A stretch of 64,000 nucleotides of DNA, from the NCBI RefSeq assembly GCF_000786655.1, contig NZ_JROM01000055.1, positions 1-64,000 on the forward strand. The letters are read 5' to 3'. A model generated the notes under the pieces. That model searched no databases. It saw nothing but the letters and a program-made list of their open reading frames with translations, and was not told the origin of the DNA. Below are positions 1 to 64,000 of the stretch, one piece after another. Both the position numbers and the translations under genes were made by a program. The number at the start of each line of letters is the position of its first letter. Within the stretch, counting starts at the first letter, position 1. The stretch is from Kocuria marina. Its GTDB lineage: Bacteria; Actinomycetota; Actinomycetes; Actinomycetales; Micrococcaceae.

Positions 1-429
1 GATCTTGATCGGACGGCCCTGCTCGTCCGCGTCGAACTGGAAGTCCACCGCCCATACGAGGTTCGGTGCGACTGCCGCCGGGGCGTCGACGGTCGAGGAT
101 CCGACACGCTTGCGGCGACGCCGCTGCGGGACGCGCAGCCCTTCCTCGCGCCAGAGCCGTTGGATCTTCTTGTGGTTCACGACCCACCCCTCGCCGCGGG
201 CATCGTGGTAGGCCCTGCGGTATCCCCACCGCGGGTGCTTCTTCGCATACGCCCGCAGCCAGTCCCGCAACGCCAGGTCCGGGTCGGCTGTCGTCTCACC
301 CTGGAGCGGGCGACGGTATGCGGACCTGCTCAGCCCGGCCAGACGGCACGCCATTCGTTCGCTCACCCGCAGCTTGCGCTTGAGGTGGTCGACGGCGGCG
401 CGGCGCCTGCCCGGGCCTAGAAGTTTCCC
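1..429 (-). CDS. IS3-family transposase OrfB, partial
   Basis: The minus strand in the -1 frame relative to orfA reads an HTH_21-type region (LKRKLRVSERMACRLAGLSR), then the HPRWGYRRA block and NHKKIQRLWREEGL, which are typical of IS3-family OrfB upstream of the catalytic core. The last visible part, WAVDFQFD, is the start of the rve (DDE) integrase fold and holds the first catalytic Asp. The remaining Asp and Glu lie outside the window. No obvious independent start codon is seen; expression is most simply explained by -1 frameshifting from orfA. The visible part is uninterrupted, so this copy may be functional. Confidence 0.8.
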
Positions 430-701
430 TCAGCCAGCTCCTTGAGCGCGGCCTTCTCGAGCTCTGCCTCGGCGAGCAGCCGCTTGAGCGTGGCGTTCTG
501 CTTCTCGAGCTCCTTCAGCCGCTTCGCGTCGTCGGCCTTCAGCCCGCCGTACTGGTTCCGCCACCGGTAGTACGTCTGCTCGGACACTCCGAGCTCTCGA
601 CACACCCCGGCGATGTCGCTACCGCCCGCGAGCATCCTGTCGGCCTGCCCGAGCTTACGGACGACCTGCTCCGAGGTGTGACGCTTCCTGCTGTTCGTCA
701 T
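417..701 (-). CDS. IS3-family transposase OrfA (HTH_Tnp_1)
   Basis: A 94-residue protein starting at MTNSRKRHTSEQ. It has the usual OrfA layout: an N-terminal helix-turn-helix (EQVVRKLGQADRMLAGG, then ELGVSEQTYYRWRNQYGG) followed by a leucine-zipper-like coiled coil (KRLKELEKQNATLKRLLAEA). It binds the terminal repeats and dimerises with OrfB in this family. It stops at a TAG immediately after a GGGAAAC heptamer, so some ribosomes would be expected to shift -1 into orfB and make the OrfAB transposase. A longer upstream in-frame start at 737 exists but adds a segment unlike the family. Confidence 0.88.
   Translation of the reverse strand: MTNSRKRHTSEQVVRKLGQADRMLAGGSDIAGVCRELGVSEQTYYRWRNQYGGLKADDAKRLKELEKQNATLKRLLAEAELEKAALKELAEGNF
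423..429 (-). promoter_or_regulatory. Programmed -1 frameshift slippery site (G GGA AAC)
   Basis: On the minus strand, the codons just before the orfA stop read GAG GGA AAC TTC TAG. G_GGA_AAC is an exact X_XXY_YYZ heptamer in the zero frame of orfA. A -1 slip leads into GGG AAA CTT CTA GGC, which is the open orfB frame. Sequence and frames are seen directly; use as a recoding site is inferred from what is known of IS3-family elements. Confidence 0.75.
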
Positions 702-779
702 GATCTGACCAGTCTCACTGCCCGGACCCCCGGGCAACAGGACGACTCACACAACCACCGGACCTACCAAACGGGGTCA

Positions 780-1457
780 GCCCAGGGCATCTTGGATTGA
801 GCCACCGGCGGTTCATCGACCCGACCGGCGAGACAAACCGCGAACCGCAGCGCATCATTGCCGAGCGACCCGGTCACATGGTCCACATCGACGTGAAGAA
901 GGTTGGCCGGATCCCGGACGGTGGCGGCTGGCGCATTCACGGCAAGGGTAGCCCTCAAGCCAAAGCGGTCGACCGCGCGAAGCGGCGCGGATCGCGGGCT
1001 GGATACGTCTACCTGCATTCCGCGATCGACGGCTACTCGCGACTGGCGTACACGGAAGCCCCCCCACGATGAGAAGGGCATCACCGCAGTTGAGTTCCTG
1101 GCCAGAGCCCGCGACTGGTTCGCCGCCCACGGCATCGTCGCCATCGAACGGATCGTGACCGACAACGGAGCCTGCTATCGCTCGCAGGCATTCGCTGCCG
1201 CTCTCGACGGCAGCCGACATCAGCGCATCACGCCCTACACGCCGCGGCACAACGGGAAGATCGAACGCTACAACCGCGTCCTCGCCGAGGATTTCCTCTA
1301 CGCCCGAGCCTGGTCCTCAGAACAGCAACGCCGAGACGGGCTGCTCACCTAGAACCTGCACTACAACTACCACCGACCCCACAGCGCACACGACGGTCGC
1401 CCGCCAGCATCCGCGACACCGTTACGCGTCAACAACGTCCTGGCCTCCTACAGCTAG
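780..1457 (+). pseudogene. IS481-family transposase remnant: 5'-truncated, frameshifted and nonsense-mutated
   Basis: Frame 2 from the IS3 junction encodes the integrase N-terminal part: GLSHRRFIDPTGE, then PGHMVHIDVKKVGRIPDGGG and YVYLHSAIDGYSRLAYTEA. At a run of seven C (1059-1065) the frame is lost; removing one C restores the conserved continuation (DEKGITAVEFLARARDW, IVTDNGACYRS, ITPYTPRHNGKIERYNRVL). A TAG at 1350-1352 then interrupts the C-terminal NLHYNYHRPHSAHDGRPP block, which continues to a stop at about 1457. The N-terminal HTH half is missing because the IS3 element starts there. The three DDE regions are recognisable, but no intact protein can be made. Confidence 0.85.
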
Positions 1458-1600
1458 TCCGGCCGAGCTGGTCGCCGCGACGTGACTGAGAGACTTGGTC
1501 CTTTGCAGCACGAGCTCCGTGCGGGGCCAACGGCGCAAGTTGAGAATGAGCGTGCGATCCGCCCGCCTTAAGGTGACGCCGCCGATGGAAGGAGGGAAGA

Positions 1601-1979
1601 GTGGCCAAGCACCTGTTTCTGCCTAAGACCCACCCCCTCTCTCGCTTTTCTCGACGAAACAGGCTCGATCTCCCGAGACAGATTCTTCGCTGTCAGCCTT
1701 CTCCTTCACCCCGAGCCTCCCCGGGTTCTGCGCAGCATGCAGAAGTACCGAGGCCGAACCCATGACTACGGCAAGTTCCACCTCACGGGTCTCACCCAGG
1801 GCGCCCTCAATACTTACAAGGGCTTCGTGGACACCGTCTTGGCCAACAGAGACTTCCGTTTCTTCTGCTGCGTCGCTGCTCGAGATCCTGCCGACCCGGT
1901 GGCACGGTTCGCAGATCCGTGGACGGCCTACCTGAAGTTGTTCGAACGGTTACTCATAGGGGCGATCCGACCGGGATAA
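1601..1979 (+). pseudogene. DUF3800-type protein remnant (N-terminal part, frameshifted and truncated)
   Basis: A strong ribosome binding site (GGAAGGAGGGAAGA) precedes GTG at 1601, which opens VAKHLFLPKTHPL in one frame. A +1 shift before about 1648 gives the next frame: AFLDETGSISRDRFFAVSLL, then MQKYRGRTHDYGKFHLTGL, FVDTVLANRDFRFFCC and WTAYLKLFERLLIGAI, ending at TAA 1977-1979. The LDETG start, the strand before the fold's mid part and the WTAYLKLFE helix resemble DUF3800 (RNase H-like fold) proteins, but the C-terminal half with the last acidic residues is absent. The family assignment is from memory and moderate. Base composition is lower in GC than the neighbours, consistent with acquired DNA. 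Confidence 0.55.
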
Positions 1980-2170
1980 ATAACGTCTCACAGCGGGACT
2001 CGCCGGTTCCCGGTCGCCCAAGGCCCTACTCGCAGACCCTGTCGCCAAACGATGTGGTGTGCCCGATTTCCTGACCGAGAGGAAGACTGCGTGCCTCGGC
2101 TTGAGGATGTATGACCATGCCTCCCAGCCCGGCATCGCTGGGCCCGATGTCGGGGAGTAAAATGGCTATG

Positions 2171-2210
2171 TACCGGGTGTGGGCCTCTGGCCTATAGCCC
2201 GGTATTTTCT
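2171..2210 (+). terminator. Hairpin with T-rich tail, overlapping the DUF2304 gene end
   Basis: TACCGGG (2171-2177) pairs with CCCGGTA (2198-2204), with an inner GGCC-TCT-GGCC stem, followed on the plus strand by TTTTCT. It has the shape of a plus-strand intrinsic terminator. The stop codon of the minus-strand DUF2304 gene (2192-2194) lies inside the stem. It sits at the border between the mobile-element debris and the polysaccharide genes; the 1980-2170 stretch before it holds no gene I can recognise. Confidence 0.45.
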
Positions 2211-2683
2211 TGCTGTGCGGAACCCGGCCCAGCGGCGTTGTGCCCGGACGAGTACCCCGACGATGGCGCCTCCACCGGCCGACCCAGCGGCGAGGTGCGG
2301 CGGAAGGCGCGCACCGAGCGGCGCTCGCCGTGGGCGGCGTCGGGCTCCCAGGGCTTCTCGGTCTCCGAGATGGCGATGTGCCGGGCGATGCGGGTGAGCT
2401 TGACCTCCTCCGCACGGCGGTGCTGCGCTGTGGTGTACTGCGTGACCATGAACAGCACCACGAGCGCGTAGAGCACCAGGTCCGTACCACGGCCGATGCC
2501 CAGGAACCGCGCGACGCTCGTGACGAGGTCCGGGACCAGGATCGAGATGGCCGCGAAGACGAAGAACGCGACGGCCGCGAGCCGGCGGATCGCCTGGTGC
2601 TTGGCGTTGGCCCCGCCGCGCACGAGCGTGAGCGCACCGTACGCCACGGCGAGGATGAGGACGATCTGGACCACGATGGTCAT
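2192..2683 (-). CDS. DUF2304 domain membrane protein
   Basis: A 163-aa protein with three hydrophobic segments in its first 85 residues: IVVQIVLILAVAYGALTLV at the N terminus, LAAVAFFVFAAISILVPDLV, and TDLVLYALVVLFMVTQYTTA. The pattern and the lone proline-containing middle helix match DUF2304 proteins, which commonly sit beside a GT2 glycosyltransferase in surface-polysaccharide loci, as here (13 nt downstream of the GT2 stop). After residue 110 the sequence becomes hydrophilic and unlike the family, and it ends inside the hairpin at the mobile-DNA border, so the tail may have been created by a rearrangement. A role as membrane partner of the GT2 enzyme is inferred. Confidence 0.7.
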   Translation of the reverse strand: MTIVVQIVLILAVAYGALTLVRGGANAKHQAIRRLAAVAFFVFAAISILVPDLVTSVARFLGIGRGTDLVLYALVVLFMVTQYTTAQHRRAEEVKLTRIARHIAISETEKPWEPDAAHGERRSVRAFRRTSPLGRPVEAPSSGYSSGHNAAGPGSAQQENTGL

Positions 2684-2696
2684 GTGGGGGCTCCCG

Positions 2697-3362
2697 CTAC
2701 TTCACGAACAGTTCGGTCAGTATGTTCACACCGTTGAGCAGAGACTGGCCCTTGCCCTTGGAATACTCCGTGTAGATGATCTCCACCGGGTGCTCGACCC
2801 ACCGGGGCTGGATCTGCGCGAACTGGTTGACGATCTCGGAGGCGTGGGCCATGCGGTTCTGCTTGAGGTGGATCTTGCCCAGGGTCCCCCGGTCGATGGC
2901 CCGCAACCCGTTGTGGGCGTCGGAGAGGTCCATCCCGCTCGTGAACTTGGACACGAACGCCGCGGTGCGCAATACGAGGCGTTTTAGCGGTGAGACCTGC
3001 GTGCGGTCGTCCAGGAACCGGGAGCCCAGGACCACCTCGGCCTCACCGGAGCGGATGCGCTGAACCATGTCGTACGCGTCGATCACCCGGTGCTGGCCGT
3101 CGGAGTCAAACGTGACCACGCAGTCCATCTCGGGGTCCTGCAGCGCGTACTCGAAACCCGTCTGCAGGGCGGCACCCTGACCGAGGTTGATGGGGTGCTG
3201 GACCACCACGGCGCCGGCCTCGCGGCAGATCCATGCGGAGTCGTCACGGGAGCCGTCGTCCACGCACACCACGTGCGGGAACGTCCGGCGGAGGTTCTCC
3301 AGGACCTCCCCCACCACCTGGGCCTCGTTGTACACGGGCATCACAATCCACGCTCGACTCAC
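2697..3362 (-). CDS. GT2-family glycosyltransferase (dolichyl/polyprenyl-phosphate sugar synthase-like)
   Basis: A 221-aa protein of the DPM1-like GT2 type. Motifs in order: MPVYNE near residue 8, VDDGS near 36, NLGQGAALQTGF, then FDSDGQ near 90 (the DXD-like metal/UDP site) and VLGSRFL. It would transfer a sugar from a nucleotide donor onto a polyprenyl phosphate or a growing glycan at the cytoplasmic membrane face. I chose the GTG at 3362 (VSRAWIVMPVYNE), because the open frame further upstream overlaps the start of the divergent gene and has no family similarity. The donor sugar cannot be told from sequence. It forms an operon with the DUF2304 gene. Confidence 0.85.
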   Translation of the reverse strand: MSRAWIVMPVYNEAQVVGEVLENLRRTFPHVVCVDDGSRDDSAWICREAGAVVVQHPINLGQGAALQTGFEYALQDPEMDCVVTFDSDGQHRVIDAYDMVQRIRSGEAEVVLGSRFLDDRTQVSPLKRLVLRTAAFVSKFTSGMDLSDAHNGLRAIDRGTLGKIHLKQNRMAHASEIVNQFAQIQPRWVEHPVEIIYTEYSKGKGQSLLNGVNILTELFVK

Positions 3363-3486
3363 CCGACCATTGTTCCATAGCGCGCGGCACCCCCCAGTCC
3401 CGGGCCGGGCATCCCCGGGTCTCCTTCCGACCCCGGCGATATACTGCGTCAGGTTCCCCAGCTTCCCCCTGCCGAAGGAAAGTCGT

Positions 3487-5544
3487 TTGCTTCCCAACAT
3501 AGGCCTGTTCTCCATTCTCTGGGTCGCAGCCGCACTTTTCCTCCCCGGTTACGGACTGTGGAGGTCCCTGCGCTTCTCCCGGGCGCGCTCGCTGCTCTTC
3601 GCCCCGCTGGGCTCGGCCGCCGTGCTCGGTGGCCTGGCCATGGCTCTCGGTCTCGCACACATTCCCTGGAACCGGGGCACCGTCCTGGTGGGGTGTCTCC
3701 TGGTCTGGCTGCTGGTGGCCGCACTCATGGTGCTCGGGCGACGACGACGCGAGGGCAGCTCGGAGCTCGGGTGGCGGGAGCGCTGCCGGGCCGTCTACCG
3801 GCAGCCGGTAGACGCGGAGCACCGCATACCGTGGCACGGGCTGCTCGTCGCGCTCCTGTCGGCCGGCATCGGTGGGTACCTCATCAGCACCCGGCTTCGA
3901 GAATTGATGCCAGGGGCGGGGTCCTTCCCTCAGCGGTTCGACGTGCTGTTCCACCTCAATGCCGTGCGGTTCATTCTCGAGACGGGCAACGCCTCATCGT
4001 TGAACCTCGGAACGATGATCGCCCCGGACAAGTCGTTCGCGTTCTACCCGTCCCTGTGGCACAGCCTCGGTGCCCTTGCCATGCAGACCACCCACGACGA
4101 CGTCTTCGTGGTCACGAACGCGGTCGTCCTCGTGGTGTGCGCCGTCGTCTGGCCCCTCGCGATCGTCACGGCAGTGGGAACGATCACGGGTTTCCGGCCC
4201 CTGCCCCTGATCACAGCGGGCGTAGGGTCCGCGGCATTCAGCTCTTTCCCATTCGCGCTGCTGAACTACGGCCCCCTGCTACCGAACATTCTGTCGCTGT
4301 CCTTGCTTCCCCTCGCCGTGGCTGTCATGGCTTCCATCACGGCTGTGACCCACCGTCTGCGGGCAGACTTGGGCCAGCGCATCATCGTGATCCTTGCCAC
4401 GCTTGGCGCGCTGGGGGTTGCCCAGCCCAATGCTCTGGCAACCCTGCTGGTGGCCACCACTCTGATGGTGGTGTGTCGCAGCGGGTGGCGGGTACGCCGA
4501 GCCGCGGAGAACTTCACGCACCCCTGCCTCGTCCGTGGCAGCAGGGCTGGCCGGTACTACCGCAAGCTCATGCTCGGGACCATCGTCATTCTGCTGACCA
4601 TTGCGGCCTTCACCATCATCTGGTCGGTTCTGCAGACGGACTACAACCGCCCCTCCGACACGGGGCTGACCACCGCCGTCGGACAGGCCGTCCTACTCGC
4701 TCCTAACGGCCGCGACGAGATCCCCTGGGTCTTCGCCATTGGTTCTCTCCTGGGCCTCATCGTGGCAATCTGGCGTCGCAAGTACCTGTGGGTCGCCCTG
4801 GTGCACGTCAGCACTCTCGTCCTCTACGTCTACGCCACAGGAGCGCCGGACGACCCGTTCCGCACCTGGCTGGTCGGGCCCTGGTATGAGGACTCCTCGC
4901 GACTGGCGGCTCTGCTGCCGATGACCGGGGTGATGCTCACAGCAATCTTCGTCGTCTCCGTGGCAGACGTCTTCTTCCCCCGGCATATCGCCTCGGACCG
5001 GGTCATGCGGTGGCGGGCACCCAGTGAACTCGTCCTCGCGGTGTTGCTGTGCGTCCTCATGCTCCCCGCCACCCAGGAGGCGCCGTTCCGTCATATGGAC
5101 GTCTACCTGAGGGACGCCTTCCGGATTGACGCAAATTCGTTCGGACTCACTCCGGACGAGTACGAGCTGCTGAAACGCGTGGACCTGAGCGTTCCCGAGG
5201 ACGCCCTCATCGGCGTCAACCCCTGGACGGGAGCGAGCCTGGCCTACAGCGTGGCGGACCGCCACGTGACCTCGCCCCACATTTTCACCCATCTGTCCCC
5301 GGCCGAGGCCGTCGTGACCCGGGACCTCGGGGATACCTCCAAGTCGGCTGAGACGTGCCCAGCAGTGAACGAGTCGGGAATCGACTACGTCCTCGACTTC
5401 GGTGACCGGGCCCTGATACCGGACACTCCGGACTGGGACGACTTCCCCGCGTATACGAACGTCCACGACGTTCCGGGTGACCACTACGAGGAGGTCGACC
5501 GGCAGGGCGGCAGCGTCCTCTACAAGGTCGTGGGCTGCGACTGA
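3487..5544 (+). CDS. Large polytopic membrane protein, DUF6541-like
   Basis: A 685-aa protein starting at TTG 3487 (LLPNIGLFSILWVAAALFLP) after GAAGGAAAG; longer in-frame starts back to 3187 run across the divergent GT2 start and are not hydrophobic. It has about a dozen hydrophobic segments spread over residues 5-535 and a soluble C-terminal domain of about 150 residues ending VDRQGGSVLYKVVGCD. The loop after the third or fourth helix contains FDVLFHLNAVRFILETGN and FYPSLWHSLGAL, reminiscent of GT-C-fold enzymes with an early acidic catalytic loop. Actinobacterial DUF6541 proteins have this layout. A GT-C glycosyltransferase role using a lipid-linked donor is an inference from fold and neighbours. 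Confidence 0.65.
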   Translation: MLPNIGLFSILWVAAALFLPGYGLWRSLRFSRARSLLFAPLGSAAVLGGLAMALGLAHIPWNRGTVLVGCLLVWLLVAALMVLGRRRREGSSELGWRERCRAVYRQPVDAEHRIPWHGLLVALLSAGIGGYLISTRLRELMPGAGSFPQRFDVLFHLNAVRFILETGNASSLNLGTMIAPDKSFAFYPSLWHSLGALAMQTTHDDVFVVTNAVVLVVCAVVWPLAIVTAVGTITGFRPLPLITAGVGSAAFSSFPFALLNYGPLLPNILSLSLLPLAVAVMASITAVTHRLRADLGQRIIVILATLGALGVAQPNALATLLVATTLMVVCRSGWRVRRAAENFTHPCLVRGSRAGRYYRKLMLGTIVILLTIAAFTIIWSVLQTDYNRPSDTGLTTAVGQAVLLAPNGRDEIPWVFAIGSLLGLIVAIWRRKYLWVALVHVSTLVLYVYATGAPDDPFRTWLVGPWYEDSSRLAALLPMTGVMLTAIFVVSVADVFFPRHIASDRVMRWRAPSELVLAVLLCVLMLPATQEAPFRHMDVYLRDAFRIDANSFGLTPDEYELLKRVDLSVPEDALIGVNPWTGASLAYSVADRHVTSPHIFTHLSPAEAVVTRDLGDTSKSAETCPAVNESGIDYVLDFGDRALIPDTPDWDDFPAYTNVHDVPGDHYEEVDRQGGSVLYKVVGCD

Positions 5545-5552
5545 ACATCCCC

Positions 5553-5611
5553 GCCTACATGACGACGGCGCCGCGAGAGTAGGACTCTCGCGGCGCCGTC
5601 GTCATGTAGGC
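5553..5611. terminator. 28-bp perfect inverted repeat between convergent genes (bidirectional terminator)
   Basis: 5553-5580 is exactly complementary to 5584-5611, with a 3-nt loop AGG. It lies 8 nt after the DUF6541-like gene and 20 nt before the end of the minus-strand ABC ATPase gene, so it can stop both transcripts. There is no long T-run on either side, as is common for GC-rich actinobacterial terminators. The core ACGACGGCGCCGCG recurs in other hairpins in this window. Confidence 0.8.
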
Positions 5612-5631
5612 CGCTGGGCAACACAGCGGGC

Positions 5632-6558
5632 TCAGCCGGCCAGGGGCCCGTCCAGGTCCGGATCGTACTGGGGCACGAACTCCTCGCCGCGTTCGGCGGC
5701 CTCGCGGGCCTGCCACTCGCGTTTGCGGCGCTTGTCCTCGAGGGCACGAGCGAGGCCTTCCGCGTGCTCGCGGCGCACCTCCTCCTCGGGCTGGTTGCGC
5801 ATGTGGGCGACGGCGCCGTAAACGTTGCCGTCGAAGACCTTGTTGCCGTGGTCCATCACGATGCCGCGCTCGCAGATGTCCATCACGAGGTTGAGGTCGT
5901 GGGAGACCACCACCAAGGTCTTGCCGCGTCGCACCAGGTCCTTGATCCGGCCGATGCATTTCTTCTGGAACGGCTCGTCCCCCACGGAGAGGATCTCGTC
6001 CACCAGGAAGACCTCGGGGTCCGTGTGGATGGCCACGGAGAACGCGAGGCGCAAGTACATGCCGGAGCTGTAGAACTTGACCTCGGTGTCGATGAAATCG
6101 GCGATCTCGGAAAAGGCCACGATGTCGTCGAACTTCTCGTCGATCTCCGCCTTGTCCATCCCCAGGATGGCGCCGTTGAGGTAGACGTTGTCGCGGCCCG
6201 TGAGATCCGGGTGGAACCCCGCGCCCACCTCGATGAGCCCCGCCACGCGCTCCCGCGTGAGCACCTCCCCCGAGTCCGGGTTCATGACCCCGGAGATCAT
6301 CTTCAGGGTAGTGGACTTGCCCGAACCGTTGAAGCCCAGCAGGGCCACGGTCTCACCGTCGTAGACGTCGAACGAGACGTCGTTGAGTGCCGTGAACTTG
6401 GCCGTGAGGTCCCCCTTGCGGCCCTTCACGAGCCACACGAAGGCCTCCTTCATGGAGCGGGTGTGGCGCAGCACGAACTCCTTGGTCATGTGCCTGACCC
6501 GGATGGCGACGTCCGCCTCGGTGCGCCCGGGGGTGTGCGGGGTGACTGAACTAGACAT
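5632..6558 (-). CDS. Polysaccharide ABC exporter, ATP-binding subunit (Wzt/RfbE-like)
   Basis: A 308-aa ATPase that would power export of a lipid-linked glycan through the adjacent permease. Walker A LGFNGSGKST (residues 73-82), Q-loop region VGAGFHPDLTGRDN, signature YSSGMYLRLAFSVA near 165, Walker B VFLVDEILSVGD near 188 and H-loop VVSHD are intact. The FHPDLTGRDNVYLNG segment is typical of O-antigen, teichoic acid and galactan exporter ATPases. There is no C-terminal carbohydrate-binding domain of the E. coli O9 Wzt type, only a charged, Arg/Glu-rich tail, as in mycobacterial RfbE (Rv3781). It starts 3 nt after the permease stop, so the two are translationally linked. Confidence 0.92.
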   Translation of the reverse strand: MSSSVTPHTPGRTEADVAIRVRHMTKEFVLRHTRSMKEAFVWLVKGRKGDLTAKFTALNDVSFDVYDGETVALLGFNGSGKSTTLKMISGVMNPDSGEVLTRERVAGLIEVGAGFHPDLTGRDNVYLNGAILGMDKAEIDEKFDDIVAFSEIADFIDTEVKFYSSGMYLRLAFSVAIHTDPEVFLVDEILSVGDEPFQKKCIGRIKDLVRRGKTLVVVSHDLNLVMDICERGIVMDHGNKVFDGNVYGAVAHMRNQPEEEVRREHAEGLARALEDKRRKREWQAREAAERGEEFVPQYDPDLDGPLAG

Positions 6559-6561
6559 GAT

Positions 6562-7434
6562 TCACAGCTCCTGCGCGAAGTTGCCCTCTTGGGACCGGAA
6601 GAGCCGGTCCGCGATCACGAAGAGGATCAGGCTGGTGACGATGGCCAACGGGGTCCAGCCCGTCATCAGGTGGGGCGGGACGTGCCAGATCTGCGGGTTG
6701 TCCGTGGTGGGGAACCAGAACCCGTAGTGGAACAGTTCCACGGCCACCGTGAGGGGGTTGACCATGTAGACGTAGTACACCCAGTCCCACAGCTTCTCCC
6801 GCACCATGGTCCACATGTAGAGCACGGGCGAGGCCCACGTGGAGACCATGACGATCAGGTCCACGATGTTCTCCGCGTCCCGGAAGAACACGTTGAACGT
6901 GGTGAACAACATGCCCAGGGCCAGGGAGAACAGCGCGATGATGAGCGTCCCCACGACCACGGCCAACAGCTGTTTGATGTCAGGCCGCCACCCGGTCACG
7001 AGACACGCGAGCAGCAGGATGGCCAGTTGCGGGACGAAGTGGATGAACGCGACCAGCAGGTTGGACACCGGGAACAACTGCCGTGGCAGGTAGATCTTCT
7101 TGAGCAGACCGCCGTTGGCCACCACCGAACGCGATGCGTTGCCGAAGACCTCACCGAACAGGTTCATCACCACGATCCCGGAGAACAGGTAGACCGCGAA
7201 GTTCTCGATCCCCCGGTTCAGGTCCAGGAACACGCCCATGGCGATGTAGAACACCAGGAACTGCACGCCCGGCTTGAGGTAGGACCACAACAGACCCAGC
7301 ACCGTGCCGCGGTACCTGATCTGGATCTCCTTGTCCACGATCAGCTTGAGCAGGAACCTGTTGGCGAACACGTCCCGCAGGCCGCGGTCCTGCCCCGGAG
7401 GCCGCAACTGCGTCGCGGGGGCTTGCATTTCCAT
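6562..7434 (-). CDS. Polysaccharide ABC exporter, permease subunit (Wzm/RfbD-like)
   Basis: A 290-aa ABC2-type membrane protein. After a cytoplasmic N-terminal helix (VDKEIQIRYRGTVLGLLWSY, the ABC2 permease entry motif), it has six hydrophobic segments, including FLVFYIAMGVFLDL, AVYLFSGIVVMNLFGEVF, VPQLAILLLACLVTGW, LLAVVVGTLIIALFSLALG and TPLAIVTSLILFVIADRLF. The start is ATG 7434 with AAAGGAC upstream; the frame is open further upstream, but through a hairpin terminator. It pairs with the Wzt-like ATPase and sits directly downstream of the galactofuranosyltransferase gene, which points to galactan-type polymer export to the wall. Confidence 0.92.
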   Translation of the reverse strand: MEMQAPATQLRPPGQDRGLRDVFANRFLLKLIVDKEIQIRYRGTVLGLLWSYLKPGVQFLVFYIAMGVFLDLNRGIENFAVYLFSGIVVMNLFGEVFGNASRSVVANGGLLKKIYLPRQLFPVSNLLVAFIHFVPQLAILLLACLVTGWRPDIKQLLAVVVGTLIIALFSLALGMLFTTFNVFFRDAENIVDLIVMVSTWASPVLYMWTMVREKLWDWVYYVYMVNPLTVAVELFHYGFWFPTTDNPQIWHVPPHLMTGWTPLAIVTSLILFVIADRLFRSQEGNFAQEL

Positions 7435-7486
7435 CTGCCGTCCTTTCCTCGCACGGGCCGTTGTGCGCCGTGACCGGATATACGCC

Positions 7487-7519
7487 GACGCCGCACGCGG
7501 AAGTCTGCGTGCGGCGTCG
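7487..7519 (-). terminator. Hairpin between the glfT2-like gene and the exporter permease gene
   Basis: CGACGCCGCACGC (7487-7499) pairs with GCGTGCGGCGTCG (7507-7519) around a 7-nt loop. It follows the stop of the GlfT2-like gene (minus strand) and precedes the permease start at 7434. It probably attenuates or ends the upstream transcript, so the exporter genes may have their own promoter in the 50 nt between. Confidence 0.65.
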
Positions 7520-7532
7520 TGCAGGGGCCAAA

Positions 7533-10990
<3,458 letters not shown>

Positions 10991-12169
10991 TCAGCGGGCG
11001 TCCCGGGTGAAGCCGCTGAGCACCCACGCGGCGGCGGCTCGCCCCGACGCCGCGAGCGACGCGTTCTCGCGGGCCCACGTCCGACGGCGCTCACGCGCGC
11101 CCTCGCGCTCACCCGAGCGGGCGTCGTCGAGCGCGCGTTCCATGGCGTCCGCGACCGCCTCGGGGGTGAACTCCACGGGCGTTCCCAACCGGTTCTCGGA
11201 CACGAGGCGGGCACCCGCGCCCACCCCGGCGTAGATGGACGGCGTGCCGCACGCGGCGGCCGCGTAGAGCTTGGTGGGCTTGGAGAAGTCGTACCCGGTG
11301 TGCGGGATGACGGAGGCGAGCGCCGCCACGGCACCCCGCAGGAACGCCGCGGTGCGCGCCGGGGGCTGCACGCCGTGGAACACGACGTTGTCCGGGGCCA
11401 GCCGCGCGGCGACCTCCTGGACACGGGTGAGGTCCGATCCGCGCCCCAGGACGTGCAGTGTCACCCCGGGGTGGCGCGGCAGGATCCGGGCGAGCGCCTC
11501 GATGAAGATGTCCATCCCCTGCCATTCGGACACGGACCCCGCGTACACGAAGTACGGCCCGTCCGGTTCGGCGGGGCCGTCCGCGGTGAAGGTGTCGGTG
11601 TCGATCCCGTTCTCGGCGAGGAACATCTTGTCCCACCCGACCCCGGTCACGCGGTGCAGTTCCTCGCCCATCGACTCGGACACCGTGATCACACCGCCGG
11701 CGCGCCGGGCGGACACGGTCTCCGCGACGCGCATCAGCTGCGTCACCACCGAGGGGACGTCCATGTTCAGGGTCGCGGAGGTCCACACGTCCGGGTTGTA
11801 CCAGATGTACGGACGACGCCGCAGCGCACTCGACAGCCACACCGCGAGTCCCGTGGTGGGGGGCGGTTCACTCACGACGATGTCCGCGTCCATGGTGAGG
11901 AGGCGGGCGAAGGCCTGGACGTCGAAACTGAGGTACTGGGCCACGCCGCGGACGTAGTCCTCGCTGTCCCGCAGGACGGGGACCCGCACGATGCGGTACG
12001 GCTCGTCCACGGCGGCCTCAGCCATGGCGCGGGGCGGGTTCGTGGTCAGGACCGTGACGTCGGCCCCCTCGGCGGCGAAGCCCCTGGCCAGGGCGGCCAG
12101 ACGGAAGGACGCGGCCGCCGGTTCGGGGAGGAAGATTCGGCTGACGATGACAACCTTGCGGGGTCTCAT
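10991..12169 (-). CDS. GT4-family glycosyltransferase
   Basis: A 392-aa GT-B enzyme of the WbuB/WbnK-like GT4 group. The N-terminal KVVIVSRIFLPEPAAASFRL is the typical GT4 acceptor-domain start (a P-E-P-A-A loop), followed by DADIVVSEPPPTTGL and YIWYNPDVWTS. The C-terminal donor domain has FVYAGSVSEWQGMDIFIEAL, LHVLGRGSD and the E-x7-E-like KPTKLYAAAACGTPSIYAG. It would transfer a nucleotide sugar to a lipid-linked acceptor early in glycan assembly. The start is ATG 12169, although the frame extends upstream through the divergent gene. It is probably a member of the galactan locus, but it is separated from glf by a 243-nt gap, so co-transcription is uncertain. Confidence 0.85.
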   Translation of the reverse strand: MRPRKVVIVSRIFLPEPAAASFRLAALARGFAAEGADVTVLTTNPPRAMAEAAVDEPYRIVRVPVLRDSEDYVRGVAQYLSFDVQAFARLLTMDADIVVSEPPPTTGLAVWLSSALRRRPYIWYNPDVWTSATLNMDVPSVVTQLMRVAETVSARRAGGVITVSESMGEELHRVTGVGWDKMFLAENGIDTDTFTADGPAEPDGPYFVYAGSVSEWQGMDIFIEALARILPRHPGVTLHVLGRGSDLTRVQEVAARLAPDNVVFHGVQPPARTAAFLRGAVAALASVIPHTGYDFSKPTKLYAAAACGTPSIYAGVGAGARLVSENRLGTPVEFTPEAVADAMERALDDARSGEREGARERRRTWARENASLAASGRAAAAWVLSGFTRDAR

Positions 12170-12361
12170 GGCCTTTACTGTCTCATGATTCACGCTCCGA
12201 TCCGGACCGCGTCCACGGCGCGTGCATGGGCGTTCGGTGGGAAGATCGGCCCGCGGTGAGCCCACTGCACGACCGAGCCCGTGTACTCCCCCGCGCCGCG
12301 CGGATCCACACGGCAGGACGTGTCCCCGCCGCGGGCCGTCACCGGCGGGTGGAGTGCTGTC

Positions 12362-15300
12362 ATGCAGTTGAGTCTCCGGATCACGTGGGCCGGTTCCGGC
12401 GTGCTCCACACCGCGCACCTCACCGCCGCACCGGGTGCGCGCGGGGCGGAACTGCGCGCCGAACTCGTCCGACTCCTGGGGACGCCATGCACTGCCGTGG
12501 TCTCCGGGGTCGATCTCGCGGCCACGAGCGTGGGCGCCCCGCCCCTGACGGACGGTGCCACGGTGGCCCTGACCCCGGAGGAACGACATCTCGACGACGC
12601 TGACGTTCCGGTCGGGCCCGCTCGGGCCTCGACGCCGGGTCCCCCCTCCCCGGTCGTGCCGCTCGCGGATTCGCACGAAGCCGCGTGCCTCCTGGCCGTG
12701 GAGGGCGTCGGGGTGGGAACGCGCCTCCCACTGACCCGCGGAACGCATCAGCTCGGCCTCACACCATGTGAGCCGCGGTTGCTCCCCGCGTCGCAGCCGG
12801 GGAAAGATCCCGCCCAACCGACCCTGATCATGGATGACGCGGGCCTGCGGGTGCTCCCGGGAGGCGCAGAACTGCGGCACGGCGACCGGGTCCGCGTGCG
12901 GAGGGACGGTCGTGCGTGCACCCTGCGGGTCTCGTTCCCTGCGGCGCACACCGAGGACCTGGCCTGGCCGGATCCGGCCGTGCCCCCGGCGGGATTCACC
13001 GCCCAGGAGGCGGATCCGGTCCACCCCTTGCGCGTGGACTCCCCCGCGGTTGCGAAGTCCCGGATCGCGCTGATCACGGGCCTGCTCCCCCTCGTGGCCG
13101 GGATCGGTATCGCGGTGGTCACCCACTGGTGGTTCTTCCTGGTCTTCAGCGCCCTGGGTGCCGTCACGTCCGCGGTGGGCTGGTTCGGCGAGCGCGGCGC
13201 GCGGCGCGATCATCGACGTCGCCTGGCCGCGGCCCTCGAACGGGACCTGCGCCGCTGCGAGAAGGCGGCGCCCTCGGCCGCGGAGATCGTGGCGCGCTGC
13301 CGGACGGTGCGCAGCTCATCCCGGATGGACAGCAGCGGACCCCGCGCGGGCACCGCACTGTCCCATGACGCCACAACGCCCGGACGGATCGGCGCCCCTG
13401 CTGCGCGGACACGTCGGTGGGTCCGGCTGGGTCACGCGGCACGGTCCGCGCACATCGTCGGTGACCGTGCGACGGCGCCTCGCGCGGCATTCCACCCCCA
13501 CGCTCCCGTGTTGCTGGATCTGGCGGGGATCGGCAGCCTGACCCTGGTTCTCGACCGGGAACGGGCGGAGGGTGTTCTCCATGCCCTGGCCGTCCAGTTG
13601 TTCACGGGGCCCGCGGCGCTCACCGCATTGCGCGTGTCCCCGGGCATCACGTGGCGCCCGCCCGTGGCCCACGATCTGCTCCCAGCGCCCCATGAGAATC
13701 CGACGGCCTCCTCACCGGACCGGGACGTCGCGCTGGAGGTCGTGACACCGGCGTGGGCCGCCGCCGCGCCGGCCACGCCCGGGACGCTGCGCATCATCGT
13801 GACGGCCGACCCGGAGGGTGCTCCCGGGGACACCGTCGTCACCGCGGGACCGGACGGCCTGCGACTCGGCAGCCGAGTGGTCCATGTCGTTCCGGGGCTC
13901 GCGGAGACCGGGCGCGGGACGCACCTCGAGTTCACGCCGGACACCGTCACGATCGACACGGCCGAGGCGGCGATCCGCGCGTGGCGACGAGCCGCGGGAG
14001 GCACTCACGGTGGGCCACTGCCTCGCCGCGTGGGCTCGCACGAACTGGTGGCCGCACACCCCGGCCCGACCTCCACCGCGCTCATCGGGACGAGCCGTGG
14101 CGGGTCCGACGCTCGTCCCCAGCCCGCGACGTCGACCGCGGCGTTGACCGCGGTGTTCGGCGTGTCGTCCGCGGGGCCGGCGGTCGTCCGGCTCGACGAC
14201 GAGAACCCGCACCTGCTCGTCGCGGGCACCACCGGATGCGGGAAGTCGGAAGTGCTGCGCACCCTCGTCACGGCGCTCGCATACACATTCCCACCCGAGC
14301 GCCTGGAATTCGTGTTCATCGACTTCAAGGGCGGGGCGGCCCTGGCCCCACTGACGGGTCTACCCCACGTCACGTCCCTGCTCACGGACCTGGGACCGGA
14401 CGAGGTCCGCCGCGCCCTGGCCTTCCTACGCTCCGAGGTGCAGCGCCGCGAGCGGGTCCTGTCCTCCCTCGGGCTCAACGACATGGCGCAGCTGCTGCGC
14501 ACCCGGAGCGGTCCACTTCCCCTACGGGAACTCGTGGTCGTGGTGGACGAGGCCAGGATGCTCACGGATGCCTTCCCGGATGCGGGGCAACAGCTCGCGG
14601 TGATTGCCGCGGTGGGTCGGTCCCTCGGTGTCCACCTCGTGCTCGCTACCCAGCGTCCCCAGGGTGCACTGAGCGCGGACGTGCGCGCCAACATCACCCA
14701 GGCACTGTGTCTGCGGGTGCGCAGCGACCAGGAGTCCATGGACGTACTCGGAACCGCCGCGGCGGCCCGCATCGCCCCGGGCATCCCGGGCCGCGGGTTC
14801 CTGGACCGCGGGGACGGCCCGCCCGTGGAGGTGCAGGCGGCGGTCCTGACCCGCATGATCCCGCCGCGGCCCGAGCCCCTGGTGCTTCGTTTCGATCCCG
14901 GACCCCTTCCGAGTCCGCCCGTCGCGGGAACCGGGCACGTCCGCCTCGGCGCGTCCGCCGCGCGGGAAACCGGGGTCACCGCCGCGGTGCGCGATGTCTC
15001 CCGCGCATGGCACGGGTATCTGCCACCCACCTCCTCTGATATGGCACCGTCTCGCGTTCCCGCCGACGCCGCTGTCCCACCGCCCCTGCCCCGCCACGTG
15101 CCCGCGGTGCGCACCGACGGCGAGGTGGATCTGGGTGCGGCGGAGAACCCGGCGGCCCACTGGTGCGGGCGGGTCTCGTGGCACCCGTGGCGGGACGGGC
15201 CGCTGCTGCTGATCGGACGCCCCGAGGCCACGCGCAACGGACTGTTCGACGTGCTGCGGCGCTGCGCCCACATCCGGATCCCGACCGCCACGGACGAGGC

Positions 15301-16735
15301 ACACACGGGGGTGGCGGTGTACGTCCTCACCGCCTCGGGCCAGGCCGTGGAGGGGCTCACCACCGCGGACGGCCGGCCCCTGCACCCCGCCGTCCGCGGC
15401 CGCGCCCGTGTGGACCAGCCCGGGGACGTGGCCCACCTGGTGCGACAACTCCACGAGGGTCTCGAGCACGCGTCCACGGTTCCCGGGGATCCCCCGTCAC
15501 GCGCCGTCCTCGCCGTGGACGACTGGGACCGCTGTTGTCAGGTCCTGCGTGCGAGTTCGTGGGCGCACCTGGAGGACGAGCTGGTGTCCCTCATGGCCAC
15601 GGGCGCGTCCCGCGGGCTGTCCTGCGTGGTCGCGGGGGATCGCGCGCTGGTGGCGGGACGCGCGTCCCACCTCGGCTCCAACCGCTTGTACTTCCCGCAG
15701 GGACAGAGCAGCGACGCCCTCGTGCAGTGGCCCCGCCTACCCCCGTTCACGCCGTATCCCGAGCGAGCCGCCCTCGCGGGCCCGATGGCCGCCCGCTGCA
15801 CGCCGTGGGACCCGGAGGATTCCTCGGGGCATCTCGCGGTCGTGCAGCTCGCCACGGGGCTCGGACCCGACGCGCCCGCGGTCACCCACAGTGCCCCGCC
15901 CGGACCCACGCGGCCCGTGGACCTCCGGGATGCCCGGCTCGTCCCGCCACGGAACGACAGTCCCGCGGGTGCACTCGCCGCGGTGTCCCAGGATTCCCCG
16001 GACACAGGGCGCGCCGACGGCCCGACGCACCACCCGGCGAACCCGTGGCCCACGTCCTTCCCCCTGCCCACCGTGTGGCATGCTCCCGATCGGTCCGTGG
16101 CCGGCCTGGTGCTGGGTGTCACGCGGGGCGGGCAATGCGCCGTTCACCCGTGGGGTCCCGGTTCGACCCTGATCGTCGCCAGCCCGGCGCGGTCGGGGCG
16201 ATCCACGTTCCTCGACGCCGCCCGTTCCGGGTTGTCCGCGGGCGCATCCGGAGACGGCGCACCCGAATATCTCGTTCTCACCGGCTCCCCCAGGACCGCA
16301 GCCGAGGCCGAAGAGCTCCTGCGCGCCGCCAGGTCAGCTGATCGACCGGCCACGATCATCATCGACGACGCCGACCACCTCACCCCCGATGTCCTCCGGG
16401 CACTGGCCACCGCGTGGTCCCCGCATGCCGTCCCGGTCGAGTCCCACCAGGCGGCGGACAGCCCAGTCACTGCCTCGGCCCAGCCCGGGGTACGGATGAT
16501 CGTGGGCGTGCGCCTCACGGATGCGCTCGCGGGGACCTTTCCCCCGTTACTCGCGTGGCGTCAGCACGCGGACACGCTCCTGGTGCGACCACGCCGGGTG
16601 TTCGACGGTGACGTGTTCGGCGTGTCCCTCACGGGCCTCGCGCTGGGCGGGCCGCCCGGCCGCGCGGTCTGGGCGCACCGCGGCCTCGCGGAACCGGTGC
16701 AGCTGCCCGCGCCCGCGCGGGCGGTCACGAAGTGA
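12362..16735 (+). CDS. EssC/EccC-type FtsK/SpoIIIE ATPase (type VII secretion motor-like)
   Basis: A 1,457-aa protein. The N-terminal 220 residues form two FHA-like/ubiquitin-like modules (LRHGDRVRVRRDG in the second), followed by two membrane helices at about 233-275 (IALITGLLPLVAGIGIAVVT, FFLVFSALGAVTSAVGWF). The first ATPase domain is intact: Walker A AGTTGCGKSE near 622, IDFKGGAALAPLTGLPH near 653, Walker B VVVVDEARM near 723 and ATQRPQG near 760. The second (IGRPEATRNG near 946, AVDDWDRC near 1050) and third (SPARSGRST near 1270, IIIDDADHL near 1331) have lost the Walker A lysine. This matches EssC/EccC, where the first domain is the main motor. GGTGGAG precedes the ATG. No WXG100 substrate, EccD/EsaA or other partner is in the window. 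Confidence 0.85.
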   Translation: MQLSLRITWAGSGVLHTAHLTAAPGARGAELRAELVRLLGTPCTAVVSGVDLAATSVGAPPLTDGATVALTPEERHLDDADVPVGPARASTPGPPSPVVPLADSHEAACLLAVEGVGVGTRLPLTRGTHQLGLTPCEPRLLPASQPGKDPAQPTLIMDDAGLRVLPGGAELRHGDRVRVRRDGRACTLRVSFPAAHTEDLAWPDPAVPPAGFTAQEADPVHPLRVDSPAVAKSRIALITGLLPLVAGIGIAVVTHWWFFLVFSALGAVTSAVGWFGERGARRDHRRRLAAALERDLRRCEKAAPSAAEIVARCRTVRSSSRMDSSGPRAGTALSHDATTPGRIGAPAARTRRWVRLGHAARSAHIVGDRATAPRAAFHPHAPVLLDLAGIGSLTLVLDRERAEGVLHALAVQLFTGPAALTALRVSPGITWRPPVAHDLLPAPHENPTASSPDRDVALEVVTPAWAAAAPATPGTLRIIVTADPEGAPGDTVVTAGPDGLRLGSRVVHVVPGLAETGRGTHLEFTPDTVTIDTAEAAIRAWRRAAGGTHGGPLPRRVGSHELVAAHPGPTSTALIGTSRGGSDARPQPATSTAALTAVFGVSSAGPAVVRLDDENPHLLVAGTTGCGKSEVLRTLVTALAYTFPPERLEFVFIDFKGGAALAPLTGLPHVTSLLTDLGPDEVRRALAFLRSEVQRRERVLSSLGLNDMAQLLRTRSGPLPLRELVVVVDEARMLTDAFPDAGQQLAVIAAVGRSLGVHLVLATQRPQGALSADVRANITQALCLRVRSDQESMDVLGTAAAARIAPGIPGRGFLDRGDGPPVEVQAAVLTRMIPPRPEPLVLRFDPGPLPSPPVAGTGHVRLGASAARETGVTAAVRDVSRAWHGYLPPTSSDMAPSRVPADAAVPPPLPRHVPAVRTDGEVDLGAAENPAAHWCGRVSWHPWRDGPLLLIGRPEATRNGLFDVLRRCAHIRIPTATDEAHTGVAVYVLTASGQAVEGLTTADGRPLHPAVRGRARVDQPGDVAHLVRQLHEGLEHASTVPGDPPSRAVLAVDDWDRCCQVLRASSWAHLEDELVSLMATGASRGLSCVVAGDRALVAGRASHLGSNRLYFPQGQSSDALVQWPRLPPFTPYPERAALAGPMAARCTPWDPEDSSGHLAVVQLATGLGPDAPAVTHSAPPGPTRPVDLRDARLVPPRNDSPAGALAAVSQDSPDTGRADGPTHHPANPWPTSFPLPTVWHAPDRSVAGLVLGVTRGGQCAVHPWGPGSTLIVASPARSGRSTFLDAARSGLSAGASGDGAPEYLVLTGSPRTAAEAEELLRAARSADRPATIIIDDADHLTPDVLRALATAWSPHAVPVESHQAADSPVTASAQPGVRMIVGVRLTDALAGTFPPLLAWRQHADTLLVRPRRVFDGDVFGVSLTGLALGGPPGRAVWAHRGLAEPVQLPAPARAVTK

Positions 16736-16885
16736 GGGGTACGACGACGCTCGGCCCCGCTCGGCGAGCCACGCCCCGCAACCGTCCGGTCTCCCGGGGG
16801 ACGCTGCGGTGGACGCGATCACGGCCCGCTCGCGGGAGCATCGGTGCGTGAGGTCCCGGTGTGCTTCGGGGGAGGTCCCGCGAGG

Positions 16886-17317
16886 TCAGCGAGCGACGTC
16901 GTCGTGGGTGCGATGCATCCAGGCGACGGTGCGCGGTGCGAACAAGCACAGGACGGTGACCACCGCGACCGCCGCGACGGCGATGCCCCAGAAACCCATG
17001 GTGCGCTGCAGGAAGGACAGTCCGACGATCAGCAGGAACGCCTGGGACACCAGGACGGCGGCGCGCGGCCAGCGCAGACCTCGCCAGGTCCCGCGGGCCG
17101 CCGCCCCGAGCCACAACGCACCGGCGGCGAGCACCACGGTCGCGAAGATGATCCCCGCGACGGGCAGGACGTGGACGGAGAACAGGGAGACGACCAGGCC
17201 CACGGCGACCGCGAGCAATGCCGCAGCCTCCAACGCCACCAGCACGGTGATCACGGATGCGGTCCAGGGCCGGGAAGTCGCGGCTCCGGGGGCGGTACGA
17301 CGATCCGGGGCGGCCAT
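16886..17317 (-). CDS. Four-helix membrane protein of unknown function
   Basis: A 143-aa protein, not recognised. After a 15-residue polar N terminus come four hydrophobic segments: ASVITVLVALEAAALLAVAV, LPVAGIIFATVVLAAGALWLG, AVLVSQAFLLIVGLSFL and GIAVAAVAVVTVLCLFAP, ending in WMHRTHDDVAR. The start is ATG 17317 after AAAGG; an upstream GTG would add 26 unhydrophobic residues. It is divergent from whiB1 and convergent with the EssC-type gene (150-nt gap with no gene or clear hairpin). Small four-TM proteins of this kind are common in Micrococcales; I can assign no function. Confidence 0.7.
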   Translation of the reverse strand: MAAPDRRTAPGAATSRPWTASVITVLVALEAAALLAVAVGLVVSLFSVHVLPVAGIIFATVVLAAGALWLGAAARGTWRGLRWPRAAVLVSQAFLLIVGLSFLQRTMGFWGIAVAAVAVVTVLCLFAPRTVAWMHRTHDDVAR

Positions 17318-17686
17318 GCGGAAAACCTTTCGGCGGGGACGGGAGCACTCCCACTGTAGTGACCGCATCGGCCCGCGACCGGTGACCGATGCCACGAACC
17401 GGTCCCGTCCCCCGATGCCGGAGGCGGTTCATGCCGGCGGCCGACATCACGCCCGGACATCCGGCGGCAATCGTTGCGAGGGGCGCCTTGGGATGTGATA
17501 TAGCGCTCACACCCTTGTTTACTGTGTGTTTACGTGGGAAAGTAGTGGGCAGAATCCCCAGGGTCCGACATCCACGGGCCTTTTCTGTGTGTCATTCCCC
17601 CCGGAAATCCGCGACGCGGCTCGCTGCCGCATTGCTCGGGATGCGCACGGGCCCGCACCCACGAACCCGAAAGGAGCCGTGCCGTC
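17318..17686 (+). promoter_or_regulatory. whiB1 upstream region with long leader
   Basis: 369 nt without a gene between two divergent starts. An AT-richer patch at 17490-17545 contains the imperfect dyad TGTGA-N8-TCACA (17494-17511) and TTGTTTACTGTGTGTTTAC just after it. If transcription starts near there, whiB1 has a leader of about 140 nt. Mycobacterial whiB1 is controlled by CRP and by WhiB1 itself, so the dyad is a reasonable operator candidate, but its spacer is 8 nt rather than the 6 nt of the CRP consensus. GAAAGGAG at 17670-17677 is the ribosome binding site. Confidence 0.4.
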
Positions 17687-17935
17687 ATGGATTGGCGTAG
17701 TCGCGCAGCTTGCCTCGAAAAGGATCCCGAACTGTTCTTCCCGGTGGGCAACACCGGCCCCGCCCTGTTGCAAATCGAGGAAGCCAAGGCCGTGTGCCGC
17801 ACGTGCGAGGTCATGGACACGTGCCTGCAGTGGGCCCTCGAATCCGGCCAGGACGCCGGTGTGTGGGGCGGTATGAGCGAGGACGAACGGCGTGCGTTGA
17901 AGCGCCGCGCCGCCCGCGCCCGCCGCGCCTCCTAA
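17687..17935 (+). CDS. whiB1: WhiB-family iron-sulfur transcriptional regulator, WhiB1-like
   Basis: An 82-aa protein with the four cysteines of a WhiB 4Fe-4S cluster (C9, then the C37-x2-C40-x5-C46 group in VCRTCEVMDTCLQWA), the WhiB turn GVWGGMSEDER and a basic C-terminal DNA-binding tail RRALKRRAARARRAS. WhiB1 binds the principal sigma factor region 4 and responds to nitric oxide through its cluster; it is essential in mycobacteria. The short length, the MDWRSRAACL start and the proximity to PdtaS favour WhiB1 over WhiB2/3/7. It is monocistronic, with a terminator following. Confidence 0.93.
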   Translation: MDWRSRAACLEKDPELFFPVGNTGPALLQIEEAKAVCRTCEVMDTCLQWALESGQDAGVWGGMSEDERRALKRRAARARRAS

Positions 17936-17950
17936 GCCCTTTCGATCGTC

Positions 17951-17996
17951 ACGGCGGCCCGTGACCTGCTCCCACGAGCGGGTCACGGGCCGCCGT
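17951..17996. terminator. 16-bp stem terminator between convergent whiB1 and pdtaS
   Basis: ACGGCGGCCCGTGACC (17951-17966) pairs perfectly with GGTCACGGGCCGCCGT (17981-17996) around a 14-nt loop. It lies between the whiB1 stop (17935) and the histidine kinase stop (18019), so it serves both strands. Confidence 0.8.
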
Positions 17997-18018
17997 CGTT
18001 CGTGGCCGGCTGGGCGTG

Positions 18019-19602
18019 TCAGGAGCGCCCGGACATCGCCCGCGGGAACCGGGCGGTGATGATCACGCTCGTCCCACCGCCGTCAGCGGGTTGCCACCGG
18101 ATGCCGCCCTGCAGCTCACTGGCCACGAGCGTGCGCACGATCTGCATCCCGAGTCCCTCGCCCTCCGCGGGTGGGCGGTAGGCGTCCACACCGGATTCCT
18201 CGATCACGGCGTCCCCCATACCGCGCCCGTCGTCGTTGATCGCGATCTCGACGACGCGGTACCTCTCCCCCGCGTCCGTGACCTCGTCCTCCCGGTGCGT
18301 CACCACGAGTTCCACTGTGCCGTCCCGGTCCTTGAGCCCGTGCCCCACAGCGTTGGCCACGATCTCGTTGACCACGAGGGCCACGGACGTCGCACTCTTG
18401 GACGGCAACCGACCGAACCGGCCGCTGACCCGGGTGCGCACGTGCTGGCCCGCGGAGGCGGTTTCCACCGCGAGTTTGACCTGGTGGCGGATGAGGTCGT
18501 CGAAGTCCACGTCCTCCGAGATCTCGTGGGACAGGGACTCGTGCACGCGCGCGATCGCACTCACGCGCCGCATGGCCTGCTGCAGGCCGTTGCGTCCCTC
18601 GTCGGAATGCATACGCCGGGACTGCAGACGCAGGAGGGCGGAGACCGTCTGCAGGTTGTTCTTGACCCGGTGGTGGATCTCCCGGATCGTCGCGTCCTTG
18701 GAGACGAGCTGCAGGTCTCGGCGCCGCAGTTCCGTGACGTCCCGGCACAGCAACAGCGCCCCGGTGCGTTCCGGGCCCTCCCGCAGCGGGATCGCACGCA
18801 GCGTGGCCGAGGCCTTGCCGGTGGCGAGTTCTGCGCGCCACGGCATGGTCCCCGCGAGCACGGGCGCCAGGGTCTCGTCCACGCCAGGGGCGGTCAGGGG
18901 CAACTGACGTGCCACGTGCAACAGGTTCTGCCCCGTGATGTCCCCCGCCAGACCCAGCCGCCGGAACGTGGACAGACCGTTGGGGGAACAGAACTCCACG
19001 GTTCCCTCGGCGTTGAGCCGCATGATGCCGTCCCCCACGCGCGGGGCGCCGCGGCGGGAATCGGTGCGCACCGCGAAATCCGGCCACGTCCCCTGGTTCG
19101 CCATGCGCAGCAGGGCAGAGGCCAGCTCGTGGTACACGAGTTCCATGCGGGACGGCAAGCGGTCGTGCTGGGGGTCCGCGGTGAGACTGACGACGGCGAT
19201 CGTGCGGTTGTTGCGCACGAGCGGCACGAGGGTGACCGACCGCGACGCGAGGCTCGACCATTCCGATGGACCGGCCCGTTCGATCCGCCGGTCCACCCAC
19301 GCCCTGCGCAGTGTGAACGCGGCCTCGCCACCCACGACCTCCCCCACCATGTCCTTCTGGTAAGCGGTGGGGCCCGTGGTGGGCCGGGCATGCGCCAGCA
19401 CGAGGAACTCGCTGCCCTCGCCCGGAATCGGATCCCCCGTGGGGCTCTCGGCGGCGGGGATCACGTCCGCGGGGAAGCACAACAGCAGGTCCCCGAAGCC
19501 CAGGTCCGCGACCATCTGCCAGTCCCCCACGAGCAGGTGCAGCCACTCGGCGTCCCCGGCGTCGAAGTCCGGGACAGATCGCAACGGATCCGTGAAGGCC
19601 AT
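18019..19602 (-). CDS. pdtaS: Sensor histidine kinase, PdtaS-like (HisKA_2)
   Basis: A 527-aa cytosolic kinase with no membrane segment. Residues 1-150 form a GAF-like domain, 170-300 a PAS-like domain (GIMRLNAEGTVEFCSPNG), then the HisKA_2 dimerisation motif REIHHRVKNNLQTVSALLRL near 325 with the phosphoacceptor in EIHHR, and an HATPase domain (VVNEIVANAVGHGL, INDDGRGMG, GEGLGMQIVRTL). PdtaS of mycobacteria has this GAF-PAS-HisKA_2 layout and phosphorylates the antiterminator-type regulator PdtaR; no pdtaR gene is in this window. The start is ATG 19602; a TTG 18 nt upstream is in frame but less likely. It lies downstream of the CpaE-like gene by 21 nt and is probably co-transcribed. Confidence 0.88.
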   Translation of the reverse strand: MAFTDPLRSVPDFDAGDAEWLHLLVGDWQMVADLGFGDLLLCFPADVIPAAESPTGDPIPGEGSEFLVLAHARPTTGPTAYQKDMVGEVVGGEAAFTLRRAWVDRRIERAGPSEWSSLASRSVTLVPLVRNNRTIAVVSLTADPQHDRLPSRMELVYHELASALLRMANQGTWPDFAVRTDSRRGAPRVGDGIMRLNAEGTVEFCSPNGLSTFRRLGLAGDITGQNLLHVARQLPLTAPGVDETLAPVLAGTMPWRAELATGKASATLRAIPLREGPERTGALLLCRDVTELRRRDLQLVSKDATIREIHHRVKNNLQTVSALLRLQSRRMHSDEGRNGLQQAMRRVSAIARVHESLSHEISEDVDFDDLIRHQVKLAVETASAGQHVRTRVSGRFGRLPSKSATSVALVVNEIVANAVGHGLKDRDGTVELVVTHREDEVTDAGERYRVVEIAINDDGRGMGDAVIEESGVDAYRPPAEGEGLGMQIVRTLVASELQGGIRWQPADGGGTSVIITARFPRAMSGRS

Positions 19603-19623
19603 GGAACGCTCGCTTTCCAATGC

Positions 19624-21213
19624 TCAACCGCGGCGCAACCACGCGCCCATCCGACGCCCCAGCCTAGTCCCCGCCGGACCCGCTCCCGCGCCCACGGGTT
19701 CCGCCGCGCCTCCGTGTGCGTCGGGCTCGCGCATCCGCCGCACGAGCTCCGCGAGCGCACTCATCTCGTGGCGTAGCGCGCTGCGCGGCGCAGTCTCCGC
19801 GAGTACGGCGCCGGCGAGCAGGGCGTCGTCGCACGTCTTGGCGTCCCACGAGAGGGTGTGGGCCACGGGGTACCCGGGCGAGAAACGCTCCCAAGCCTCC
19901 CGCACGGACTCGGCCGCGGAGCGACCGGTGGCGGCGGCGCGCAGTTTGTTCATGACGACGACGATGCGCGCGTCCGGCGCCGCGTCCAGCAGGTCCGGCA
20001 GAGCCTTGACGAGCCGCGGGACGCCGAGGGTATCCGCTGCCCCGAGTGCGATCACGACGTCCGCGGCCGCGACCGCGGTCAACGTCCCGGCGTTGCGCCG
20101 CGGGGCCATGAAATCGGAGCTGATCTCCTCGTCGGACTCGAGGCCGAAGGCGGTGTCCACGACCACGGCGTCGTAGTCCTCCCGGGCGCGGTCGAGCACG
20201 AGGTCCAGGGCAGAACCCCGGATCTCGGGCCAGCGGTCGTAGCGGGTGATCCCGGTCAGCACGTCCAGCGAGGCGCCCGCGACGGACACCGTGCTCGCGC
20301 AGCGTCGCAGTCCCTCCCGGTCCAGCCGCGCCTGGTCGGCGAGCCGGCAGGCCTGCGCCAGCCCCGCGGCTTCGTCCAGCATCCCGAGGCTCGCCGCGAC
20401 CGAGGCGGCATAGGTGTCCGCGTCCACGAGCAGCACACGCCGCCCGAGCAGGGCGAGTTCCGCCGCGAGATTGAGCGAGGTGACCGTGCGGCCGGGCGCT
20501 CCGGCCGGTCCCCACACGGCGATCAACCGGCAGGCTTCGGCATCGTCGAGGGCGTCCGACTCGTCGGGGTCATGCGCCGTCGCGGGATCGCCCGATGACC
20601 CAGCGGATACGGCGGATCCCGAGCCGAGTCCGGCGCCGTCGGGGCCGATGCGCCCTTCCCCGGGGGCGCTGTCCGGGGAGGCTTCGGAATTCGTGATTGC
20701 TCGGTCCAAGGCTCGCCCGGCTGCGTCTTCGTGCGATGCCGGCCCGTCCGAGGGCGCATCAGTCGCCGCCGCGCCGTTCGACGTCGCTCCCTTCGATGCC
20801 GCCCCGCGCCCGGGTGCCGGGCGTTCGCCGGGCGCCGCAGCGCCGTCGTCACGCACCGACGACGGCGAGCGCGCGGGACCGAGCATCGCGCGGGTGATGA
20901 TCCGGGCGAGTTCCTCCCCGGTGGCGTCCGGGGGCACGCTGCCGACACCCAGACGCTGCACGCGGGACTCGTCGTGTCCCTCGACCACCAGGACCCGCAG
21001 GTCGTCGGTCTCGAGTTGATCGAGCAGGCTCGCGGTGAGCTCCTCGGCGCCCTCCGCGACGAGCGCCGCGTGGGCCATGCGGGTGTGGGCGCACGCGAGC
21101 AGTTCGGCGAGGTCCAGACAGCGCCGCACCACCGTGACGTCCCCGTGCAAGCGTTCGAGCCGGTCCACGAGCGGCCACGTGCTCGTCCCGAGCGTCACCA
21201 CGGAGATGCTCAC
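19624..21213 (-). CDS. CpaE-like ParA/MinD-family P-loop protein
   Basis: A 529-aa protein. Residues 1-110 are a receiver-like domain without an obvious phosphorylation site. Residues 115-225 are a low-complexity Ala/Gly/Ser/Asp linker, and 230-480 are a MinD/ParA ATPase: deviant Walker A WGPAGAPGRTVTSLNLA, LLVDADTYAASVAASLGM, Walker B DAVVVDTAFG and VVVMNKLR. CpaE proteins localise Flp/Tad secretion machinery at a pole, and this protein is coupled (GTGA overlap) to a CpaB-like protein. However, there is no pilin, CpaF ATPase or TadB/C gene here, so its real partner is unknown. The Walker A has Arg where the general P-loop lysine would be. Confidence 0.72.
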   Translation of the reverse strand: MSISVVTLGTSTWPLVDRLERLHGDVTVVRRCLDLAELLACAHTRMAHAALVAEGAEELTASLLDQLETDDLRVLVVEGHDESRVQRLGVGSVPPDATGEELARIITRAMLGPARSPSSVRDDGAAAPGERPAPGRGAASKGATSNGAAATDAPSDGPASHEDAAGRALDRAITNSEASPDSAPGEGRIGPDGAGLGSGSAVSAGSSGDPATAHDPDESDALDDAEACRLIAVWGPAGAPGRTVTSLNLAAELALLGRRVLLVDADTYAASVAASLGMLDEAAGLAQACRLADQARLDREGLRRCASTVSVAGASLDVLTGITRYDRWPEIRGSALDLVLDRAREDYDAVVVDTAFGLESDEEISSDFMAPRRNAGTLTAVAAADVVIALGAADTLGVPRLVKALPDLLDAAPDARIVVVMNKLRAAATGRSAAESVREAWERFSPGYPVAHTLSWDAKTCDDALLAGAVLAETAPRSALRHEMSALAELVRRMREPDAHGGAAEPVGAGAGPAGTRLGRRMGAWLRRG

Positions 21214-21872
21214 GAGCCGGAACCCGCCGTGTTGAGCACCAAGGTCACCTTGGCGTCGTTGCCGAGCGCGTCCACGAGCGGACCCACCTGGGCCTGCGTG
21301 ACCAGGACGTAGACCGTGGCGGAGGCGTTACCGCCGAGTGCCGTGTCCTTGGTGTCCACGCGTGCGATCTCCGCGCCCGCGACGAGTTTCTCGGGCGCCC
21401 CGTACCCGCGCCCCGTGGGTTTGGGCTCGGCCACCCACACGTCCACATGGGACCCCGCCTCCGCCTGGGCCGGCATGGGAGTGGTCAGGGCGACCCCCAC
21501 GGGTGTGCGGTCGAGCTCGTCCGCGGTGCCCACCGCCGCGGCCGGCACGAGTTGCCCGCGCGCCACGCGCTGGGTCACCACGGCGTTCTCCCGCAGTTGC
21601 CCGTCCGGGACGTACTGCGCGGAGGAATCCTGCAGGTGCGCGTCCACCGTGCCCAGGTCCTCCCGCGTGATCCGTTGACCCACGGAGAGGTCGTTGGCCG
21701 CGACGTAGTACGGCTGGGTACGGTTGGCCGTGGCGACCAGCAGGATCACCCCCAGCACGGAGAGCAGGACCAACAGCAGCCCCACGAGCAGGCGCGGATC
21801 CCGCCAGGACGGTTTGCGGAATCGTGCGGCCGTGGACCGTCCCGAGCGCTCGAGCGCCGCGGTGCTCCCCAT
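21210..21872 (-). CDS. SAF-domain membrane protein, CpaB-like
   Basis: A 220-aa protein with a basic N terminus, one membrane helix (LLVGLLLVLLSVLGVILLVA, about residues 27-46) and an extracytoplasmic SAF domain starting YYVAANDLSVGQRITREDL, followed by a RcpC/CpaB-like region (VALTTPMPAQAEAGSHVDVW and TVYVLVTQAQVGPLVDAL). CpaB/RcpC proteins gate or brace the Flp pilus secretin in Gram-negatives; an actinobacterium has no outer-membrane secretin, so the role must differ. The start is ATG 21872 with AAAGGATG. The stop overlaps the GTG of the CpaE-like gene, indicating a two-gene unit. Confidence 0.75.
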   Translation of the reverse strand: MGSTAALERSGRSTAARFRKPSWRDPRLLVGLLLVLLSVLGVILLVATANRTQPYYVAANDLSVGQRITREDLGTVDAHLQDSSAQYVPDGQLRENAVVTQRVARGQLVPAAAVGTADELDRTPVGVALTTPMPAQAEAGSHVDVWVAEPKPTGRGYGAPEKLVAGAEIARVDTKDTALGGNASATVYVLVTQAQVGPLVDALGNDAKVTLVLNTAGSGS

Positions 21873-22099
21873 GCTGACATCCTTTCGTGATGCACCGGCC
21901 CCCGCCGGCTGCACCCGAGTGTGCCGCGCCGCACACCGCGCTGGGAAGTGTGACGAACGCCCTGTGGACGGAGGTGGCCACGTGTCCATTCGGCCCAGGA
22001 CCTGTTGATAACCCGCCGCCTGCCCCCTCACGTGGGACAATGACGAGCGAACCCCGATGAAACAGCATGCAACGGCACCTAAGAAAGTGATGGACCGGA

Positions 22100-22315
22100 A
22101 TGTCCCAGCAGCGATTCCTCACACTCGCGGACGTCGCCGAGATCCTCTCGATCTCCGTCCCGCAAGCGCGTGCCATGGTGCGTTCGGGGGAACTTCCCGC
22201 GATCCAGGTGGGCGGTCGCGGTCAGTGGCGCGTGGAGAAGGTCAAGCTGGAGGAGTACATCCAACAGGGCTACGAGCGCACCGAGCAAGCGGTGCGTGAG
22301 GGCACCCTGCACTGA
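22100..22315 (+). CDS. Small MerR-type helix-turn-helix protein (BldC-like/excisionase fold)
   Basis: A 71-aa protein consisting almost only of a winged HTH: FLTLADVAEILSISVPQARA is the helix pair and GGRGQWRVEKVKLEEYIQ the wing. Actinobacterial proteins of this size and pattern include BldC of Streptomyces, which binds direct repeats head-to-tail, and phage excisionases. No integrase or attachment site is near, so a chromosomal BldC-like regulator is more likely. It is divergent from the CpaB-like gene across 227 nt, which it may control; the target is an inference. Confidence 0.75.
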   Translation: MSQQRFLTLADVAEILSISVPQARAMVRSGELPAIQVGGRGQWRVEKVKLEEYIQQGYERTEQAVREGTLH

Positions 22316-22339
22316 CACACCCTGGGGACGCCGGACGAC

Positions 22340-22906
22340 TCACCCCGCATCGAGGGACGAGACCAGCGCCACGGCATGGAACCCCACCGTGCGCACCGCG
22401 GTGACCGAGCGGCGTCGGCGGAACTGGTCCTGCGGGTGCACCGCGACGTCGAAAAAGTCCTGACCCACGGCGTCCACCGTGCCCTCGATCTCGCCGTGAC
22501 CGGAATCGTCCTGCAGCACGACCCGCACGTGCACGCGCGCGGTGCTGAGGGCGCGTAGGACGTGGCCCATGCCGAGCCTGCGGATGGTCGAACGTTCCGG
22601 GAGCACCTCGAAGCGACGCGGTAGTCCCTCCCACCAGACCACGCTGTGCAGTGGGACCAGGTGCTGGAGGTGCCGCTCGCGCACCACGACCCAGCCGGAG
22701 CCCACGTCCGCGAGCTCTCCCTCTAGGGTGTCACCGCGCGCTGGGCGCAACCGCACCGGTCCGCCGCGGTGTGCCGCGAGCCGCTCGAGCAGCGTGAGCC
22801 GTGACAGCTCCGCCCGCGCGGTCTCCACGGCCTCCTGCTCCACGAGCCGCAGCCTGGCCTGCTCGAGTTGGGCCTCCATGTCCTCGAAGAGGTCGTCCCA
22901 GCGCAT
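22340..22906 (-). CDS. Conserved-looking hypothetical protein
   Basis: A 188-aa protein I do not recognise. The first 45 residues form a charged helix (MRWDDLFEDMEAQLEQARLR through TARAELSRLTLLERLAAH), followed by beta-rich segments: GGPVRLRPARGDTLEGELA, GSGWVVVRERHLQHLVPL, VHVRVVLQDDSGHGEIEGTV and FFDVAVHPQD. Repeated short strands with Gly turns suggest an Sm-like or SH3-like barrel. No signal peptide or membrane helix. It converges with the BldC-like gene (24-nt gap) and is divergent from the LysM protein gene. Similar proteins are common in Micrococcales near this locus, from memory only. Confidence 0.6.
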   Translation of the reverse strand: MRWDDLFEDMEAQLEQARLRLVEQEAVETARAELSRLTLLERLAAHRGGPVRLRPARGDTLEGELADVGSGWVVVRERHLQHLVPLHSVVWWEGLPRRFEVLPERSTIRRLGMGHVLRALSTARVHVRVVLQDDSGHGEIEGTVDAVGQDFFDVAVHPQDQFRRRRSVTAVRTVGFHAVALVSSLDAG

Positions 22907-23010
22907 CCGCCACCGTCCTTGGGTCTCGGGGTCCTGAGGTCACGCTACGGCGTGCAGGGGTCGGCTCCGCGTCGGATGTCATGCCGACATGAATGCAATT
23001 GCAACGATGA

Positions 23011-23039
23011 TTGACAGCCGACCGAGACCGCTGAATGAT
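23011..23039 (+). promoter_or_regulatory. Promoter of the LysM-protein gene
   Basis: TTGACA (23011-23016), a 17-nt spacer and AATGAT (23034-23039) lie in an AT-rich island between divergent genes. The start site would be near 23046, leaving a leader of about 40 nt with GGAGG at 23076-23080 before ATG 23085. The -35 is perfect and the -10 matches 4 of 6. Confidence 0.6.
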
Positions 23040-23084
23040 CTAGAAATGTCAAACGGCATCAAATGGCACTATTCGGAGGCAAAG

Positions 23085-23912
23085 ATGTCTACGATCCATC
23101 GATCGGTACCTTCCACCGGCACCCGCTTGGCCGTCGCGTGGCTCGGCGTCCCCGTGCTGGCCGGGGCGCTGGGGGTTCTGGGCCTCGGATATGCGCAGAC
23201 TCTGCGCGCCACAGGATCCGGTCAAGACCCCGACCTGTTGGTCGCGGTGGTCGCGGCGGGTGCGTGCCTCGCCGTGGCCGGGTGGTGGGTCGGTGGACTG
23301 GTGATGCTCGCCCTCGCCCGGGCGGCCCGGCGACTGCGCTGGCGCGGCCTGGAGCGGTGGGCCACGCGCCTCACGCCCACCCTCGTCGCGCGCACCGCGG
23401 TCGCCCTCGTGGGCGTGCAGCTCGTGGTCGTGGCGCCCGCCCACGCCGACGACGCCGCTCTCGACCCCTTCTGGGCCCCGGCCACCGCCGGCACCGAGCA
23501 GCTCGCGGAGCCCTCCGCCCCCGCCCCGGAATCCGTTCAGGAAGCTGTTCCCGGCACCGCACCCGGAGCGCAGAGGAGCGGCCCGGAAGCGATCCCCGAA
23601 TCCACGGCCGCTCCTGTACGGGCCTCGGAGGCCCTGACCTCCACGCTCGAGCTGGCCAACCCGCCCGCTGGGCAGCGCGTCTCCGACGGTGTCCTCACCG
23701 TGATGGCCGGGGACACCCTGTGGGACCTCACCGAACAATTGCTGGGGCCGGGGGCCACGGACGCCACCGTGTGCCAGAACCTCCCGGCGTGGCTCGAGCT
23801 GAACACCGTGGCGCAGGACGGGGATCTGATCCGCCCCGGGGACCAGTTACGCGTTCCACCCCACCTGCTCGATCCGGCGGGCACACCGCACGTGGACCGC
23901 CGCACCGGGTAG
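23085..23912 (+). CDS. Membrane-anchored LysM-domain protein
   Basis: A 275-aa protein with three hydrophobic N-terminal segments (LAVAWLGVPVLAGALGVLGL, DLLVAVVAAGACLAVAGWWV, ARTAVALVGVQLVVVAPAHA, the last possibly ending in a signal-peptidase-like AHA-D). It continues with an Ala/Pro/Glu-rich linker and a C-terminal LysM-like domain at about 200-262 (GVLTVMAGDTLWDLTEQLLG to DLIRPGDQLRVPP). LysM binds peptidoglycan or other GlcNAc polymers, so the domain probably faces the wall. The start is ATG 23085 with GGAGG; the longer frame from 22989 crosses the promoter. It is followed by the Rv3235-like gene. Confidence 0.8.
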   Translation: MSTIHRSVPSTGTRLAVAWLGVPVLAGALGVLGLGYAQTLRATGSGQDPDLLVAVVAAGACLAVAGWWVGGLVMLALARAARRLRWRGLERWATRLTPTLVARTAVALVGVQLVVVAPAHADDAALDPFWAPATAGTEQLAEPSAPAPESVQEAVPGTAPGAQRSGPEAIPESTAAPVRASEALTSTLELANPPAGQRVSDGVLTVMAGDTLWDLTEQLLGPGATDATVCQNLPAWLELNTVAQDGDLIRPGDQLRVPPHLLDPAGTPHVDRRTG

Positions 23913-24089
23913 GTCTGCCCCGGGTGGGTCCGCCCTGGGATCCGCTACTCCAAACACCGCCACTTCAGGACCCGCCCGCGACCCCGCGGGCCCGGAACAC
24001 CGTCGTGAACTCGCCTCGCGGCGGGGTCACAACCTCTCTCCATCGTCCCCGGGCCGTCCGGCCCACCCTTCATCACCGAGGAGCACACC

Positions 24090-24539
24090 ATGAGCATCGC
24101 CGTCCCCGAATCAGCACCTCGCACTCCCGCGGGTGGTTACACGTGGCGCCAGGACCGCACGGCGGCGGCCCTCACGGGCAAGAACGAGATGGAGCGGGTC
24201 GGCGCGATCGCCCGCAGCATCGGTCAGGCCGCGGTGGAGATCCTCGCGGGCACCCGCCCGGCGACCCAACTGTCCCGGTGGACGGAGCCGGACGTCGTGG
24301 AACGCTTCACCCAGCGTGCGGCCATGCTCAAGCTCGTGCAGGAACAGTGCCCGGACCGGCGCGCCGTGTTCGAGGTGCACCGCGCCGCCCGGATCCGGCG
24401 GATCCGGGTGTGCAGCCCGGCTCCCGGGTGCTACGAGGCATCCCTCGTGGTGGAGGAATCCACCCGGGCGCGCGCCGTGGCGTTACGGATCGAGCGAATC
24501 GCGCGGCAGTGGCGGGTCACCCATCTGGAGGTCGGGTGA
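24090..24539 (+). CDS. Rv3235-family protein
   Basis: A 149-aa protein. After about 30 flexible residues comes a helix rich in charged residues (MERVGAIARSIGQAAVEIL) and the conserved-looking core RPATQLSRWTEPDVVERFTQ, then RIRRIRVCSPAPGCYEASLVV and VALRIERIARQWRVTHLEVG. This is the Rv3235-like family found beside secA and the hpf gene in many actinobacteria. The function is unknown; the fold recalls the end of the SecA neighbourhood, but no catalytic motif is seen. GAGGAG precedes the ATG. It converges on secA with a 22-nt gap. Confidence 0.72.
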   Translation: MSIAVPESAPRTPAGGYTWRQDRTAAALTGKNEMERVGAIARSIGQAAVEILAGTRPATQLSRWTEPDVVERFTQRAAMLKLVQEQCPDRRAVFEVHRAARIRRIRVCSPAPGCYEASLVVEESTRARAVALRIERIARQWRVTHLEVG

Positions 24540-24561
24540 TCCCGCCGAGCCCAGCCGGGCC

Positions 24562-27336
24562 TCAGCGCCGCTTGCCCCGCTTGGTCTTGCCGCCGCCCTT
24601 GCTGGACTTCCCCCGACGCTGGGCACGGTTGGCCCCCTCGCCAGCGGAGGTGGCGCCGTCGGCATTCGGATCCCCGGTCGACGGCGCGGGCTCGGCGTCC
24701 GCGGCGTCGTCGTCGGAGGACGCCCCAGGCTCGGACTCCACGGCCGCGCGCGGCGTGCCGTCCTCGTCCGGGGCGGTGTACTGCAGGAACGCGGGACGCT
24801 GGGGCGTCGTGAGCTCCACGGCACCGCCGTCCGCACCGGTGCGCTGCTTGCGGACCTCCAGGTTGAACAGCGTCACCACGGTCTGCTCGCGGATGGCGGC
24901 CATCATCTCCTGGAACATGGCGTGGCCCTCGCGCTGGTACTCCACGAGCGGATCGCGCTGGGCCATGGCGCGCAGCCCGATCCCCTCCTTGAGGTAGTCC
25001 ATCTCGTAGAGGTGCTCGGGCCAGCGCTGACCGATCACCGAGAGCAGCACCCGGCGCTCGAGGTTGCGCATGGCCTCGGAACCGAGTTCGTCCTCGCGTT
25101 CCTTGTAGGTGACCGCGGCGTCCGAGAGGATCTGCTCCTGGAGGAAGTCCGAGGTCAATCGCGGGCGGCCACCCGCCTCCTCGAGGATCTCGTCGCGGGT
25201 CAGGGACACGGGGTAGATGGCCCGCAGCGCGGTCCACAGCGCGTCCAGGTCCCAGTCCTCGGGGTGACCCGTCCCGGTGTGCTCCGTGATCACCGACGTG
25301 ATGACCTCGTCCGTGAACTGCCGGATCTGGTCCTCGATGTCATCGCCCATGAGGATCCGCTTGCGATCCCGGTAGATCACGGCGCGCTGACGGTTCAGGA
25401 CGTCGTCGTACTTGAGCACGTTCTTACGCTGCTCGGCGTTGCGCCCCTCCACCTGGTTCTGCGCGTTGGCGATACCGGAGGTGATCAAACGACCCGTCAC
25501 GGGGACGTCGTCCGGGGCAATCGCCATGAGCCGCTGCGCCGCACCGGGGTTGAACAGGCGCATGAGGTCGTCCGACAGGGACAGGTAGAACCGGGATTCC
25601 CCCGGGTCCCCCTGACGACCGGAACGCCCGCGCAACTGGTTGTCGATCCGGCGGGACTCGTGGCGCTCCGTGCCCAGCACGTAGAGCCCCCCGGATTCGA
25701 GGACCTCCTCGTGTTCCGTCTTGGTCGCGGCCTCGCATTCCGCGAGGACGTCGGGCCACCGCGCCTCGTACGTCTCGGCATCGCGCTCGGGGTCCAGGCC
25801 GAGTTCGGCCATCTTCTCCACGGCGTTGAACTCGGCGTTGCCGCCCAGCATGATGTCGGTGCCTCGACCGGCCATGTTGGTGGCCACGGTGACCGCACCC
25901 TTGCGGCCGGCCTGGGCCACGATCGCGGCCTCACGCGCGTGGTTCTTGGCGTTGAGCACCTCGTGACGCACACCGCGCTTGGCCAGCAAGCGCGAGAGGT
26001 ACTCGGACTTCTCCACGGACGCCGTACCCACGAGGACGGGCTGACCCTTCTCGTGGCGGTCCTCGATGTCCCGCACCACGGCGGCGTACTTGGTGGCCTC
26101 GTTCTTGTAGACCACGTCTCGCTTGTCCTCGCGGGCGATGCCGCGGTGCGGCGGGATGGCCACGACGCCGATCTCGTACGTGTTCATAAACTCGGCCGCC
26201 TCGGTCTGGGCCGTACCGGTCATGCCCGAGAGCTTGTCGTACAGACGGAAGTAGTTCTGCAGGGTGATGGTGGCCATCGTCTGGTTCTCGGGCTTTATCT
26301 CCACGCCCTCCTTGGCCTCGATGGCCTGGTGGACGCCCTCGTTGTAACGCCGCCCGGACAGCACACGGCCGGTGTGCTCGTCCACGATCTTCACCTCGCC
26401 GCCCGCGACGATGTAGTCCTTGTTCGCGCGGAACAGTTCCTTGGCCTTGATCGCGTTGTTGAGGAACCCAATCAGCGGGGTGTTCTGGGACTCGTAGAGG
26501 TTGTCGATGCCGAGCCAGTCCTCGACCTTCTCGATCCCCGGTTCGAGCACGCCCACGGTGCGCTTCTTCTCGTCGACCTCGTAATCGGTCTCCCCGTTGA
26601 GCTTCTCCACGACGGTCGCGAACTCGCGGTACCACCGGTTGGCCTCCCCGGAGGCCGGTCCGGAGATGATGAGCGGGGTCCGCGCCTCGTCGATGAGGAT
26701 GGAGTCCACCTCGTCCACGATCGCGAAGTTGTGCCCGCGCTGGACGAGCTCCTCCTTGGACCAGGCCATGTTGTCCCGAAGGTAATCGAAGCCGAACTCG
26801 TTGTTCGTGCCGTAGGTGATGTCCGCGGCGTACTGCTCACGCCGGGTCGCAGGGTCCTGACCGCTCAGGATCACCCCGGTCTCCAACCCCAGGAAGCGGT
26901 AGACACGGCCCATGAGGTTGGCCTGGTACTCGGCGAGGTAGTCGTTGACCGTGACCACGTGCACGCCGTTGCCCGCGAGCGCGTTGAGGTAGGCCGGCGC
27001 CGTGGCCACCAGGGTCTTGCCCTCACCGGTCTTCATCTCCGCGATGTAACCCAGGTGCAGGGCGGCACCGCCCATGATCTGGACGTCGAAGTGACGCTGG
27101 CCCAGGGTGCGGGACGCCGCTTCCCGCACGGCCGCGAACGCCTCGGGAAGAAGTCGGTCGAGGGATTCGCCGCCCTCGATGCGCTCCCGGAACGAGTCGG
27201 TCTCGGCGCGCAGCTCGGCGTCGGAAAGTTCCTTGAAACTGTCCTCGAGGCTGTTGACGGCGTCGGCGTAAGTCCTCAGCCGCTTCAGGACCCGCTTGTC
27301 CCCAGTGCGAAGAACCTTTTCCAGGAATGACGCCAC
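24562..27336 (-). CDS. secA: Preprotein translocase ATPase SecA
   Basis: A 924-aa motor that drives unfolded preproteins through SecYEG. Motifs: N-terminal [20 protein letters not shown], Walker A MKTGEGKT near 105, [16 protein letters not shown] near 210 (DEVD box), PPRD region with [33 protein letters not shown] and the helicase motif [15 protein letters not shown]. The helical scaffold and wing domains are complete. The C-terminal tail is Lys/Gly-rich ([20 protein letters not shown]) and lacks the usual CxCx8CH zinc site, as in other actinobacterial SecA1. The start is GTG 27336 with GGAGCG upstream; the open frame further upstream enters the repeat region. Confidence 0.97.
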
Positions 27337-27419
27337 GTGTGTTCGCTCCTCCGAGATCAATGGTGGGCACCGGCAGGACAGTGGGTGCACCGCCGAACAG
27401 TGTACGTGAGTCAGGCTGG

Positions 27420-27549
27420 GCGCCGGCCGCGTGCCCCCGCGCCGGGCACCGGGTGGCGCCCGGACGGGTAGCTGCCGAACCCCCGATGCCCGCTCGGCAC
27501 GCACGGGACGGGCAGCGACCGGGTTCCCGATACCCGCTCGCCGGGCACG
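27420..27549. repeat. GC-rich imperfect direct repeats between hpf and secA
   Basis: Two or three degenerate copies of a roughly 45-55-nt unit with the shared parts CCCGAT(G/A)CCCGCTCG and CACGGGACGGGC (for example near 27481-27516 and 27527-27557). They run into the hpf terminator. No gene. The copies differ by small indels, so this looks like an old tandem duplication of terminator-like sequence. Confidence 0.5.
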
Positions 27550-27582
27550 GGACGGGCCCGCGACGTGGTCGCGGGCCCGTCC
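27550..27582 (-). terminator. hpf terminator hairpin
   Basis: GGACGGGCCCGCGAC (27550-27564) pairs with GTCGCGGGCCCGTCC (27568-27582) around a GTG loop: a 15-bp perfect stem 21 nt after the hpf stop on the minus strand. Confidence 0.8.
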
Positions 27583-27603
27583 TCGGTGCGGTGCTGCGAA
27601 TAC

Positions 27604-28308
27604 TCAGGAGGCCGCGGAGTTCGCGGTGTCGGGCTGGTATGCCCGCGCCTTCTCCTCCCCGGAGCGTCCGTCATTGCTGAGACTGATCACCCCGTACTCC
27701 CACCCCTTGCGGCGGTACACGGCGGAGGGTTCCTGGGTCTCCTTGTCCACGAACAGGAAGAAGTCGTGACCCACGAGTTCCATCCGGTCCACGGCCTCGT
27801 CCACGGTGATCTCGTGGGCGGGGAAGCGCTTGCGCCGGATCTCCACGGGGGTGGGGGCGTCGCTCAGGGGGTACTCGGTGCTGAAGGCCTCGTCCTCGGC
27901 CGCCGCGAGTTCTTCCTGGCTGGCGTACGTGGGGGTCGGTCCCGAGGGGTCCGCGGGCAGCGATCCCGTGGCCTCGTGCACGGCGATGGGCCTCTGGTGC
28001 CCGGCGCGGTGGACCTTGCGGCGGTCACGCGCTCGACGCAACCGCTCCACGAGCTTGGCGTAGGCCTCGTCGAACGCCGCGAACTTGTCGTCGTTGCGCG
28101 ATTCGGCGCGCACCAGGGGCCCGCGCCCCACGACGGTGATCTCCACCCGCATGCCCTGGTGGCCGGAGGCGGCGTGATCCTTGGTGACCTTGACCTCGAT
28201 GGATTGGACCTTGTCGCCGAGCTGCTGGAAGCGCTCGCTCTTCTCCTCGACGTATTCCTTGAATCGGTCCGGCAGGGTGACGTTGCGGCCTAGGATGTTC
28301 AGTTCCAT
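27604..28308 (-). CDS. hpf: Long-form ribosome hibernation promoting factor
   Basis: A 234-aa protein. The N-terminal S30AE domain (MELNILGRNVTLPDRFKEYV, IEVKVTKDHAASGHQGMRVE, and the basic AYAKLVERLRRARDRRKVHR around residue 100) binds the 30S decoding region. A flexible linker of about 70 residues leads to the C-terminal dimerisation domain (IRRKRFPAHEITVDEAVDRM, HDFFLFVDKETQEPSAVYRR), which joins two ribosomes into 100S particles. Length and domains fit long HPF. The start is ATG 28308 after GGAGGG; the in-frame upstream extension lies in the comF end. It is a conserved neighbour of secA in actinobacteria. Confidence 0.95.
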   Translation of the reverse strand: MELNILGRNVTLPDRFKEYVEEKSERFQQLGDKVQSIEVKVTKDHAASGHQGMRVEITVVGRGPLVRAESRNDDKFAAFDEAYAKLVERLRRARDRRKVHRAGHQRPIAVHEATGSLPADPSGPTPTYASQEELAAAEDEAFSTEYPLSDAPTPVEIRRKRFPAHEITVDEAVDRMELVGHDFFLFVDKETQEPSAVYRRKGWEYGVISLSNDGRSGEEKARAYQPDTANSAAS

Positions 28309-28390
28309 GAGACCCTCCACATCTTGAGGATGACGCGGGATGTGCTGCTTTCCCACACGGGACACCTTCAATGCTTCCCGTGATCCAACG

Positions 28391-29278
28391 CTAGAGGAAA
28401 CAACGGGGAAATTCATGGATGACGACGTCCGATGATCCTGCGTTCTCCCCCGGTGAACGCCGTACGCGCACCCCCGCGAGGGTCACGACCGCGGGTACCC
28501 TGGCCCCGGCCGCGGTCAGGGCACGGACGGCCTCGGCGGTCGTGGCGCCCGTGGTGAGCACGTCGTCCACGACCACGCACGTGAGTCCCGACATGTCCCG
28601 GGCGCGCAGGCTCCCGCGCAGCGCCCGGGTACGCTGGATCCTCCCGCGACCCTTCTGGGTACCGCGCCCGGCCACCGCTCGGTGCGTGAGGGCGGGTGCG
28701 ATCCGCGACCGCGGGGGCAGTGCCGCGCCCCGCAGCAGCGTGGCGACCGGATCGAACCATCGACGACGCCGCGCGCGGGCGCTCGTGGGCACGGGCACCC
28801 AGTACAGGGTGGGCCTGTCGTCGCCGAGCTCGCGCGCCACGGTCGCCAGGGCTGCCGAGAGCACCGCGGAGAGCACCGGAGCGAGATCGGTGCGGCCGCC
28901 GTTCTTGAAGGACAGCACGCACGAGGCGAGTTCGTGCTCGTACTCCCCCGCGACGACGACCCGCACACCGGATGCGGCGAGTGCCGCCGGTGGTGTCACC
29001 GGGTGCGGCCGGGCCGTGGCGCGTCGCAGCACGATCCGACACGCCCGGCACAGTGTGGTGCCCGGGGCCGCACACACCGCGCACGACACCGGTAGCAGGA
29101 GGTCCAGGGCCTGCGCGCACCACCCGCTGACGACCGCGGCCCGACGGTCCCACCGCGCGAGAACCGGCTGGCGGCGCCAGGGTGCGCCGGCGGTGCCACG
29201 GCCCGGAGCGACGTCGTACACCGCAGGGCGAGACACCGTCGAGGAGCGGTACGGAACGACGGGGCGGGCTCGGGTCAT
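28391..29278 (-). CDS. ComF-family phosphoribosyltransferase-like protein
   Basis: A 295-aa protein. A Cys4-type zinc site (CAVCAAPGTTLCRAC, residues 66-80) precedes the type I phosphoribosyltransferase fold with PVPTSARARRRRWF, TQKGRGRIQRTRAL and the PRPP-binding loop VVVDDVLTTGATTAEA near 245. In competent bacteria ComF helps ssDNA uptake; in actinobacteria its function is unproven. The long basic N terminus (about 55 residues) is not part of the family core. It lies between lpqB and hpf, in the order known from Mycobacterium (Rv3242c). Gaps of 94 and 82 nt leave room for separate promoters. Confidence 0.9.
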   Translation of the reverse strand: MTRARPVVPYRSSTVSRPAVYDVAPGRGTAGAPWRRQPVLARWDRRAAVVSGWCAQALDLLLPVSCAVCAAPGTTLCRACRIVLRRATARPHPVTPPAALAASGVRVVVAGEYEHELASCVLSFKNGGRTDLAPVLSAVLSAALATVARELGDDRPTLYWVPVPTSARARRRRWFDPVATLLRGAALPPRSRIAPALTHRAVAGRGTQKGRGRIQRTRALRGSLRARDMSGLTCVVVDDVLTTGATTAEAVRALTAAGARVPAVVTLAGVRVRRSPGENAGSSDVVIHEFPRCFL

Positions 29279-29372
29279 GGCACCAGTTCACGGTGCGCGG
29301 ACGGTGTCCGCCCACGGTGCGGCAGACATGTGCAGCGCGCACCGCACGGCGCACCCCCTCAGGAACGAGTGC

Positions 29373-31163
29373 TCACCCCGCGAACGCGGTGTCCGTGACC
29401 TCTTCGCTCTGCAGCGCCCAGGAACTGCCCGTGAGCATGTAGAGCCGCCCGTCCGAGGCGCCGTACACCGCGGCGGGCCCGTTGCCCCCGGCCAGGGAGG
29501 TCACCCCGGTCAGGGCGGGCAGCTCGTCCACCTTGCCCGCGATCGTGTACCGGCGGGGCTGCGCGTTGGTGTCCTGGTCCAGGGCGCTGGTCACGAACTC
29601 GTCCGGGCCGATCCACTGGGCGGTGTCCACGTCCACGTCCGTGGCCACGGCATTGCCCTTGGCGAGCTCGGTGGGTTTGCCGGAGGCGTCCCGCACCACG
29701 CCCGCGATCCACACGGTGGAACGCGTCGCGGCGGCGTCGGTCGTGACCACGAGTGCCCGGCTGCCCTCGCGGGAGATCCGCAGGGACGCCACGTGCTGGT
29801 CGTCGAGCCACGAGGCGGACACGGTGTCACCCTGCCCCTCCGACGACGCCCGCACGGCCCGGACGGTCCCGGAGCGGTCCGCGCCCCACACCCACCCCAG
29901 GTTGTCGAAACTCGGCCGGGTGGGCTTGTTCCCGGACCACCGCTGCCGGGGTTGCTGGCCGGGGGCCACGGTGTAGACGGTGGAACCGGCGCTGTCCACG
30001 AACCCGAAGGCCCCGGCCTCCACACCCATCCCCGGTTTGCTGAGCGTGACGCCCTCCGGCAGCGTGAGGTCCGGGATCAGCTCGGTCTGGCCACCCTGGT
30101 AGAACGCGAGCTTGTTGTCGGAGACCCCGATCTGCCGGTTGGGGACGGTCACGGCCTGGATCGGGTCGTTGTCGCTGCTGCCGGAGGTGTCCACCGGGGC
30201 GTCGTTGATCCGCAGCTCGACGTCGTCCACGTTCGGGATCGTGCGCAGGGTGGCCCGCAACTGTTGTTCCATGCGGCGTGCCTGGTTCACCTCCGCGGGG
30301 TCGAAGCTCGCGAGCGTGAGATCCACCGCGGCGGTCCCCCCGGACACCGGCACGGCCGAGCGGGACAGCGCGGCACCCTGCGGGATCGCACTGGTCACGG
30401 CGTTGCCCAGGTACGCGGCGGGCCCGCGCATGAGCGCGCGCACCGCCGCCGTGGACGTCGTGGAGCGGTTCGCGAACCACCGCGGATCCGGCACGAGGTA
30501 CTTGCTGTCCTGCGCGGAGTAGAAGTAGAGATTGGTGGGCGAGAAGATCTTCTCGAAGTCCGCTTGCGGGACCACCACGCCGTCGGGCGCGCGGGAGATC
30601 CGCCACTGCCCGTCCACCGAGGTGAGCACGAAATCGAGGACGCGCGTGCTGCCCGAGGGCTGCTTGGCGAGCACGCCGTTAGCACTGAGCTCCCCGCTGA
30701 CCTCCATGCTCGTGCGGAATTCGCCGTCGTTGAGCCGCGGCACCGTGGTGGGCTCCCCCGAATGGATGAGCACGCGGGTGTCCGGCTTCCAGGTCGCGGC
30801 GAGCTGCGGGGTGAGGTACTGGCGGGCCACGGAGTAGTCGTCCTGCGCGCCCACCCCGGCGGCCAGGAACCCCTCCACGATCTCCTGGGCCGTGGCCCCC
30901 ACCCGGGGCCCCTGGGGATTGAAGGGCATCGCGGACTGCTGGGTCTGCTCCGTGGGCTCGATCACCTTGTGCACGGGCCCGGAACGGGGCATGGCCCCGC
31001 ACGCGGACAGGGTCAGGCCCAGGACCATCGCGCACGCCAGGCCCGTGTACCGCGCCCGACGCCGCGTTCGCCCGGACCCGGCGTCGCTCACCCGGCGCGC
31101 GTCCCCGACGGCCCGGGTGGCATCCGCCCGATCACGGGTCCGATCGTGGTCTGCGGGATTCAT
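29373..31163 (-). CDS. lpqB: Lipoprotein LpqB, partner of MtrAB
   Basis: A 596-aa lipoprotein. A long Arg-rich cytoplasmic stretch precedes the signal helix GLACAMVLGLTLSAC, with the lipidation cysteine at residue 55 in the lipobox LSAC. Then come a GerMN-like region (SRSAVPVSGGTAAVDLTLAS, RATLRTIPNVDDVELRIND) and a C-terminal beta-propeller-like half with repeated W/F-G strands. In mycobacteria LpqB binds the extracellular part of MtrB and modulates MtrA phosphorylation. Its ATG overlaps the mtrB stop (ATGA), so the three genes mtrA-mtrB-lpqB are translationally coupled. Confidence 0.95.
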   Translation of the reverse strand: MNPADHDRTRDRADATRAVGDARRVSDAGSGRTRRRARYTGLACAMVLGLTLSACGAMPRSGPVHKVIEPTEQTQQSAMPFNPQGPRVGATAQEIVEGFLAAGVGAQDDYSVARQYLTPQLAATWKPDTRVLIHSGEPTTVPRLNDGEFRTSMEVSGELSANGVLAKQPSGSTRVLDFVLTSVDGQWRISRAPDGVVVPQADFEKIFSPTNLYFYSAQDSKYLVPDPRWFANRSTTSTAAVRALMRGPAAYLGNAVTSAIPQGAALSRSAVPVSGGTAAVDLTLASFDPAEVNQARRMEQQLRATLRTIPNVDDVELRINDAPVDTSGSSDNDPIQAVTVPNRQIGVSDNKLAFYQGGQTELIPDLTLPEGVTLSKPGMGVEAGAFGFVDSAGSTVYTVAPGQQPRQRWSGNKPTRPSFDNLGWVWGADRSGTVRAVRASSEGQGDTVSASWLDDQHVASLRISREGSRALVVTTDAAATRSTVWIAGVVRDASGKPTELAKGNAVATDVDVDTAQWIGPDEFVTSALDQDTNAQPRRYTIAGKVDELPALTGVTSLAGGNGPAAVYGASDGRLYMLTGSSWALQSEEVTDTAFAG

Positions 31164-33025
31164 GACTCCTCCGTCCGATCACGGTGTCGCGAGGCGCTCG
31201 AGCCCGTGCGCTCTTGTTCCGAGGCGTTCGCATCCGTCGTCGCGGCGGGCTCCCCGGTGGCCGCGCCGGCGTCCGGGAAGTCGATGAGCAGCTGGCCCGT
31301 GTCCCGGCCCTCGCTCGGGCGGACGGCCGGGGCGGTGAGCTGCAACGAACCGGTGTCGGTGACCCGCGCGGTGGATTCGCTGTGCTGTTCCGCGGGCGGC
31401 ATGGGCAGCGGATTGGGCTGCTCCGGATCCAGGACCTGGTTCCGCAGCAGGGGGAGGGTGAGCCGGAAGCACGCGCCGTTGTCGGGTTCTGCCCACACCG
31501 TGAGCGCTCCCCCGTGCAACCGCGTGTCCTCCGTGGCGATCGCGAGCCCGAGGCCCGTACCGCCCACCGTGCGAGCGCGCGCGGGATCCCCGCGCCAGAA
31601 CCGGTTGAAGACCTTGGTCGTCTGCTCCTCGGTCATCCCGATGCCGTGGTCGCGCACCGCCACGGACACGCAGTTCTCGTTGGCGCCCACGTAGATGTCC
31701 ACGGGCTTGCTCTCCCCGTGCTCGAGCGCGTTGGTCACGAGGTTGCGCAGGATCCGGTCGATCCGCCGCTGGTCCATCTGCACCACGCAGCGGGTCAGGG
31801 TGGAGCGCACCGTGAGCTCCGAACCGCATTCGAGCACGAGCGGTGCGCACGCCTCGACGACGTCGTAGATGACGGTGAAGATGTCCGTGGACGCCATGTC
31901 CAGGCGGGCGGCGCCGGCGTCGAACCGGGAGATCTCGAGCAGGTCCGAGAGCAGCGAGTCGAACCGGTCCACCTGGTTGTGCAGCAGCTCGGCGGAGCGC
32001 CGGTTGACGGGATCGAAGTCCTCGCGCGCGTTGTAGAGCACCTCCGCGGCCATCTTCACGGTGGTCAGAGGGGTGCGCAGCTCGTGGGAGACGTCCGAGA
32101 CGAAGGTCTGCTGCATGGACGAGAGCTGTTCGAGCTGGGTGATCTGGCCCTGGATGGAATCCGCCATCCGGTTGAAGGAACGGCTCAACCGCGCGGCCTC
32201 GTTGCTGCCGTGGACCTCCATGCGCACGTCCAGGTCGCCCTCGGACAACCGCTGGGACACGCGCGCCGTGCTCGAGACCGGGCGCACCACTTCCCGGGTC
32301 ACGTACCACACGATGGTTCCCACGAGCAGCAACAGCGCGACCATGGACAGCAGCAGCACCGCGTGGATCGAGTCCAGGGTGGCCTGGGGGTCCGAGAAGT
32401 CGTAGACGAAGTACAGCCCGTAGCGGGAGTTCTGGTTGAGCTGGACCACGTCCCCGATCACGATGACCGGTTTCTCCGGCGCGTTCTCCGCCATGCGGGC
32501 CGAGGCCGGTTGCCAGTACGTGCCGTCCCCGTTGGCCACGCGCTGTTGCAGTTGTTGGGGCACGGTGGCGGACGTCATCCACGCGCTCTCCGTCTGCACG
32601 CCCACGAACGACTGCCCCGCCCCCTGGTCCAGGGGGATCAGGATCCAGCGGTGGTCGGTCGTGCTCGTGTCCTGGCTCAGCCCGCCCAGCGTGGAGTTGA
32701 TCAGTGCCTGGACCTCGGTGCGGTCGGAGGCGTCCGAGGCGTCGAAGCTCGCCTGGGCGGTGCGGATGTCACTGCGGGCCTCCTCGAGCACCTGGTCCAG
32801 GCGGTCGGTGAACAACCGGTCCGCGATCTGGTGGGACAGGAAGCTACCCGTGGCGAGGAACGCCACGGACGTGAGCGTGAGCGCCACGGCGATCGCGCGA
32901 AACTGTAGTGACTGCCGCCAACGGCGGAAGAGCATGCGCCGACCCAGCCGGATCCTGCGGAAGCGTTTGGGTCGACGCCGCTCGGCGGGGCTGTGCGCCA
33001 CGGGTCGCGCCGGGGCGGACGTCAT
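31160..33025 (-). CDS. mtrB: Sensor histidine kinase MtrB
   Basis: A 621-aa membrane kinase. The first membrane helix is at about 43-66 (AIAVALTLTSVAFLATGSFL); an extracytoplasmic domain of about 150 residues follows, then a second helix IHAVLLLSMVALLLLVGTIV near 222. The HAMP domain contains TARVSQRLSEGDLDVRME, the HisKA H-box is FVSDVSHELRTPLTTVKMA near 315, and the ATPase has NLVTNALEHGESKPVD, VRDHGIGM and GGTGLGLAIATED. MtrB controls cell-wall hydrolases and division through MtrA. The C-terminal 80 residues are a low-complexity extension. The ATG overlaps the mtrA stop. Confidence 0.96.
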   Translation of the reverse strand: MTSAPARPVAHSPAERRRPKRFRRIRLGRRMLFRRWRQSLQFRAIAVALTLTSVAFLATGSFLSHQIADRLFTDRLDQVLEEARSDIRTAQASFDASDASDRTEVQALINSTLGGLSQDTSTTDHRWILIPLDQGAGQSFVGVQTESAWMTSATVPQQLQQRVANGDGTYWQPASARMAENAPEKPVIVIGDVVQLNQNSRYGLYFVYDFSDPQATLDSIHAVLLLSMVALLLLVGTIVWYVTREVVRPVSSTARVSQRLSEGDLDVRMEVHGSNEAARLSRSFNRMADSIQGQITQLEQLSSMQQTFVSDVSHELRTPLTTVKMAAEVLYNAREDFDPVNRRSAELLHNQVDRFDSLLSDLLEISRFDAGAARLDMASTDIFTVIYDVVEACAPLVLECGSELTVRSTLTRCVVQMDQRRIDRILRNLVTNALEHGESKPVDIYVGANENCVSVAVRDHGIGMTEEQTTKVFNRFWRGDPARARTVGGTGLGLAIATEDTRLHGGALTVWAEPDNGACFRLTLPLLRNQVLDPEQPNPLPMPPAEQHSESTARVTDTGSLQLTAPAVRPSEGRDTGQLLIDFPDAGAATGEPAATTDANASEQERTGSSASRHRDRTEES

Positions 33026-33708
33026 TTATGCGCGTGTCCCCCGGCTTTGTAGCCGATCCCGCGCACCGTGAGGACCACCTCGGGGTTCTCGGGGTCGCGT
33101 TCCACCTTGGAGCGCAACCGCTGCACGTGCACGTTGACCAGGCGGTTGTCCGCGGCGTGGGGGTAGCCCCACACGTCACGCAGCAGCTCGTCCCGGCTGA
33201 ACACCTGGTGCGGCGAGCGCGCCAGGGTCGCGAGCAGGTCGAACTCCAGCGGGGTCAGGGAGATTTCCTGCCCGGCCCGGGTCACGCTGTGCCCGGTCAC
33301 GTCGATCACGATGTCCCCGAGCGTGATCTCCTGGGTGGCCCCGCGGTCCATGGGGCGCAGGCGCGCCTTGACGCGGGCCACGAGCTCGGCGGGTTTGAAG
33401 GGTTTGGGGACGTAGTCGTCCGCGCCGGCCTCGAGCCCGCGCACCACGTCCGCGGTGTCGGACTTGGCGGTGAGCATCACGACCGGGATGTCCGACTCGG
33501 CGCGGATCTGCTGGCACACCTGGATCCCGTCCATGCCGGGGAGCATGAGGTCCAGGAGGATGAGGTCCGGTTCGGAGGCGCGGAACACGTCCCGGGCGCC
33601 GGCGCCGTCGTAGCAGTAGACGGGCTCGAAGTCCTCGGACGCGAGGATGATGCCGATCATTTCGGACAACGCGGCGTCGTCGTCCACCACCAGGATTCTT
33701 GCTTTCAT
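33022..33708 (-). CDS. mtrA: Response regulator MtrA
   Basis: A 228-aa OmpR-family regulator. The receiver domain has the acidic pocket VVDDDAALSEM, the phosphoacceptor Asp in LILLDLMLPGMDG, VMLTAKS and the lysine in YVPKPFKPAEL. The C-terminal winged helix has LTPLEFDLLATLARSP, VFSRDELLRDVWGYPHAADN and LVNVHVQRLRSKVE. MtrA is essential in mycobacteria and activates cell-wall hydrolase and division genes. GAAAGCGGGCC precedes ATG 33708. It is the first gene of the mtrA-mtrB-lpqB operon. Confidence 0.97.
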   Translation of the reverse strand: MKARILVVDDDAALSEMIGIILASEDFEPVYCYDGAGARDVFRASEPDLILLDLMLPGMDGIQVCQQIRAESDIPVVMLTAKSDTADVVRGLEAGADDYVPKPFKPAELVARVKARLRPMDRGATQEITLGDIVIDVTGHSVTRAGQEISLTPLEFDLLATLARSPHQVFSRDELLRDVWGYPHAADNRLVNVHVQRLRSKVERDPENPEVVLTVRGIGYKAGGHAHK

Positions 33709-33793
33709 GGCCCGCTTTCGCGCTCGTCCCTGACACCCGGAGCGGCCGGGATCGGCGTCCGTGTACGCCCTCGATTCTACGGCCTGGCCGGGC

Positions 33794-34804
33794 TCAACCC
33801 TCGTTGCACGCCTCGGTGAGCGCGCCGCCCAGGTGCGTCACCCGCTGCAGGGCGTCCGGCAGGTGCGGCGGGGTGAGCTCGCTGATCTGCGCCGACGGCG
33901 CCAGCACGGTTCCCAGCAGAGCCGCCGGGTCCATGCCCAGCTCACGCCACGGGCCCAGCACGCGCCGCACGAGCTCGGACACGGGCGTGCGTCCGGTCAC
34001 GGGGACGGTATCGAAGCACAACCGCACCCCCGCTTCGTGCAGGGCCGCGAGGGGCTCCCACTGCTCGGTGGGTCCGTCCGGCAGATCCAGCACGGCGACG
34101 TCGGCGCCGACCCGTGGGGTCCAGTCGATCCCGGCGGCGCCCGCGTCCAGGACCACGGTCTCCGCGCCCGCCGCACGGCACGCGGCCACGGCGTCCGAGA
34201 GCGTGACCCGCAGTTCATGGCGCGGCAGCGCACGCAGGGTGCGGTAGCCGCTCGCGGTCGGGATGCGCCCGGTCACCACGCGTTCCAGCTCGGGTTCCTC
34301 GAGCACCAGCACGACGCCGCGCCCGTCCGTGTTGCGCCGCAGCACGGCCACGAGGTCCGCAACACCCGAGCACCACGACTGCGCGAGATCACGGCGAGCG
34401 CCGGGATCCGACTGCAGCTTCTCCCCGTTGTGCACGTGGACGGTCGCCGCGAGGGAGACCGGGCCGAGCAGCGAGAAGGCGATGGGTCCGGTGTCCGCGC
34501 CGGATTCGGCACCCAGCACGTCCGCGACCATGTTGAGGTCGCTCTCCAGTTGCCGGCGTGCACGGCGGGAGTCGTCGCCGGGGACACCGCTGATCCGCCA
34601 GCCGTGGGGCTGCCGGTCCGCGTAGAGGGAATCGAGCACGGCGCACGTGCGGGCCGCGAGTTCGGCGTGTGGACCCCGTTCCGGCAGCAGCGGCACGGTG
34701 GACAGGTGCGGTGCGCCCAGCTCGCCGCGCAGCACGGTGAACGTCTCGAGGAGGTCCGTGCCCCGCAGGGAACGGGTGAGGGTCGCGGTGACTGCCTCGC
34801 TCAT
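33794..34804 (-). CDS. MetE/UROD-fold protein (Rv3015c-like)
   Basis: A 336-aa protein resembling the C-terminal half of cobalamin-independent methionine synthase or a UROD-type barrel: TVPLLPERGPHAELAARTCA at the start, then GPIAFSLLGPVSLAATVHVH, GVVLVLEEPELERVVTG, AETVVLDAGAAGIDWTPRVG and APSAQISELTPPHLPDALQR. Actinobacterial genomes keep such a gene near mnmA and ligA (Rv3015c). I do not see the MetE zinc ligands (HxC with a later Cys), so methionine synthesis is doubtful. Its ATG overlaps the chorismate mutase stop (ATGA), so the two are coupled. Confidence 0.68.
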   Translation of the reverse strand: MSEAVTATLTRSLRGTDLLETFTVLRGELGAPHLSTVPLLPERGPHAELAARTCAVLDSLYADRQPHGWRISGVPGDDSRRARRQLESDLNMVADVLGAESGADTGPIAFSLLGPVSLAATVHVHNGEKLQSDPGARRDLAQSWCSGVADLVAVLRRNTDGRGVVLVLEEPELERVVTGRIPTASGYRTLRALPRHELRVTLSDAVAACRAAGAETVVLDAGAAGIDWTPRVGADVAVLDLPDGPTEQWEPLAALHEAGVRLCFDTVPVTGRTPVSELVRRVLGPWRELGMDPAALLGTVLAPSAQISELTPPHLPDALQRVTHLGGALTEACNEG

Positions 34805-35187
34805 GCGTCGGTGCTGCGCTGGTGGTCCTCGGAAATGGCCTCGTGGTGGCGGATGACCTCGCTGATGATGAAGTTCAGGAACTTCTCCGCGAACTCGGGA
34901 TCCAGGTGTGCGGCCTCCGCGAGTCGGCGCAACCGGTGGATCTGGGTCTTCTCGCGCTCGGGGTCCGAGGGCGGGAGGTCGTTCTCCGCCTTGAGCTTGC
35001 CCACCTGCTGGGTCGCCTTGAAGCGTTCGGCGAGCAGGTGCACGAGTGCGGCGTCGATGTTGTCGATCGTGCCGCGAATGGCCTCCAGGCGCGTCAACGC
35101 GCTGTCCGCGGGGCGGTCGGTGCCCGGTGAGTCGGTGCCCGATGAGTCGACGGGCGCGTGGTCGGCGGGGTCGGTGACTGCACTCAT
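34801..35187 (-). CDS. AroQ-type chorismate mutase
   Basis: A 128-aa protein. After about 30 disordered residues it has the three helices of the AroQ fold: LTRLEAIRGTIDNIDAALVH (active-site Arg in AIRGTID), LLAERFKATQQVGKLKAEND (Arg-Lys pair), DPEREKTQIHRLRRLAEAA and FLNFIISEVIRHHEAI. It converts chorismate to prephenate for phenylalanine and tyrosine synthesis. The start ATG 35187 has an extended -10-like TATTAC about 16 nt upstream, so its leader is very short or absent. It is coupled to the MetE-like gene. Confidence 0.88.
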   Translation of the reverse strand: MSAVTDPADHAPVDSSGTDSPGTDRPADSALTRLEAIRGTIDNIDAALVHLLAERFKATQQVGKLKAENDLPPSDPEREKTQIHRLRRLAEAAHLDPEFAEKFLNFIISEVIRHHEAISEDHQRSTDA

Positions 35188-35254
35188 GCATCCACTGTAA
35201 TAGTGGCGCGCCCGGCACCCGGTCGTGTGGCGGTCATGCCGCCCCACGTGGGGC

Positions 35255-36409
35255 TCAGGACGCCGCCGCGGCCGCGCGGTCGGCGAAGGCCGCGTCGATG
35301 GTGGCCTGGCCCAGCACACGGGTGCCCTGGTAGAGCACCATGGTCTGCCCGGGGGCCACACCGCGCTGGGGCTCGTCGAGGCGCACGCACAACCGCGGCT
35401 GCCCGTCCTGCCGGGTGAGCCACGCGCGCGCCGGCGCGGGATCGCCGTGGGCGCGCACCTGGACCGTCACGGGGAACTCGTCGGAGCGCCCGTCCACGTC
35501 CTCGGGCATTACCGCGACCTCGCGGGGCGGGAGCCCGGCCCACGACGGGCGGATCCCCTCCATGACGTCGATCGACAGCAGGGCCTCAGGCCCCACGACC
35601 ACCTCGTTGGTCTTGGGCCGGATCTCCAGGACGAACCGGGGCTTGCCGTCCGGGGCGGGCCGGCCGATGTGCAGACCCCGGCGCTGACCCACCGTGTAGG
35701 CGTGCGCGCCGCGGTGCTCACCGAGTTCGGTGCCCTGGGAGTCCACGATCCTCCCGGGGGCGAGCTCCATGTGGTCCTCGAGCCACCCGCGGGTGTCCCC
35801 GTCCGGGATGAAGCAGATGTCGTGCGAATCGGGCTTCTTGGCCACGGACAGCCCGCGCTCCTCGGCCTCGGCGCGCACCTGCGCCTTGGACGGGGTCTCG
35901 GCCAGGGGGAAGATCGCGTGCTCGAGCTGCTCGGCGGTGAGCACACCCAGCACGTAGGACTGGTCCTTGGCCCAGTCGGCCGCGCGGTGCAGTTCCTTGC
36001 GCCCGTCCGCATCCTCCACGACCTTGGCGTAGTGACCCGTGCACACGGCGTCGAAGCCCAGGGCGAGCGCCTTCTCGAGCAGGGCCGCGAACTTGATCTT
36101 CTCGTTGCAGCGCATACACGGGTTGGGGGTACGCCCCGCGGCGTACTCGGCCACGAAGTCGTCCACGACGTCCGCCTGGAACCGTTCGGAGAAGTCCCAC
36201 ACGTAGTACGGGATGCCCAGCTTCTCGGCCGCGCGCCACGCGTCGCGGGAGTCCTCGATCGTGCAGCAACCACGGGCACCCGTGCGCAGCGTCCCCGGAG
36301 TGCGGGACAATGCCAGGTGCACCCCCGTGACGTCGTGACCCGCGTCCACGGCGCGCGCCGCGGCCACCGCCGAGTCCACACCGCCGCTCATCGCTGCCAG
36401 AACACGCAC
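35255..36409 (-). CDS. mnmA: tRNA 2-thiouridylase MnmA
   Basis: A 384-aa enzyme that thiolates U34 of Lys, Glu and Gln tRNAs using sulfur relayed from a cysteine desulfurase. The PP-loop is [16 protein letters not shown] at the N terminus. The catalytic cysteines are in [15 protein letters not shown] near 105 and [11 protein letters not shown] near 205; [23 protein letters not shown] and the C-terminal beta-barrel ([14 protein letters not shown]) complete the family pattern. The start is GTG 36409 after GGAGGAATTG. It lies downstream of the desulfurase gene, its likely sulfur source. Confidence 0.96.
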
Positions 36410-36486
36410 GTCAATTCCTCCAGGTCCGTCGAGGGTCGAAAATTGTGGGTCGAACCGGTTTAACAACCAGCGCACCGCCGGGGCTA

Positions 36487-36551
36487 TTCCCGACGGCGCC
36501 GCAGTTCCCGGCCGCACTGCTGTTCCCGACGACGCCGCAGTTCCCGGCCGC
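36487..36551. repeat. 29-bp direct repeat between mnmA and the cysteine desulfurase gene
   Basis: 36487-36515 and 36523-36551 are identical except for one base (period 36). Each copy starts TTCCCGACG and ends GCAGTTCCCGGCCGC; a partial third copy begins just after. There is no gene in the 167-nt gap. The repeat contains the GACGACGCCGC core seen in the hairpins. Confidence 0.75.
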
Positions 36552-36576
36552 GCCAATGTTCCGGGGGCGGCGTCGC

Positions 36577-37806
36577 TCAGGACGCGAAGCCCGGGACGTG
36601 CCCGGACAAGCCCGCGGTGTGGGCGCGCTCGTAGACCTCCGCCACGGCGGCCAGCACCGCGGCGACGTCGTCCGGGGTGCTCGAGTGTCCCAGGGAGAAA
36701 CGCTGGGCACCGCGCGCGGCATCCTCGGGCACCCCCATGGCCAGCAACACGTGGGAGGCGCGCGGGACGCCCGCGTTGCACGCCGATCCCGTGGACAGCG
36801 CGACCCCCGCGGCGTCGAAGAGGAAGAGCATCGAATCGCCCTCGCACCCGGGGAACGTGAAGTGGGCGTTGCCCGGAAGCCGTGTGGGGTGCGCCCACTC
36901 GTCCTCGGGGGCGCCGGGCTCGGGCCCGCGCAGCACGGCCTGCGGGACCCGTTCGCGGATCCCGGCCACGAGGGTGTCGCGCAATTGCGTGCGACGCACG
37001 AACTCGGCGTGCGCATCACGCCGGGCGGCGTCCACCGCGGCACCGAACGCGGCCGCACCCGCGGCATTGACCGTGCCGGAGCGCACGCTGCGCTCCTGAC
37101 CCCCGCCGAAACTCGTGGCGGCCAACGTCACCGTGCGGGGGGCGTACAGGGCGCCCACGCCCATGGGGCCGCCGAGCTTGTGTGCGGACACCGCGAGCGT
37201 GCTGATCCCGGGCAGGTGCGCGTCCACGGGCACCGCGCAGAACGCCTGGACGGCGTCCACGTGGAAGGACACCCCGGCCCGGTCGCACAGGGCCGCGAGC
37301 TCGGCGATCGGCTGCACGGTGCCGACCTCGTTGTTGGCCCACATCACGGTCACCAGGGCCAGCTCGTCCCCGCGGCGCTCGAGCAGCTCCCGCAGGTCGT
37401 CGGGGTCCACCCTGCCGTCCGCATCGACCTCGAGCCACGCGAGCTCGGCGCCCTCGTGCGTGGCGAGCCACTCGGCGGCCTCGGACACCGCGTGGTGCTC
37501 CACGGTGGACAGCGCGATCACGGTGCGACGCGGATCCGCGTCCCGGGCCGCCCGGAACAGCCCGAGCACGGCCATGTTGTCCGCTTCCGTCCCGCCGGAC
37601 GTGAGGATGATCTCGACCGGTTCCGCGTTCAACGCGGCAGCCACGCTGTCCCGCCCGGTCTCCAGGGCCATCCGCGCGGAGCGGCCTCCAGAGTGCAGGG
37701 ACGCCGGGTTGCCGCCGCGCTGGGCCTGCGCCACGTAGGCCTCGACGGCCTCGGGCAGCATGTCGGTCGTGGCGGCGTGATCCATGTAGACGCGCGGTGT
37801 GGGCAT
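36577..37806 (-). CDS. Cysteine desulfurase, IscS/NifS-like
   Basis: A 409-aa PLP enzyme that takes sulfur from cysteine as a protein persulfide for tRNA thiolation and Fe-S assembly. [19 protein letters not shown] opens the protein; [20 protein letters not shown] and HVDAVQAF follow; the PLP lysine is in [12 protein letters not shown] near 208, and the catalytic cysteine in [17 protein letters not shown] near 328. The short loop around that cysteine and the TSGGTEADN motif are class I features. ATG 37806 has only a weak ribosome binding site. It is upstream of mnmA in the same direction. Confidence 0.94.
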
Positions 37807-37848
37807 GGGTCCAATTCTAGGCGCGCCCACCGCGGCCCTCCCTCGACC

Positions 37849-37921
37849 GCGCACCTCCGGTGCGACCTCCCCGGCGCACCTCCGGTGCGACCTCCCCCAG
37901 TGCACCGCCGGTGAGACCCCC
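37849..37921. repeat. Three short tandem palindromic units upstream of trmL and the desulfurase gene
   Basis: A 24-25-nt unit repeats at 37849-37872 and 37874-37897 with a degenerate third copy to about 37921. Each contains the small hairpin CGCACC-TCC-GGTGCG followed by ACCTCCCC. It lies in the divergent promoter region between the desulfurase and TrmL-like genes. Too few and too short for a CRISPR array. Confidence 0.75.
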
Positions 37922-37979
37922 GGCTGCGTCGATGCAACGCCCCACGCCCCGCCGGTGCCGTGCCGCGCGCGGACGCGCC

Positions 37980-37985
37980 TACACT
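37980..37985 (+). promoter_or_regulatory. -10 element giving a leaderless trmL transcript
   Basis: TACACT at 37980-37985 ends 7 nt before the ATG at 37993, and no ribosome binding site is present. In actinobacteria this spacing usually means transcription starts at the A of the start codon. Confidence 0.55.
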
Positions 37986-37992
37986 CGCAGCC

Positions 37993-38457
37993 ATGCTGCA
38001 TTTCGTCTTCCACACCCCCGAGATCCCCGGCAACACGGGAAACGCTATCCGCCTCGCGGCCTGTACGGGCGCCCGCCTGCACCTCGTGGAGCCCTTGGGC
38101 TTCACGTTCGGAGACGCCCACCTGCGCCGGGCGGGGTTGGACTATCACGATCTCGCGGTCATGGACGTGCACCCCAGCGTGGAAGCACTGTGGGACGCGC
38201 TCGGGGACGCCCGGGTCCTCGCGTTCACGTCCCACTCGAGCACCCGCCACACGGACGTGACCTACCAGGACGGGGACGTCCTGCTATTCGGTCGCGAGTC
38301 CACGGGGCTGCCCGCCGACGTCCTCGAGGACGAGCACGTCACCGAGCACGTCCGGATTCCCATGCTGCCCGGGCGCCGCTCACTCAACCTCGCCAACTCC
38401 GCGTCCATCGCGCTCTACGAGGCCTGGCGGCAGTTGGGCTTCCCCGACGGCGTGTGA
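37993..38457 (+). CDS. trmL: tRNA (cytidine/uridine-34 2'-O)-methyltransferase, TrmL-like
   Basis: A 154-aa minimal SPOUT enzyme. MLHFVFHTPEIPGNTGNAIR is the family N terminus, with the conserved Asn-Thr-Gly-Asn loop; LLFGRESTGLPADVL and RIPMLPGRRSLNLANSASIA form the trefoil-knot SAM site. Length matches TrmL (about 155 aa). It methylates the wobble base of leucine tRNAs in E. coli. The start at 37993 rests on the family N terminus and the -10 just upstream; a GTG 33 nt earlier would add an unlike segment. Confidence 0.92.
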   Translation: MLHFVFHTPEIPGNTGNAIRLAACTGARLHLVEPLGFTFGDAHLRRAGLDYHDLAVMDVHPSVEALWDALGDARVLAFTSHSSTRHTDVTYQDGDVLLFGRESTGLPADVLEDEHVTEHVRIPMLPGRRSLNLANSASIALYEAWRQLGFPDGV

Positions 38458-38468
38458 TCCCGCCACGA

Positions 38469-38519
38469 CGACGGCGCTCGCCGGGTGCCGTGCGTATGCA
38501 CACCCTGCGAGCGCCGTCG
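38469..38519. terminator. Hairpin between convergent trmL and the HtrA-like gene
   Basis: CGACGGCGCTCGC (38469-38481) pairs with GCGAGCGCCGTCG (38507-38519); an inner GGGTG/CACCC stem closes the 25-nt loop. It lies between the two stop codons and can serve both strands. Confidence 0.75.
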
Positions 38520-38553
38520 CGAACTCCATCGGTGCGGCCGGAGCCGCGGGCGC

Positions 38554-40023
38554 CTACTTGCCCGATTGCTCGGCGGCGTTGCCCACGGTGACCTTGGCCG
38601 TGTGCTCGTCCCCGCCGCGCCGGTAGGTGACCTCCGCCTCCGTCCCGGCCGCGAGTTCCCGCACGCCGGCGGTGAGGGCGTCCGCGTCCGTGATGCGCTT
38701 GCCGTTGAACTGCGTGATCACGTCGTTCGCGCGCAACCCGGCGTCCGCGGCCGGGGAGCCGTCCTGCACGCTGCGCACGAGGGCGCCCGCGGAGAACTGC
38801 TCGGTGTTGCTGCCCGACGGGGTGTAGGCGGAGACCGAGGCGCCCAGGTACCCGTGCGTGGCCTTGCCGTGCTGGATGATCTCGTCCGCGACCCGCTTGG
38901 CGGTGTTGGACGGGATCGAGAACCCCACGCCGATGTTGCCGGCCGTGCTCGAACCGTTCGACGACGAACCCGCCGCGGACGCGATCGCCACGTTGATCCC
39001 GATCACCTGACCGTTCGCGTTCACGAGGGCACCGCCGGAGTTGCCGGGGTTGATCGCGGCGTCCGTCTGGATCACGTTGAGGTACACGCTGGACTGCGCG
39101 TTGCGCGAACCGGACTGCCCGTTGTCGGGGAAGTTGAAGAAGAAGTCCTGCGGACCGCGCGGGCTCGGGCTGGATTCGCTCGGGGTCTCCGGGGCTGCCG
39201 AGGACGCGACGGCGATCGTGCGGTTGAGCGTGGAGACGATGCCGTCCGTGACGGTCCCGCTCAGTCCGAGCGGTGAGCCGATCGCGATCGCGGTGTCCCC
39301 CACGTTGAGCTTGCTCGAGTCACCGAACTCCGCGGGCGTGAGACCGCTCGGGTCCACCTTGATCACCGCGAGGTCCGATTCGGGGTCCGTGCCCACGAGG
39401 CTGGCCTTGCGCACGGACCCGTCCGAGGTCTGGACCTCCAGGTTGGCGTCCGAGCTCGCACCGTCCAGCGTGACCACGTGGGTGTTGGTGAGGATGTGTC
39501 CCTGGTCGTCCAGGATCACACCGGAGCCCGTGCCCGCGCGGCCCCCGGCGGACGCGGAGATGGTCACCACGGACGGGGAGGCCTTGTGGGTGGCCCCCGT
39601 GATCTGGTTGACCGATTCCGTGTTGTTCACGATCACCGGGGAGCTGTTGCCCGCCGCGGACACGCCGTTGTTCTCGGCGAGGGCGCCGGTCCCCACTGCG
39701 GTCCCCGCACCGATCAGCCCTGCGAGCACCATCCCGGCGACCAGGGCACCCGCAGAGAACTTGCGCTTGGGCGTCGTGGCGGTCGCAGCACCACCGGCCG
39801 GTTGCGACGCCGCGGTGTAGCCGTCCTGACCACCGGGATAGGTGCCGTACTGGTAACCCCCGGTGGCGCCGGGGTGTTCGCCCGCGGGCGGGATGGGTTG
39901 GGTGTCCTGCGCGTGCCACGGCGAACCCTGGCCGGCGCCCTCCGTCCCGGAGCCGTACTGGCCGTACCGGGGCACGGGACGCTGGGGATCGCCGCCCGCA
40001 CGGGGGTCATAGGAATCGGCCAT
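38554..40023 (-). CDS. Membrane-anchored HtrA/DegP-like serine protease with PDZ domain
   Basis: A 489-aa S1C protease. A Gly/Tyr/Pro-rich cytoplasmic N terminus of about 90 residues leads to one membrane helix (GALVAGMVLAGLIGAGTAVG). The trypsin-like domain carries the triad His in ILTNTHVVTLD near 180, Asp in ESDLAVIKV near 215 and Ser in NPGNSGGALVN near 328. A PDZ domain follows (YLGASVSAYTPSG, GLRANDVITQFNGKRITDA). Proteases of this type degrade or refold damaged proteins outside the membrane. A Ser/Pro/Glu-rich insertion sits before the catalytic serine. GGAGAGAAC precedes the ATG. Confidence 0.94.
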   Translation of the reverse strand: MADSYDPRAGGDPQRPVPRYGQYGSGTEGAGQGSPWHAQDTQPIPPAGEHPGATGGYQYGTYPGGQDGYTAASQPAGGAATATTPKRKFSAGALVAGMVLAGLIGAGTAVGTGALAENNGVSAAGNSSPVIVNNTESVNQITGATHKASPSVVTISASAGGRAGTGSGVILDDQGHILTNTHVVTLDGASSDANLEVQTSDGSVRKASLVGTDPESDLAVIKVDPSGLTPAEFGDSSKLNVGDTAIAIGSPLGLSGTVTDGIVSTLNRTIAVASSAAPETPSESSPSPRGPQDFFFNFPDNGQSGSRNAQSSVYLNVIQTDAAINPGNSGGALVNANGQVIGINVAIASAAGSSSNGSSTAGNIGVGFSIPSNTAKRVADEIIQHGKATHGYLGASVSAYTPSGSNTEQFSAGALVRSVQDGSPAADAGLRANDVITQFNGKRITDADALTAGVRELAAGTEAEVTYRRGGDEHTAKVTVGNAAEQSGK

Positions 40024-40309
40024 GTTCTCTCCTTCAGGACTGTGACAGGACGTCGAGGGATCGTGTGTCTGGATGCGGATACCGGGACCCGCCCGGCGGC
40101 TTCCGGTGGCCCAGTATGCCCGGGCGTACTGAGCCGCGGCTGTGAGAACTGGCCGATTCCTGCACGTTGTCTGGCGATCTCCGGGACGCTCGCTGATCTC
40201 GTGATCGCATTGTCCGTTCAGCGTAGTCTGTGATTCGGACGATCATCATGTCCCGGGGACGATCCCCGGGCGGGCGTCCGCCGGGCTGAGATCGATTGGA
40301 ACGAGGGTC

Positions 40310-42337
40310 ATGAATTCACACACCGTTTGGCGCCGCGCTGTTTCCGCGACCGTACTCTCGGGAGTGTGCTTGTTCGCGGCGCCCGCCGCCCTGGCCGAGC
40401 CCCCTCAGCAGGTGGACCCCGGCACACGGATCGTGGATTCGGCCAACGTCCTGGGCAACACGTCGCAGTTGCAGGACGAGATCAACAGGGTCGCCAGCGA
40501 ACACAACATCACGCTCTACGTGGTGTACGTGGACCGGTTCACGAACCCCACCGATCCCGGTCAGTGGGTCCAGGACTTCGCCCGGAACAATGGTTTCGGG
40601 ACCAATGACGCCGTGCTCACCGTGGCCACCGAGACCCGCCAGGCGCGGTTCGTGGCCAACTCGGCGGGTCCCCTGTCCCGCTCGGACACCCAGGAGATCT
40701 ACAACGAGAACATCGTCCCGGCCCTGCGCAACGGCAACTGGGACGCCGCCGCCCAGGGGGCCGTGAAGGGGATCGACTCGAAACTCGGCGGGGTGAGCCT
40801 GAACGGGGCCGGCGGTGTGGTCGGCGGGGTCGTGGTGCTCGGCGGGCTCGCGGCCGCGGGCGTGGGCGTCGCGTCGCTCATGCGCGGGCGGCGTCGTCGC
40901 GCGGATGCACCCCAGGCCCCGGAACCGCACAACGGCAGCAGCGCGCCGCAGCGACCGCTCGTGCCCCTGCCCGAGCTGCACAAGCGCGCGGGTTCGGCGC
41001 TCGTGGAGGCGGACAACGCGATCCAGCACTCCGAGCAGGAACTCACCTTCGCGCAGCTGCAGTACGGCCGCGAGCAGACCCAGCCGTTCGAGCACGCACT
41101 CGCGCGGGCCAAGGAGCATATGCGCGCGTCCTTCGAGCTGCAGCAGAAGCTCGAGGACCACATCCCGGACACCGAGGCGGACCAGCGCGCGTGGCTCGGG
41201 GAAATCATCGAGCGCTCCAACCAGGCGCGCGGCTCCCTTGCGGAACAGGAACAGAACTTCTCGCAGTTGCGTCAACTCGAGACCCGCGCCCCCGAGGCGC
41301 TCGAGGACGTGCGCCATGCCGTGGCCGGTGTCCAGCCGCGCCTGCAGGACGCCGAGTCCTTGCTCGTCTCGCTGCACGCAACGTACGACGATGCCGCTCT
41401 GGCCCCCGTGCGGGACAACGGCGAGCAGGCACGCGAACGCCTCGAGTTCGCCGAATCCGCGATCGCCCAGGCCCAACAGCACCTGGACGCGGGACAGGTT
41501 TCCCAGGCCGTGCTCAACATCCGAGCCGCGGAGGAGGCGCAGGGCCAGGCCGAGGGTCTGATCACCTCGGTGGAGAACGCCCGCCGGGAACTGGCCAAGG
41601 CCGAGGAGTCCCTCAAGGACGCCGTGAGCATCGCCCAACGGGACGTCGCCGAGGCCGAGGGACTGGTCCAGCAGGGCTCCCGTCCCGAGCTCGCGGGTGC
41701 CGCCGCCGGGGTGCGCTCCGTGCTGCAGACCGTGACCCAGAACATGCGTTCCGGGCGCTACGACCCCATGGGCTCCGCCCGCCGGCTCGCGCAGGCCAAG
41801 GCCGAGCTCGACAAGGGCCTGGACGACGTCCGTAGCGCGAACGACCGCGCCCGCTCCGCGCGCGAGACCCTGTCCCACGCGCTCGTGAGCGCGCAGGCGA
41901 GCCTGACCACCGCGTCCGACTACGTGTGGGCGCGCCGCGGCGGTGTGGGCGCCCGCGCGCGCACGGAACTCGCGGAGGCCGAACGCCACCTGGAGATCGC
42001 GCAGCAACTGCAGAACTCTGATCCCGAGCGGGCACTCAACGAGGCCAACCAATCCATCCGCCTCGCGGACTCCGCACAGCGCTCCGCACAGACGGACGTG
42101 GACGAGTTCTACAACTCCCCCATGGGCTACGGCGGCATGGGTTACGGCCGGCGCAGCAACGGCCTCGGTGGTGCCATGCTCGGCGGGATCCTGCTGGGCG
42201 GGATCCTCAACGGCGGCATCGGCGGGGGCCACTACGGCGGCGGAGGCGGTGACTTCGGCGGCGGTTTCGGCGGCGGGGGCGGCGACTTCGGCGGCGGCTT
42301 CGGCGGCTTCGACGGCGGTGTGGGCGGGAACTTCTGA
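40310..42337 (+). CDS. TPM-domain membrane protein with long coiled coil and Gly-rich tail
   Basis: A 675-aa protein. Signal peptide at 1-29 (VFLFAAPAALAEP-like end), TPM domain at about 40-165 (RIVDSANVLGNTSQLQDEIN, NNGFGTNDAVLTVATETRQA), one membrane helix near 175-195 (GVVGGVVVLGGLAAAGVGVA), a predicted coiled-coil region of about 350 residues rich in Glu, Gln, Ala and Arg, and a C-terminal GGGxFGGGF repeat tail. TPM domains occur in exported proteins of disputed phosphatase or photosystem-assembly function. It is the gene before pspA (79-nt gap), a frequent actinobacterial pairing, so an envelope-stress role is inferred. Confidence 0.85.
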   Translation: MNSHTVWRRAVSATVLSGVCLFAAPAALAEPPQQVDPGTRIVDSANVLGNTSQLQDEINRVASEHNITLYVVYVDRFTNPTDPGQWVQDFARNNGFGTNDAVLTVATETRQARFVANSAGPLSRSDTQEIYNENIVPALRNGNWDAAAQGAVKGIDSKLGGVSLNGAGGVVGGVVVLGGLAAAGVGVASLMRGRRRRADAPQAPEPHNGSSAPQRPLVPLPELHKRAGSALVEADNAIQHSEQELTFAQLQYGREQTQPFEHALARAKEHMRASFELQQKLEDHIPDTEADQRAWLGEIIERSNQARGSLAEQEQNFSQLRQLETRAPEALEDVRHAVAGVQPRLQDAESLLVSLHATYDDAALAPVRDNGEQARERLEFAESAIAQAQQHLDAGQVSQAVLNIRAAEEAQGQAEGLITSVENARRELAKAEESLKDAVSIAQRDVAEAEGLVQQGSRPELAGAAAGVRSVLQTVTQNMRSGRYDPMGSARRLAQAKAELDKGLDDVRSANDRARSARETLSHALVSAQASLTTASDYVWARRGGVGARARTELAEAERHLEIAQQLQNSDPERALNEANQSIRLADSAQRSAQTDVDEFYNSPMGYGGMGYGRRSNGLGGAMLGGILLGGILNGGIGGGHYGGGGGDFGGGFGGGGGDFGGGFGGFDGGVGGNF

Positions 42338-42416
42338 CCCCCTCCGGGTGAGCGACGCACCCGCCGCCCCGTGACAGATTTCAGTTTTGTCCGAGATACG
42401 AGAAGAGGAGAACACC

Positions 42417-43172
42417 ATGTCCAAACAGTCCATTTTCGGGCGGATCGCTCAGCTGGCCAAGGCGAACATCAACGCGATGATCGATTCCGCGGAGGACCCC
42501 CAGAAGATACTGGACCAGATGGTCCGCGACTACACCGAGAACATCCGCGAGGCGGAGTCCGCCGTGGCCCAGACCATCGGTAACCTCCGCTTGCTCGAGA
42601 AGGACCACGCCGAGGACGTCCAGGAGGCCGCCCAGTGGGGTAACAAGGCACTGGCCGCGTCCAACAAGGCGGAGGAGTTCCGTTCGTCCGGCAAGGAGAG
42701 CGAGGCCCAGAAGTTCGACAACCTCGCCAAGGTCGCGCTGCAACGTCAGATCCAGTCCGAGAGCGAGGCCCGCGGGGTCGAACCCCAGATCGCGTCCCAG
42801 ACCGAGGTCGTGGAGAAGCTCAAGGACGGGCTCAACACCATGCGTGGCAAGCTCCAGGAGCTCTCCGCCAAGCGTGACGAGCTGGCCGCTCGCCAGAAGA
42901 CCGTCCAGGCCCAGGCCCAGGTGCAGGACTCTCTCAAGGCGTTCGACGTCATGGACCCCACGAGCGAGGTCTCCCGGTTCGAGGACAAGATCCGCCGCGA
43001 GGAGGCTCGCGTGGCCGGCCAGCAGGAGCTCGCCGATTCCTCCCTGGACCGCCAGTTCGAGGCGCTCGAGGACATGGGTCAGCAAACCGAGATCGAGGCG
43101 CGGCTCGCGGCACTCAAGGCCGGCAACGCCACCACGGACGGCGAGAAGATTGTGTCCTCCGAGGAAGTCTGA
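42417..43172 (+). CDS. pspA: PspA/IM30-family phage-shock protein
   Basis: A 251-aa coiled-coil protein that binds stressed membranes and forms ESCRT-III-like assemblies. The N-terminal amphipathic helix SIFGRIAQLAKANINAMID is followed by the family motif EDPQKILDQMVRDYTENI and long heptad-rich helices (AESAVAQTIGNLRLLEKDHA onward, RGKLQELSAKRDELAARQK). The C-terminal extension after residue 220 is short. ATG 42417 has GAGGAGAAC upstream; the longer frame from 42387 has no ribosome binding site. Probably co-transcribed with the TPM-domain gene. Confidence 0.92.
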   Translation: MSKQSIFGRIAQLAKANINAMIDSAEDPQKILDQMVRDYTENIREAESAVAQTIGNLRLLEKDHAEDVQEAAQWGNKALAASNKAEEFRSSGKESEAQKFDNLAKVALQRQIQSESEARGVEPQIASQTEVVEKLKDGLNTMRGKLQELSAKRDELAARQKTVQAQAQVQDSLKAFDVMDPTSEVSRFEDKIRREEARVAGQQELADSSLDRQFEALEDMGQQTEIEARLAALKAGNATTDGEKIVSSEEV

Positions 43173-43257
43173 GTCACGGCCGACCCGTCCGGTGAGGTGG
43201 CCGCAGCATTCAGGGCCTCATCCCGCGGCTGAGCAGACACCCCCGGCGTGAGCTGAC

Positions 43258-43296
43258 GTGGAGCAAACGCGGCATCGCCTGCTGCGTTTGCTCCAC
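43258..43296 (+). terminator. pspA terminator
   Basis: GTGGAGCAAACGC (43258-43270) pairs with GCGTTTGCTCCAC (43284-43296) around a 13-nt loop, 85 nt after the pspA stop. Confidence 0.7.
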
Positions 43297-43338
43297 TGCT
43301 TGTCGCGACGTAGCCCCGGACATGTGTCCGGACATGCC

Positions 43339-43370
43339 AGAAGCCCGGTTTCCTGGGAAACCGGGCTTCT
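43339..43370 (-). terminator. Initiator-tRNA terminator
   Basis: AGAAGCCCGGTTTCC (43339-43353) pairs perfectly with GGAAACCGGGCTTCT (43356-43370), 15 bp with a 2-nt loop, 4 nt beyond the tRNA 3' end on the minus strand. Confidence 0.8.
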
Positions 43371-43373
43371 TCG

Positions 43374-43450
43374 TGGTTGCGGGGGCAAGATTTGAACTTG
43401 CGACCTCTGGGTTATGAGCCCAGCGAGCTACCGAACTGCTCCACCCCGCG
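43374..43450 (-). tRNA. Initiator tRNA-Met (CAT)
   Basis: The 77-nt minus-strand sequence starts CGCGGGGTGGAGCAG and folds as a cloverleaf with anticodon CAT in CTCATAA. Initiator features are present: a C1-A72 mismatch at the acceptor end (5' C with 3' GCAACCA) and three G-C pairs at the base of the anticodon stem (GGG/CCC). CCA is encoded. The T arm contains GTTCAAAT. Confidence 0.97.
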
Positions 43451-43462
43451 GCGACATCCTCA

Positions 43463-43491
43463 ACTATACGGAGGGTGAACGGATCGTGCAA
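43463..43491 (-). promoter_or_regulatory. Promoter of the initiator tRNA gene
   Basis: On the minus strand, TTGCAC (43491-43486), a 17-nt spacer and TATAGT (43468-43463) lie 12 nt before the tRNA 5' end. This is the best housekeeping-sigma promoter match in the window. Confidence 0.85.
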
Positions 43492-43584
43492 ATCGGGTGT
43501 CCCCCGGCGCGGATCCGCACGGGACAGCGCCCCGATGGCGAGGGGCAGTGAGGACAGGGGCGGCGACAAGGGGGACGGTGATGG

Positions 43585-43624
43585 CGAAGGGCGGTGACCA
43601 GGAGAACCCGATCACCGCCCTTCG
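43585..43624 (-). terminator. Terminator of the UPF0182 gene
   Basis: CGAAGGGCGGTGA (43585-43597) pairs with TCACCGCCCTTCG (43612-43624) around a 14-nt loop, 15 nt beyond the stop on the minus strand. Confidence 0.75.
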
Positions 43625-43639
43625 GGCGTCTCCCCTGGA

Positions 43640-46618
43640 TTACGGGGTGGCACCGTCCTGACGCATGGCCTCGTCGATGGCCTGCTTCAGCCGGTCCTGG
43701 GCCTCGCCGTACTGCGTCCAGTCACCGTCCCGGCGTGCCCGATCCGCTTCCTGCATGGCCTGGTTGGCGTTGTCCAGAGCCTGCTGCAGGGACGTGGAGC
43801 GCGGCGACGGGGTCCCGGAGGGCTGTGGCGAGGGGCTGGCCGACGCGCCGTCGTCCACCGCGCCGGTGCGCCCGTCGCCGCCCTGGGCGGCCTCCGCGGC
43901 CTGGTCGTTCACGCCGGCCCCGGTGTCCGTGGTGGCACCGGAGTTACCGCTGAAAACCTCATCCAGAGCGCCGTCGAGCGTGGGGGCGAATCCGACCTTC
44001 TCACCGAAGCCCACGAGGACGCGGCGCAGGGTGGGGTAGGCGGCATCGCCGGAGGACTGCACGTACACGGGCTGGACGTAGAGCATGCCCCCGCCCGCGG
44101 GCAGTGTCAGCAGGTTGCCGTTGATGACCTCGGACGCACCCTGACGCAGCAGGTTCAGCTCCTGGGACACATCCGTGTCCGAGTTGAACAGGTTCTGCGC
44201 CTGGCCCGGACCGGGCACCACCGAGGAGCGCGGCAGTTCGAGCAGCCTCAGCTTGCCGTAGTCCTCGCTCTTGACGCCGTCCTCACCCGTTCCGGCGTCC
44301 GCGTTGGCGGAGAGGTATCCGTACATCACGTTACGGGTGTTGCCGGACTCGTTCTGCTGCGGGATGAAGGACGAGGTGAGGGAGAAGTTCGCCTTGTCCT
44401 CACCCGGCATGCGCATGGAGAGGTAGTACGGCGGCTGCGGGACGTCCCGGTTCTGCTGGGTGGGGTCGTTGGGGACGGACCACACGTCGTCGCTAGCGTA
44501 GAAGCTGTTCGCGTCCGTGACGTGGTAGCGGTTGAGCAGCTCACGCTGGACCTTGAACATGTCCTCGGGGTAGCGCACGTGGGCCATGAGGTCCGCGGAC
44601 ATCTCCGAGTACGGCTTGAGCGTGTTCGGGAAGACCTTCTGCCACGACTTCAGGACGGGGTCCTGATCGTCCCACGCGTAGAGGTCCACGGAACCGTCGT
44701 AGGCGTTGACCGTGGCCTTGACCGAGTTACGGATGTAGTTCACGCGCTCGGGCGGCAACGCCGCGGCGGTGCCCTGCGCGGTCTGGGTGTCCTGGGTGGC
44801 GTCCTGGAGCACGGACGGCGTGGAGTACGGGTAGGACGCCGCCGTGGTGTAGGCGTCCACGATCCACACGACCTTGTTATCCACGATCGCGGGGTACGGG
44901 TTGCCGTCCACCGTGAGGTAGGGGGCCACCTTCTCCACGCGCTCACGCGGGTTGCGGTCGTAGAGGATCTGGGACTCCGGGCGCACCGCATCCGAGAGCA
45001 GCATGTCCGTGGACTGGAACTTGATGGAGTAGGACAGCTTGTTGAACCAGTTGCCCACATTGGGGCCGCCGTTGCCGGCGAACGTGGTCTTGGCGTCCTG
45101 GGCGTCCCCGTCGTTGGTCTGGGGGCGGTCCAGCTCGAGCGGCGGGTCCTCCGGGGAGCCACCCACGATCGAGTACTCGGGCGAGTTCTCCCCGAAGTAG
45201 ATCCGCGGCTCGTAGTCGTTGGAGATCTCACCGCGGGACGGGATGCCGGCCTGCATGAACTGGGGCTTGCCGTCCGACTGCACGCGGGAGCCGTACGCGG
45301 CCACCACGCCGTAGCCGTGGGTGTAGACCACCGACTGGTTGTACCAGCCCTGGATCTGGTCCGGGTTCAGTTCACGGGTCGCGATGACCGTGTCCTGGGT
45401 CTGGCCGTCGATCGTGTAGCGGTCCACGTTGAGCATGTCCGAGAACTGGTAGTACGGCCGGAACTGCTGCAACTGGGCGAACGCGGAGGAGACCACGTTG
45501 GGGTCCAGCAGACGGATGTTGGAGGTGGTCTCGGTGTCTTGACGCAGCGCACCCTGTTCGGTCTGGGTCGTGGCGTCGTACGGGGTGACCTCGGTGTTGT
45601 CCAGACCGTAGGCCTGCCGGGTCATGGTGATGTTGCGCTGGATGTACTCGTTCTCGAGCGCCTGCTCAGTGGGGGTCACCTGGAAGCGCTGGATGGCCCA
45701 CGGGTAGAGCCCGCCGGCCACCACGGCCACGACCACGAGCATCGCGGCGCCGATCAGGGGCAGCTTCCAACGGCCGATGAACCCGGCCACCACGAACAGG
45801 ATGGCCACCAGGACCGCGGCGATAGCCAGGATGCCCTTGGTGGGGATCACGGCGTTGACGTCGGTGTACAGCGCACCGGTCCACTTGCCCGAGTTGGAGG
45901 TCAGGGTCGCGTAGCGGTCCAGCCAGAAGTTCACGGCCTGCAGCGCGAGGAACGCGGCCACGATGGAGCCCAGGTGCACGCGCGAGGAACGGGTCGTGGC
46001 GATCCCTCGTTCGTGGATTCGGATGCCGCCGTAGACGTAGTGCATGAGCAGCCCGGCCACACCGGCGAGCAGCAGGGCGGTGACCAGGAAGCCGATCAGC
46101 AGCCGCAGGAACGGGAGGGTGAACACGTAGAAGCCCAGGTCCAGGTCGAACTGGGGGTCGGTCTGCCCGAACGGTTCCTGGTTGAAGAACAGCAGCACGG
46201 TCTGCCACTGGGACGCGATCGTGGAAGCGGCGAACAGACCGAAGATCACCGGCACGGCCACCATGACGATCTTGCGCACGGGGTCCAGCGCCTGCTGGTA
46301 CTTCTGCATGTTGTCGCTGACCTGGCCGGTGTCCCGGGGGCGGTTGCGGTACGCGAGCCACAGGCTCAGGAACATGAGCGTGGCCACGATCACGGCGGAG
46401 ATGATGAACAGACCGATCATCGCGAGGTTACGGGTGACGAACACCCGCAGGTAGCCGAGCTCCTCGAACCAGAGGATGTTCGTGTAGACCTGGGTGAACC
46501 CCACGAACAGGGCGATGAGGACCACCACCGCGATCACCGTGGGCAACAGGGCCCCGTGTTTCTTGCGGCCCGCTGCGGACCCGCTGGGTGGACGTGGGGA
46601 TGTGGATCCGGCGGTCAC
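43640..46618 (-). CDS. UPF0182 (DUF1 family) large membrane protein
   Basis: A 992-aa protein. Seven hydrophobic segments lie in the first 320 residues, starting LLPTVIAVVVLIALFVGFTQ and including LAMIGLFIISAVIVATLMFL and LLIGFLVTALLLAGVAGLLM. A large extracytoplasmic region follows (YTHGYGVVAAYGSRVQSDGK, IYFGENSPEYSIVGG, YPYSTPSVLQD), typical of the UPF0182 family (Rv0064, Rv3193c). The C-terminal 100 residues are a low-complexity Gln/Asp/Ala/Ser stretch ending in a charged coiled-coil-like segment. The biochemical function is unknown. Start GTG 46618 with AGAGG. It lies downstream of the PDZ protease gene, in the order of Rv3194c-Rv3193c. Confidence 0.92.
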   Translation of the reverse strand: MTAGSTSPRPPSGSAAGRKKHGALLPTVIAVVVLIALFVGFTQVYTNILWFEELGYLRVFVTRNLAMIGLFIISAVIVATLMFLSLWLAYRNRPRDTGQVSDNMQKYQQALDPVRKIVMVAVPVIFGLFAASTIASQWQTVLLFFNQEPFGQTDPQFDLDLGFYVFTLPFLRLLIGFLVTALLLAGVAGLLMHYVYGGIRIHERGIATTRSSRVHLGSIVAAFLALQAVNFWLDRYATLTSNSGKWTGALYTDVNAVIPTKGILAIAAVLVAILFVVAGFIGRWKLPLIGAAMLVVVAVVAGGLYPWAIQRFQVTPTEQALENEYIQRNITMTRQAYGLDNTEVTPYDATTQTEQGALRQDTETTSNIRLLDPNVVSSAFAQLQQFRPYYQFSDMLNVDRYTIDGQTQDTVIATRELNPDQIQGWYNQSVVYTHGYGVVAAYGSRVQSDGKPQFMQAGIPSRGEISNDYEPRIYFGENSPEYSIVGGSPEDPPLELDRPQTNDGDAQDAKTTFAGNGGPNVGNWFNKLSYSIKFQSTDMLLSDAVRPESQILYDRNPRERVEKVAPYLTVDGNPYPAIVDNKVVWIVDAYTTAASYPYSTPSVLQDATQDTQTAQGTAAALPPERVNYIRNSVKATVNAYDGSVDLYAWDDQDPVLKSWQKVFPNTLKPYSEMSADLMAHVRYPEDMFKVQRELLNRYHVTDANSFYASDDVWSVPNDPTQQNRDVPQPPYYLSMRMPGEDKANFSLTSSFIPQQNESGNTRNVMYGYLSANADAGTGEDGVKSEDYGKLRLLELPRSSVVPGPGQAQNLFNSDTDVSQELNLLRQGASEVINGNLLTLPAGGGMLYVQPVYVQSSGDAAYPTLRRVLVGFGEKVGFAPTLDGALDEVFSGNSGATTDTGAGVNDQAAEAAQGGDGRTGAVDDGASASPSPQPSGTPSPRSTSLQQALDNANQAMQEADRARRDGDWTQYGEAQDRLKQAIDEAMRQDGATP

Positions 46619-46725
46619 TGAATACCTCTGAATTCCCTGGGCGCGGATGATGATCTGTCAATGATCAGTGTCCACCCTATTGTGCTGGCCCCCGTCGCGG
46701 CATGCAATTTCACCGCCCCGGGGTG

Positions 46726-47808
46726 TCACCGGGTACCGCAGGACGGCAGCTCCGCGGCCGATCCCGATGCCGCTTTCTCGACCCCTTCCACGGCATCTCC
46801 CAGTGTCTTCACCTCGATCACCGTGAGACCGTCCGGCACGTGCCCGGCCACCTCACCGCAGTTGTCCGATGGGGCCAGGAAGTACGTGGCACCGGACTCC
46901 GCTGCGCCCTGCAATTTCTGTCGGATCCCGCCGATGGGACCGACCTTGCCGTCCGCCGAGATCGTTCCGGTACCCGCGATGTGTTCGTCGCCCGCCATGG
47001 ATCCGGGGGTCAGTTCCTCGATGATCCCCAGCGCGAACATCATCCCGGCGCTGGGTCCACCCACCTGGTCCAATTGGAAATCCACGTCCACGGGGAACTC
47101 GTATATCGGTACGAGGTACACGCCGAGCTGCCACCGCTGCGAGTCCTCGTCCCGGGTCAGCTTGACGTGTTCGGTGACCGTCCGGCCGTCCCGGCGCACG
47201 ACGACGTCCGCTCCCCGCTCCCCCGCGGCGTCGAGCTGCTCGCGCAACCGCTCGAGGGAGGTGGCCTGTGTCCCGTTCACGGAGAGAATCCGGTCCCCGG
47301 CCCGCAGGGCGCCGTCCGCGGCGCCACCGGGGATCACGGCGTGCACGGTCAGCGTGGTGGTGAACGGCTTGCCCAGGTGGTTCAGCGCGGCCGCCACGGA
47401 GTCCTCCTGGGAGGTGACCATGGCCGCGGCGTTGGACTCGTCCAACTGCTGGCCCGTGGTGTCCGGCGGGTAGAGGGTGTCCTCCGGGATCACGGCATCG
47501 GAGGGGTCCAGCCAGCCCAGCAGCGCGTTGATGGAGTTGAGCCGCCCGGAGGGTCCGCCCGTGACGTACACGGTGGTCAGGTCCAATCGGCCGTCGCTCG
47601 GGTAGGTCGGGGCACCCGTGATCTTGACGAGCTGCTTGTCGTCGTGGCTGCCCACGGTGTTGAACGTGGGTCCGGCGGATTCCACGACGTACGGCGCGGG
47701 CAGCACCACGCCCGCGAGCAGCAGCACCGTGGTCCCCGCGAGCGCGACCGACGGCAACGACCGGCGGCGGAGGAATCCGCGCCGCGCCCCCTTCTGCTCA
47801 CCCGTCAC
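46726..47808 (-). CDS. PDZ-domain Lon-like (S16) secreted protease, YlbL-like
   Basis: A 360-aa membrane-anchored protein. An N-terminal helix (SLPSVALAGTTVLLLAGVVL) is followed by a PDZ-like domain (HAVIPGGAADGALRAGDRIL) and a Lon-type S16 proteolytic domain. The catalytic Ser is in GGPSAGMMFALGI near 255, and the Lys in ISADGKVGPIGGIRQK near 300. YlbL/SdrC-type proteases of this layout degrade exported regulators in firmicutes and actinobacteria. The start is GTG 47808 after GAGGAAGCG; the frame is open 200 nt upstream, but without a family match. Confidence 0.9.
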   Translation of the reverse strand: MTGEQKGARRGFLRRRSLPSVALAGTTVLLLAGVVLPAPYVVESAGPTFNTVGSHDDKQLVKITGAPTYPSDGRLDLTTVYVTGGPSGRLNSINALLGWLDPSDAVIPEDTLYPPDTTGQQLDESNAAAMVTSQEDSVAAALNHLGKPFTTTLTVHAVIPGGAADGALRAGDRILSVNGTQATSLERLREQLDAAGERGADVVVRRDGRTVTEHVKLTRDEDSQRWQLGVYLVPIYEFPVDVDFQLDQVGGPSAGMMFALGIIEELTPGSMAGDEHIAGTGTISADGKVGPIGGIRQKLQGAAESGATYFLAPSDNCGEVAGHVPDGLTVIEVKTLGDAVEGVEKAASGSAAELPSCGTR

Positions 47809-48085
47809 GTCGCTTCCTCTCCATGGCCTCCGGGACCGTCCCAGCGTACTCGGCCCACCCTGGGAAGGTCCCGCGCACACCGTCGGGGGCGTACGTCGCA
47901 CGCCCTCGTGGAAGGTTCGACGACGCCGCACGGCCCGGGACGGCGGCGTCGCCCGCTCCCGGTGAACGGGCGCCCGGAGGGTACCTGAGCCATCAGCGAA
48001 CTGGGGGCGCACGCGGTGGTTCGGGCCCGGGGCGGACGGCTAGGGTTTGAGCAGTCCTAGATCCTCCACGACGATTGGCGGTCCC

Positions 48086-49585
48086 ATGCCTTCGAACCCT
48101 CCGTACGACGAGAACGGCGAGAACCCTAAGGACCCGTTCCAGGAGATGTTCGAGCGTCTGCTGGGCTCCGGGAACATGAAGCCCGGTGACATGCCGGCCG
48201 GTATGCCCATGGACCCGCAGGCCATGTCCATGATGTTCCAGCAGATCCAGTCCATGATGAGTTCGACCTCCTCGGGGGAGCCCATCAACTGGGAGCTCGC
48301 CAACCAGCACGCCCGTCAGGTGGCCGCGCAGAAGGGCGACGCGTCCGTCTCGGCGAAGCAGAAGGGCGCCGTGAACGACGCCATGAAGCTCGCGGACCTG
48401 TGGCTCACGGACAACACCGCGTTCGGCGAAGCCCCCGTGCTGCCGTCCGCGTGGGCGCGCGCCGAGTGGATCGAGGCCACGTGGGAGACCTGGAAGGAGA
48501 TGACCACCCCGGTGGCCACCTCCGTGTCCAAGGCCATGTCCGACGCCCTGACCCAGCAGTTGCCCCCCGAGCTCTCCCAGGCCATGGGCGGGGCGGATCT
48601 GTCCGGGATGCTCTCCGGCGCGGGCTCCATGATGTTCGGGATGCAGCTGGGACAGGCCGTGGGTGCGCTCTCGTGCGAGGTGCTGTCCTCCACGGACGTG
48701 GGCATCCCTCTGGCCAAGGACCGCTGCGCGCTCGTGCCGTCCAACGTGGCCGAGTTCAGCGAGGGGCTGGACCTGCCGGCCTCGGACGTGATGCTGTACC
48801 TGGCCATCCGCGAGGCCGCCCACACGCGTTTGTTCCACGGTGTGCCGTGGTTGCGGCAGTACGTGCTGGACCTGATCACGGCGTTCGCGTCCGAGATCCA
48901 CATCGACATGGACCGGATCGAGTCCATCGCCCAGGAACTCGACCCCTCCGACCCCTCGGGCATCCAGGACGCGCTGGCCTCCGGCGTGTTCAGCCCCGAG
49001 ATGACCCCGCGCCAGGAGACCACGCTCGCCAAGCTCGAGACGGTCCTCGCGCTCGTGGAGGGCTGGGTCAACCGCGTCACCGTGGCCTCCACCTCCAACA
49101 TCCCCTCCGCCGCCGCCCTCACCGAGATGATGGCCCGCCGCCGCGCCGAGGGCGGGCCCGCCGAGCGCACTTTCGGTTCCCTCGTGGGTCTCGAACTGCG
49201 CCCCCGCCGATTGCGTGAGGCAGCGACCTTCTGGGGCTACGTGGAGGAACAGCGCGGGATCACCGAGCGCGACAGCCTCTGGGAGTCCCCCGAGTTGCTG
49301 CCCACCAATGAGGACCTCGACGATCCCCAGGGCTTCGAGGAGCGCCGCGGGCTGCTCACGGCCAGCGACGAGGAGATGGACGCCGCCCTGGAGAAGCTGC
49401 TGGCCGGTGGGTACGAGGACGGTCGGCAGGCCCCGGGGGGCGCGAGTTCCACCGGCCAGGCCTCCGCGGACGCGAAGCAGGGTGCGTCCGGGGAGACGTC
49501 GCCTGGACGCGAGCCGGGTGAGAGCACGGGCACTGCCGGCGACGACGACCAGGACGATCCCGACACCACGCGGGACGAGGACTGA
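48086..49585 (+). CDS. DUF2342 zinc-metalloprotease-like protein (Rv3195-like)
   Basis: A 499-aa protein. Helical throughout, with NWELANQHARQVAAQKGDAS near 70, LADLWLTDNTAF, ATWETWKEMTTPVATSVS and the conserved AFxxVLPSAWAR-like segment. The region YLAIREAAHTRLFHGVPWLR near 245 resembles an HExxH-type helix with Glu and His pairs reversed (ExxxH..H) and is followed by ALVEGWVNRVT; DUF2342 proteins are annotated as zinc-dependent hydrolases on this basis. The C-terminal 90 residues are acidic and disordered. It is divergent from the PDZ protease gene across 277 nt, as Rv3195 is from Rv3194c. Confidence 0.85.
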   Translation: MPSNPPYDENGENPKDPFQEMFERLLGSGNMKPGDMPAGMPMDPQAMSMMFQQIQSMMSSTSSGEPINWELANQHARQVAAQKGDASVSAKQKGAVNDAMKLADLWLTDNTAFGEAPVLPSAWARAEWIEATWETWKEMTTPVATSVSKAMSDALTQQLPPELSQAMGGADLSGMLSGAGSMMFGMQLGQAVGALSCEVLSSTDVGIPLAKDRCALVPSNVAEFSEGLDLPASDVMLYLAIREAAHTRLFHGVPWLRQYVLDLITAFASEIHIDMDRIESIAQELDPSDPSGIQDALASGVFSPEMTPRQETTLAKLETVLALVEGWVNRVTVASTSNIPSAAALTEMMARRRAEGGPAERTFGSLVGLELRPRRLREAATFWGYVEEQRGITERDSLWESPELLPTNEDLDDPQGFEERRGLLTASDEEMDAALEKLLAGGYEDGRQAPGGASSTGQASADAKQGASGETSPGREPGESTGTAGDDDQDDPDTTRDED

Positions 49586-49746
49586 TCGTGGGCGGCTGGG
49601 CCTCCGTGTAGTAGGCCCGTCGTACGGACTTCAGGGTTCGCGGCCGGGCCCGTGCGAACGGCCCGGGGCCACTCGCACCGAGACTCGTGCGGACCTCGTA
49701 CCGGCCCCTCGCCGACCCGGCTCGCCGGGCTGGCCCCTCGGGTGGC

Positions 49747-50325
49747 TCACTCCCGGCCCGTGACCTGCGCGGGGTTCCGCTCCGCCCACGCGGCGCCGTC
49801 CAGGAACTGGCCGGCGTCGTGCGCCCTGGGGTGGCGCCGTGCCATCTCCCAGAACCGCTCGTTGTGGTGAGCCTCCAGCAGGTGCACGAGCTCGTGCAGC
49901 ACCACGGTCTCCAGAACCCACTCGGGCGCGTCCGCGAGTCGCCGTGAGATCCGAATGGCACCCGTGGCGGGGGTCGCCGAGCCCCACCGTGTGTGCTGGC
50001 GGGCGGACCACGTGATGCTCGTGGGCCGGGCACGACCCTCCAGGTAGGTCCGGGACAGCCGCTGCGCCATCTCCTCCAGCGCCGTGTCGGAGTGCCGCGT
50101 GCGCGAGGCCGCCTCGGCCGCGCGCCGCTTGGCCACGACCCTGGGAACGAGAGTTGCACTCCAATGCGCGATCTGGGCACGGGTGGCCCGTTGTGGCACC
50201 GAGAGCACCACGGCGTCCCCGCTGAAGTGGGCGTTGACGGTCTTGGTGCGGCGGGCACTGCGCTTGACGACGATCTCCGGCATCTCCTCCGGTGGTTCGA
50301 CGATTCTGGCTCGTGGTGGGGGCAT
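49747..50325 (-). CDS. YgjP/SprT-like M48-type metallopeptidase (DUF45)
   Basis: A 192-aa protein. The zinc motif is HELVHLLEAHHNERFW near 143 (HExxH with the third ligand in HHNERFW). Upstream, WSARQHTRWGSATPATGAI and IRISRRLADAPEWVLETVV match the YgjP-like metallohydrolase family (DUF45). No signal peptide. Start ATG 50325; a second in-frame ATG 42 nt later sits only 2 nt after GGAGG and is less likely. Convergent with the DUF2342 gene across 161 nt with no clear hairpin. Confidence 0.88.
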   Translation of the reverse strand: MPPPRARIVEPPEEMPEIVVKRSARRTKTVNAHFSGDAVVLSVPQRATRAQIAHWSATLVPRVVAKRRAAEAASRTRHSDTALEEMAQRLSRTYLEGRARPTSITWSARQHTRWGSATPATGAIRISRRLADAPEWVLETVVLHELVHLLEAHHNERFWEMARRHPRAHDAGQFLDGAAWAERNPAQVTGRE

Positions 50326-50459
50326 GCCCCCAGTTCACCACCCCGCCCGGGCGGGGCACGAACCGGGACGCAGAAGGGGAGCACGGTGCCCGCGGCACCC
50401 GTCCTGTGGATTGCCCCGCGCCGGCCGCGGGAGCGCCCCGCTTCGGCAACCCTGGTGCC

Positions 50460-51338
50460 ATGACCCACCGTTGCCCAACTGCCCCCGAGGAACCCTGCGC
50501 TCCCCCGGCGTTCGACGAGCTGCGCGTTCTCGCGCTCGGGCTCGACCCCCTCACCGCCGCCGTGTGCCTCGCGCTCGCGGAGGCCGGGGTCTGCCTGCTC
50601 AACGTCCGGGATCCTGCACCCGTCGGGACCGCGGACGTCCGCCACGGCCCGTACCCCGCGGAGTTCCAGGGCCAGCCACGTGAACTGGTGCTGAGGACCC
50701 TGCTGCGGCGCAGATCCCCGCGCTGCGCCCCGCTCAGCGCACCCGAGCTCTTCCCGTCGGCGGCGGTGCCCACCGCCGTGGTGCTCCACACGTGGTCCGT
50801 GCCCGGTGATCTCGTGGCGGACCTCGCCACGGCTCCCTCCCCGGACCTGGACCCGGCGCTTCCCACCCTGAGCGTGGTCCGCGACGGCGGGTCCGTGGTG
50901 GTCTGGCCCCTCACCGACTGGGCGCATCGCCCGTGCCGGGCCTGTGTGGCGAGTGCGGTCCGTGAAGCGCGACGCGCATTCCGTGGGTCCCCACCGACGC
51001 CCGGCGAGCCTCTGCTTCCGCGTCAGGACGGGACGGTGGCCGTGTTGACGCGCACTGTGGCCACCGGGGAGATCGCGGGTCGCCTGCTGTCCCACGTGCT
51101 GCGGGACGACGCCGCTCCGCGGGCGGCACCGTCCGACTCGCCACACGACGCTCCCCCGGACGTGCCACCTGCCGGCACCGGAACGGCACCATCCGGCCCA
51201 CCGCCGGCCCGGCCCCCGTCCGGAACGCAGTCACCTGACGGTCCGGAAGCGTGCCTCGTGCTGCGCCGGGGGCTGACGGTTCTGCCTTTGGCCCCGGATC
51301 CGAGGTGCCTGTGCTCCCTCGCGTTCACCGGGCCGTGA
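50460..51338 (+). CDS. ThiF/cyclodehydratase-related protein, probably Rv3196-like
   Basis: A 292-aa protein. FDELRVLALGLDPLTAAVCL and LAEAGVCLLNVRDPAPVG look like the Rossmann start of a ThiF/E1 adenylyltransferase, but the usual GxGxxG is replaced by LGLDPLTAA and no catalytic Arg/Lys set is visible. Paired cysteines HRPCRACV and RCLCS are consistent with a structural zinc site. The last 100 residues include a Pro/Ala-rich linker. The position beside the DUF2342 gene recalls Rv3196. No ATP-dependent activity should be assumed. Start ATG 50460 by position after the divergent gene. Confidence 0.55.
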   Translation: MTHRCPTAPEEPCAPPAFDELRVLALGLDPLTAAVCLALAEAGVCLLNVRDPAPVGTADVRHGPYPAEFQGQPRELVLRTLLRRRSPRCAPLSAPELFPSAAVPTAVVLHTWSVPGDLVADLATAPSPDLDPALPTLSVVRDGGSVVVWPLTDWAHRPCRACVASAVREARRAFRGSPPTPGEPLLPRQDGTVAVLTRTVATGEIAGRLLSHVLRDDAAPRAAPSDSPHDAPPDVPPAGTGTAPSGPPPARPPSGTQSPDGPEACLVLRRGLTVLPLAPDPRCLCSLAFTGP

Positions 51339-51376
51339 ACCGTGCGTGCGGAGTCCGCCGTATCATCCGTGCCCGC

Positions 51377-52384
51377 TCAGACGGATTCGCGGTCCACCGT
51401 GAAGGCCCCCGCCGTGTCCGGGGGCGAGGGTGCGGGCTCGTCCCGCACCAGGGCGTTGATCACGGCCACGATGTGCCGGGCCGTGACCTCCGGGTCCAGC
51501 GCCACCATGGTCAGCGGAGGGTCGGCCAGCGCCGCCGCCGGGGAGTCGTTGACCCCCACGATCGCGAGGTCCGCGGGCGCTTTCCAGCCGAGTCGCCGCA
51601 TCCCGCAGAGCACGGCGAGCGCGGCGGTGGTGTCGTGGGCGCACACCCCGGACGCCCCCGGGTGCCGTTCGCGCCACTGCAGCAGCACATCGGCCGCCCC
51701 GCGGGGATCCGCAGGAAGGGGAAGAGCACTCGGGCGAGGCAGGCCACGGGCCGCGCACTCGCGCTGCAGCACCTCGAAGCGCCACTGGGAGACGCCGTGC
51801 ATGTGCTCCCCGCCCGTGATCGCATAGCCCAGGTGCGTATGGCCCGCGGCCACGAGCCGCTGCACCTGCACCCTGGCGATGTCCCGCTCACGGAGACCCG
51901 TGATCCACCGCCCCATGTCGTCCGAACCGGTCCAGGAGACGACGCCGCGCACGCCACTTCGACGCATGCGCTCGGCGTCGTCCTCCGCGAGGTCCCACGC
52001 GAGCACGGCGGCCGGCGTCACGGAGGACCAGACCTGGGCGGCGGGGCGGCGGGTCCACGCATGGATCACCATGGACAGCCCCACCTCGGAGAACAGCACC
52101 GAGAGCCGCTCCACGATCACCCCGATGTCCTCGGTGAGGGACCCCGCCGGCGGGAGGTATAGCAGCACGGAGGTGGAGCGGCCCCGGCCGAGCGCCCGCG
52201 CCTCCGCCGAGGGCGCGTAGGAGAGCTCCCGGGCGGCGTCGAGCACGCGGCGTCGGGTGCCCGCGGAGATGGACTGCGAGGGGGTGTCATTGAGCACGAA
52301 GCTCACGGTGGTGCGGGAGACCCCGGCCAGCCGTGCCACGTCGGCGCTCGTGGCCCGCCGTGCGGGGGTGCGGTGCCGGTGCAT
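51377..52384 (-). CDS. LacI-family transcriptional regulator
   Basis: A 335-aa repressor-type protein. The N-terminal HTH is TSADVARLAGVSRTTVSFVL, with hinge helix SAEARALGRGRS near 62, then a periplasmic-binding-protein-like effector domain (VLAWDLAEDDAERMRRSGVR, GHTHLGYAITGGEHMHGVSQ, DLAIVGVNDSPAAALADPPL, TMVALDPEVTARHIV). The effector is unknown; no sugar genes are adjacent. It is divergently transcribed from the monooxygenase operon and probably controls it through the dyad at 52494. GGGAGAA lies upstream of ATG 52384. Confidence 0.92.
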   Translation of the reverse strand: MHRHRTPARRATSADVARLAGVSRTTVSFVLNDTPSQSISAGTRRRVLDAARELSYAPSAEARALGRGRSTSVLLYLPPAGSLTEDIGVIVERLSVLFSEVGLSMVIHAWTRRPAAQVWSSVTPAAVLAWDLAEDDAERMRRSGVRGVVSWTGSDDMGRWITGLRERDIARVQVQRLVAAGHTHLGYAITGGEHMHGVSQWRFEVLQRECAARGLPRPSALPLPADPRGAADVLLQWRERHPGASGVCAHDTTAALAVLCGMRRLGWKAPADLAIVGVNDSPAAALADPPLTMVALDPEVTARHIVAVINALVRDEPAPSPPDTAGAFTVDRESV

Positions 52385-52473
52385 GCTCGTGAGTTCTCCC
52401 TGGAGGTCGATAGCCACATGGTAGCGAGTGGCCCACCGCCGCCGGGCCCTGATGCCCCACGAATGTGAGCTGT

Positions 52474-52507
52474 TACACTCGAGAACCATCAAGCTAACAC
52501 GCGTTAG
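52474..52507 (+). promoter_or_regulatory. Candidate promoter -10 and operator of the monooxygenase operon
   Basis: TACACT (52474-52479) is a good -10; the -35 is not clear. Fifteen nt downstream, the dyad CTAACAC/GCGTTAG (52494-52507) matches at six of seven positions with a central CG, the form LacI-family operators take. Bound repressor would block transcription of the monooxygenase and hydrolase genes. The leader from here to ATG 52693 is about 200 nt. Confidence 0.5.
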
Positions 52508-52692
52508 TGTGCACTGGCATGGACCGCTGCCGCCCCGGCCCCTCCCGGCGCACGGCCTGCGTGCAGGGAACTGGAAGCGGCCACGTCGCCGCGAGGTTTC
52601 GGAGCCGGTACCCGTCGGGAACGCCGTCGGGCACCGGCTGCACCACCCGGATCCGACCGGGGCGCGAGACCGCAAGGAAGTTGGAGAACCAC

Positions 52693-54171
52693 ATGGACAT
52701 TCAGGACGTCGACGTGATCATCATCGGTGCCGGGATCTCCGGCATCGGCGCCGCTCGGGAGCTTGCCGGCACCGGCCGCACCGTCCGCATCCTCGAGGCG
52801 CGCGAGGACATGGGCGGCACGTGGGACCTCTTCCGGTACCCGGGTATCCGCTCGGACTCGGACATGGCCACCTTCGGCTACCGCAGCCGCCCCTGGACAG
52901 GAGAGCGCAGCCTGGCCACTGGGGACACCATCCTCGACTACGTCCACGCGGCGGCCGAGGCGGCCGACGTCACAAAGGACATCCGGTTCGGGCGGCGCGC
53001 CGAGCAGGCACAGTGGTCCTCCGAAACCCACACATGGACCGTCACGTACCGCGACGTCCACACGGGCGGGGCCGAGCAGCTCACCGGCCGGTGGCTGTTC
53101 ATGGCCACGGGCTACTACCGCTACGACGAGGGCTTCACCCCCGACTGGCCCACGCTGTCCGAGTTCGAGGGGACCGTGGTCCACCCGCAGCACTGGCCGG
53201 AGGACCTGGACGTGGCGGGCCGTCGCGTGGTCGTGATCGGCAGCGGCGCCACCGCCGTGACCCTCGTGCCCGCGCTCACGGACCGCGGCGCTCACGTGAG
53301 CATGCTGCAGCGCTCCCCGTCCTACGTGGCCTCCGTGCCCGGCAGGGACGAGACTGGCATCAAGCTGCGCAAATGGCTGCCGCCGCGCGCGGCCGGGGAG
53401 GCCAACCGCTGGCGCAACATCGTGCGCTCCATGGCCATCTACGAGTTCAGCCGCCGCCGACCGCAGGCCATGCGGGACCTGCTGCACCGCGGGGCTGTGA
53501 AGCACCTGGGCCCCACCTTCCCGGTGGACGAGCACTTCACCCCCGAGTACGACCCGTGGGACCAGCGGCTGTGCGCGGCACCGGACGGCGACTTCTTCAA
53601 GGCTGTGCGCGGGGACCACGCCGAGGTGGTCACGGACACCATCGAACGCTTCACCGCGGACGGCATCCAGCTGCGCTCGGGCCGTCACCTCCCGGCGGAC
53701 GTGATCGTCACCGCCACGGGGCTCAACGTGCAGTTTCTTGGGAACATGGATCTCGTGGTGGACGGGGAGACCGTGGATCCGGCCGCGCGCGTGAGCTACC
53801 GCGGCATGATGCTCGACGGCGTCCCCAACATGGCCTTCGCCATCGGGTACACGAACTCCTCGTGGACCCTGCGCGTGGACCTGATCACAGAGTACTTCCG
53901 GCGGCTGCTGGACCGCATGGACCGCGAGGGCGCCGTGGCCGTCACGCCCCGATACTCCGGCCCCCGCACCGGGCTGCGCCCGCTCATCGACCTGGCCTCC
54001 GGCTACATCCAGCGTGGCGCGCACCTGCTGCCCCGCCAGGGCCGCGACGGGGCATGGAACGTGCGGCAGAACTACCTGCGGGACCGGGTGCTGTTCCGTC
54101 CGGGTGCCGAGAAGGACGAGCAACTCGAGTTCACGGTGCCCGCCCGCACCACCTCGGGGGTGGGCGCGTGA
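52693..54171 (+). CDS. Flavin Baeyer-Villiger monooxygenase, EthA-like
   Basis: A 492-aa enzyme. FAD fold VIIIGAGISGIGAARELA (GxGxxG), then the family segment DMGGTWDLFRYPGIRSDSDM, the BVMO fingerprint FEGTVVHPQHWPEDL (FxGxxxHxxxW), NADPH fold VVVIGSGATAVTLVPAL, MLQRSPSYVASVPG, YDPWDQRLCAAPDGDFF, DVIVTATGLNVQFLGN and GYTNSSWTLRVDL. These segments and the length match mycobacterial EthA (489 aa) closely. The enzyme inserts oxygen next to ketones, giving esters; EthA also oxidises thioamides. GGAAGTTGGAG precedes ATG 52693. Coupled by a GTGA overlap to a hydrolase that could cleave the ester product. Confidence 0.93.
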   Translation: MDIQDVDVIIIGAGISGIGAARELAGTGRTVRILEAREDMGGTWDLFRYPGIRSDSDMATFGYRSRPWTGERSLATGDTILDYVHAAAEAADVTKDIRFGRRAEQAQWSSETHTWTVTYRDVHTGGAEQLTGRWLFMATGYYRYDEGFTPDWPTLSEFEGTVVHPQHWPEDLDVAGRRVVVIGSGATAVTLVPALTDRGAHVSMLQRSPSYVASVPGRDETGIKLRKWLPPRAAGEANRWRNIVRSMAIYEFSRRRPQAMRDLLHRGAVKHLGPTFPVDEHFTPEYDPWDQRLCAAPDGDFFKAVRGDHAEVVTDTIERFTADGIQLRSGRHLPADVIVTATGLNVQFLGNMDLVVDGETVDPAARVSYRGMMLDGVPNMAFAIGYTNSSWTLRVDLITEYFRRLLDRMDREGAVAVTPRYSGPRTGLRPLIDLASGYIQRGAHLLPRQGRDGAWNVRQNYLRDRVLFRPGAEKDEQLEFTVPARTTSGVGA

Positions 54172-54989
54172 GCACGCAGATGTGGAACGGGCTGAGCTGG
54201 CGCGAGACCGGTGAGGGCACCCCGGTGCTGCTGATCCACGGGATCGGACGCAGCCTAGCCGACTGGGACGAGCAGCACGAGCGTCTGGCCGCGCGGCACC
54301 GTGTGATCAGCGTGGACCTCCCCGGCTTCGGTGGCTCCGAGGTCCCCACCGAGGGCATGAGCCTCTCGAATCTCGCCTCCCGCGTGGCGGAGTTCGTGCG
54401 CGCCCAGGGCATTGCACCGGCCCACGTGGCCGGCAACTCCCTGGGCGGGGCCGTGGCCATGCAGCTCACCGCCGACCACCCGGAACTCGTGCGCAGCCTG
54501 CTGCTCGTGGACTCCGCAGGATTCGGACGGGGCGTGAGCCCGGCCCTGCGTCTCGCGGCGCTGCCCGGGGTGGGCGAGCGCGCACTGGCACCGAGCCGCA
54601 AGGGTGCGCTGCGCTCCGAGCGGGCCATGTACCACGACCCCGCCCTGGCCACGCCCGAGCGCGTGGAACGCGGCTACGAGCTCGCGCAGCGCCCCGGCGG
54701 CTCCGAGGCCATGCTGCAGATGCTGCGCTCGATCGGCTCGATCGCGGGTGTGAAGCGGCCCTGGCGGCGCCGGCTGCTCCCCCGCGTGCGGGCCACCGGT
54801 GTTCCCGTGTTCATCATGTGGGGCGACAAGGACACCGTGCTGCCCTTCCGTCACCTCGCCCGCGGGGCGAAGGCCCTGGGGGCTCGCAGCCACCGGTTTC
54901 CCGACACCGGCCACGGGCCCATGATCGAGCGGCCCGACGAGTTCGCCCGCCTGGCCACCGAGTTCTGGGCGGGCGCGGAGCGCAGCTGA
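54168..54989 (+). CDS. Alpha/beta-hydrolase, probable esterase partner of the monooxygenase
   Basis: A 273-aa protein starting at GTG 54168 inside the previous stop. HGIGRSLADWDEQHERLA forms the oxyanion-side loop, the nucleophile is Ser in VAGNSLGGAVAMQL near 97, the acid is Asp in IMWGDKDTVLPFRH near 213 and the His is in FPDTGHGPMIERPDE near 245. Layout and length match MhpC/haloalkane-type hydrolases. Translational coupling to the BVMO suggests ketone-to-ester-to-acid-plus-alcohol catabolism; the substrate is unknown. No signal peptide. Confidence 0.9.
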   Translation: MSTQMWNGLSWRETGEGTPVLLIHGIGRSLADWDEQHERLAARHRVISVDLPGFGGSEVPTEGMSLSNLASRVAEFVRAQGIAPAHVAGNSLGGAVAMQLTADHPELVRSLLLVDSAGFGRGVSPALRLAALPGVGERALAPSRKGALRSERAMYHDPALATPERVERGYELAQRPGGSEAMLQMLRSIGSIAGVKRPWRRRLLPRVRATGVPVFIMWGDKDTVLPFRHLARGAKALGARSHRFPDTGHGPMIERPDEFARLATEFWAGAERS

Positions 54990-55097
54990 CGACGCCGCAC
55001 GGGCCGGTTCCGGTCCACGCTCACCCGCCGCGCTGCGACCACACAACGCGTCACCGGGTGGTGGTACCGGTCCCGGCCGGGCCTCGGCCGCACCCGC

Positions 55098-56921
55098 TTA
55101 GCGGCCGCTGCGGCGTCGTGCCGGGGTGCGCGGCGCGGGGGGCAGCACGGCGTCGAGGAAACGGGACCGGGCCCGGTTGGGCCGCCCACCCGGCGTGCGG
55201 GACAGGGACCACGAGAACACCAGGTGCTCGCGGGCGCGGGTGATCCCCACGTAGAACAGGCGCCGTTCCTCGTCCATGGCGTCCGGGGTGTCCGCGAAGG
55301 AGATGGGCATGAGTCCTTCGGAGAGCCCCACGAGGAACACGGCGTCCCACTCGAGGCCCTTGGCGGAGTGCATGGACGCGAGCGTGACCCCGTCCATCAC
55401 GGGTGCCTCCTGCGTGGTGGCGCGGCGCTCGAGCTCCTGCGCGAACCCCGCGAGCGATAGCGTCTCGCCCTGCTGCGCGGCGCGTTGCGCCATGGAGTCG
55501 GCCAGGGCCACGAGCGCGCGCAGGGACTCCCACTTGGCCCGGGTGGCGCTGTCCGAGCGCGGCGCACGCTCCGTGTAGCCCAGGGAGCCGAGCATGTCCC
55601 GTACCTGGCGGGGGACGTCCGCGCGATCGGCCCCGGCCGTGCGCGCGGCGGAGCGGATCTGCACGATGGCCTGGCGGATCTCGGGACGGTTGAAGAACCG
55701 CTCCGACCCCCGCAGCTGGAAGCCGATGTTCGCGTCCGCGAGCGCGGCCTCGAACGCCTGGGACTGGCCGTTGGTGCGGAACAGGACGGCGATCTCGTGG
55801 GGTGCCACGCCGTCGTCGATCAGATCCTGGATCCGCACGGCGACGCCGGCGGCCTCGGCCTCGTCGTCCGGGTACTCGTTCCACGTGGGCTCCGGTCCCC
55901 CGGGGCGCTGGGAGACCAAACGCAGCGGCGTGGCCCACGTGTCCGGGGTGGAACCGGGCAGGGGGCGGCGGGCCGCGAGCAGCCGGTTGGCGGTGTTGAC
56001 CACTTGCGGCGTGGAACGGTAGTCGCGGATCAGCTCCACGACCGCGGCCCCCGGGTGGCGGGACGGGAACTCGAGCAGGTGCCGGGACGTGGCCCCCGTG
56101 AACGAGTAGATGGTCTGGGAGGCGTCCCCCACCACGCACAGGTCGTCGCGGGAACCGAGCCACGCGTCGAGCAGCCGCTGTTGCAGCGGGGAGACGTCCT
56201 GGTACTCGTCCACCACGAACTGGCGGTACTGGGCGTGCACGGCCGCGGCGATGCGCTCGTCCTCCTCGAGGATCCCCACGGTGATCAGCAGGACGTCCTC
56301 GAAGTCGATCAGGTGCCGGTCCGCCTTGAGGTCCTCGTAGGACTGGTAGAGCCGCTGCATGGTGCGCACGTCGTAGCCGGCGGGCATGTCCCGGTCCTGC
56401 GCGGCGGGCGCATAGGTGTCCGGGGTGTACATGGAGACCTTGGCCCATTCGATCTCCGCGGCCACGTCCCGCACGGTCGCCCGGTCCGTGGTCAGGCGCA
56501 TCCCCTGGGCGGCCTCCGTGAGCAGCCGCGCCTTGTGGTTGACGAGTCCAGGCGGGGGCCCACCCACGGCCTGCGGCCAGAAGTACTGCAGTTGTCGCAG
56601 CGCCGCCGAGTGGAAGGTGCGCGCTTGGACGCCCGGGGCCCCGAGGGCGTGCAAGCGCTGGCGCATCTCGTTAGCGGCGCGCGCGGTGAACGTGAGCGCG
56701 AGGGTCTTCTGCGGGGTGTACACACCCGACGCGATGCCCCACGCGATGCGGTGGGTGATCGCGCGGGTCTTACCGGTCCCCGCCCCGGCGCGCACACACA
56801 CGGGCCCGTGCAGCGTGGTGGCCACGACCCGCTGTTCCGGGTCCAAGCCCCCCAGGATCCGTTCCTCGGCGGATGACTCGGCGGACCCCTGTGTGGATTG
56901 CTCGGCGGAGGGCTCGGTCAT
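55098..56921 (-). CDS. uvrD2: UvrD-like DNA helicase UvrD2, short form
   Basis: A 607-aa SF1A helicase. Motifs: VRAGAGTGKTRAI near 45 (I), TFTARAANEMRQRL (Ia), VDEYQDVSPLQQRLLDA near 230 (II), VGDASQTIYSFTGA (III), LIRDYRST (IV), SMHSAKGLEWDAVFLVGLSEG near 510 (V) and YVGITRAREHLVFSWS (VI). The order uvrD2-nudC-adnB-adnA is the mycobacterial one. Mycobacterial UvrD2 is about 700 aa with an HRDC domain and a tetracysteine motif after motif VI; here the protein ends about 30 residues after motif VI, in a basic tail. Start ATG 56921, or GTG 56927 overlapping the nudC stop. Confidence 0.9.
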   Translation of the reverse strand: MTEPSAEQSTQGSAESSAEERILGGLDPEQRVVATTLHGPVCVRAGAGTGKTRAITHRIAWGIASGVYTPQKTLALTFTARAANEMRQRLHALGAPGVQARTFHSAALRQLQYFWPQAVGGPPPGLVNHKARLLTEAAQGMRLTTDRATVRDVAAEIEWAKVSMYTPDTYAPAAQDRDMPAGYDVRTMQRLYQSYEDLKADRHLIDFEDVLLITVGILEEDERIAAAVHAQYRQFVVDEYQDVSPLQQRLLDAWLGSRDDLCVVGDASQTIYSFTGATSRHLLEFPSRHPGAAVVELIRDYRSTPQVVNTANRLLAARRPLPGSTPDTWATPLRLVSQRPGGPEPTWNEYPDDEAEAAGVAVRIQDLIDDGVAPHEIAVLFRTNGQSQAFEAALADANIGFQLRGSERFFNRPEIRQAIVQIRSAARTAGADRADVPRQVRDMLGSLGYTERAPRSDSATRAKWESLRALVALADSMAQRAAQQGETLSLAGFAQELERRATTQEAPVMDGVTLASMHSAKGLEWDAVFLVGLSEGLMPISFADTPDAMDEERRLFYVGITRAREHLVFSWSLSRTPGGRPNRARSRFLDAVLPPAPRTPARRRSGR

Positions 56922-56923
56922 GC

Positions 56924-57898
56924 TCACCACCCGCTCTCCGGCAGGTCATGGCCCAGCCAGCTCACGATCAGCGCGTGGGCGATGGACACCGGCCCCGGCA
57001 GGGTGATCTCACCCGCGGCGGCCTGGGACGTGAGCTCCTCCCGCGTGAACCACCGCACGTCCAGGATCTCCTCACCGTCCGGCACGGCGTGCGCGGTATG
57101 GGCGACCGCGCGGTACCCGAGCATGAGCGAGCGAGGGAACGGCCACGGTTGCGATCCCTGGTACTCGACGGTGTCCACCGTGATCCCGGCCTCCTCGCGC
57201 ACCTCGCGCACGACCGCTTGCTCGGCGGACTCCCCCGGCTCCACGAACCCCGCGAACGTGGAGAAGCGATTGCCCTGCCACAGCGCGGAGCGGCCCAGCA
57301 GGATCCGTTGTTCGCGGGGGTCCGGGTGATCGTCCACAATCGCCACGATGATGGCCGGATCGGTGCGGGGGAAATGCAGGGACTCGTCCTGGGGGCACAC
57401 GCGGGCCCATCCGGAGCGGATCACGTTCGTGAGCGTCCCGCAGCGCGGGCAGCGTGGGTGGTCCCGGTGCCACAGCGCCACGGCCTGGGCGGTGACGAGC
57501 AGCGCCGTGTGCTCCGGGTCCAGCGCGGTGGCCAGGGTGCGCAGCCCGTCCCACTGTGCGCCATCGTGACCGGGCAGGGACGTGTCCGAGGGGAAGGTTC
57601 GCAGGAGCACGCTCGTTCCGTCCGACAGGCGTCCCAGGTACACGTCCGGGCGGGCGGGATCCCCCGTGCTCGGCGGCACGTCACTCACCGGGACGAGCAG
57701 GAGCCGGTCCCCGTTGGTAGGCGCGTGCGCACCCCGCAGGACGAGCACGCGCGTGTCAGGGTCCTGCACCGCTCGGGCCACGAGATCCTCGCGTTCCCGC
57801 TCCACCGCGCCGCGCTCGAACGGGCGGCCGGCGAAGGGCAGATCGGCGGGGCGCAGCCGTGGTGCCGGGGCGGTGGAGGGGTCCTGGGAAGAAGTCAC
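56924..57898 (-). CDS. nudC: NADH/NAD-cap pyrophosphatase NudC
   Basis: A 324-aa Nudix hydrolase that splits NAD(H) and removes NAD caps from RNA. The zinc-ribbon is CPRCGTLTNVIRSGWARVCP, with a third and fourth metal ligand pattern that is partly degenerate (the second pair reads CPQD). The Nudix box is GFVEPGESAEQAVVREVREE with EEAGI, and the NudC-specific SQPWPFPRSLM follows. Start GTG 57898, with TACAGT 8 nt upstream and no ribosome binding site, so the transcript is probably leaderless. The upstream GTG in the longer frame is across the promoter. Confidence 0.93.
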   Translation of the reverse strand: MTSSQDPSTAPAPRLRPADLPFAGRPFERGAVEREREDLVARAVQDPDTRVLVLRGAHAPTNGDRLLLVPVSDVPPSTGDPARPDVYLGRLSDGTSVLLRTFPSDTSLPGHDGAQWDGLRTLATALDPEHTALLVTAQAVALWHRDHPRCPRCGTLTNVIRSGWARVCPQDESLHFPRTDPAIIVAIVDDHPDPREQRILLGRSALWQGNRFSTFAGFVEPGESAEQAVVREVREEAGITVDTVEYQGSQPWPFPRSLMLGYRAVAHTAHAVPDGEEILDVRWFTREELTSQAAAGEITLPGPVSIAHALIVSWLGHDLPESGW

Positions 57899-57981
57899 CC
57901 GCCCACTGTAGACCGGCCCCCGGACACCCATGTCCCTGCGTACACAGCCCCCTCCCGGGGCGGGCCGGTAGGGTGGGTGTG

Positions 57982-59244
57982 GTGAGAACGACCCCCGAAT
58001 TGCTGGCCGCCGTCGCGGCCGCGGCCGTGCCCGGGGTGGCCCCTGTGGCCACCGGTCCTTCTCCCGACGACGCCGCGGATTTCCGCTCGTGCGTGGTCCA
58101 GGACTCCGAGGGTCGCCGCTGGCGCGTCCGCAGTCCCCTGAACACCGAAGCGAGCATGCGCCTGGAGACCGAGCACCTGGTGCTGCAGGCGTTCACCCCG
58201 TCCGTGCGCTCGCGATTGCCGTTCCACCTACCCACGGTCGCGGGGTCCGTGGCGCAGGACGGGCTGCGCACCTTCGTGTACTCGCACCTGCCGGGTCACA
58301 CGCTCAGCCTGCGGGAGTTCCAGCGGCAGAACGAACATCCCGAACCTCCCGTGCACGCCCCCTCCCCGAGTGCGACGCCGCGCGCTCCCCTGGCCGTGCA
58401 ACTGGGCCGTTCGCTCGGGTGCCTTCATTCGCTGCCCCGTGCGCTCGTGATGGACGCGGACCTGCCCGCCTACAGCGCCGAACAGTGCCGCAAGCGCATG
58501 CTCCACGACCTCGATCAGGCCGCGACCACGGGGCTGATCCCCGGGGACCTGTTGCGCCGGTGGGAGGAGGCCCTCGAGGACACCACCCTGTGGCAGTTCT
58601 CCACGCGCGTGGTGCACGGGGACCTGCACGAGGACAACATCACCGTGGACCACGGTTCACTCGCATCCTTCACGGGGTGGAGTGATCTGCACGTGGGTGA
58701 TCCCGCGGTGGACTTCTCGTGGCTCGTGGGCATGTCCGACCCCGCGTTCGCGGACACCGTGCTGGAGGCCTACTCCGTGGCGGCCGTCCAACCCCCGGAC
58801 CGTCATCTGTTGCGCAGGGCACACCTCAAGGCCGAGTTCGCGCTCGCGGAATGGCTCGTGCGCGGTGTGGACCGGGGCATCACGTCCATGGTGGACAACG
58901 CCCAGCGGATGCTCGCGACCCTCGCGGCGGACGTGCGGGCCAGCGCGTCACCGTCCCCGGGGGTGGCCGGTCCGCCGCCCGTCCCACCGGCGCCGCCCGC
59001 CTCGGCCGCTTCGCCCGCCCCGCCGGCGTCACCCGCCTCGACCGCGTCGGCCGCCGCGTCCGGTGCGGATCGGACCGGCGACTCCGCCGATGACTCGGTG
59101 GACCGCGCTGACTCCGACGGTCGCACCCTCGACGGCGGCTCCGCCCCGGACGGTCACCCCAGCGACGACGGCTTGTCCCCCGGCCATCACTCCGGCGAGG
59201 GCGGCTCCTCCGCGGCGTCCGGATCCGTCACGCCCACCTCGTAG
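57982..59244 (+). CDS. Aminoglycoside-phosphotransferase-like protein
   Basis: A 420-aa protein of the APH/choline-kinase fold. RVVHGDLHEDNITVDHG near 215 is the catalytic-loop motif (HGDLHxxN). The next motif, normally IDWxD with the metal-binding Asp, reads SFTGWSDLHVGDPAVDFSWL, so the Asp is replaced by Thr. The nucleotide-loop Lys region is weak (WRVRSP). The last 120 residues are an Ala/Pro then Asp/Gly/Ser low-complexity tail. The final 58 nt overlap the convergent adnB end. GTG 57982 is preceded by TAGGGT at -14, suggesting leaderless expression. It may not be an active kinase. Confidence 0.75.
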   Translation: MRTTPELLAAVAAAAVPGVAPVATGPSPDDAADFRSCVVQDSEGRRWRVRSPLNTEASMRLETEHLVLQAFTPSVRSRLPFHLPTVAGSVAQDGLRTFVYSHLPGHTLSLREFQRQNEHPEPPVHAPSPSATPRAPLAVQLGRSLGCLHSLPRALVMDADLPAYSAEQCRKRMLHDLDQAATTGLIPGDLLRRWEEALEDTTLWQFSTRVVHGDLHEDNITVDHGSLASFTGWSDLHVGDPAVDFSWLVGMSDPAFADTVLEAYSVAAVQPPDRHLLRRAHLKAEFALAEWLVRGVDRGITSMVDNAQRMLATLAADVRASASPSPGVAGPPPVPPAPPASAASPAPPASPASTASAAASGADRTGDSADDSVDRADSDGRTLDGGSAPDGHPSDDGLSPGHHSGEGGSSAASGSVTPTS

Positions 59245-62200
59245 AGCGAGCTCACCACGGCCTCGAGTTCCGTCTCGTCCGCGAGGTCATGCGGGCGCAC
59301 CACCTGGTCCGCGGCCACGTAGTAGAACGCCGCCGAAACCCGCTCCACCGGGACCTCGTGCAACCGCGCGAACGCCAACCGGTACAGTGCGAGCTGCCCG
59401 GACTTGCGCTTGAGCTCCTGACCGTGCGGGATTCGCCCCGTTTTCCAGTCCACGAGTTCCCAGCCGTCCGCGGTGCGGAACACGGCGTCGATCCGACCGC
59501 GCACCGTGAGCGACCCCACCGGGGTCTCCACGGGCAGTTCGATCGCGTAGGGCTCCAGCGACGCCCACGGGCTGTTCCGGAAGGTCTCGGCGAGCCGGGG
59601 CAGGTCCAGGTCCTCGTCCACGTAGTCGTCGGAACCGGGCAGTTCGTCCGCGTCGAAGATCGCGGAGTCCCCGAAGTAGTTCTCGACCCACGTGTGGAAC
59701 GCCGTGCCCGCCCGGGCCGCGGAACCCGGTTTGCGCGGCATGGGTCGGCGCAGATTGCTGATGAACCCCTCGGGATCGGTGTCCATGGCCACGAGCGCGG
59801 ACGCGGAGACGTGGGAGGGCATGTGCACGCTGCGGTCCTCCTCGGACGCCGCGCGGCGACCCAGCAGCAGCTCCGCCTCGCGCCGCCACCGCGTGACCAC
59901 GTCACCGGAGGGCCCCTGTGCCAACTCCTCGTCCGTGAGCTCGCGGGTGTCCGGGAAACCGCGCTCGGCCACGGCACGGGCAGCGCGTTCCATGACCTCT
60001 CGACGGCCCCGGTGCGCCGGAGCGATCACGGTTTCCGTGAGCTCGCCGTCCGCGGAGCGTTCGGTGCGCACGAGTTCCGGTCCCTCCACGGGGTCGTACG
60101 GCCACAGCGCGCTGACCCGGGTGTCCCGCTGCGGGTTGGTGGCATCCGGTGCCGGCTCGACCCACGGGCCCGCCTCGAACCCGGGACTCGATCCCTCGAC
60201 CAACTCCCGCGCTTCGAGCAGGAACGGTGAGGCCTCCTTGACCTCCTGGGCGGTGCCCCGGAACACGCTGCCGGAGAGTTCGAGCAGGGATTTGGCACGC
60301 GTGAACGCGACATAGGCCAACCGGCGTTCCTCGGCGAGGTCGTACTGTTCGACGTCCTTCGCGAACTCCTCGTACGAACTCTCGAGCTCGCGCACGTCCG
60401 AGACGCGCGCGTCCCACTGCGGCAACTGAGCGGCGTCGCCCCGTAACGGCCACGGCAGCTTGGCCGCTTCCAGGGTCCACGCGGAGGACTTCTTGGAGGG
60501 GAAGTCGTTCTTGTTGAGCCCGGGGACGTAGACGTGATCCCACTCGAGGCCCTTGGAGGCGTGGACCGTGAGCAGTTGCACGGCGTCCCGGCGCGTGTGC
60601 GCGGGCGGAAGTTCCAGGCCGTTCTCCTCGTGGGACGCGGCCTCGAGCCAGTCCAGGAACGCGGCGACGTCGTGCGTGCGGGTCGTGGCCGTGAACTGAA
60701 CCGCCTGGTCGTGGAAGCCGTCCAGGTTGCGCCGCGCGTGCACGGGATCCTCCCCGGGCAGCGCGGCGAGTTCGATGTCGAGGCCCAGCACGGTCTCGAC
60801 CTCGTGGATCACGGTGGTCAGCTCGTCCCCGAGCACACTGCGCAGGTCTCGCACGTCCCGGCGCAGTGCGCGCAACCGGCGCATGCCCTCGGCACTGATC
60901 CCGCGACCGCGGGAGGAGACCCAGCCCTCGGGGGGCGGTGTCTCGAGCGCCTCGATCAGGCTCGCGCGGTCCACGATGTCCGCCATGACCACCGGCTCCT
61001 CGGCATCCTCGCCGGTGGTGGCCGCGTCGTCGCCGGGCTCCGGATCCTCGCCGCGCGCGGCCCGCTCGTGGCCGCGCTCGAGGGCCGCGGCCCAGTCGCC
61101 GAGTGCCGCGAGGTCGCGTGCACCCAGCCGCCACCTGGCACCGGCGAGCAACCGGGCGAGGGCGTCCGAGCGGCCCGGATCGGTGAGGACGTGGAGCATC
61201 GCGACGACGTCGGCGACCTCCGGGGTGTGCAACAGCCCGCCCAGTCCGACCACCTCGTAAGGGATGTCCCGGGCCTCGAGTTCCAGGCGGAGGGGTTCGA
61301 ACTGCGCGCGTTTGCGGCACAGCACGGCCATGGTGGGCATCTCGTCCGAGGCCTGGCCCTGATGCGCGGCCCGCTGGTCGTGGATCGACGCGGCCACGGC
61401 CTGGGCCTCCTCGGTGTCCGTGAAGTAGCGGCTCACCCGCACACGACCGCGCACCGCACCCGGCGCCGGGTCCAGCGGCGGGACCTCGACCGCGGCCGCG
61501 GAACGGCTCCACGCGGGCGGGGTGCGCAGCGGCTCGGCCACGGCGTTCGCGACCTCCAGGACCGCGAGGCTGTTGCGCCACGCCGTGGTGAGGAAGCTCG
61601 TGTCCGCGAACCGGGCCCGCTCCGCGTCCGAGGACCCCCGGACCGGGAAGTTTTCCACGAAACTGAACAGCTGGCCGGAGGACGCCCCCCGGAAGCCGTA
61701 GATGGACTGCTGGGGATCGCCCACGGCCATGACGCAGTGCCCCTCCCCGAACAGTCCCGAGAACAACGCCAGCTGGGCGTGGGACGTGTCCTGGAACTCG
61801 TCCAGCAGCACCACCGAGAAGCGTTCCCGCTCGACCGCGCGCGCGTGGGGGTCCACCCGCACGATCCGTGCCGCAAGGGCCAGCAGATCGCCGTAGTCGA
61901 GCGCGGAGTCCACGCGCTTGGCGGCGCGGAAGCGTTCCACGAGCTGCGCGAGGACCTCCGTCTGCTCCATCCGGCGCACGGCGTCCTGCACCTTGCGTCC
62001 CGGGGACTTCTTCCGCCCGTCCGGAGGGGTGTCCAGGCACATCGCCCGCAGCCGGCCCACGAACTCGTGGATCCGGCGCGGTTCCACGAGGTGCTCCGAG
62101 GCCTCGGACGCCAACTGCATGAGACCCGTGGTGAGCGTGGATGCGGCGGGCACGGTCGCGGGCAACGGGCCGTCCCAGCTCTGCACGAGGTCGTGCGCGA

Positions 62201-62681
62201 GCTGCCATGCCTGGGCCTGACCGAGCAGGACGGTGTCCGATTCCACGCCCAGCCGCAGCCCGTAACTGCGTACGAGCGAGTTCGCGTAGGAGTGGTACGT
62301 GCTGACCGTGGGCTCCTGCGCGGCGGCCGGGGCGTCGTCGTCCTCGGGCTCGTCGATGAGGCCCGCGCGGCGCAGGTTCCGCAGCTTCTGGTTGATCCGC
62401 TGGGACAGCTCACCCGCGGCCTTGCGCGTGAACGTGACACCGAGGATCTCGTCCGGGCGGGCCAGTCCGTTGGCCACGAGCCACGCGACGCGATCGGACA
62501 TGGTGGTCGTCTTGCCGGAACCCGCGCCCGCCACGACCAGCCGTGGGGTCAACGGGGACGCGATCACCGCGGCCTGTTGCTCGGTGGGTGGGAAGTCCCC
62601 GAGCGCCTCCGCGATCTCGTACGGGGAGTACCGGACGTCCTGCGGAGTGCGGGACTGGGGGACGGAATCCTGCTGGGTCAT
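59187..62681 (-). CDS. adnB: AdnB: helicase-nuclease subunit of the double-strand-break end-resection complex
   Basis: An 1,164-aa UvrD-like motor with a C-terminal RecB-family nuclease. Helicase motifs: VVAGAGSGKTTTM near 52, GVTFTRKAAGELSQRIN, VVLLDEFQDTSHAQ near 315, AVGDPQQSIYGFRGASSG, TVHASKGLEWDHVYVPGLNK near 718 and YVAFTRAKSLLELSGS. The nuclease has TAFHTWVENYFG, GRIDAVFRTADGWELVDWK near 1080 (metal Asp and Asp-x-Lys) and SGQLALYRLAFARL. In mycobacteria AdnAB resects DNA ends in place of RecBCD, and AdnB is the main motor. Starts at ATG 62681, overlapping the adnA stop by 4 nt. The stop lies inside the phosphotransferase-like gene on the other strand. Confidence 0.95.
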   Translation of the reverse strand: MTQQDSVPQSRTPQDVRYSPYEIAEALGDFPPTEQQAAVIASPLTPRLVVAGAGSGKTTTMSDRVAWLVANGLARPDEILGVTFTRKAAGELSQRINQKLRNLRRAGLIDEPEDDDAPAAAQEPTVSTYHSYANSLVRSYGLRLGVESDTVLLGQAQAWQLAHDLVQSWDGPLPATVPAASTLTTGLMQLASEASEHLVEPRRIHEFVGRLRAMCLDTPPDGRKKSPGRKVQDAVRRMEQTEVLAQLVERFRAAKRVDSALDYGDLLALAARIVRVDPHARAVERERFSVVLLDEFQDTSHAQLALFSGLFGEGHCVMAVGDPQQSIYGFRGASSGQLFSFVENFPVRGSSDAERARFADTSFLTTAWRNSLAVLEVANAVAEPLRTPPAWSRSAAAVEVPPLDPAPGAVRGRVRVSRYFTDTEEAQAVAASIHDQRAAHQGQASDEMPTMAVLCRKRAQFEPLRLELEARDIPYEVVGLGGLLHTPEVADVVAMLHVLTDPGRSDALARLLAGARWRLGARDLAALGDWAAALERGHERAARGEDPEPGDDAATTGEDAEEPVVMADIVDRASLIEALETPPPEGWVSSRGRGISAEGMRRLRALRRDVRDLRSVLGDELTTVIHEVETVLGLDIELAALPGEDPVHARRNLDGFHDQAVQFTATTRTHDVAAFLDWLEAASHEENGLELPPAHTRRDAVQLLTVHASKGLEWDHVYVPGLNKNDFPSKKSSAWTLEAAKLPWPLRGDAAQLPQWDARVSDVRELESSYEEFAKDVEQYDLAEERRLAYVAFTRAKSLLELSGSVFRGTAQEVKEASPFLLEARELVEGSSPGFEAGPWVEPAPDATNPQRDTRVSALWPYDPVEGPELVRTERSADGELTETVIAPAHRGRREVMERAARAVAERGFPDTRELTDEELAQGPSGDVVTRWRREAELLLGRRAASEEDRSVHMPSHVSASALVAMDTDPEGFISNLRRPMPRKPGSAARAGTAFHTWVENYFGDSAIFDADELPGSDDYVDEDLDLPRLAETFRNSPWASLEPYAIELPVETPVGSLTVRGRIDAVFRTADGWELVDWKTGRIPHGQELKRKSGQLALYRLAFARLHEVPVERVSAAFYYVAADQVVRPHDLADETELEAVVSSLYEVGVTDPDAAEEPPSPE

Positions 62682-64000
62682 TTCTCCGTGACCTGCCTTC
62701 CCTGGGCGCACAGCGGGCACAGCCACGGGACGGAGCACCGGATCCCGAATCCGGCCTCCTGGTCCGCGGTGTGCCGCGCTTCGAATCGGGTGCCCGCCAC
62801 GAGGAGGGCCGCTTGCGTGATGAGGTCCCGTGCCCAGCGATGTTCCTCGTCCAGGGGGTCCTGGAGTTGCACACCGGGCGATGCCGCGGGGCCGCCGAGC
62901 TGGACGAGCAGCGCTCCCCCGGGTTGGGCCGACACGGCGCCCTCGGGGAGCTCGATGCGTTCCGGGCGTCGGGCTTCATGCAGGTCCTCGGTGCGGGAGG
63001 CCTCCTGCATGGCCCGCCCGGCACCGGCCTGCAGGGCCACCTGATACGCGCCCAGCTGCGGGTGCTCGGGGATGTCCTTCTTGGTCGGCTGGTGTTTGCC
63101 GGTCTTGAGGTCTACGACGACGTGGCGCCCGTGGGCGTCCACCTCGAGCCGGTCCACGCGCCCGGTCAGCAGGGCGTCCCGGGCCTCGCTGCGCACGAGG
63201 ACCTCGAAACTGCCCTCCACCGAGACGAGCTCGCGCCCGTGCTCGGAGCGCATCTCCCGCGAATACTGCGCGAACTTACGCAACATCTTCTCCGCGCGTT
63301 CGAGCTCCTGCTCCCCCGTCCAGCCGTGGGGCATGCCCAGGGAGGGCCAGCGGCGGCGCAGGTGCGCGATCAACTCGACACTGTCGGCGTCCGGGAGGTG
63401 CTCGGCGATGTCGTGCACGAGCGTTCCCAGGCTGCGCCGCAGATCGGTCACCTCGGTGGCATGGGCCTCGCTCACGAACCAGTCGAGCGGGCTGCGGTGG
63501 ATGGTCTCGATCTTGGACGAGGACACGCGTACCGCCTCGTCCGGTGCGAACAGTGCTTCCTCGGTGGATAGTGCGTTGCGGCCCCACCACTGCTCGGGTG
63601 CAGCGCCCGGTACGGGCTCTGCGAGTGCGGCGAAATCATGCAGCAGACGCGCGGCGGCCTCGCGTTCGTGGGCGGCCGCGTCCGGTTGCTGCACGGTGCG
63701 GCGCAGCGCACCCGTGAGCTGGCGCAACGTGAGGGGTTCGGGTGCGCTCAGTTCCTCGACGGAGATGCCGGGATCGTCGCGGCTCCCACCGGCCACGAGG
63801 TCCACGAACTCGGACGGTTGCTCGTCCTGGCTGGCCACCGCGGTGACCGTGAGGCCGGCCGTGGCGCGGGAGACGGCCGTGGCGAACTGCCGCAGTTCGT
63901 CGAAGCGCACCTGCCGCAACCGATCCACCGCGCTCAACTGTGTGGCCTGTTCCGGCCCGTGGTCCAGGGCATCGGTGAGCACGTCCGTTCCCAGTAACTG
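62678..64000 (-). CDS. adnA: AdnA: helicase-nuclease partner subunit, 3' part
   Basis: About 440 C-terminal residues are in view; the gene runs off the right edge, and the frame is open to the last base. Visible are a helical bundle (SSKIETIHRSPLDWFVSEAH), the nuclease domain SVEGSFEVLVRSEARDALLT, GRVDRLEVDAHGRHVVVDL with KTGKHQPTKK, and QLGAYQVALQAGAGRAM. A cysteine group near the C terminus (IRCSVPWLCPLCAQGRQ) resembles the iron-sulfur site of AddB/RecB-type nucleases; whether it binds a cluster here is inference. In mycobacteria AdnA carries the second nuclease and a weaker motor. Coupled to adnB by ATGA. Confidence 0.93.
   Translation of the reverse strand, partial: QLLGTDVLTDALDHGPEQATQLSAVDRLRQVRFDELRQFATAVSRATAGLTVTAVASQDEQPSEFVDLVAGGSRDDPGISVEELSAPEPLTLRQLTGALRRTVQQPDAAAHEREAAARLLHDFAALAEPVPGAAPEQWWGRNALSTEEALFAPDEAVRVSSSKIETIHRSPLDWFVSEAHATEVTDLRRSLGTLVHDIAEHLPDADSVELIAHLRRRWPSLGMPHGWTGEQELERAEKMLRKFAQYSREMRSEHGRELVSVEGSFEVLVRSEARDALLTGRVDRLEVDAHGRHVVVDLKTGKHQPTKKDIPEHPQLGAYQVALQAGAGRAMQEASRTEDLHEARRPERIELPEGAVSAQPGGALLVQLGGPAASPGVQLQDPLDEEHRWARDLITQAALLVAGTRFEARHTADQEAGFGIRCSVPWLCPLCAQGRQVTEK

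What the first reader, a model, noticed from the sequence alone, without database searches (positions are those of the whole stretch)
12362..16735. Orphan EssC/EccC-type secretion ATPase with only the first of three motors intact
The protein has the N-terminal FHA-like modules, membrane pair and three tandem FtsK domains of a type VII secretion motor. The first P-loop is canonical; the second and third lack the Walker A lysine. No WXG100 substrate, EccB/D/E or EsaA-like gene is within 50 kb on the right or 12 kb on the left. It could serve a scattered T7SS or a stand-alone function.
Basis: partly seen in the sequence, partly recalled or inferred. Interest (0 to 1): 0.5.

Follow-up and report, generated by a model that had tools for sequence, protein, structure and literature searches.

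The report
Type VII secretion system in pieces
A bacterial protein-export motor that seemed to have lost its partners appears to belong to a secretion system whose genes sit at separate, conserved places on the chromosome across an order of actinobacteria, something gene-cluster surveys would miss.

Summary
In detail: 12362-16735 encodes a 1457-aa EccC/EssC-type ATPase with no T7SS gene nearby. It is probably not an orphan. The genome (a Kocuria close to K. marina) holds one strong WXG100 gene, near groEL on another contig, and a WXG-like/lipase gene pair between purB and a hisC-like gene on a third. All three genes occur in the same 11 of 25 Kocuria genomes. In most sampled genomes of other families each keeps its own neighbours: EssC by whiB-pdtaS, WXG100 by groEL or a histidine kinase, lipase by purB/hisC. 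The sampled whiB-linked ATPases fall in one clade, apart from T7SSa EccC. EccB and EccD profiles find nothing in this genome. The "lost lysines" are mostly an accepted arginine form of Walker A; only D2 is truly degenerate in Kocuria. A predicted ubiquitin-like domain, resembling YukD, and an FHA fold precede the membrane pair, so the usual ubiquitin-like component seems fused to the motor. I read this as a dispersed, minimal T7SS and saw no description of it in the open papers searched. Secretion is not shown; co-occurrence rests on three independent contrasts.

The parts
12362..16735 (+). EccC/EssC-type ATPase gene of the proposed dispersed system (P0001, 1457 aa)
12362..12586 (+). predicted ubiquitin-like N-terminal domain (residues 1-75), YukD/EsaB-like
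   Evidence: AlphaFold model and VIA-align Z 8.1-8.7 to ubiquitin-fold chains, modest but whole-domain; hhalign to EccD YukD domains, probability 86%, E 4.7e-6
12668..12943 (+). FHA fold (residues 103-194); phosphothreonine-type motif not found in Kocuria
   Evidence: not detected by Pfam in this protein
13049..13267 (+). helix pair taken as transmembrane (residues 230-302)
   Evidence: long helices in the model, aligned to the EccC membrane region; no membrane predictor was run
13418..13999 (+). EccC DUF/D0 domain (residues 353-546)
   Evidence: 8rin_A Z 12.6
14126..14866 (+). D1 FtsK-type motor, Walker A GTTGCGKS at residues 622-629, Walker B VDE
15122..15856 (+). D2 domain (boundaries chosen by hand), P-loop degenerate (GRPEATRN), still under purifying selection
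16037..16711 (+). D3 domain (boundaries chosen by hand), arginine-form Walker A (SPARSGRS), Walker B DD; presumed WXG100-tail receptor
   Evidence: receptor role by analogy to EccC ATPase3 (PMC6954902, passages)
16886..17395 (-). small hydrophobic protein, neighbour on the other strand; candidate membrane partner, no family match
17687..17935 (+). whiB (conserved neighbour marker of the ATPase locus)
   Evidence: PF02467 E 3e-27
18019..19620 (-). PdtaS-type histidine kinase (conserved neighbour marker)

Best explanation
This is the membrane ATPase of a minimal type VII secretion system whose genes are dispersed. Inferred mechanism: (1) EssC assembles as a membrane hexamer through its helix pair and DUF. 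(2) D1 hydrolyses ATP; D2 in Kocuria is structural; D3 keeps an arginine-type Walker A and a DD Walker B and captures the C-terminal tail of the WXG100 protein (YxxxE followed by a conserved Phe). (3) The fused ubiquitin-like domain does the job that separate EsaB/YukD, or the ubiquitin-like part of EccD, does in other T7SS. (4) The core WXG100 protein, presumably a homodimer, activates the motor, which exports it and, where present, a WXG-like partner plus a lipase-domain effector. Shown by computation: homology, domain order (partly by model), motif states, loci, distribution, selection. Inferred: assembly, pairing, secretion and effector function.
For: One EssC-like ATPase and one strong WXG100 in the genome. 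All three genes in the same 11 of 25 Kocuria and in none of the other 14 (in the 11 the lipase is partial in G015 at a contig end and in pieces in G002). All 39 sampled ATPases with whiB/pdtaS in the fetched stretch lie in one clade of 48, SH-aLRT 98, quick tree. Of 44 genomes with a fetched ATPase of that clade (rows), 43 have the WXG100; the exception is G173. WXG100 stretches: groEL, or a histidine kinase within 5 kb, in 20 of 21; no EssC relative and only one WXG100 frame in 21 of 21. Lipase stretches: purB or hisC in 22 of 25 (a 26th, L224, has both but BLAST did not recover the lipase). Order-wide, the 10 of 198 genomes with neither EssC nor WXG100 also lack the lipase. WXG100 tail: Y83, E87, F94 invariant in 15 of 15, YxxxE in the 20 further tails. 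Ubiquitin-like domain. Purifying selection on all parts. No EccB or EccD match in the genome.
Against: No physical or secretion data. On the FtsK tree the joint absences are three independent contrasts only, sign test p 0.25. The order-wide EssC state means any EssC-like ATPase, not the whiB-linked type: for G062, G087, G102 and G153, for instance, the fetched ATPase belonged to the other clade, and further copies were not fetched. Twenty of 186 EssC-positive genomes lack this WXG100 model: all 15 of family f11, whose sampled member G034 has an EssC with WXG100 genes next to it, and five others including G173, whose ATPase is whiB-linked. The lipase model is missing from 12 of 186 EssC-positive genomes and may also catch unrelated lipases. 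G213 and G054 scored WXG100 and lipase but no EssC; the EssC search scored only three candidates per genome. Only 9 of 25 lipase stretches showed a coding-like small ORF upstream. D2 lost its P-loop here, whereas D2 Walker residues are needed for assembly in S. aureus EssC (PMC9436818, passages).
Confidence: 0.62

Rival explanations
1. The three loci are ancestral actinobacterial genes, each kept for its own reason; the ATPase works alone or with local neighbours (small membrane protein, WhiB, PdtaS) and does not export the groEL-linked WXG100 protein.
For: No physical linkage, also in one-contig genomes such as G006. Conserved local neighbourhood of the ATPase. Only three independent joint absences. 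Lipase sometimes absent.
Against: The WXG100 protein carries a T7SS export motif and no other EccC/EssC was found in this genome to use it. The joint absences agree in all three contrasts, with states set as told under Tried and rejected.
Confidence: 0.2
2. Known T7SSa (ESX-4-like) or T7SSd system that has lost its cluster organisation, with EccB/EccD/EccE-type parts too divergent for the profiles.
For: T7SSa genes coexist in other-family genomes of the sample (EccB and YukD matches in G030, G033, G036). Profiles can miss divergent proteins. EccE and MycP were not searched.
Against: T7SSa EccC form a separate branch at SH-aLRT 100. The YukD and EccB profiles found matches over their cut-offs in other genomes of the same search. 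A ubiquitin-like domain seems already fused to the ATPase.
Confidence: 0.12
3. Decaying remnant of a lost T7SS.
For: Degenerate D2 P-loop and missing FHA motif in Kocuria. Frames broken in some relatives.
Against: dN/dS 0.38 overall, 0.21 in D2, 0.11 for WXG100, the last like housekeeping FtsK. Long open frames are kept in most ATPases of the clade, down to about 40-50% D1 identity.
Confidence: 0.06

Closest known systems
T7SSb EssC (Bacillus subtilis YukB, S. aureus EssC)
   Same: FHA fold before the membrane pair, DUF, three FtsK domains, arginine-form Walker A accepted, single WXG100
   Different: Ubiquitin-like domain here seems fused to the ATPase instead of a separate EsaB/YukD; one FHA fold, not two; genes unlinked; EssA/EssB/EsaA not searched
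T7SSa EccC (ESX, T. curvata EccC)
   Same: Three-domain cytoplasmic motor (model matched across all three domains of 4nh0), DUF, YxxxD/E tail on WXG100
   Different: No EccB or EccD found in the genome; single WXG100 gene away from the ATPase; separate branch in the tree
T7SSd (Garrett et al. 2024, PMC11217815; seen: abstract, introduction, first part of the Results, sections 9 and 15, discussion, found passages)
   Same: Actinomycetota; FHA-bearing ATPase; single WXG100; no stand-alone ubiquitin-like protein
   Different: T7SSd is a gene cluster with kinase TsdD, TsdH and TsdI; here no cluster; direct sequence comparison with TsdC not done
LXG/EspB-type effectors and lipase TslA (as described in PMC11217815)
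   Same: Helical WXG-like region plus enzyme domain; in Kocuria a small WXG-like gene directly upstream
   Different: Lipase domain at the C-terminus, not reversed as in TslA; encoded far from the ATPase; secretion untested

Membership tests
Type VII secretion system (general) | Membrane FtsK-type EccC/EssC ATPase | tested here: met
   (NCBIfam scores are below the curated cut-offs)
Type VII secretion system (general) | WXG100 protein in the same genome with T7SS export motif | tested here: met
   (unlinked)
Type VII secretion system (general) | ATPase-dependent secretion of the WXG100 protein | not testable with these tools
   needs the secretome of a deletion strain
T7SSa (ESX) | EccB | tested here: not met
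   PF05108: none in own genome; over the cut-off in G030, G033, G036
T7SSa (ESX) | EccD with YukD domain | tested here: not met
   PF08817: none in own genome; found in six other genomes
T7SSa (ESX) | EccE and MycP | not tested
T7SSa (ESX) | ATPase groups with EccC | tested here: not met
   separate clades in a D1-based quick tree
T7SSb | EssA, EssB, EsaA | not tested
T7SSb | separate EsaB/YukD protein | tested here: not met
   PF08817 none in genome; a predicted ubiquitin-like domain is fused instead
T7SSd | cluster of TsdA, TsdC, kinase TsdD, TsdH, TsdI | tested here: not met
   WXG100 on another contig; scanned genes at 7.5-24.5 kb of the window show no Ser/Thr kinase family; TsdH and TsdI had no profile to test
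T7SSd | ATPase sequence groups with TsdC | not tested
   no TsdC sequence at hand

The most novel reading that the evidence does not exclude
An undescribed T7SS type is part of the ancestral genome of a whole actinobacterial order: an ATPase with the ubiquitin-like component fused to it, a single WXG100 gene tied to groEL and a two-component system, and an optional lipase effector, each at its own conserved chromosomal address, with no EccB/EccD.
Probability: 0.5. Interest if true: 0.78.

Novelty: new variant of a known kind. Interest (0 to 1): 0.6.

Why it matters
The recent catalogue of T7SS types was built on gene neighbourhoods (PMC11217815), which cannot see a dispersed system. A 2014 survey of 940 genomes stated that all WXG100 genes of Actinobacteria lie in CFP-10/ESAT-6 operons 'without exception' (PMC3935865, passages). 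Here one WXG100 model matches 168 of 198 genomes of one order, and in 21 of 21 stretches looked at the gene has no second WXG100 and no EssC relative beside it. If secretion depends on this ATPase, it would show how small a T7SS can be, and where the ubiquitin-like component goes when no separate gene encodes it.

Tried and rejected
Considered and rejected: (a) a lone DNA translocase: D1 is closer to EccC than to FtsK in sequence searches, and T7SS-type N-terminal domains and D2-D3 are kept. (b) Pseudogene: selection values speak against it. (c) Co-occurrence inside Kocuria as strong evidence: it is one event on the FtsK tree, so an order-wide test was added, which gave three independent contrasts. 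(d) A shared small partner gene upstream of the lipase order-wide: found beside the lipase in the eight other Kocuria genomes examined, but only 9 of 25 stretches overall had a coding-like small ORF there, and the own locus was not counted by that rule. (e) Naming the two-component system beside WXG100: no curated cut-off was reached. (f) D3 pocket from the model: D3 confidence is uneven and pTM 0.36, so no pocket claim is made. (g) A full-length EssC tree did not finish; a D1-based tree was used.

Literature: ten searches were answered. I saw no description of an unlinked EssC/WXG100 system in this order in their listings. Only open PMC papers are held and no preprints, so this is weak evidence of novelty. 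The A. schaalii genome paper (PMC5720513, passages) mentions a second eccC 'elsewhere in the genome'; whether it is of this type was not tested.

Rows dropped and choices made: one search leaves G213 without a state; G074 and G189 had no FtsK match and are not on the tree; WXG100 and lipase states were set equal to the EssC state there because searches agree for those rows (other, mostly weak WXG100 matches in G004, G007 and G017 counted as absent; G004 has one just over the cut-off, 29.8 bits), so the agreement on that tree is by construction from those calls. 'EssC-negative' in the 198 genomes is my reading of the E-values (nothing beyond the FtsK level of 1e-31 to 1e-36, or no match: 12 genomes). 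The lists of negatives are capped; the last 10 and 2 were found by subtraction. One search covers 73 of 77 ATPases (four fragmentary ones left out), read from an automatic alignment. Stretches were picked by hand among well-scoring matches with listed coordinates, not at random. G019 and G002 are only 76 and 79% complete.

Full report
What is there. The window is the first 64 kb of contig C51 (194 kb) of a 3.07-Mb, 62-contig genome, 99.97% complete. The nearest named relative of the ATPase is from Kocuria marina, 91%. The frame 12362-16735 encodes 1457 residues from an ATG. Sequence searches put it with EccC/EssC: T. curvata EccC at E 6e-60 and NCBIfam EssC and EccC models at E 1e-38 to 1e-52, below their cut-offs. 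It is the only EssC-like ATPase found in the genome: PF01580 also finds housekeeping FtsK and a short match on C43, and the ATPase itself matches only FtsK besides itself.

Architecture. An AlphaFold model of residues 1-559 (9 sequences, mean pLDDT 67) gives a ubiquitin fold at 1-75 (VIA-align Z 8.1-8.7; for example 3plu, 70 residues aligned, rmsd 2.2), an FHA fold at 103-194 (GarA, Z 8.4) and the EccC membrane-plus-DUF part at about 198-546 (ESX-5 and ESX-3 chains, Z 12.6-14.3). Z near 8 is modest, but a profile of the N-terminal domain (10 sequences) also matches YukD domains of EccD proteins with probability 86%, E 4.7e-6. The second model, residues 560-1457, is weaker (mean pLDDT 62, pTM 0.36), but its best match spans all three domains of T. 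curvata EccC. So the ubiquitin-like part, elsewhere a separate EsaB/YukD protein or part of EccD, appears fused to the motor. A phosphothreonine-type FHA motif is found in 24 of 35 non-Kocuria members of the clade and in none of the nine Kocuria sequences (membership as).

The lysines. In 44 ATPases of this clade D1 has GK[ST] in 44. D2 has the arginine form in 28, lysine in 2 and no motif in 14, among them all nine Kocuria. D3 has arginine in 36, lysine in 3 and no full motif in 5; in the window protein only the first glycine differs. In 29 other EssC/EccC proteins D2 has lysine in 19 and arginine in 10; D3 has arginine in 20, lysine in 8 and neither in 1. Papers write the motif with K or R (PMC6954902 for ATPase3, with Walker B hhhhDD; PMC9436818 for EssC; passages). 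The unusual point is therefore the dead D2 in Kocuria, which is still under purifying selection (dN/dS 0.21).

The missing partners. PF06013 finds two places in the genome, both on other contigs: a 96-residue WXG100 gene (E 1.6e-15) after an OmpR-type two-component pair and near groEL, and a 148-residue WXG-like gene (E 3e-4, also weakly PPE/EspC-like) directly before a protein of about 740 residues with a class 3 lipase match (E 8e-5) and GHSLGG. The WXG100 tail is YAETEAANARMF; Y83, E87 and F94 are invariant in 15 of 15 proteins from 15 genomes. Their spacing fits the HxxxD/ExxhxxxH pattern of PMC3935865 (passages), except that the 'h' position holds Asn here, as it does in that paper's PE25 example. 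EccB and EccD profiles find nothing in the genome.

Distribution. Of 25 Kocuria genomes, 11 have the ATPase orthologue, and exactly those 11 have the strong WXG100 and the lipase (partial in G015, in pieces in G002). Eleven have none of the three (G019 is 76% complete). Three (G004, G007, G017) have other, EccC-like ATPases with YukD-bearing EccD and other, mostly weak WXG100 matches. The 11 form one clade of the FtsK tree, so this is one event. Order-wide, in 198 genomes, 186 have an EssC-like match of any type beyond the FtsK level (my reading), 168 the WXG100 model and 176 the lipase model, which may include other lipases. EssC/WXG100: both 166, EssC only 20, WXG100 only 2, neither 10; the same 10 lack the lipase (Fisher p 8e-8 and 2e-9 without correction for kinship). 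With kinship, three independent contrasts go the same way, which cannot reach significance (p 0.25). For the whiB-linked type itself, 43 of the 44 genomes whose ATPase of that clade was fetched have the WXG100; G173 does not.

Conserved addresses. Of 77 ATPases, all 39 with whiB or pdtaS in the fetched stretch fall in one clade of 48 (SH-aLRT 98, no bootstrap). T7SSa-type EccC form another (100). Nineteen others form a third group (91, below the starred level); several of these have WXG100 genes within about 5 kb (G030, G032, G034, G037, G038). Of the nine clade members without those neighbours, some lie on short contigs (G015, G038) and others (Nesterenkonia, G029, G113, G218) lie elsewhere. 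WXG100: 20 of 21 stretches have groEL, or a histidine kinase within 5 kb; in 8 of 21 the kinase is directly upstream on the same strand; none of the 21 holds an EssC relative or a second WXG100. Lipase: 22 of 25 have purB or hisC, 17 both. In the one-contig genome G006 the three genes lie at 0.98, 2.09 and 0.38 Mb. In family f4 the WXG100 and lipase genes are 9.8-12.7 kb apart in 13 of 13 genomes that have both; there the groEL and purB regions are neighbours (seen in G102), so the closeness may follow from that.

Reading. A minimal, dispersed T7SS is the best account: the motor, its single WXG100 partner and one optional effector pair. What is shown is homology, motif states, distribution and conserved loci. 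Assembly, pairing and export are inferred from EccC/EssC work. A natural reduction points to D1 as the essential motor: in G027 (1.8 Mb genome) the whiB-linked protein is only 660 residues, with a hydrophobic N-terminal stretch, D1 and one more P-loop domain. Against the reading stand the few independent contrasts, the 20 genomes with some EssC but not this WXG100 model, EssC types left unresolved in many genomes, and the lack of any experiment.

Comparison. It works like a T7SS. It is not T7SSa as tested (no EccB or EccD, separate branch). It is not the T7SSd of PMC11217815 as defined by its cluster, although TsdC itself was not compared. That paper surveys gene neighbourhoods, and its main text has no match for Arthrobacter, Micrococc- or 'scattered'. 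PMC3935865 (940 genomes) states that actinobacterial WXG100 genes are in two-gene operons without exception; the present gene is an exception.

Noticed in passing
L047 7215-9820 (own genome, contig C14): The WXG100 gene starts 107 bp after an OmpR-type response regulator/histidine kinase pair on the same strand; in 8 of 21 WXG100 loci a histidine kinase is directly upstream on that strand. A shared transcript would link export to an envelope signal.
   Followed up: partly
window 16886-17395 (-): Small hydrophobic protein between EssC and whiB, no Pfam or NCBIfam match; similar proteins in the same slot in two other genomes by BLAST (G039, G117) and in several others by eye. Possible unknown membrane component.
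   Followed up: partly
G004, G007, G017 (L139-L143): Three Kocuria genomes carry EccC-like ATPases and a YukD-bearing EccD but no match to the EccB profile.
   Followed up: no
L098, L101, L103, L105: EssC reading frame is broken into overlapping pieces in Kocuria atrinae, two Arthrobacter and one Nesterenkonia record: assembly error or decay.
   Followed up: no
window 7533-10747 (-): UDP-galactopyranose mutase and a GlfT2-like galactofuranosyltransferase beside the ATPase locus; the genes are also near EssC in other Kocuria and in G039 and G117.
   Followed up: no
window 19624-22040 (-): ParA-like ATPase with a SAF-domain protein; recalled as CpaE/CpaB-like, the rest of a Tad cluster not seen among the scanned neighbours.
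   Followed up: no
G027 (L172 8112-10094): A 660-residue whiB-linked EssC without the ubiquitin-like/FHA part and with only one P-loop domain after D1, which is canonical.
   Followed up: partly
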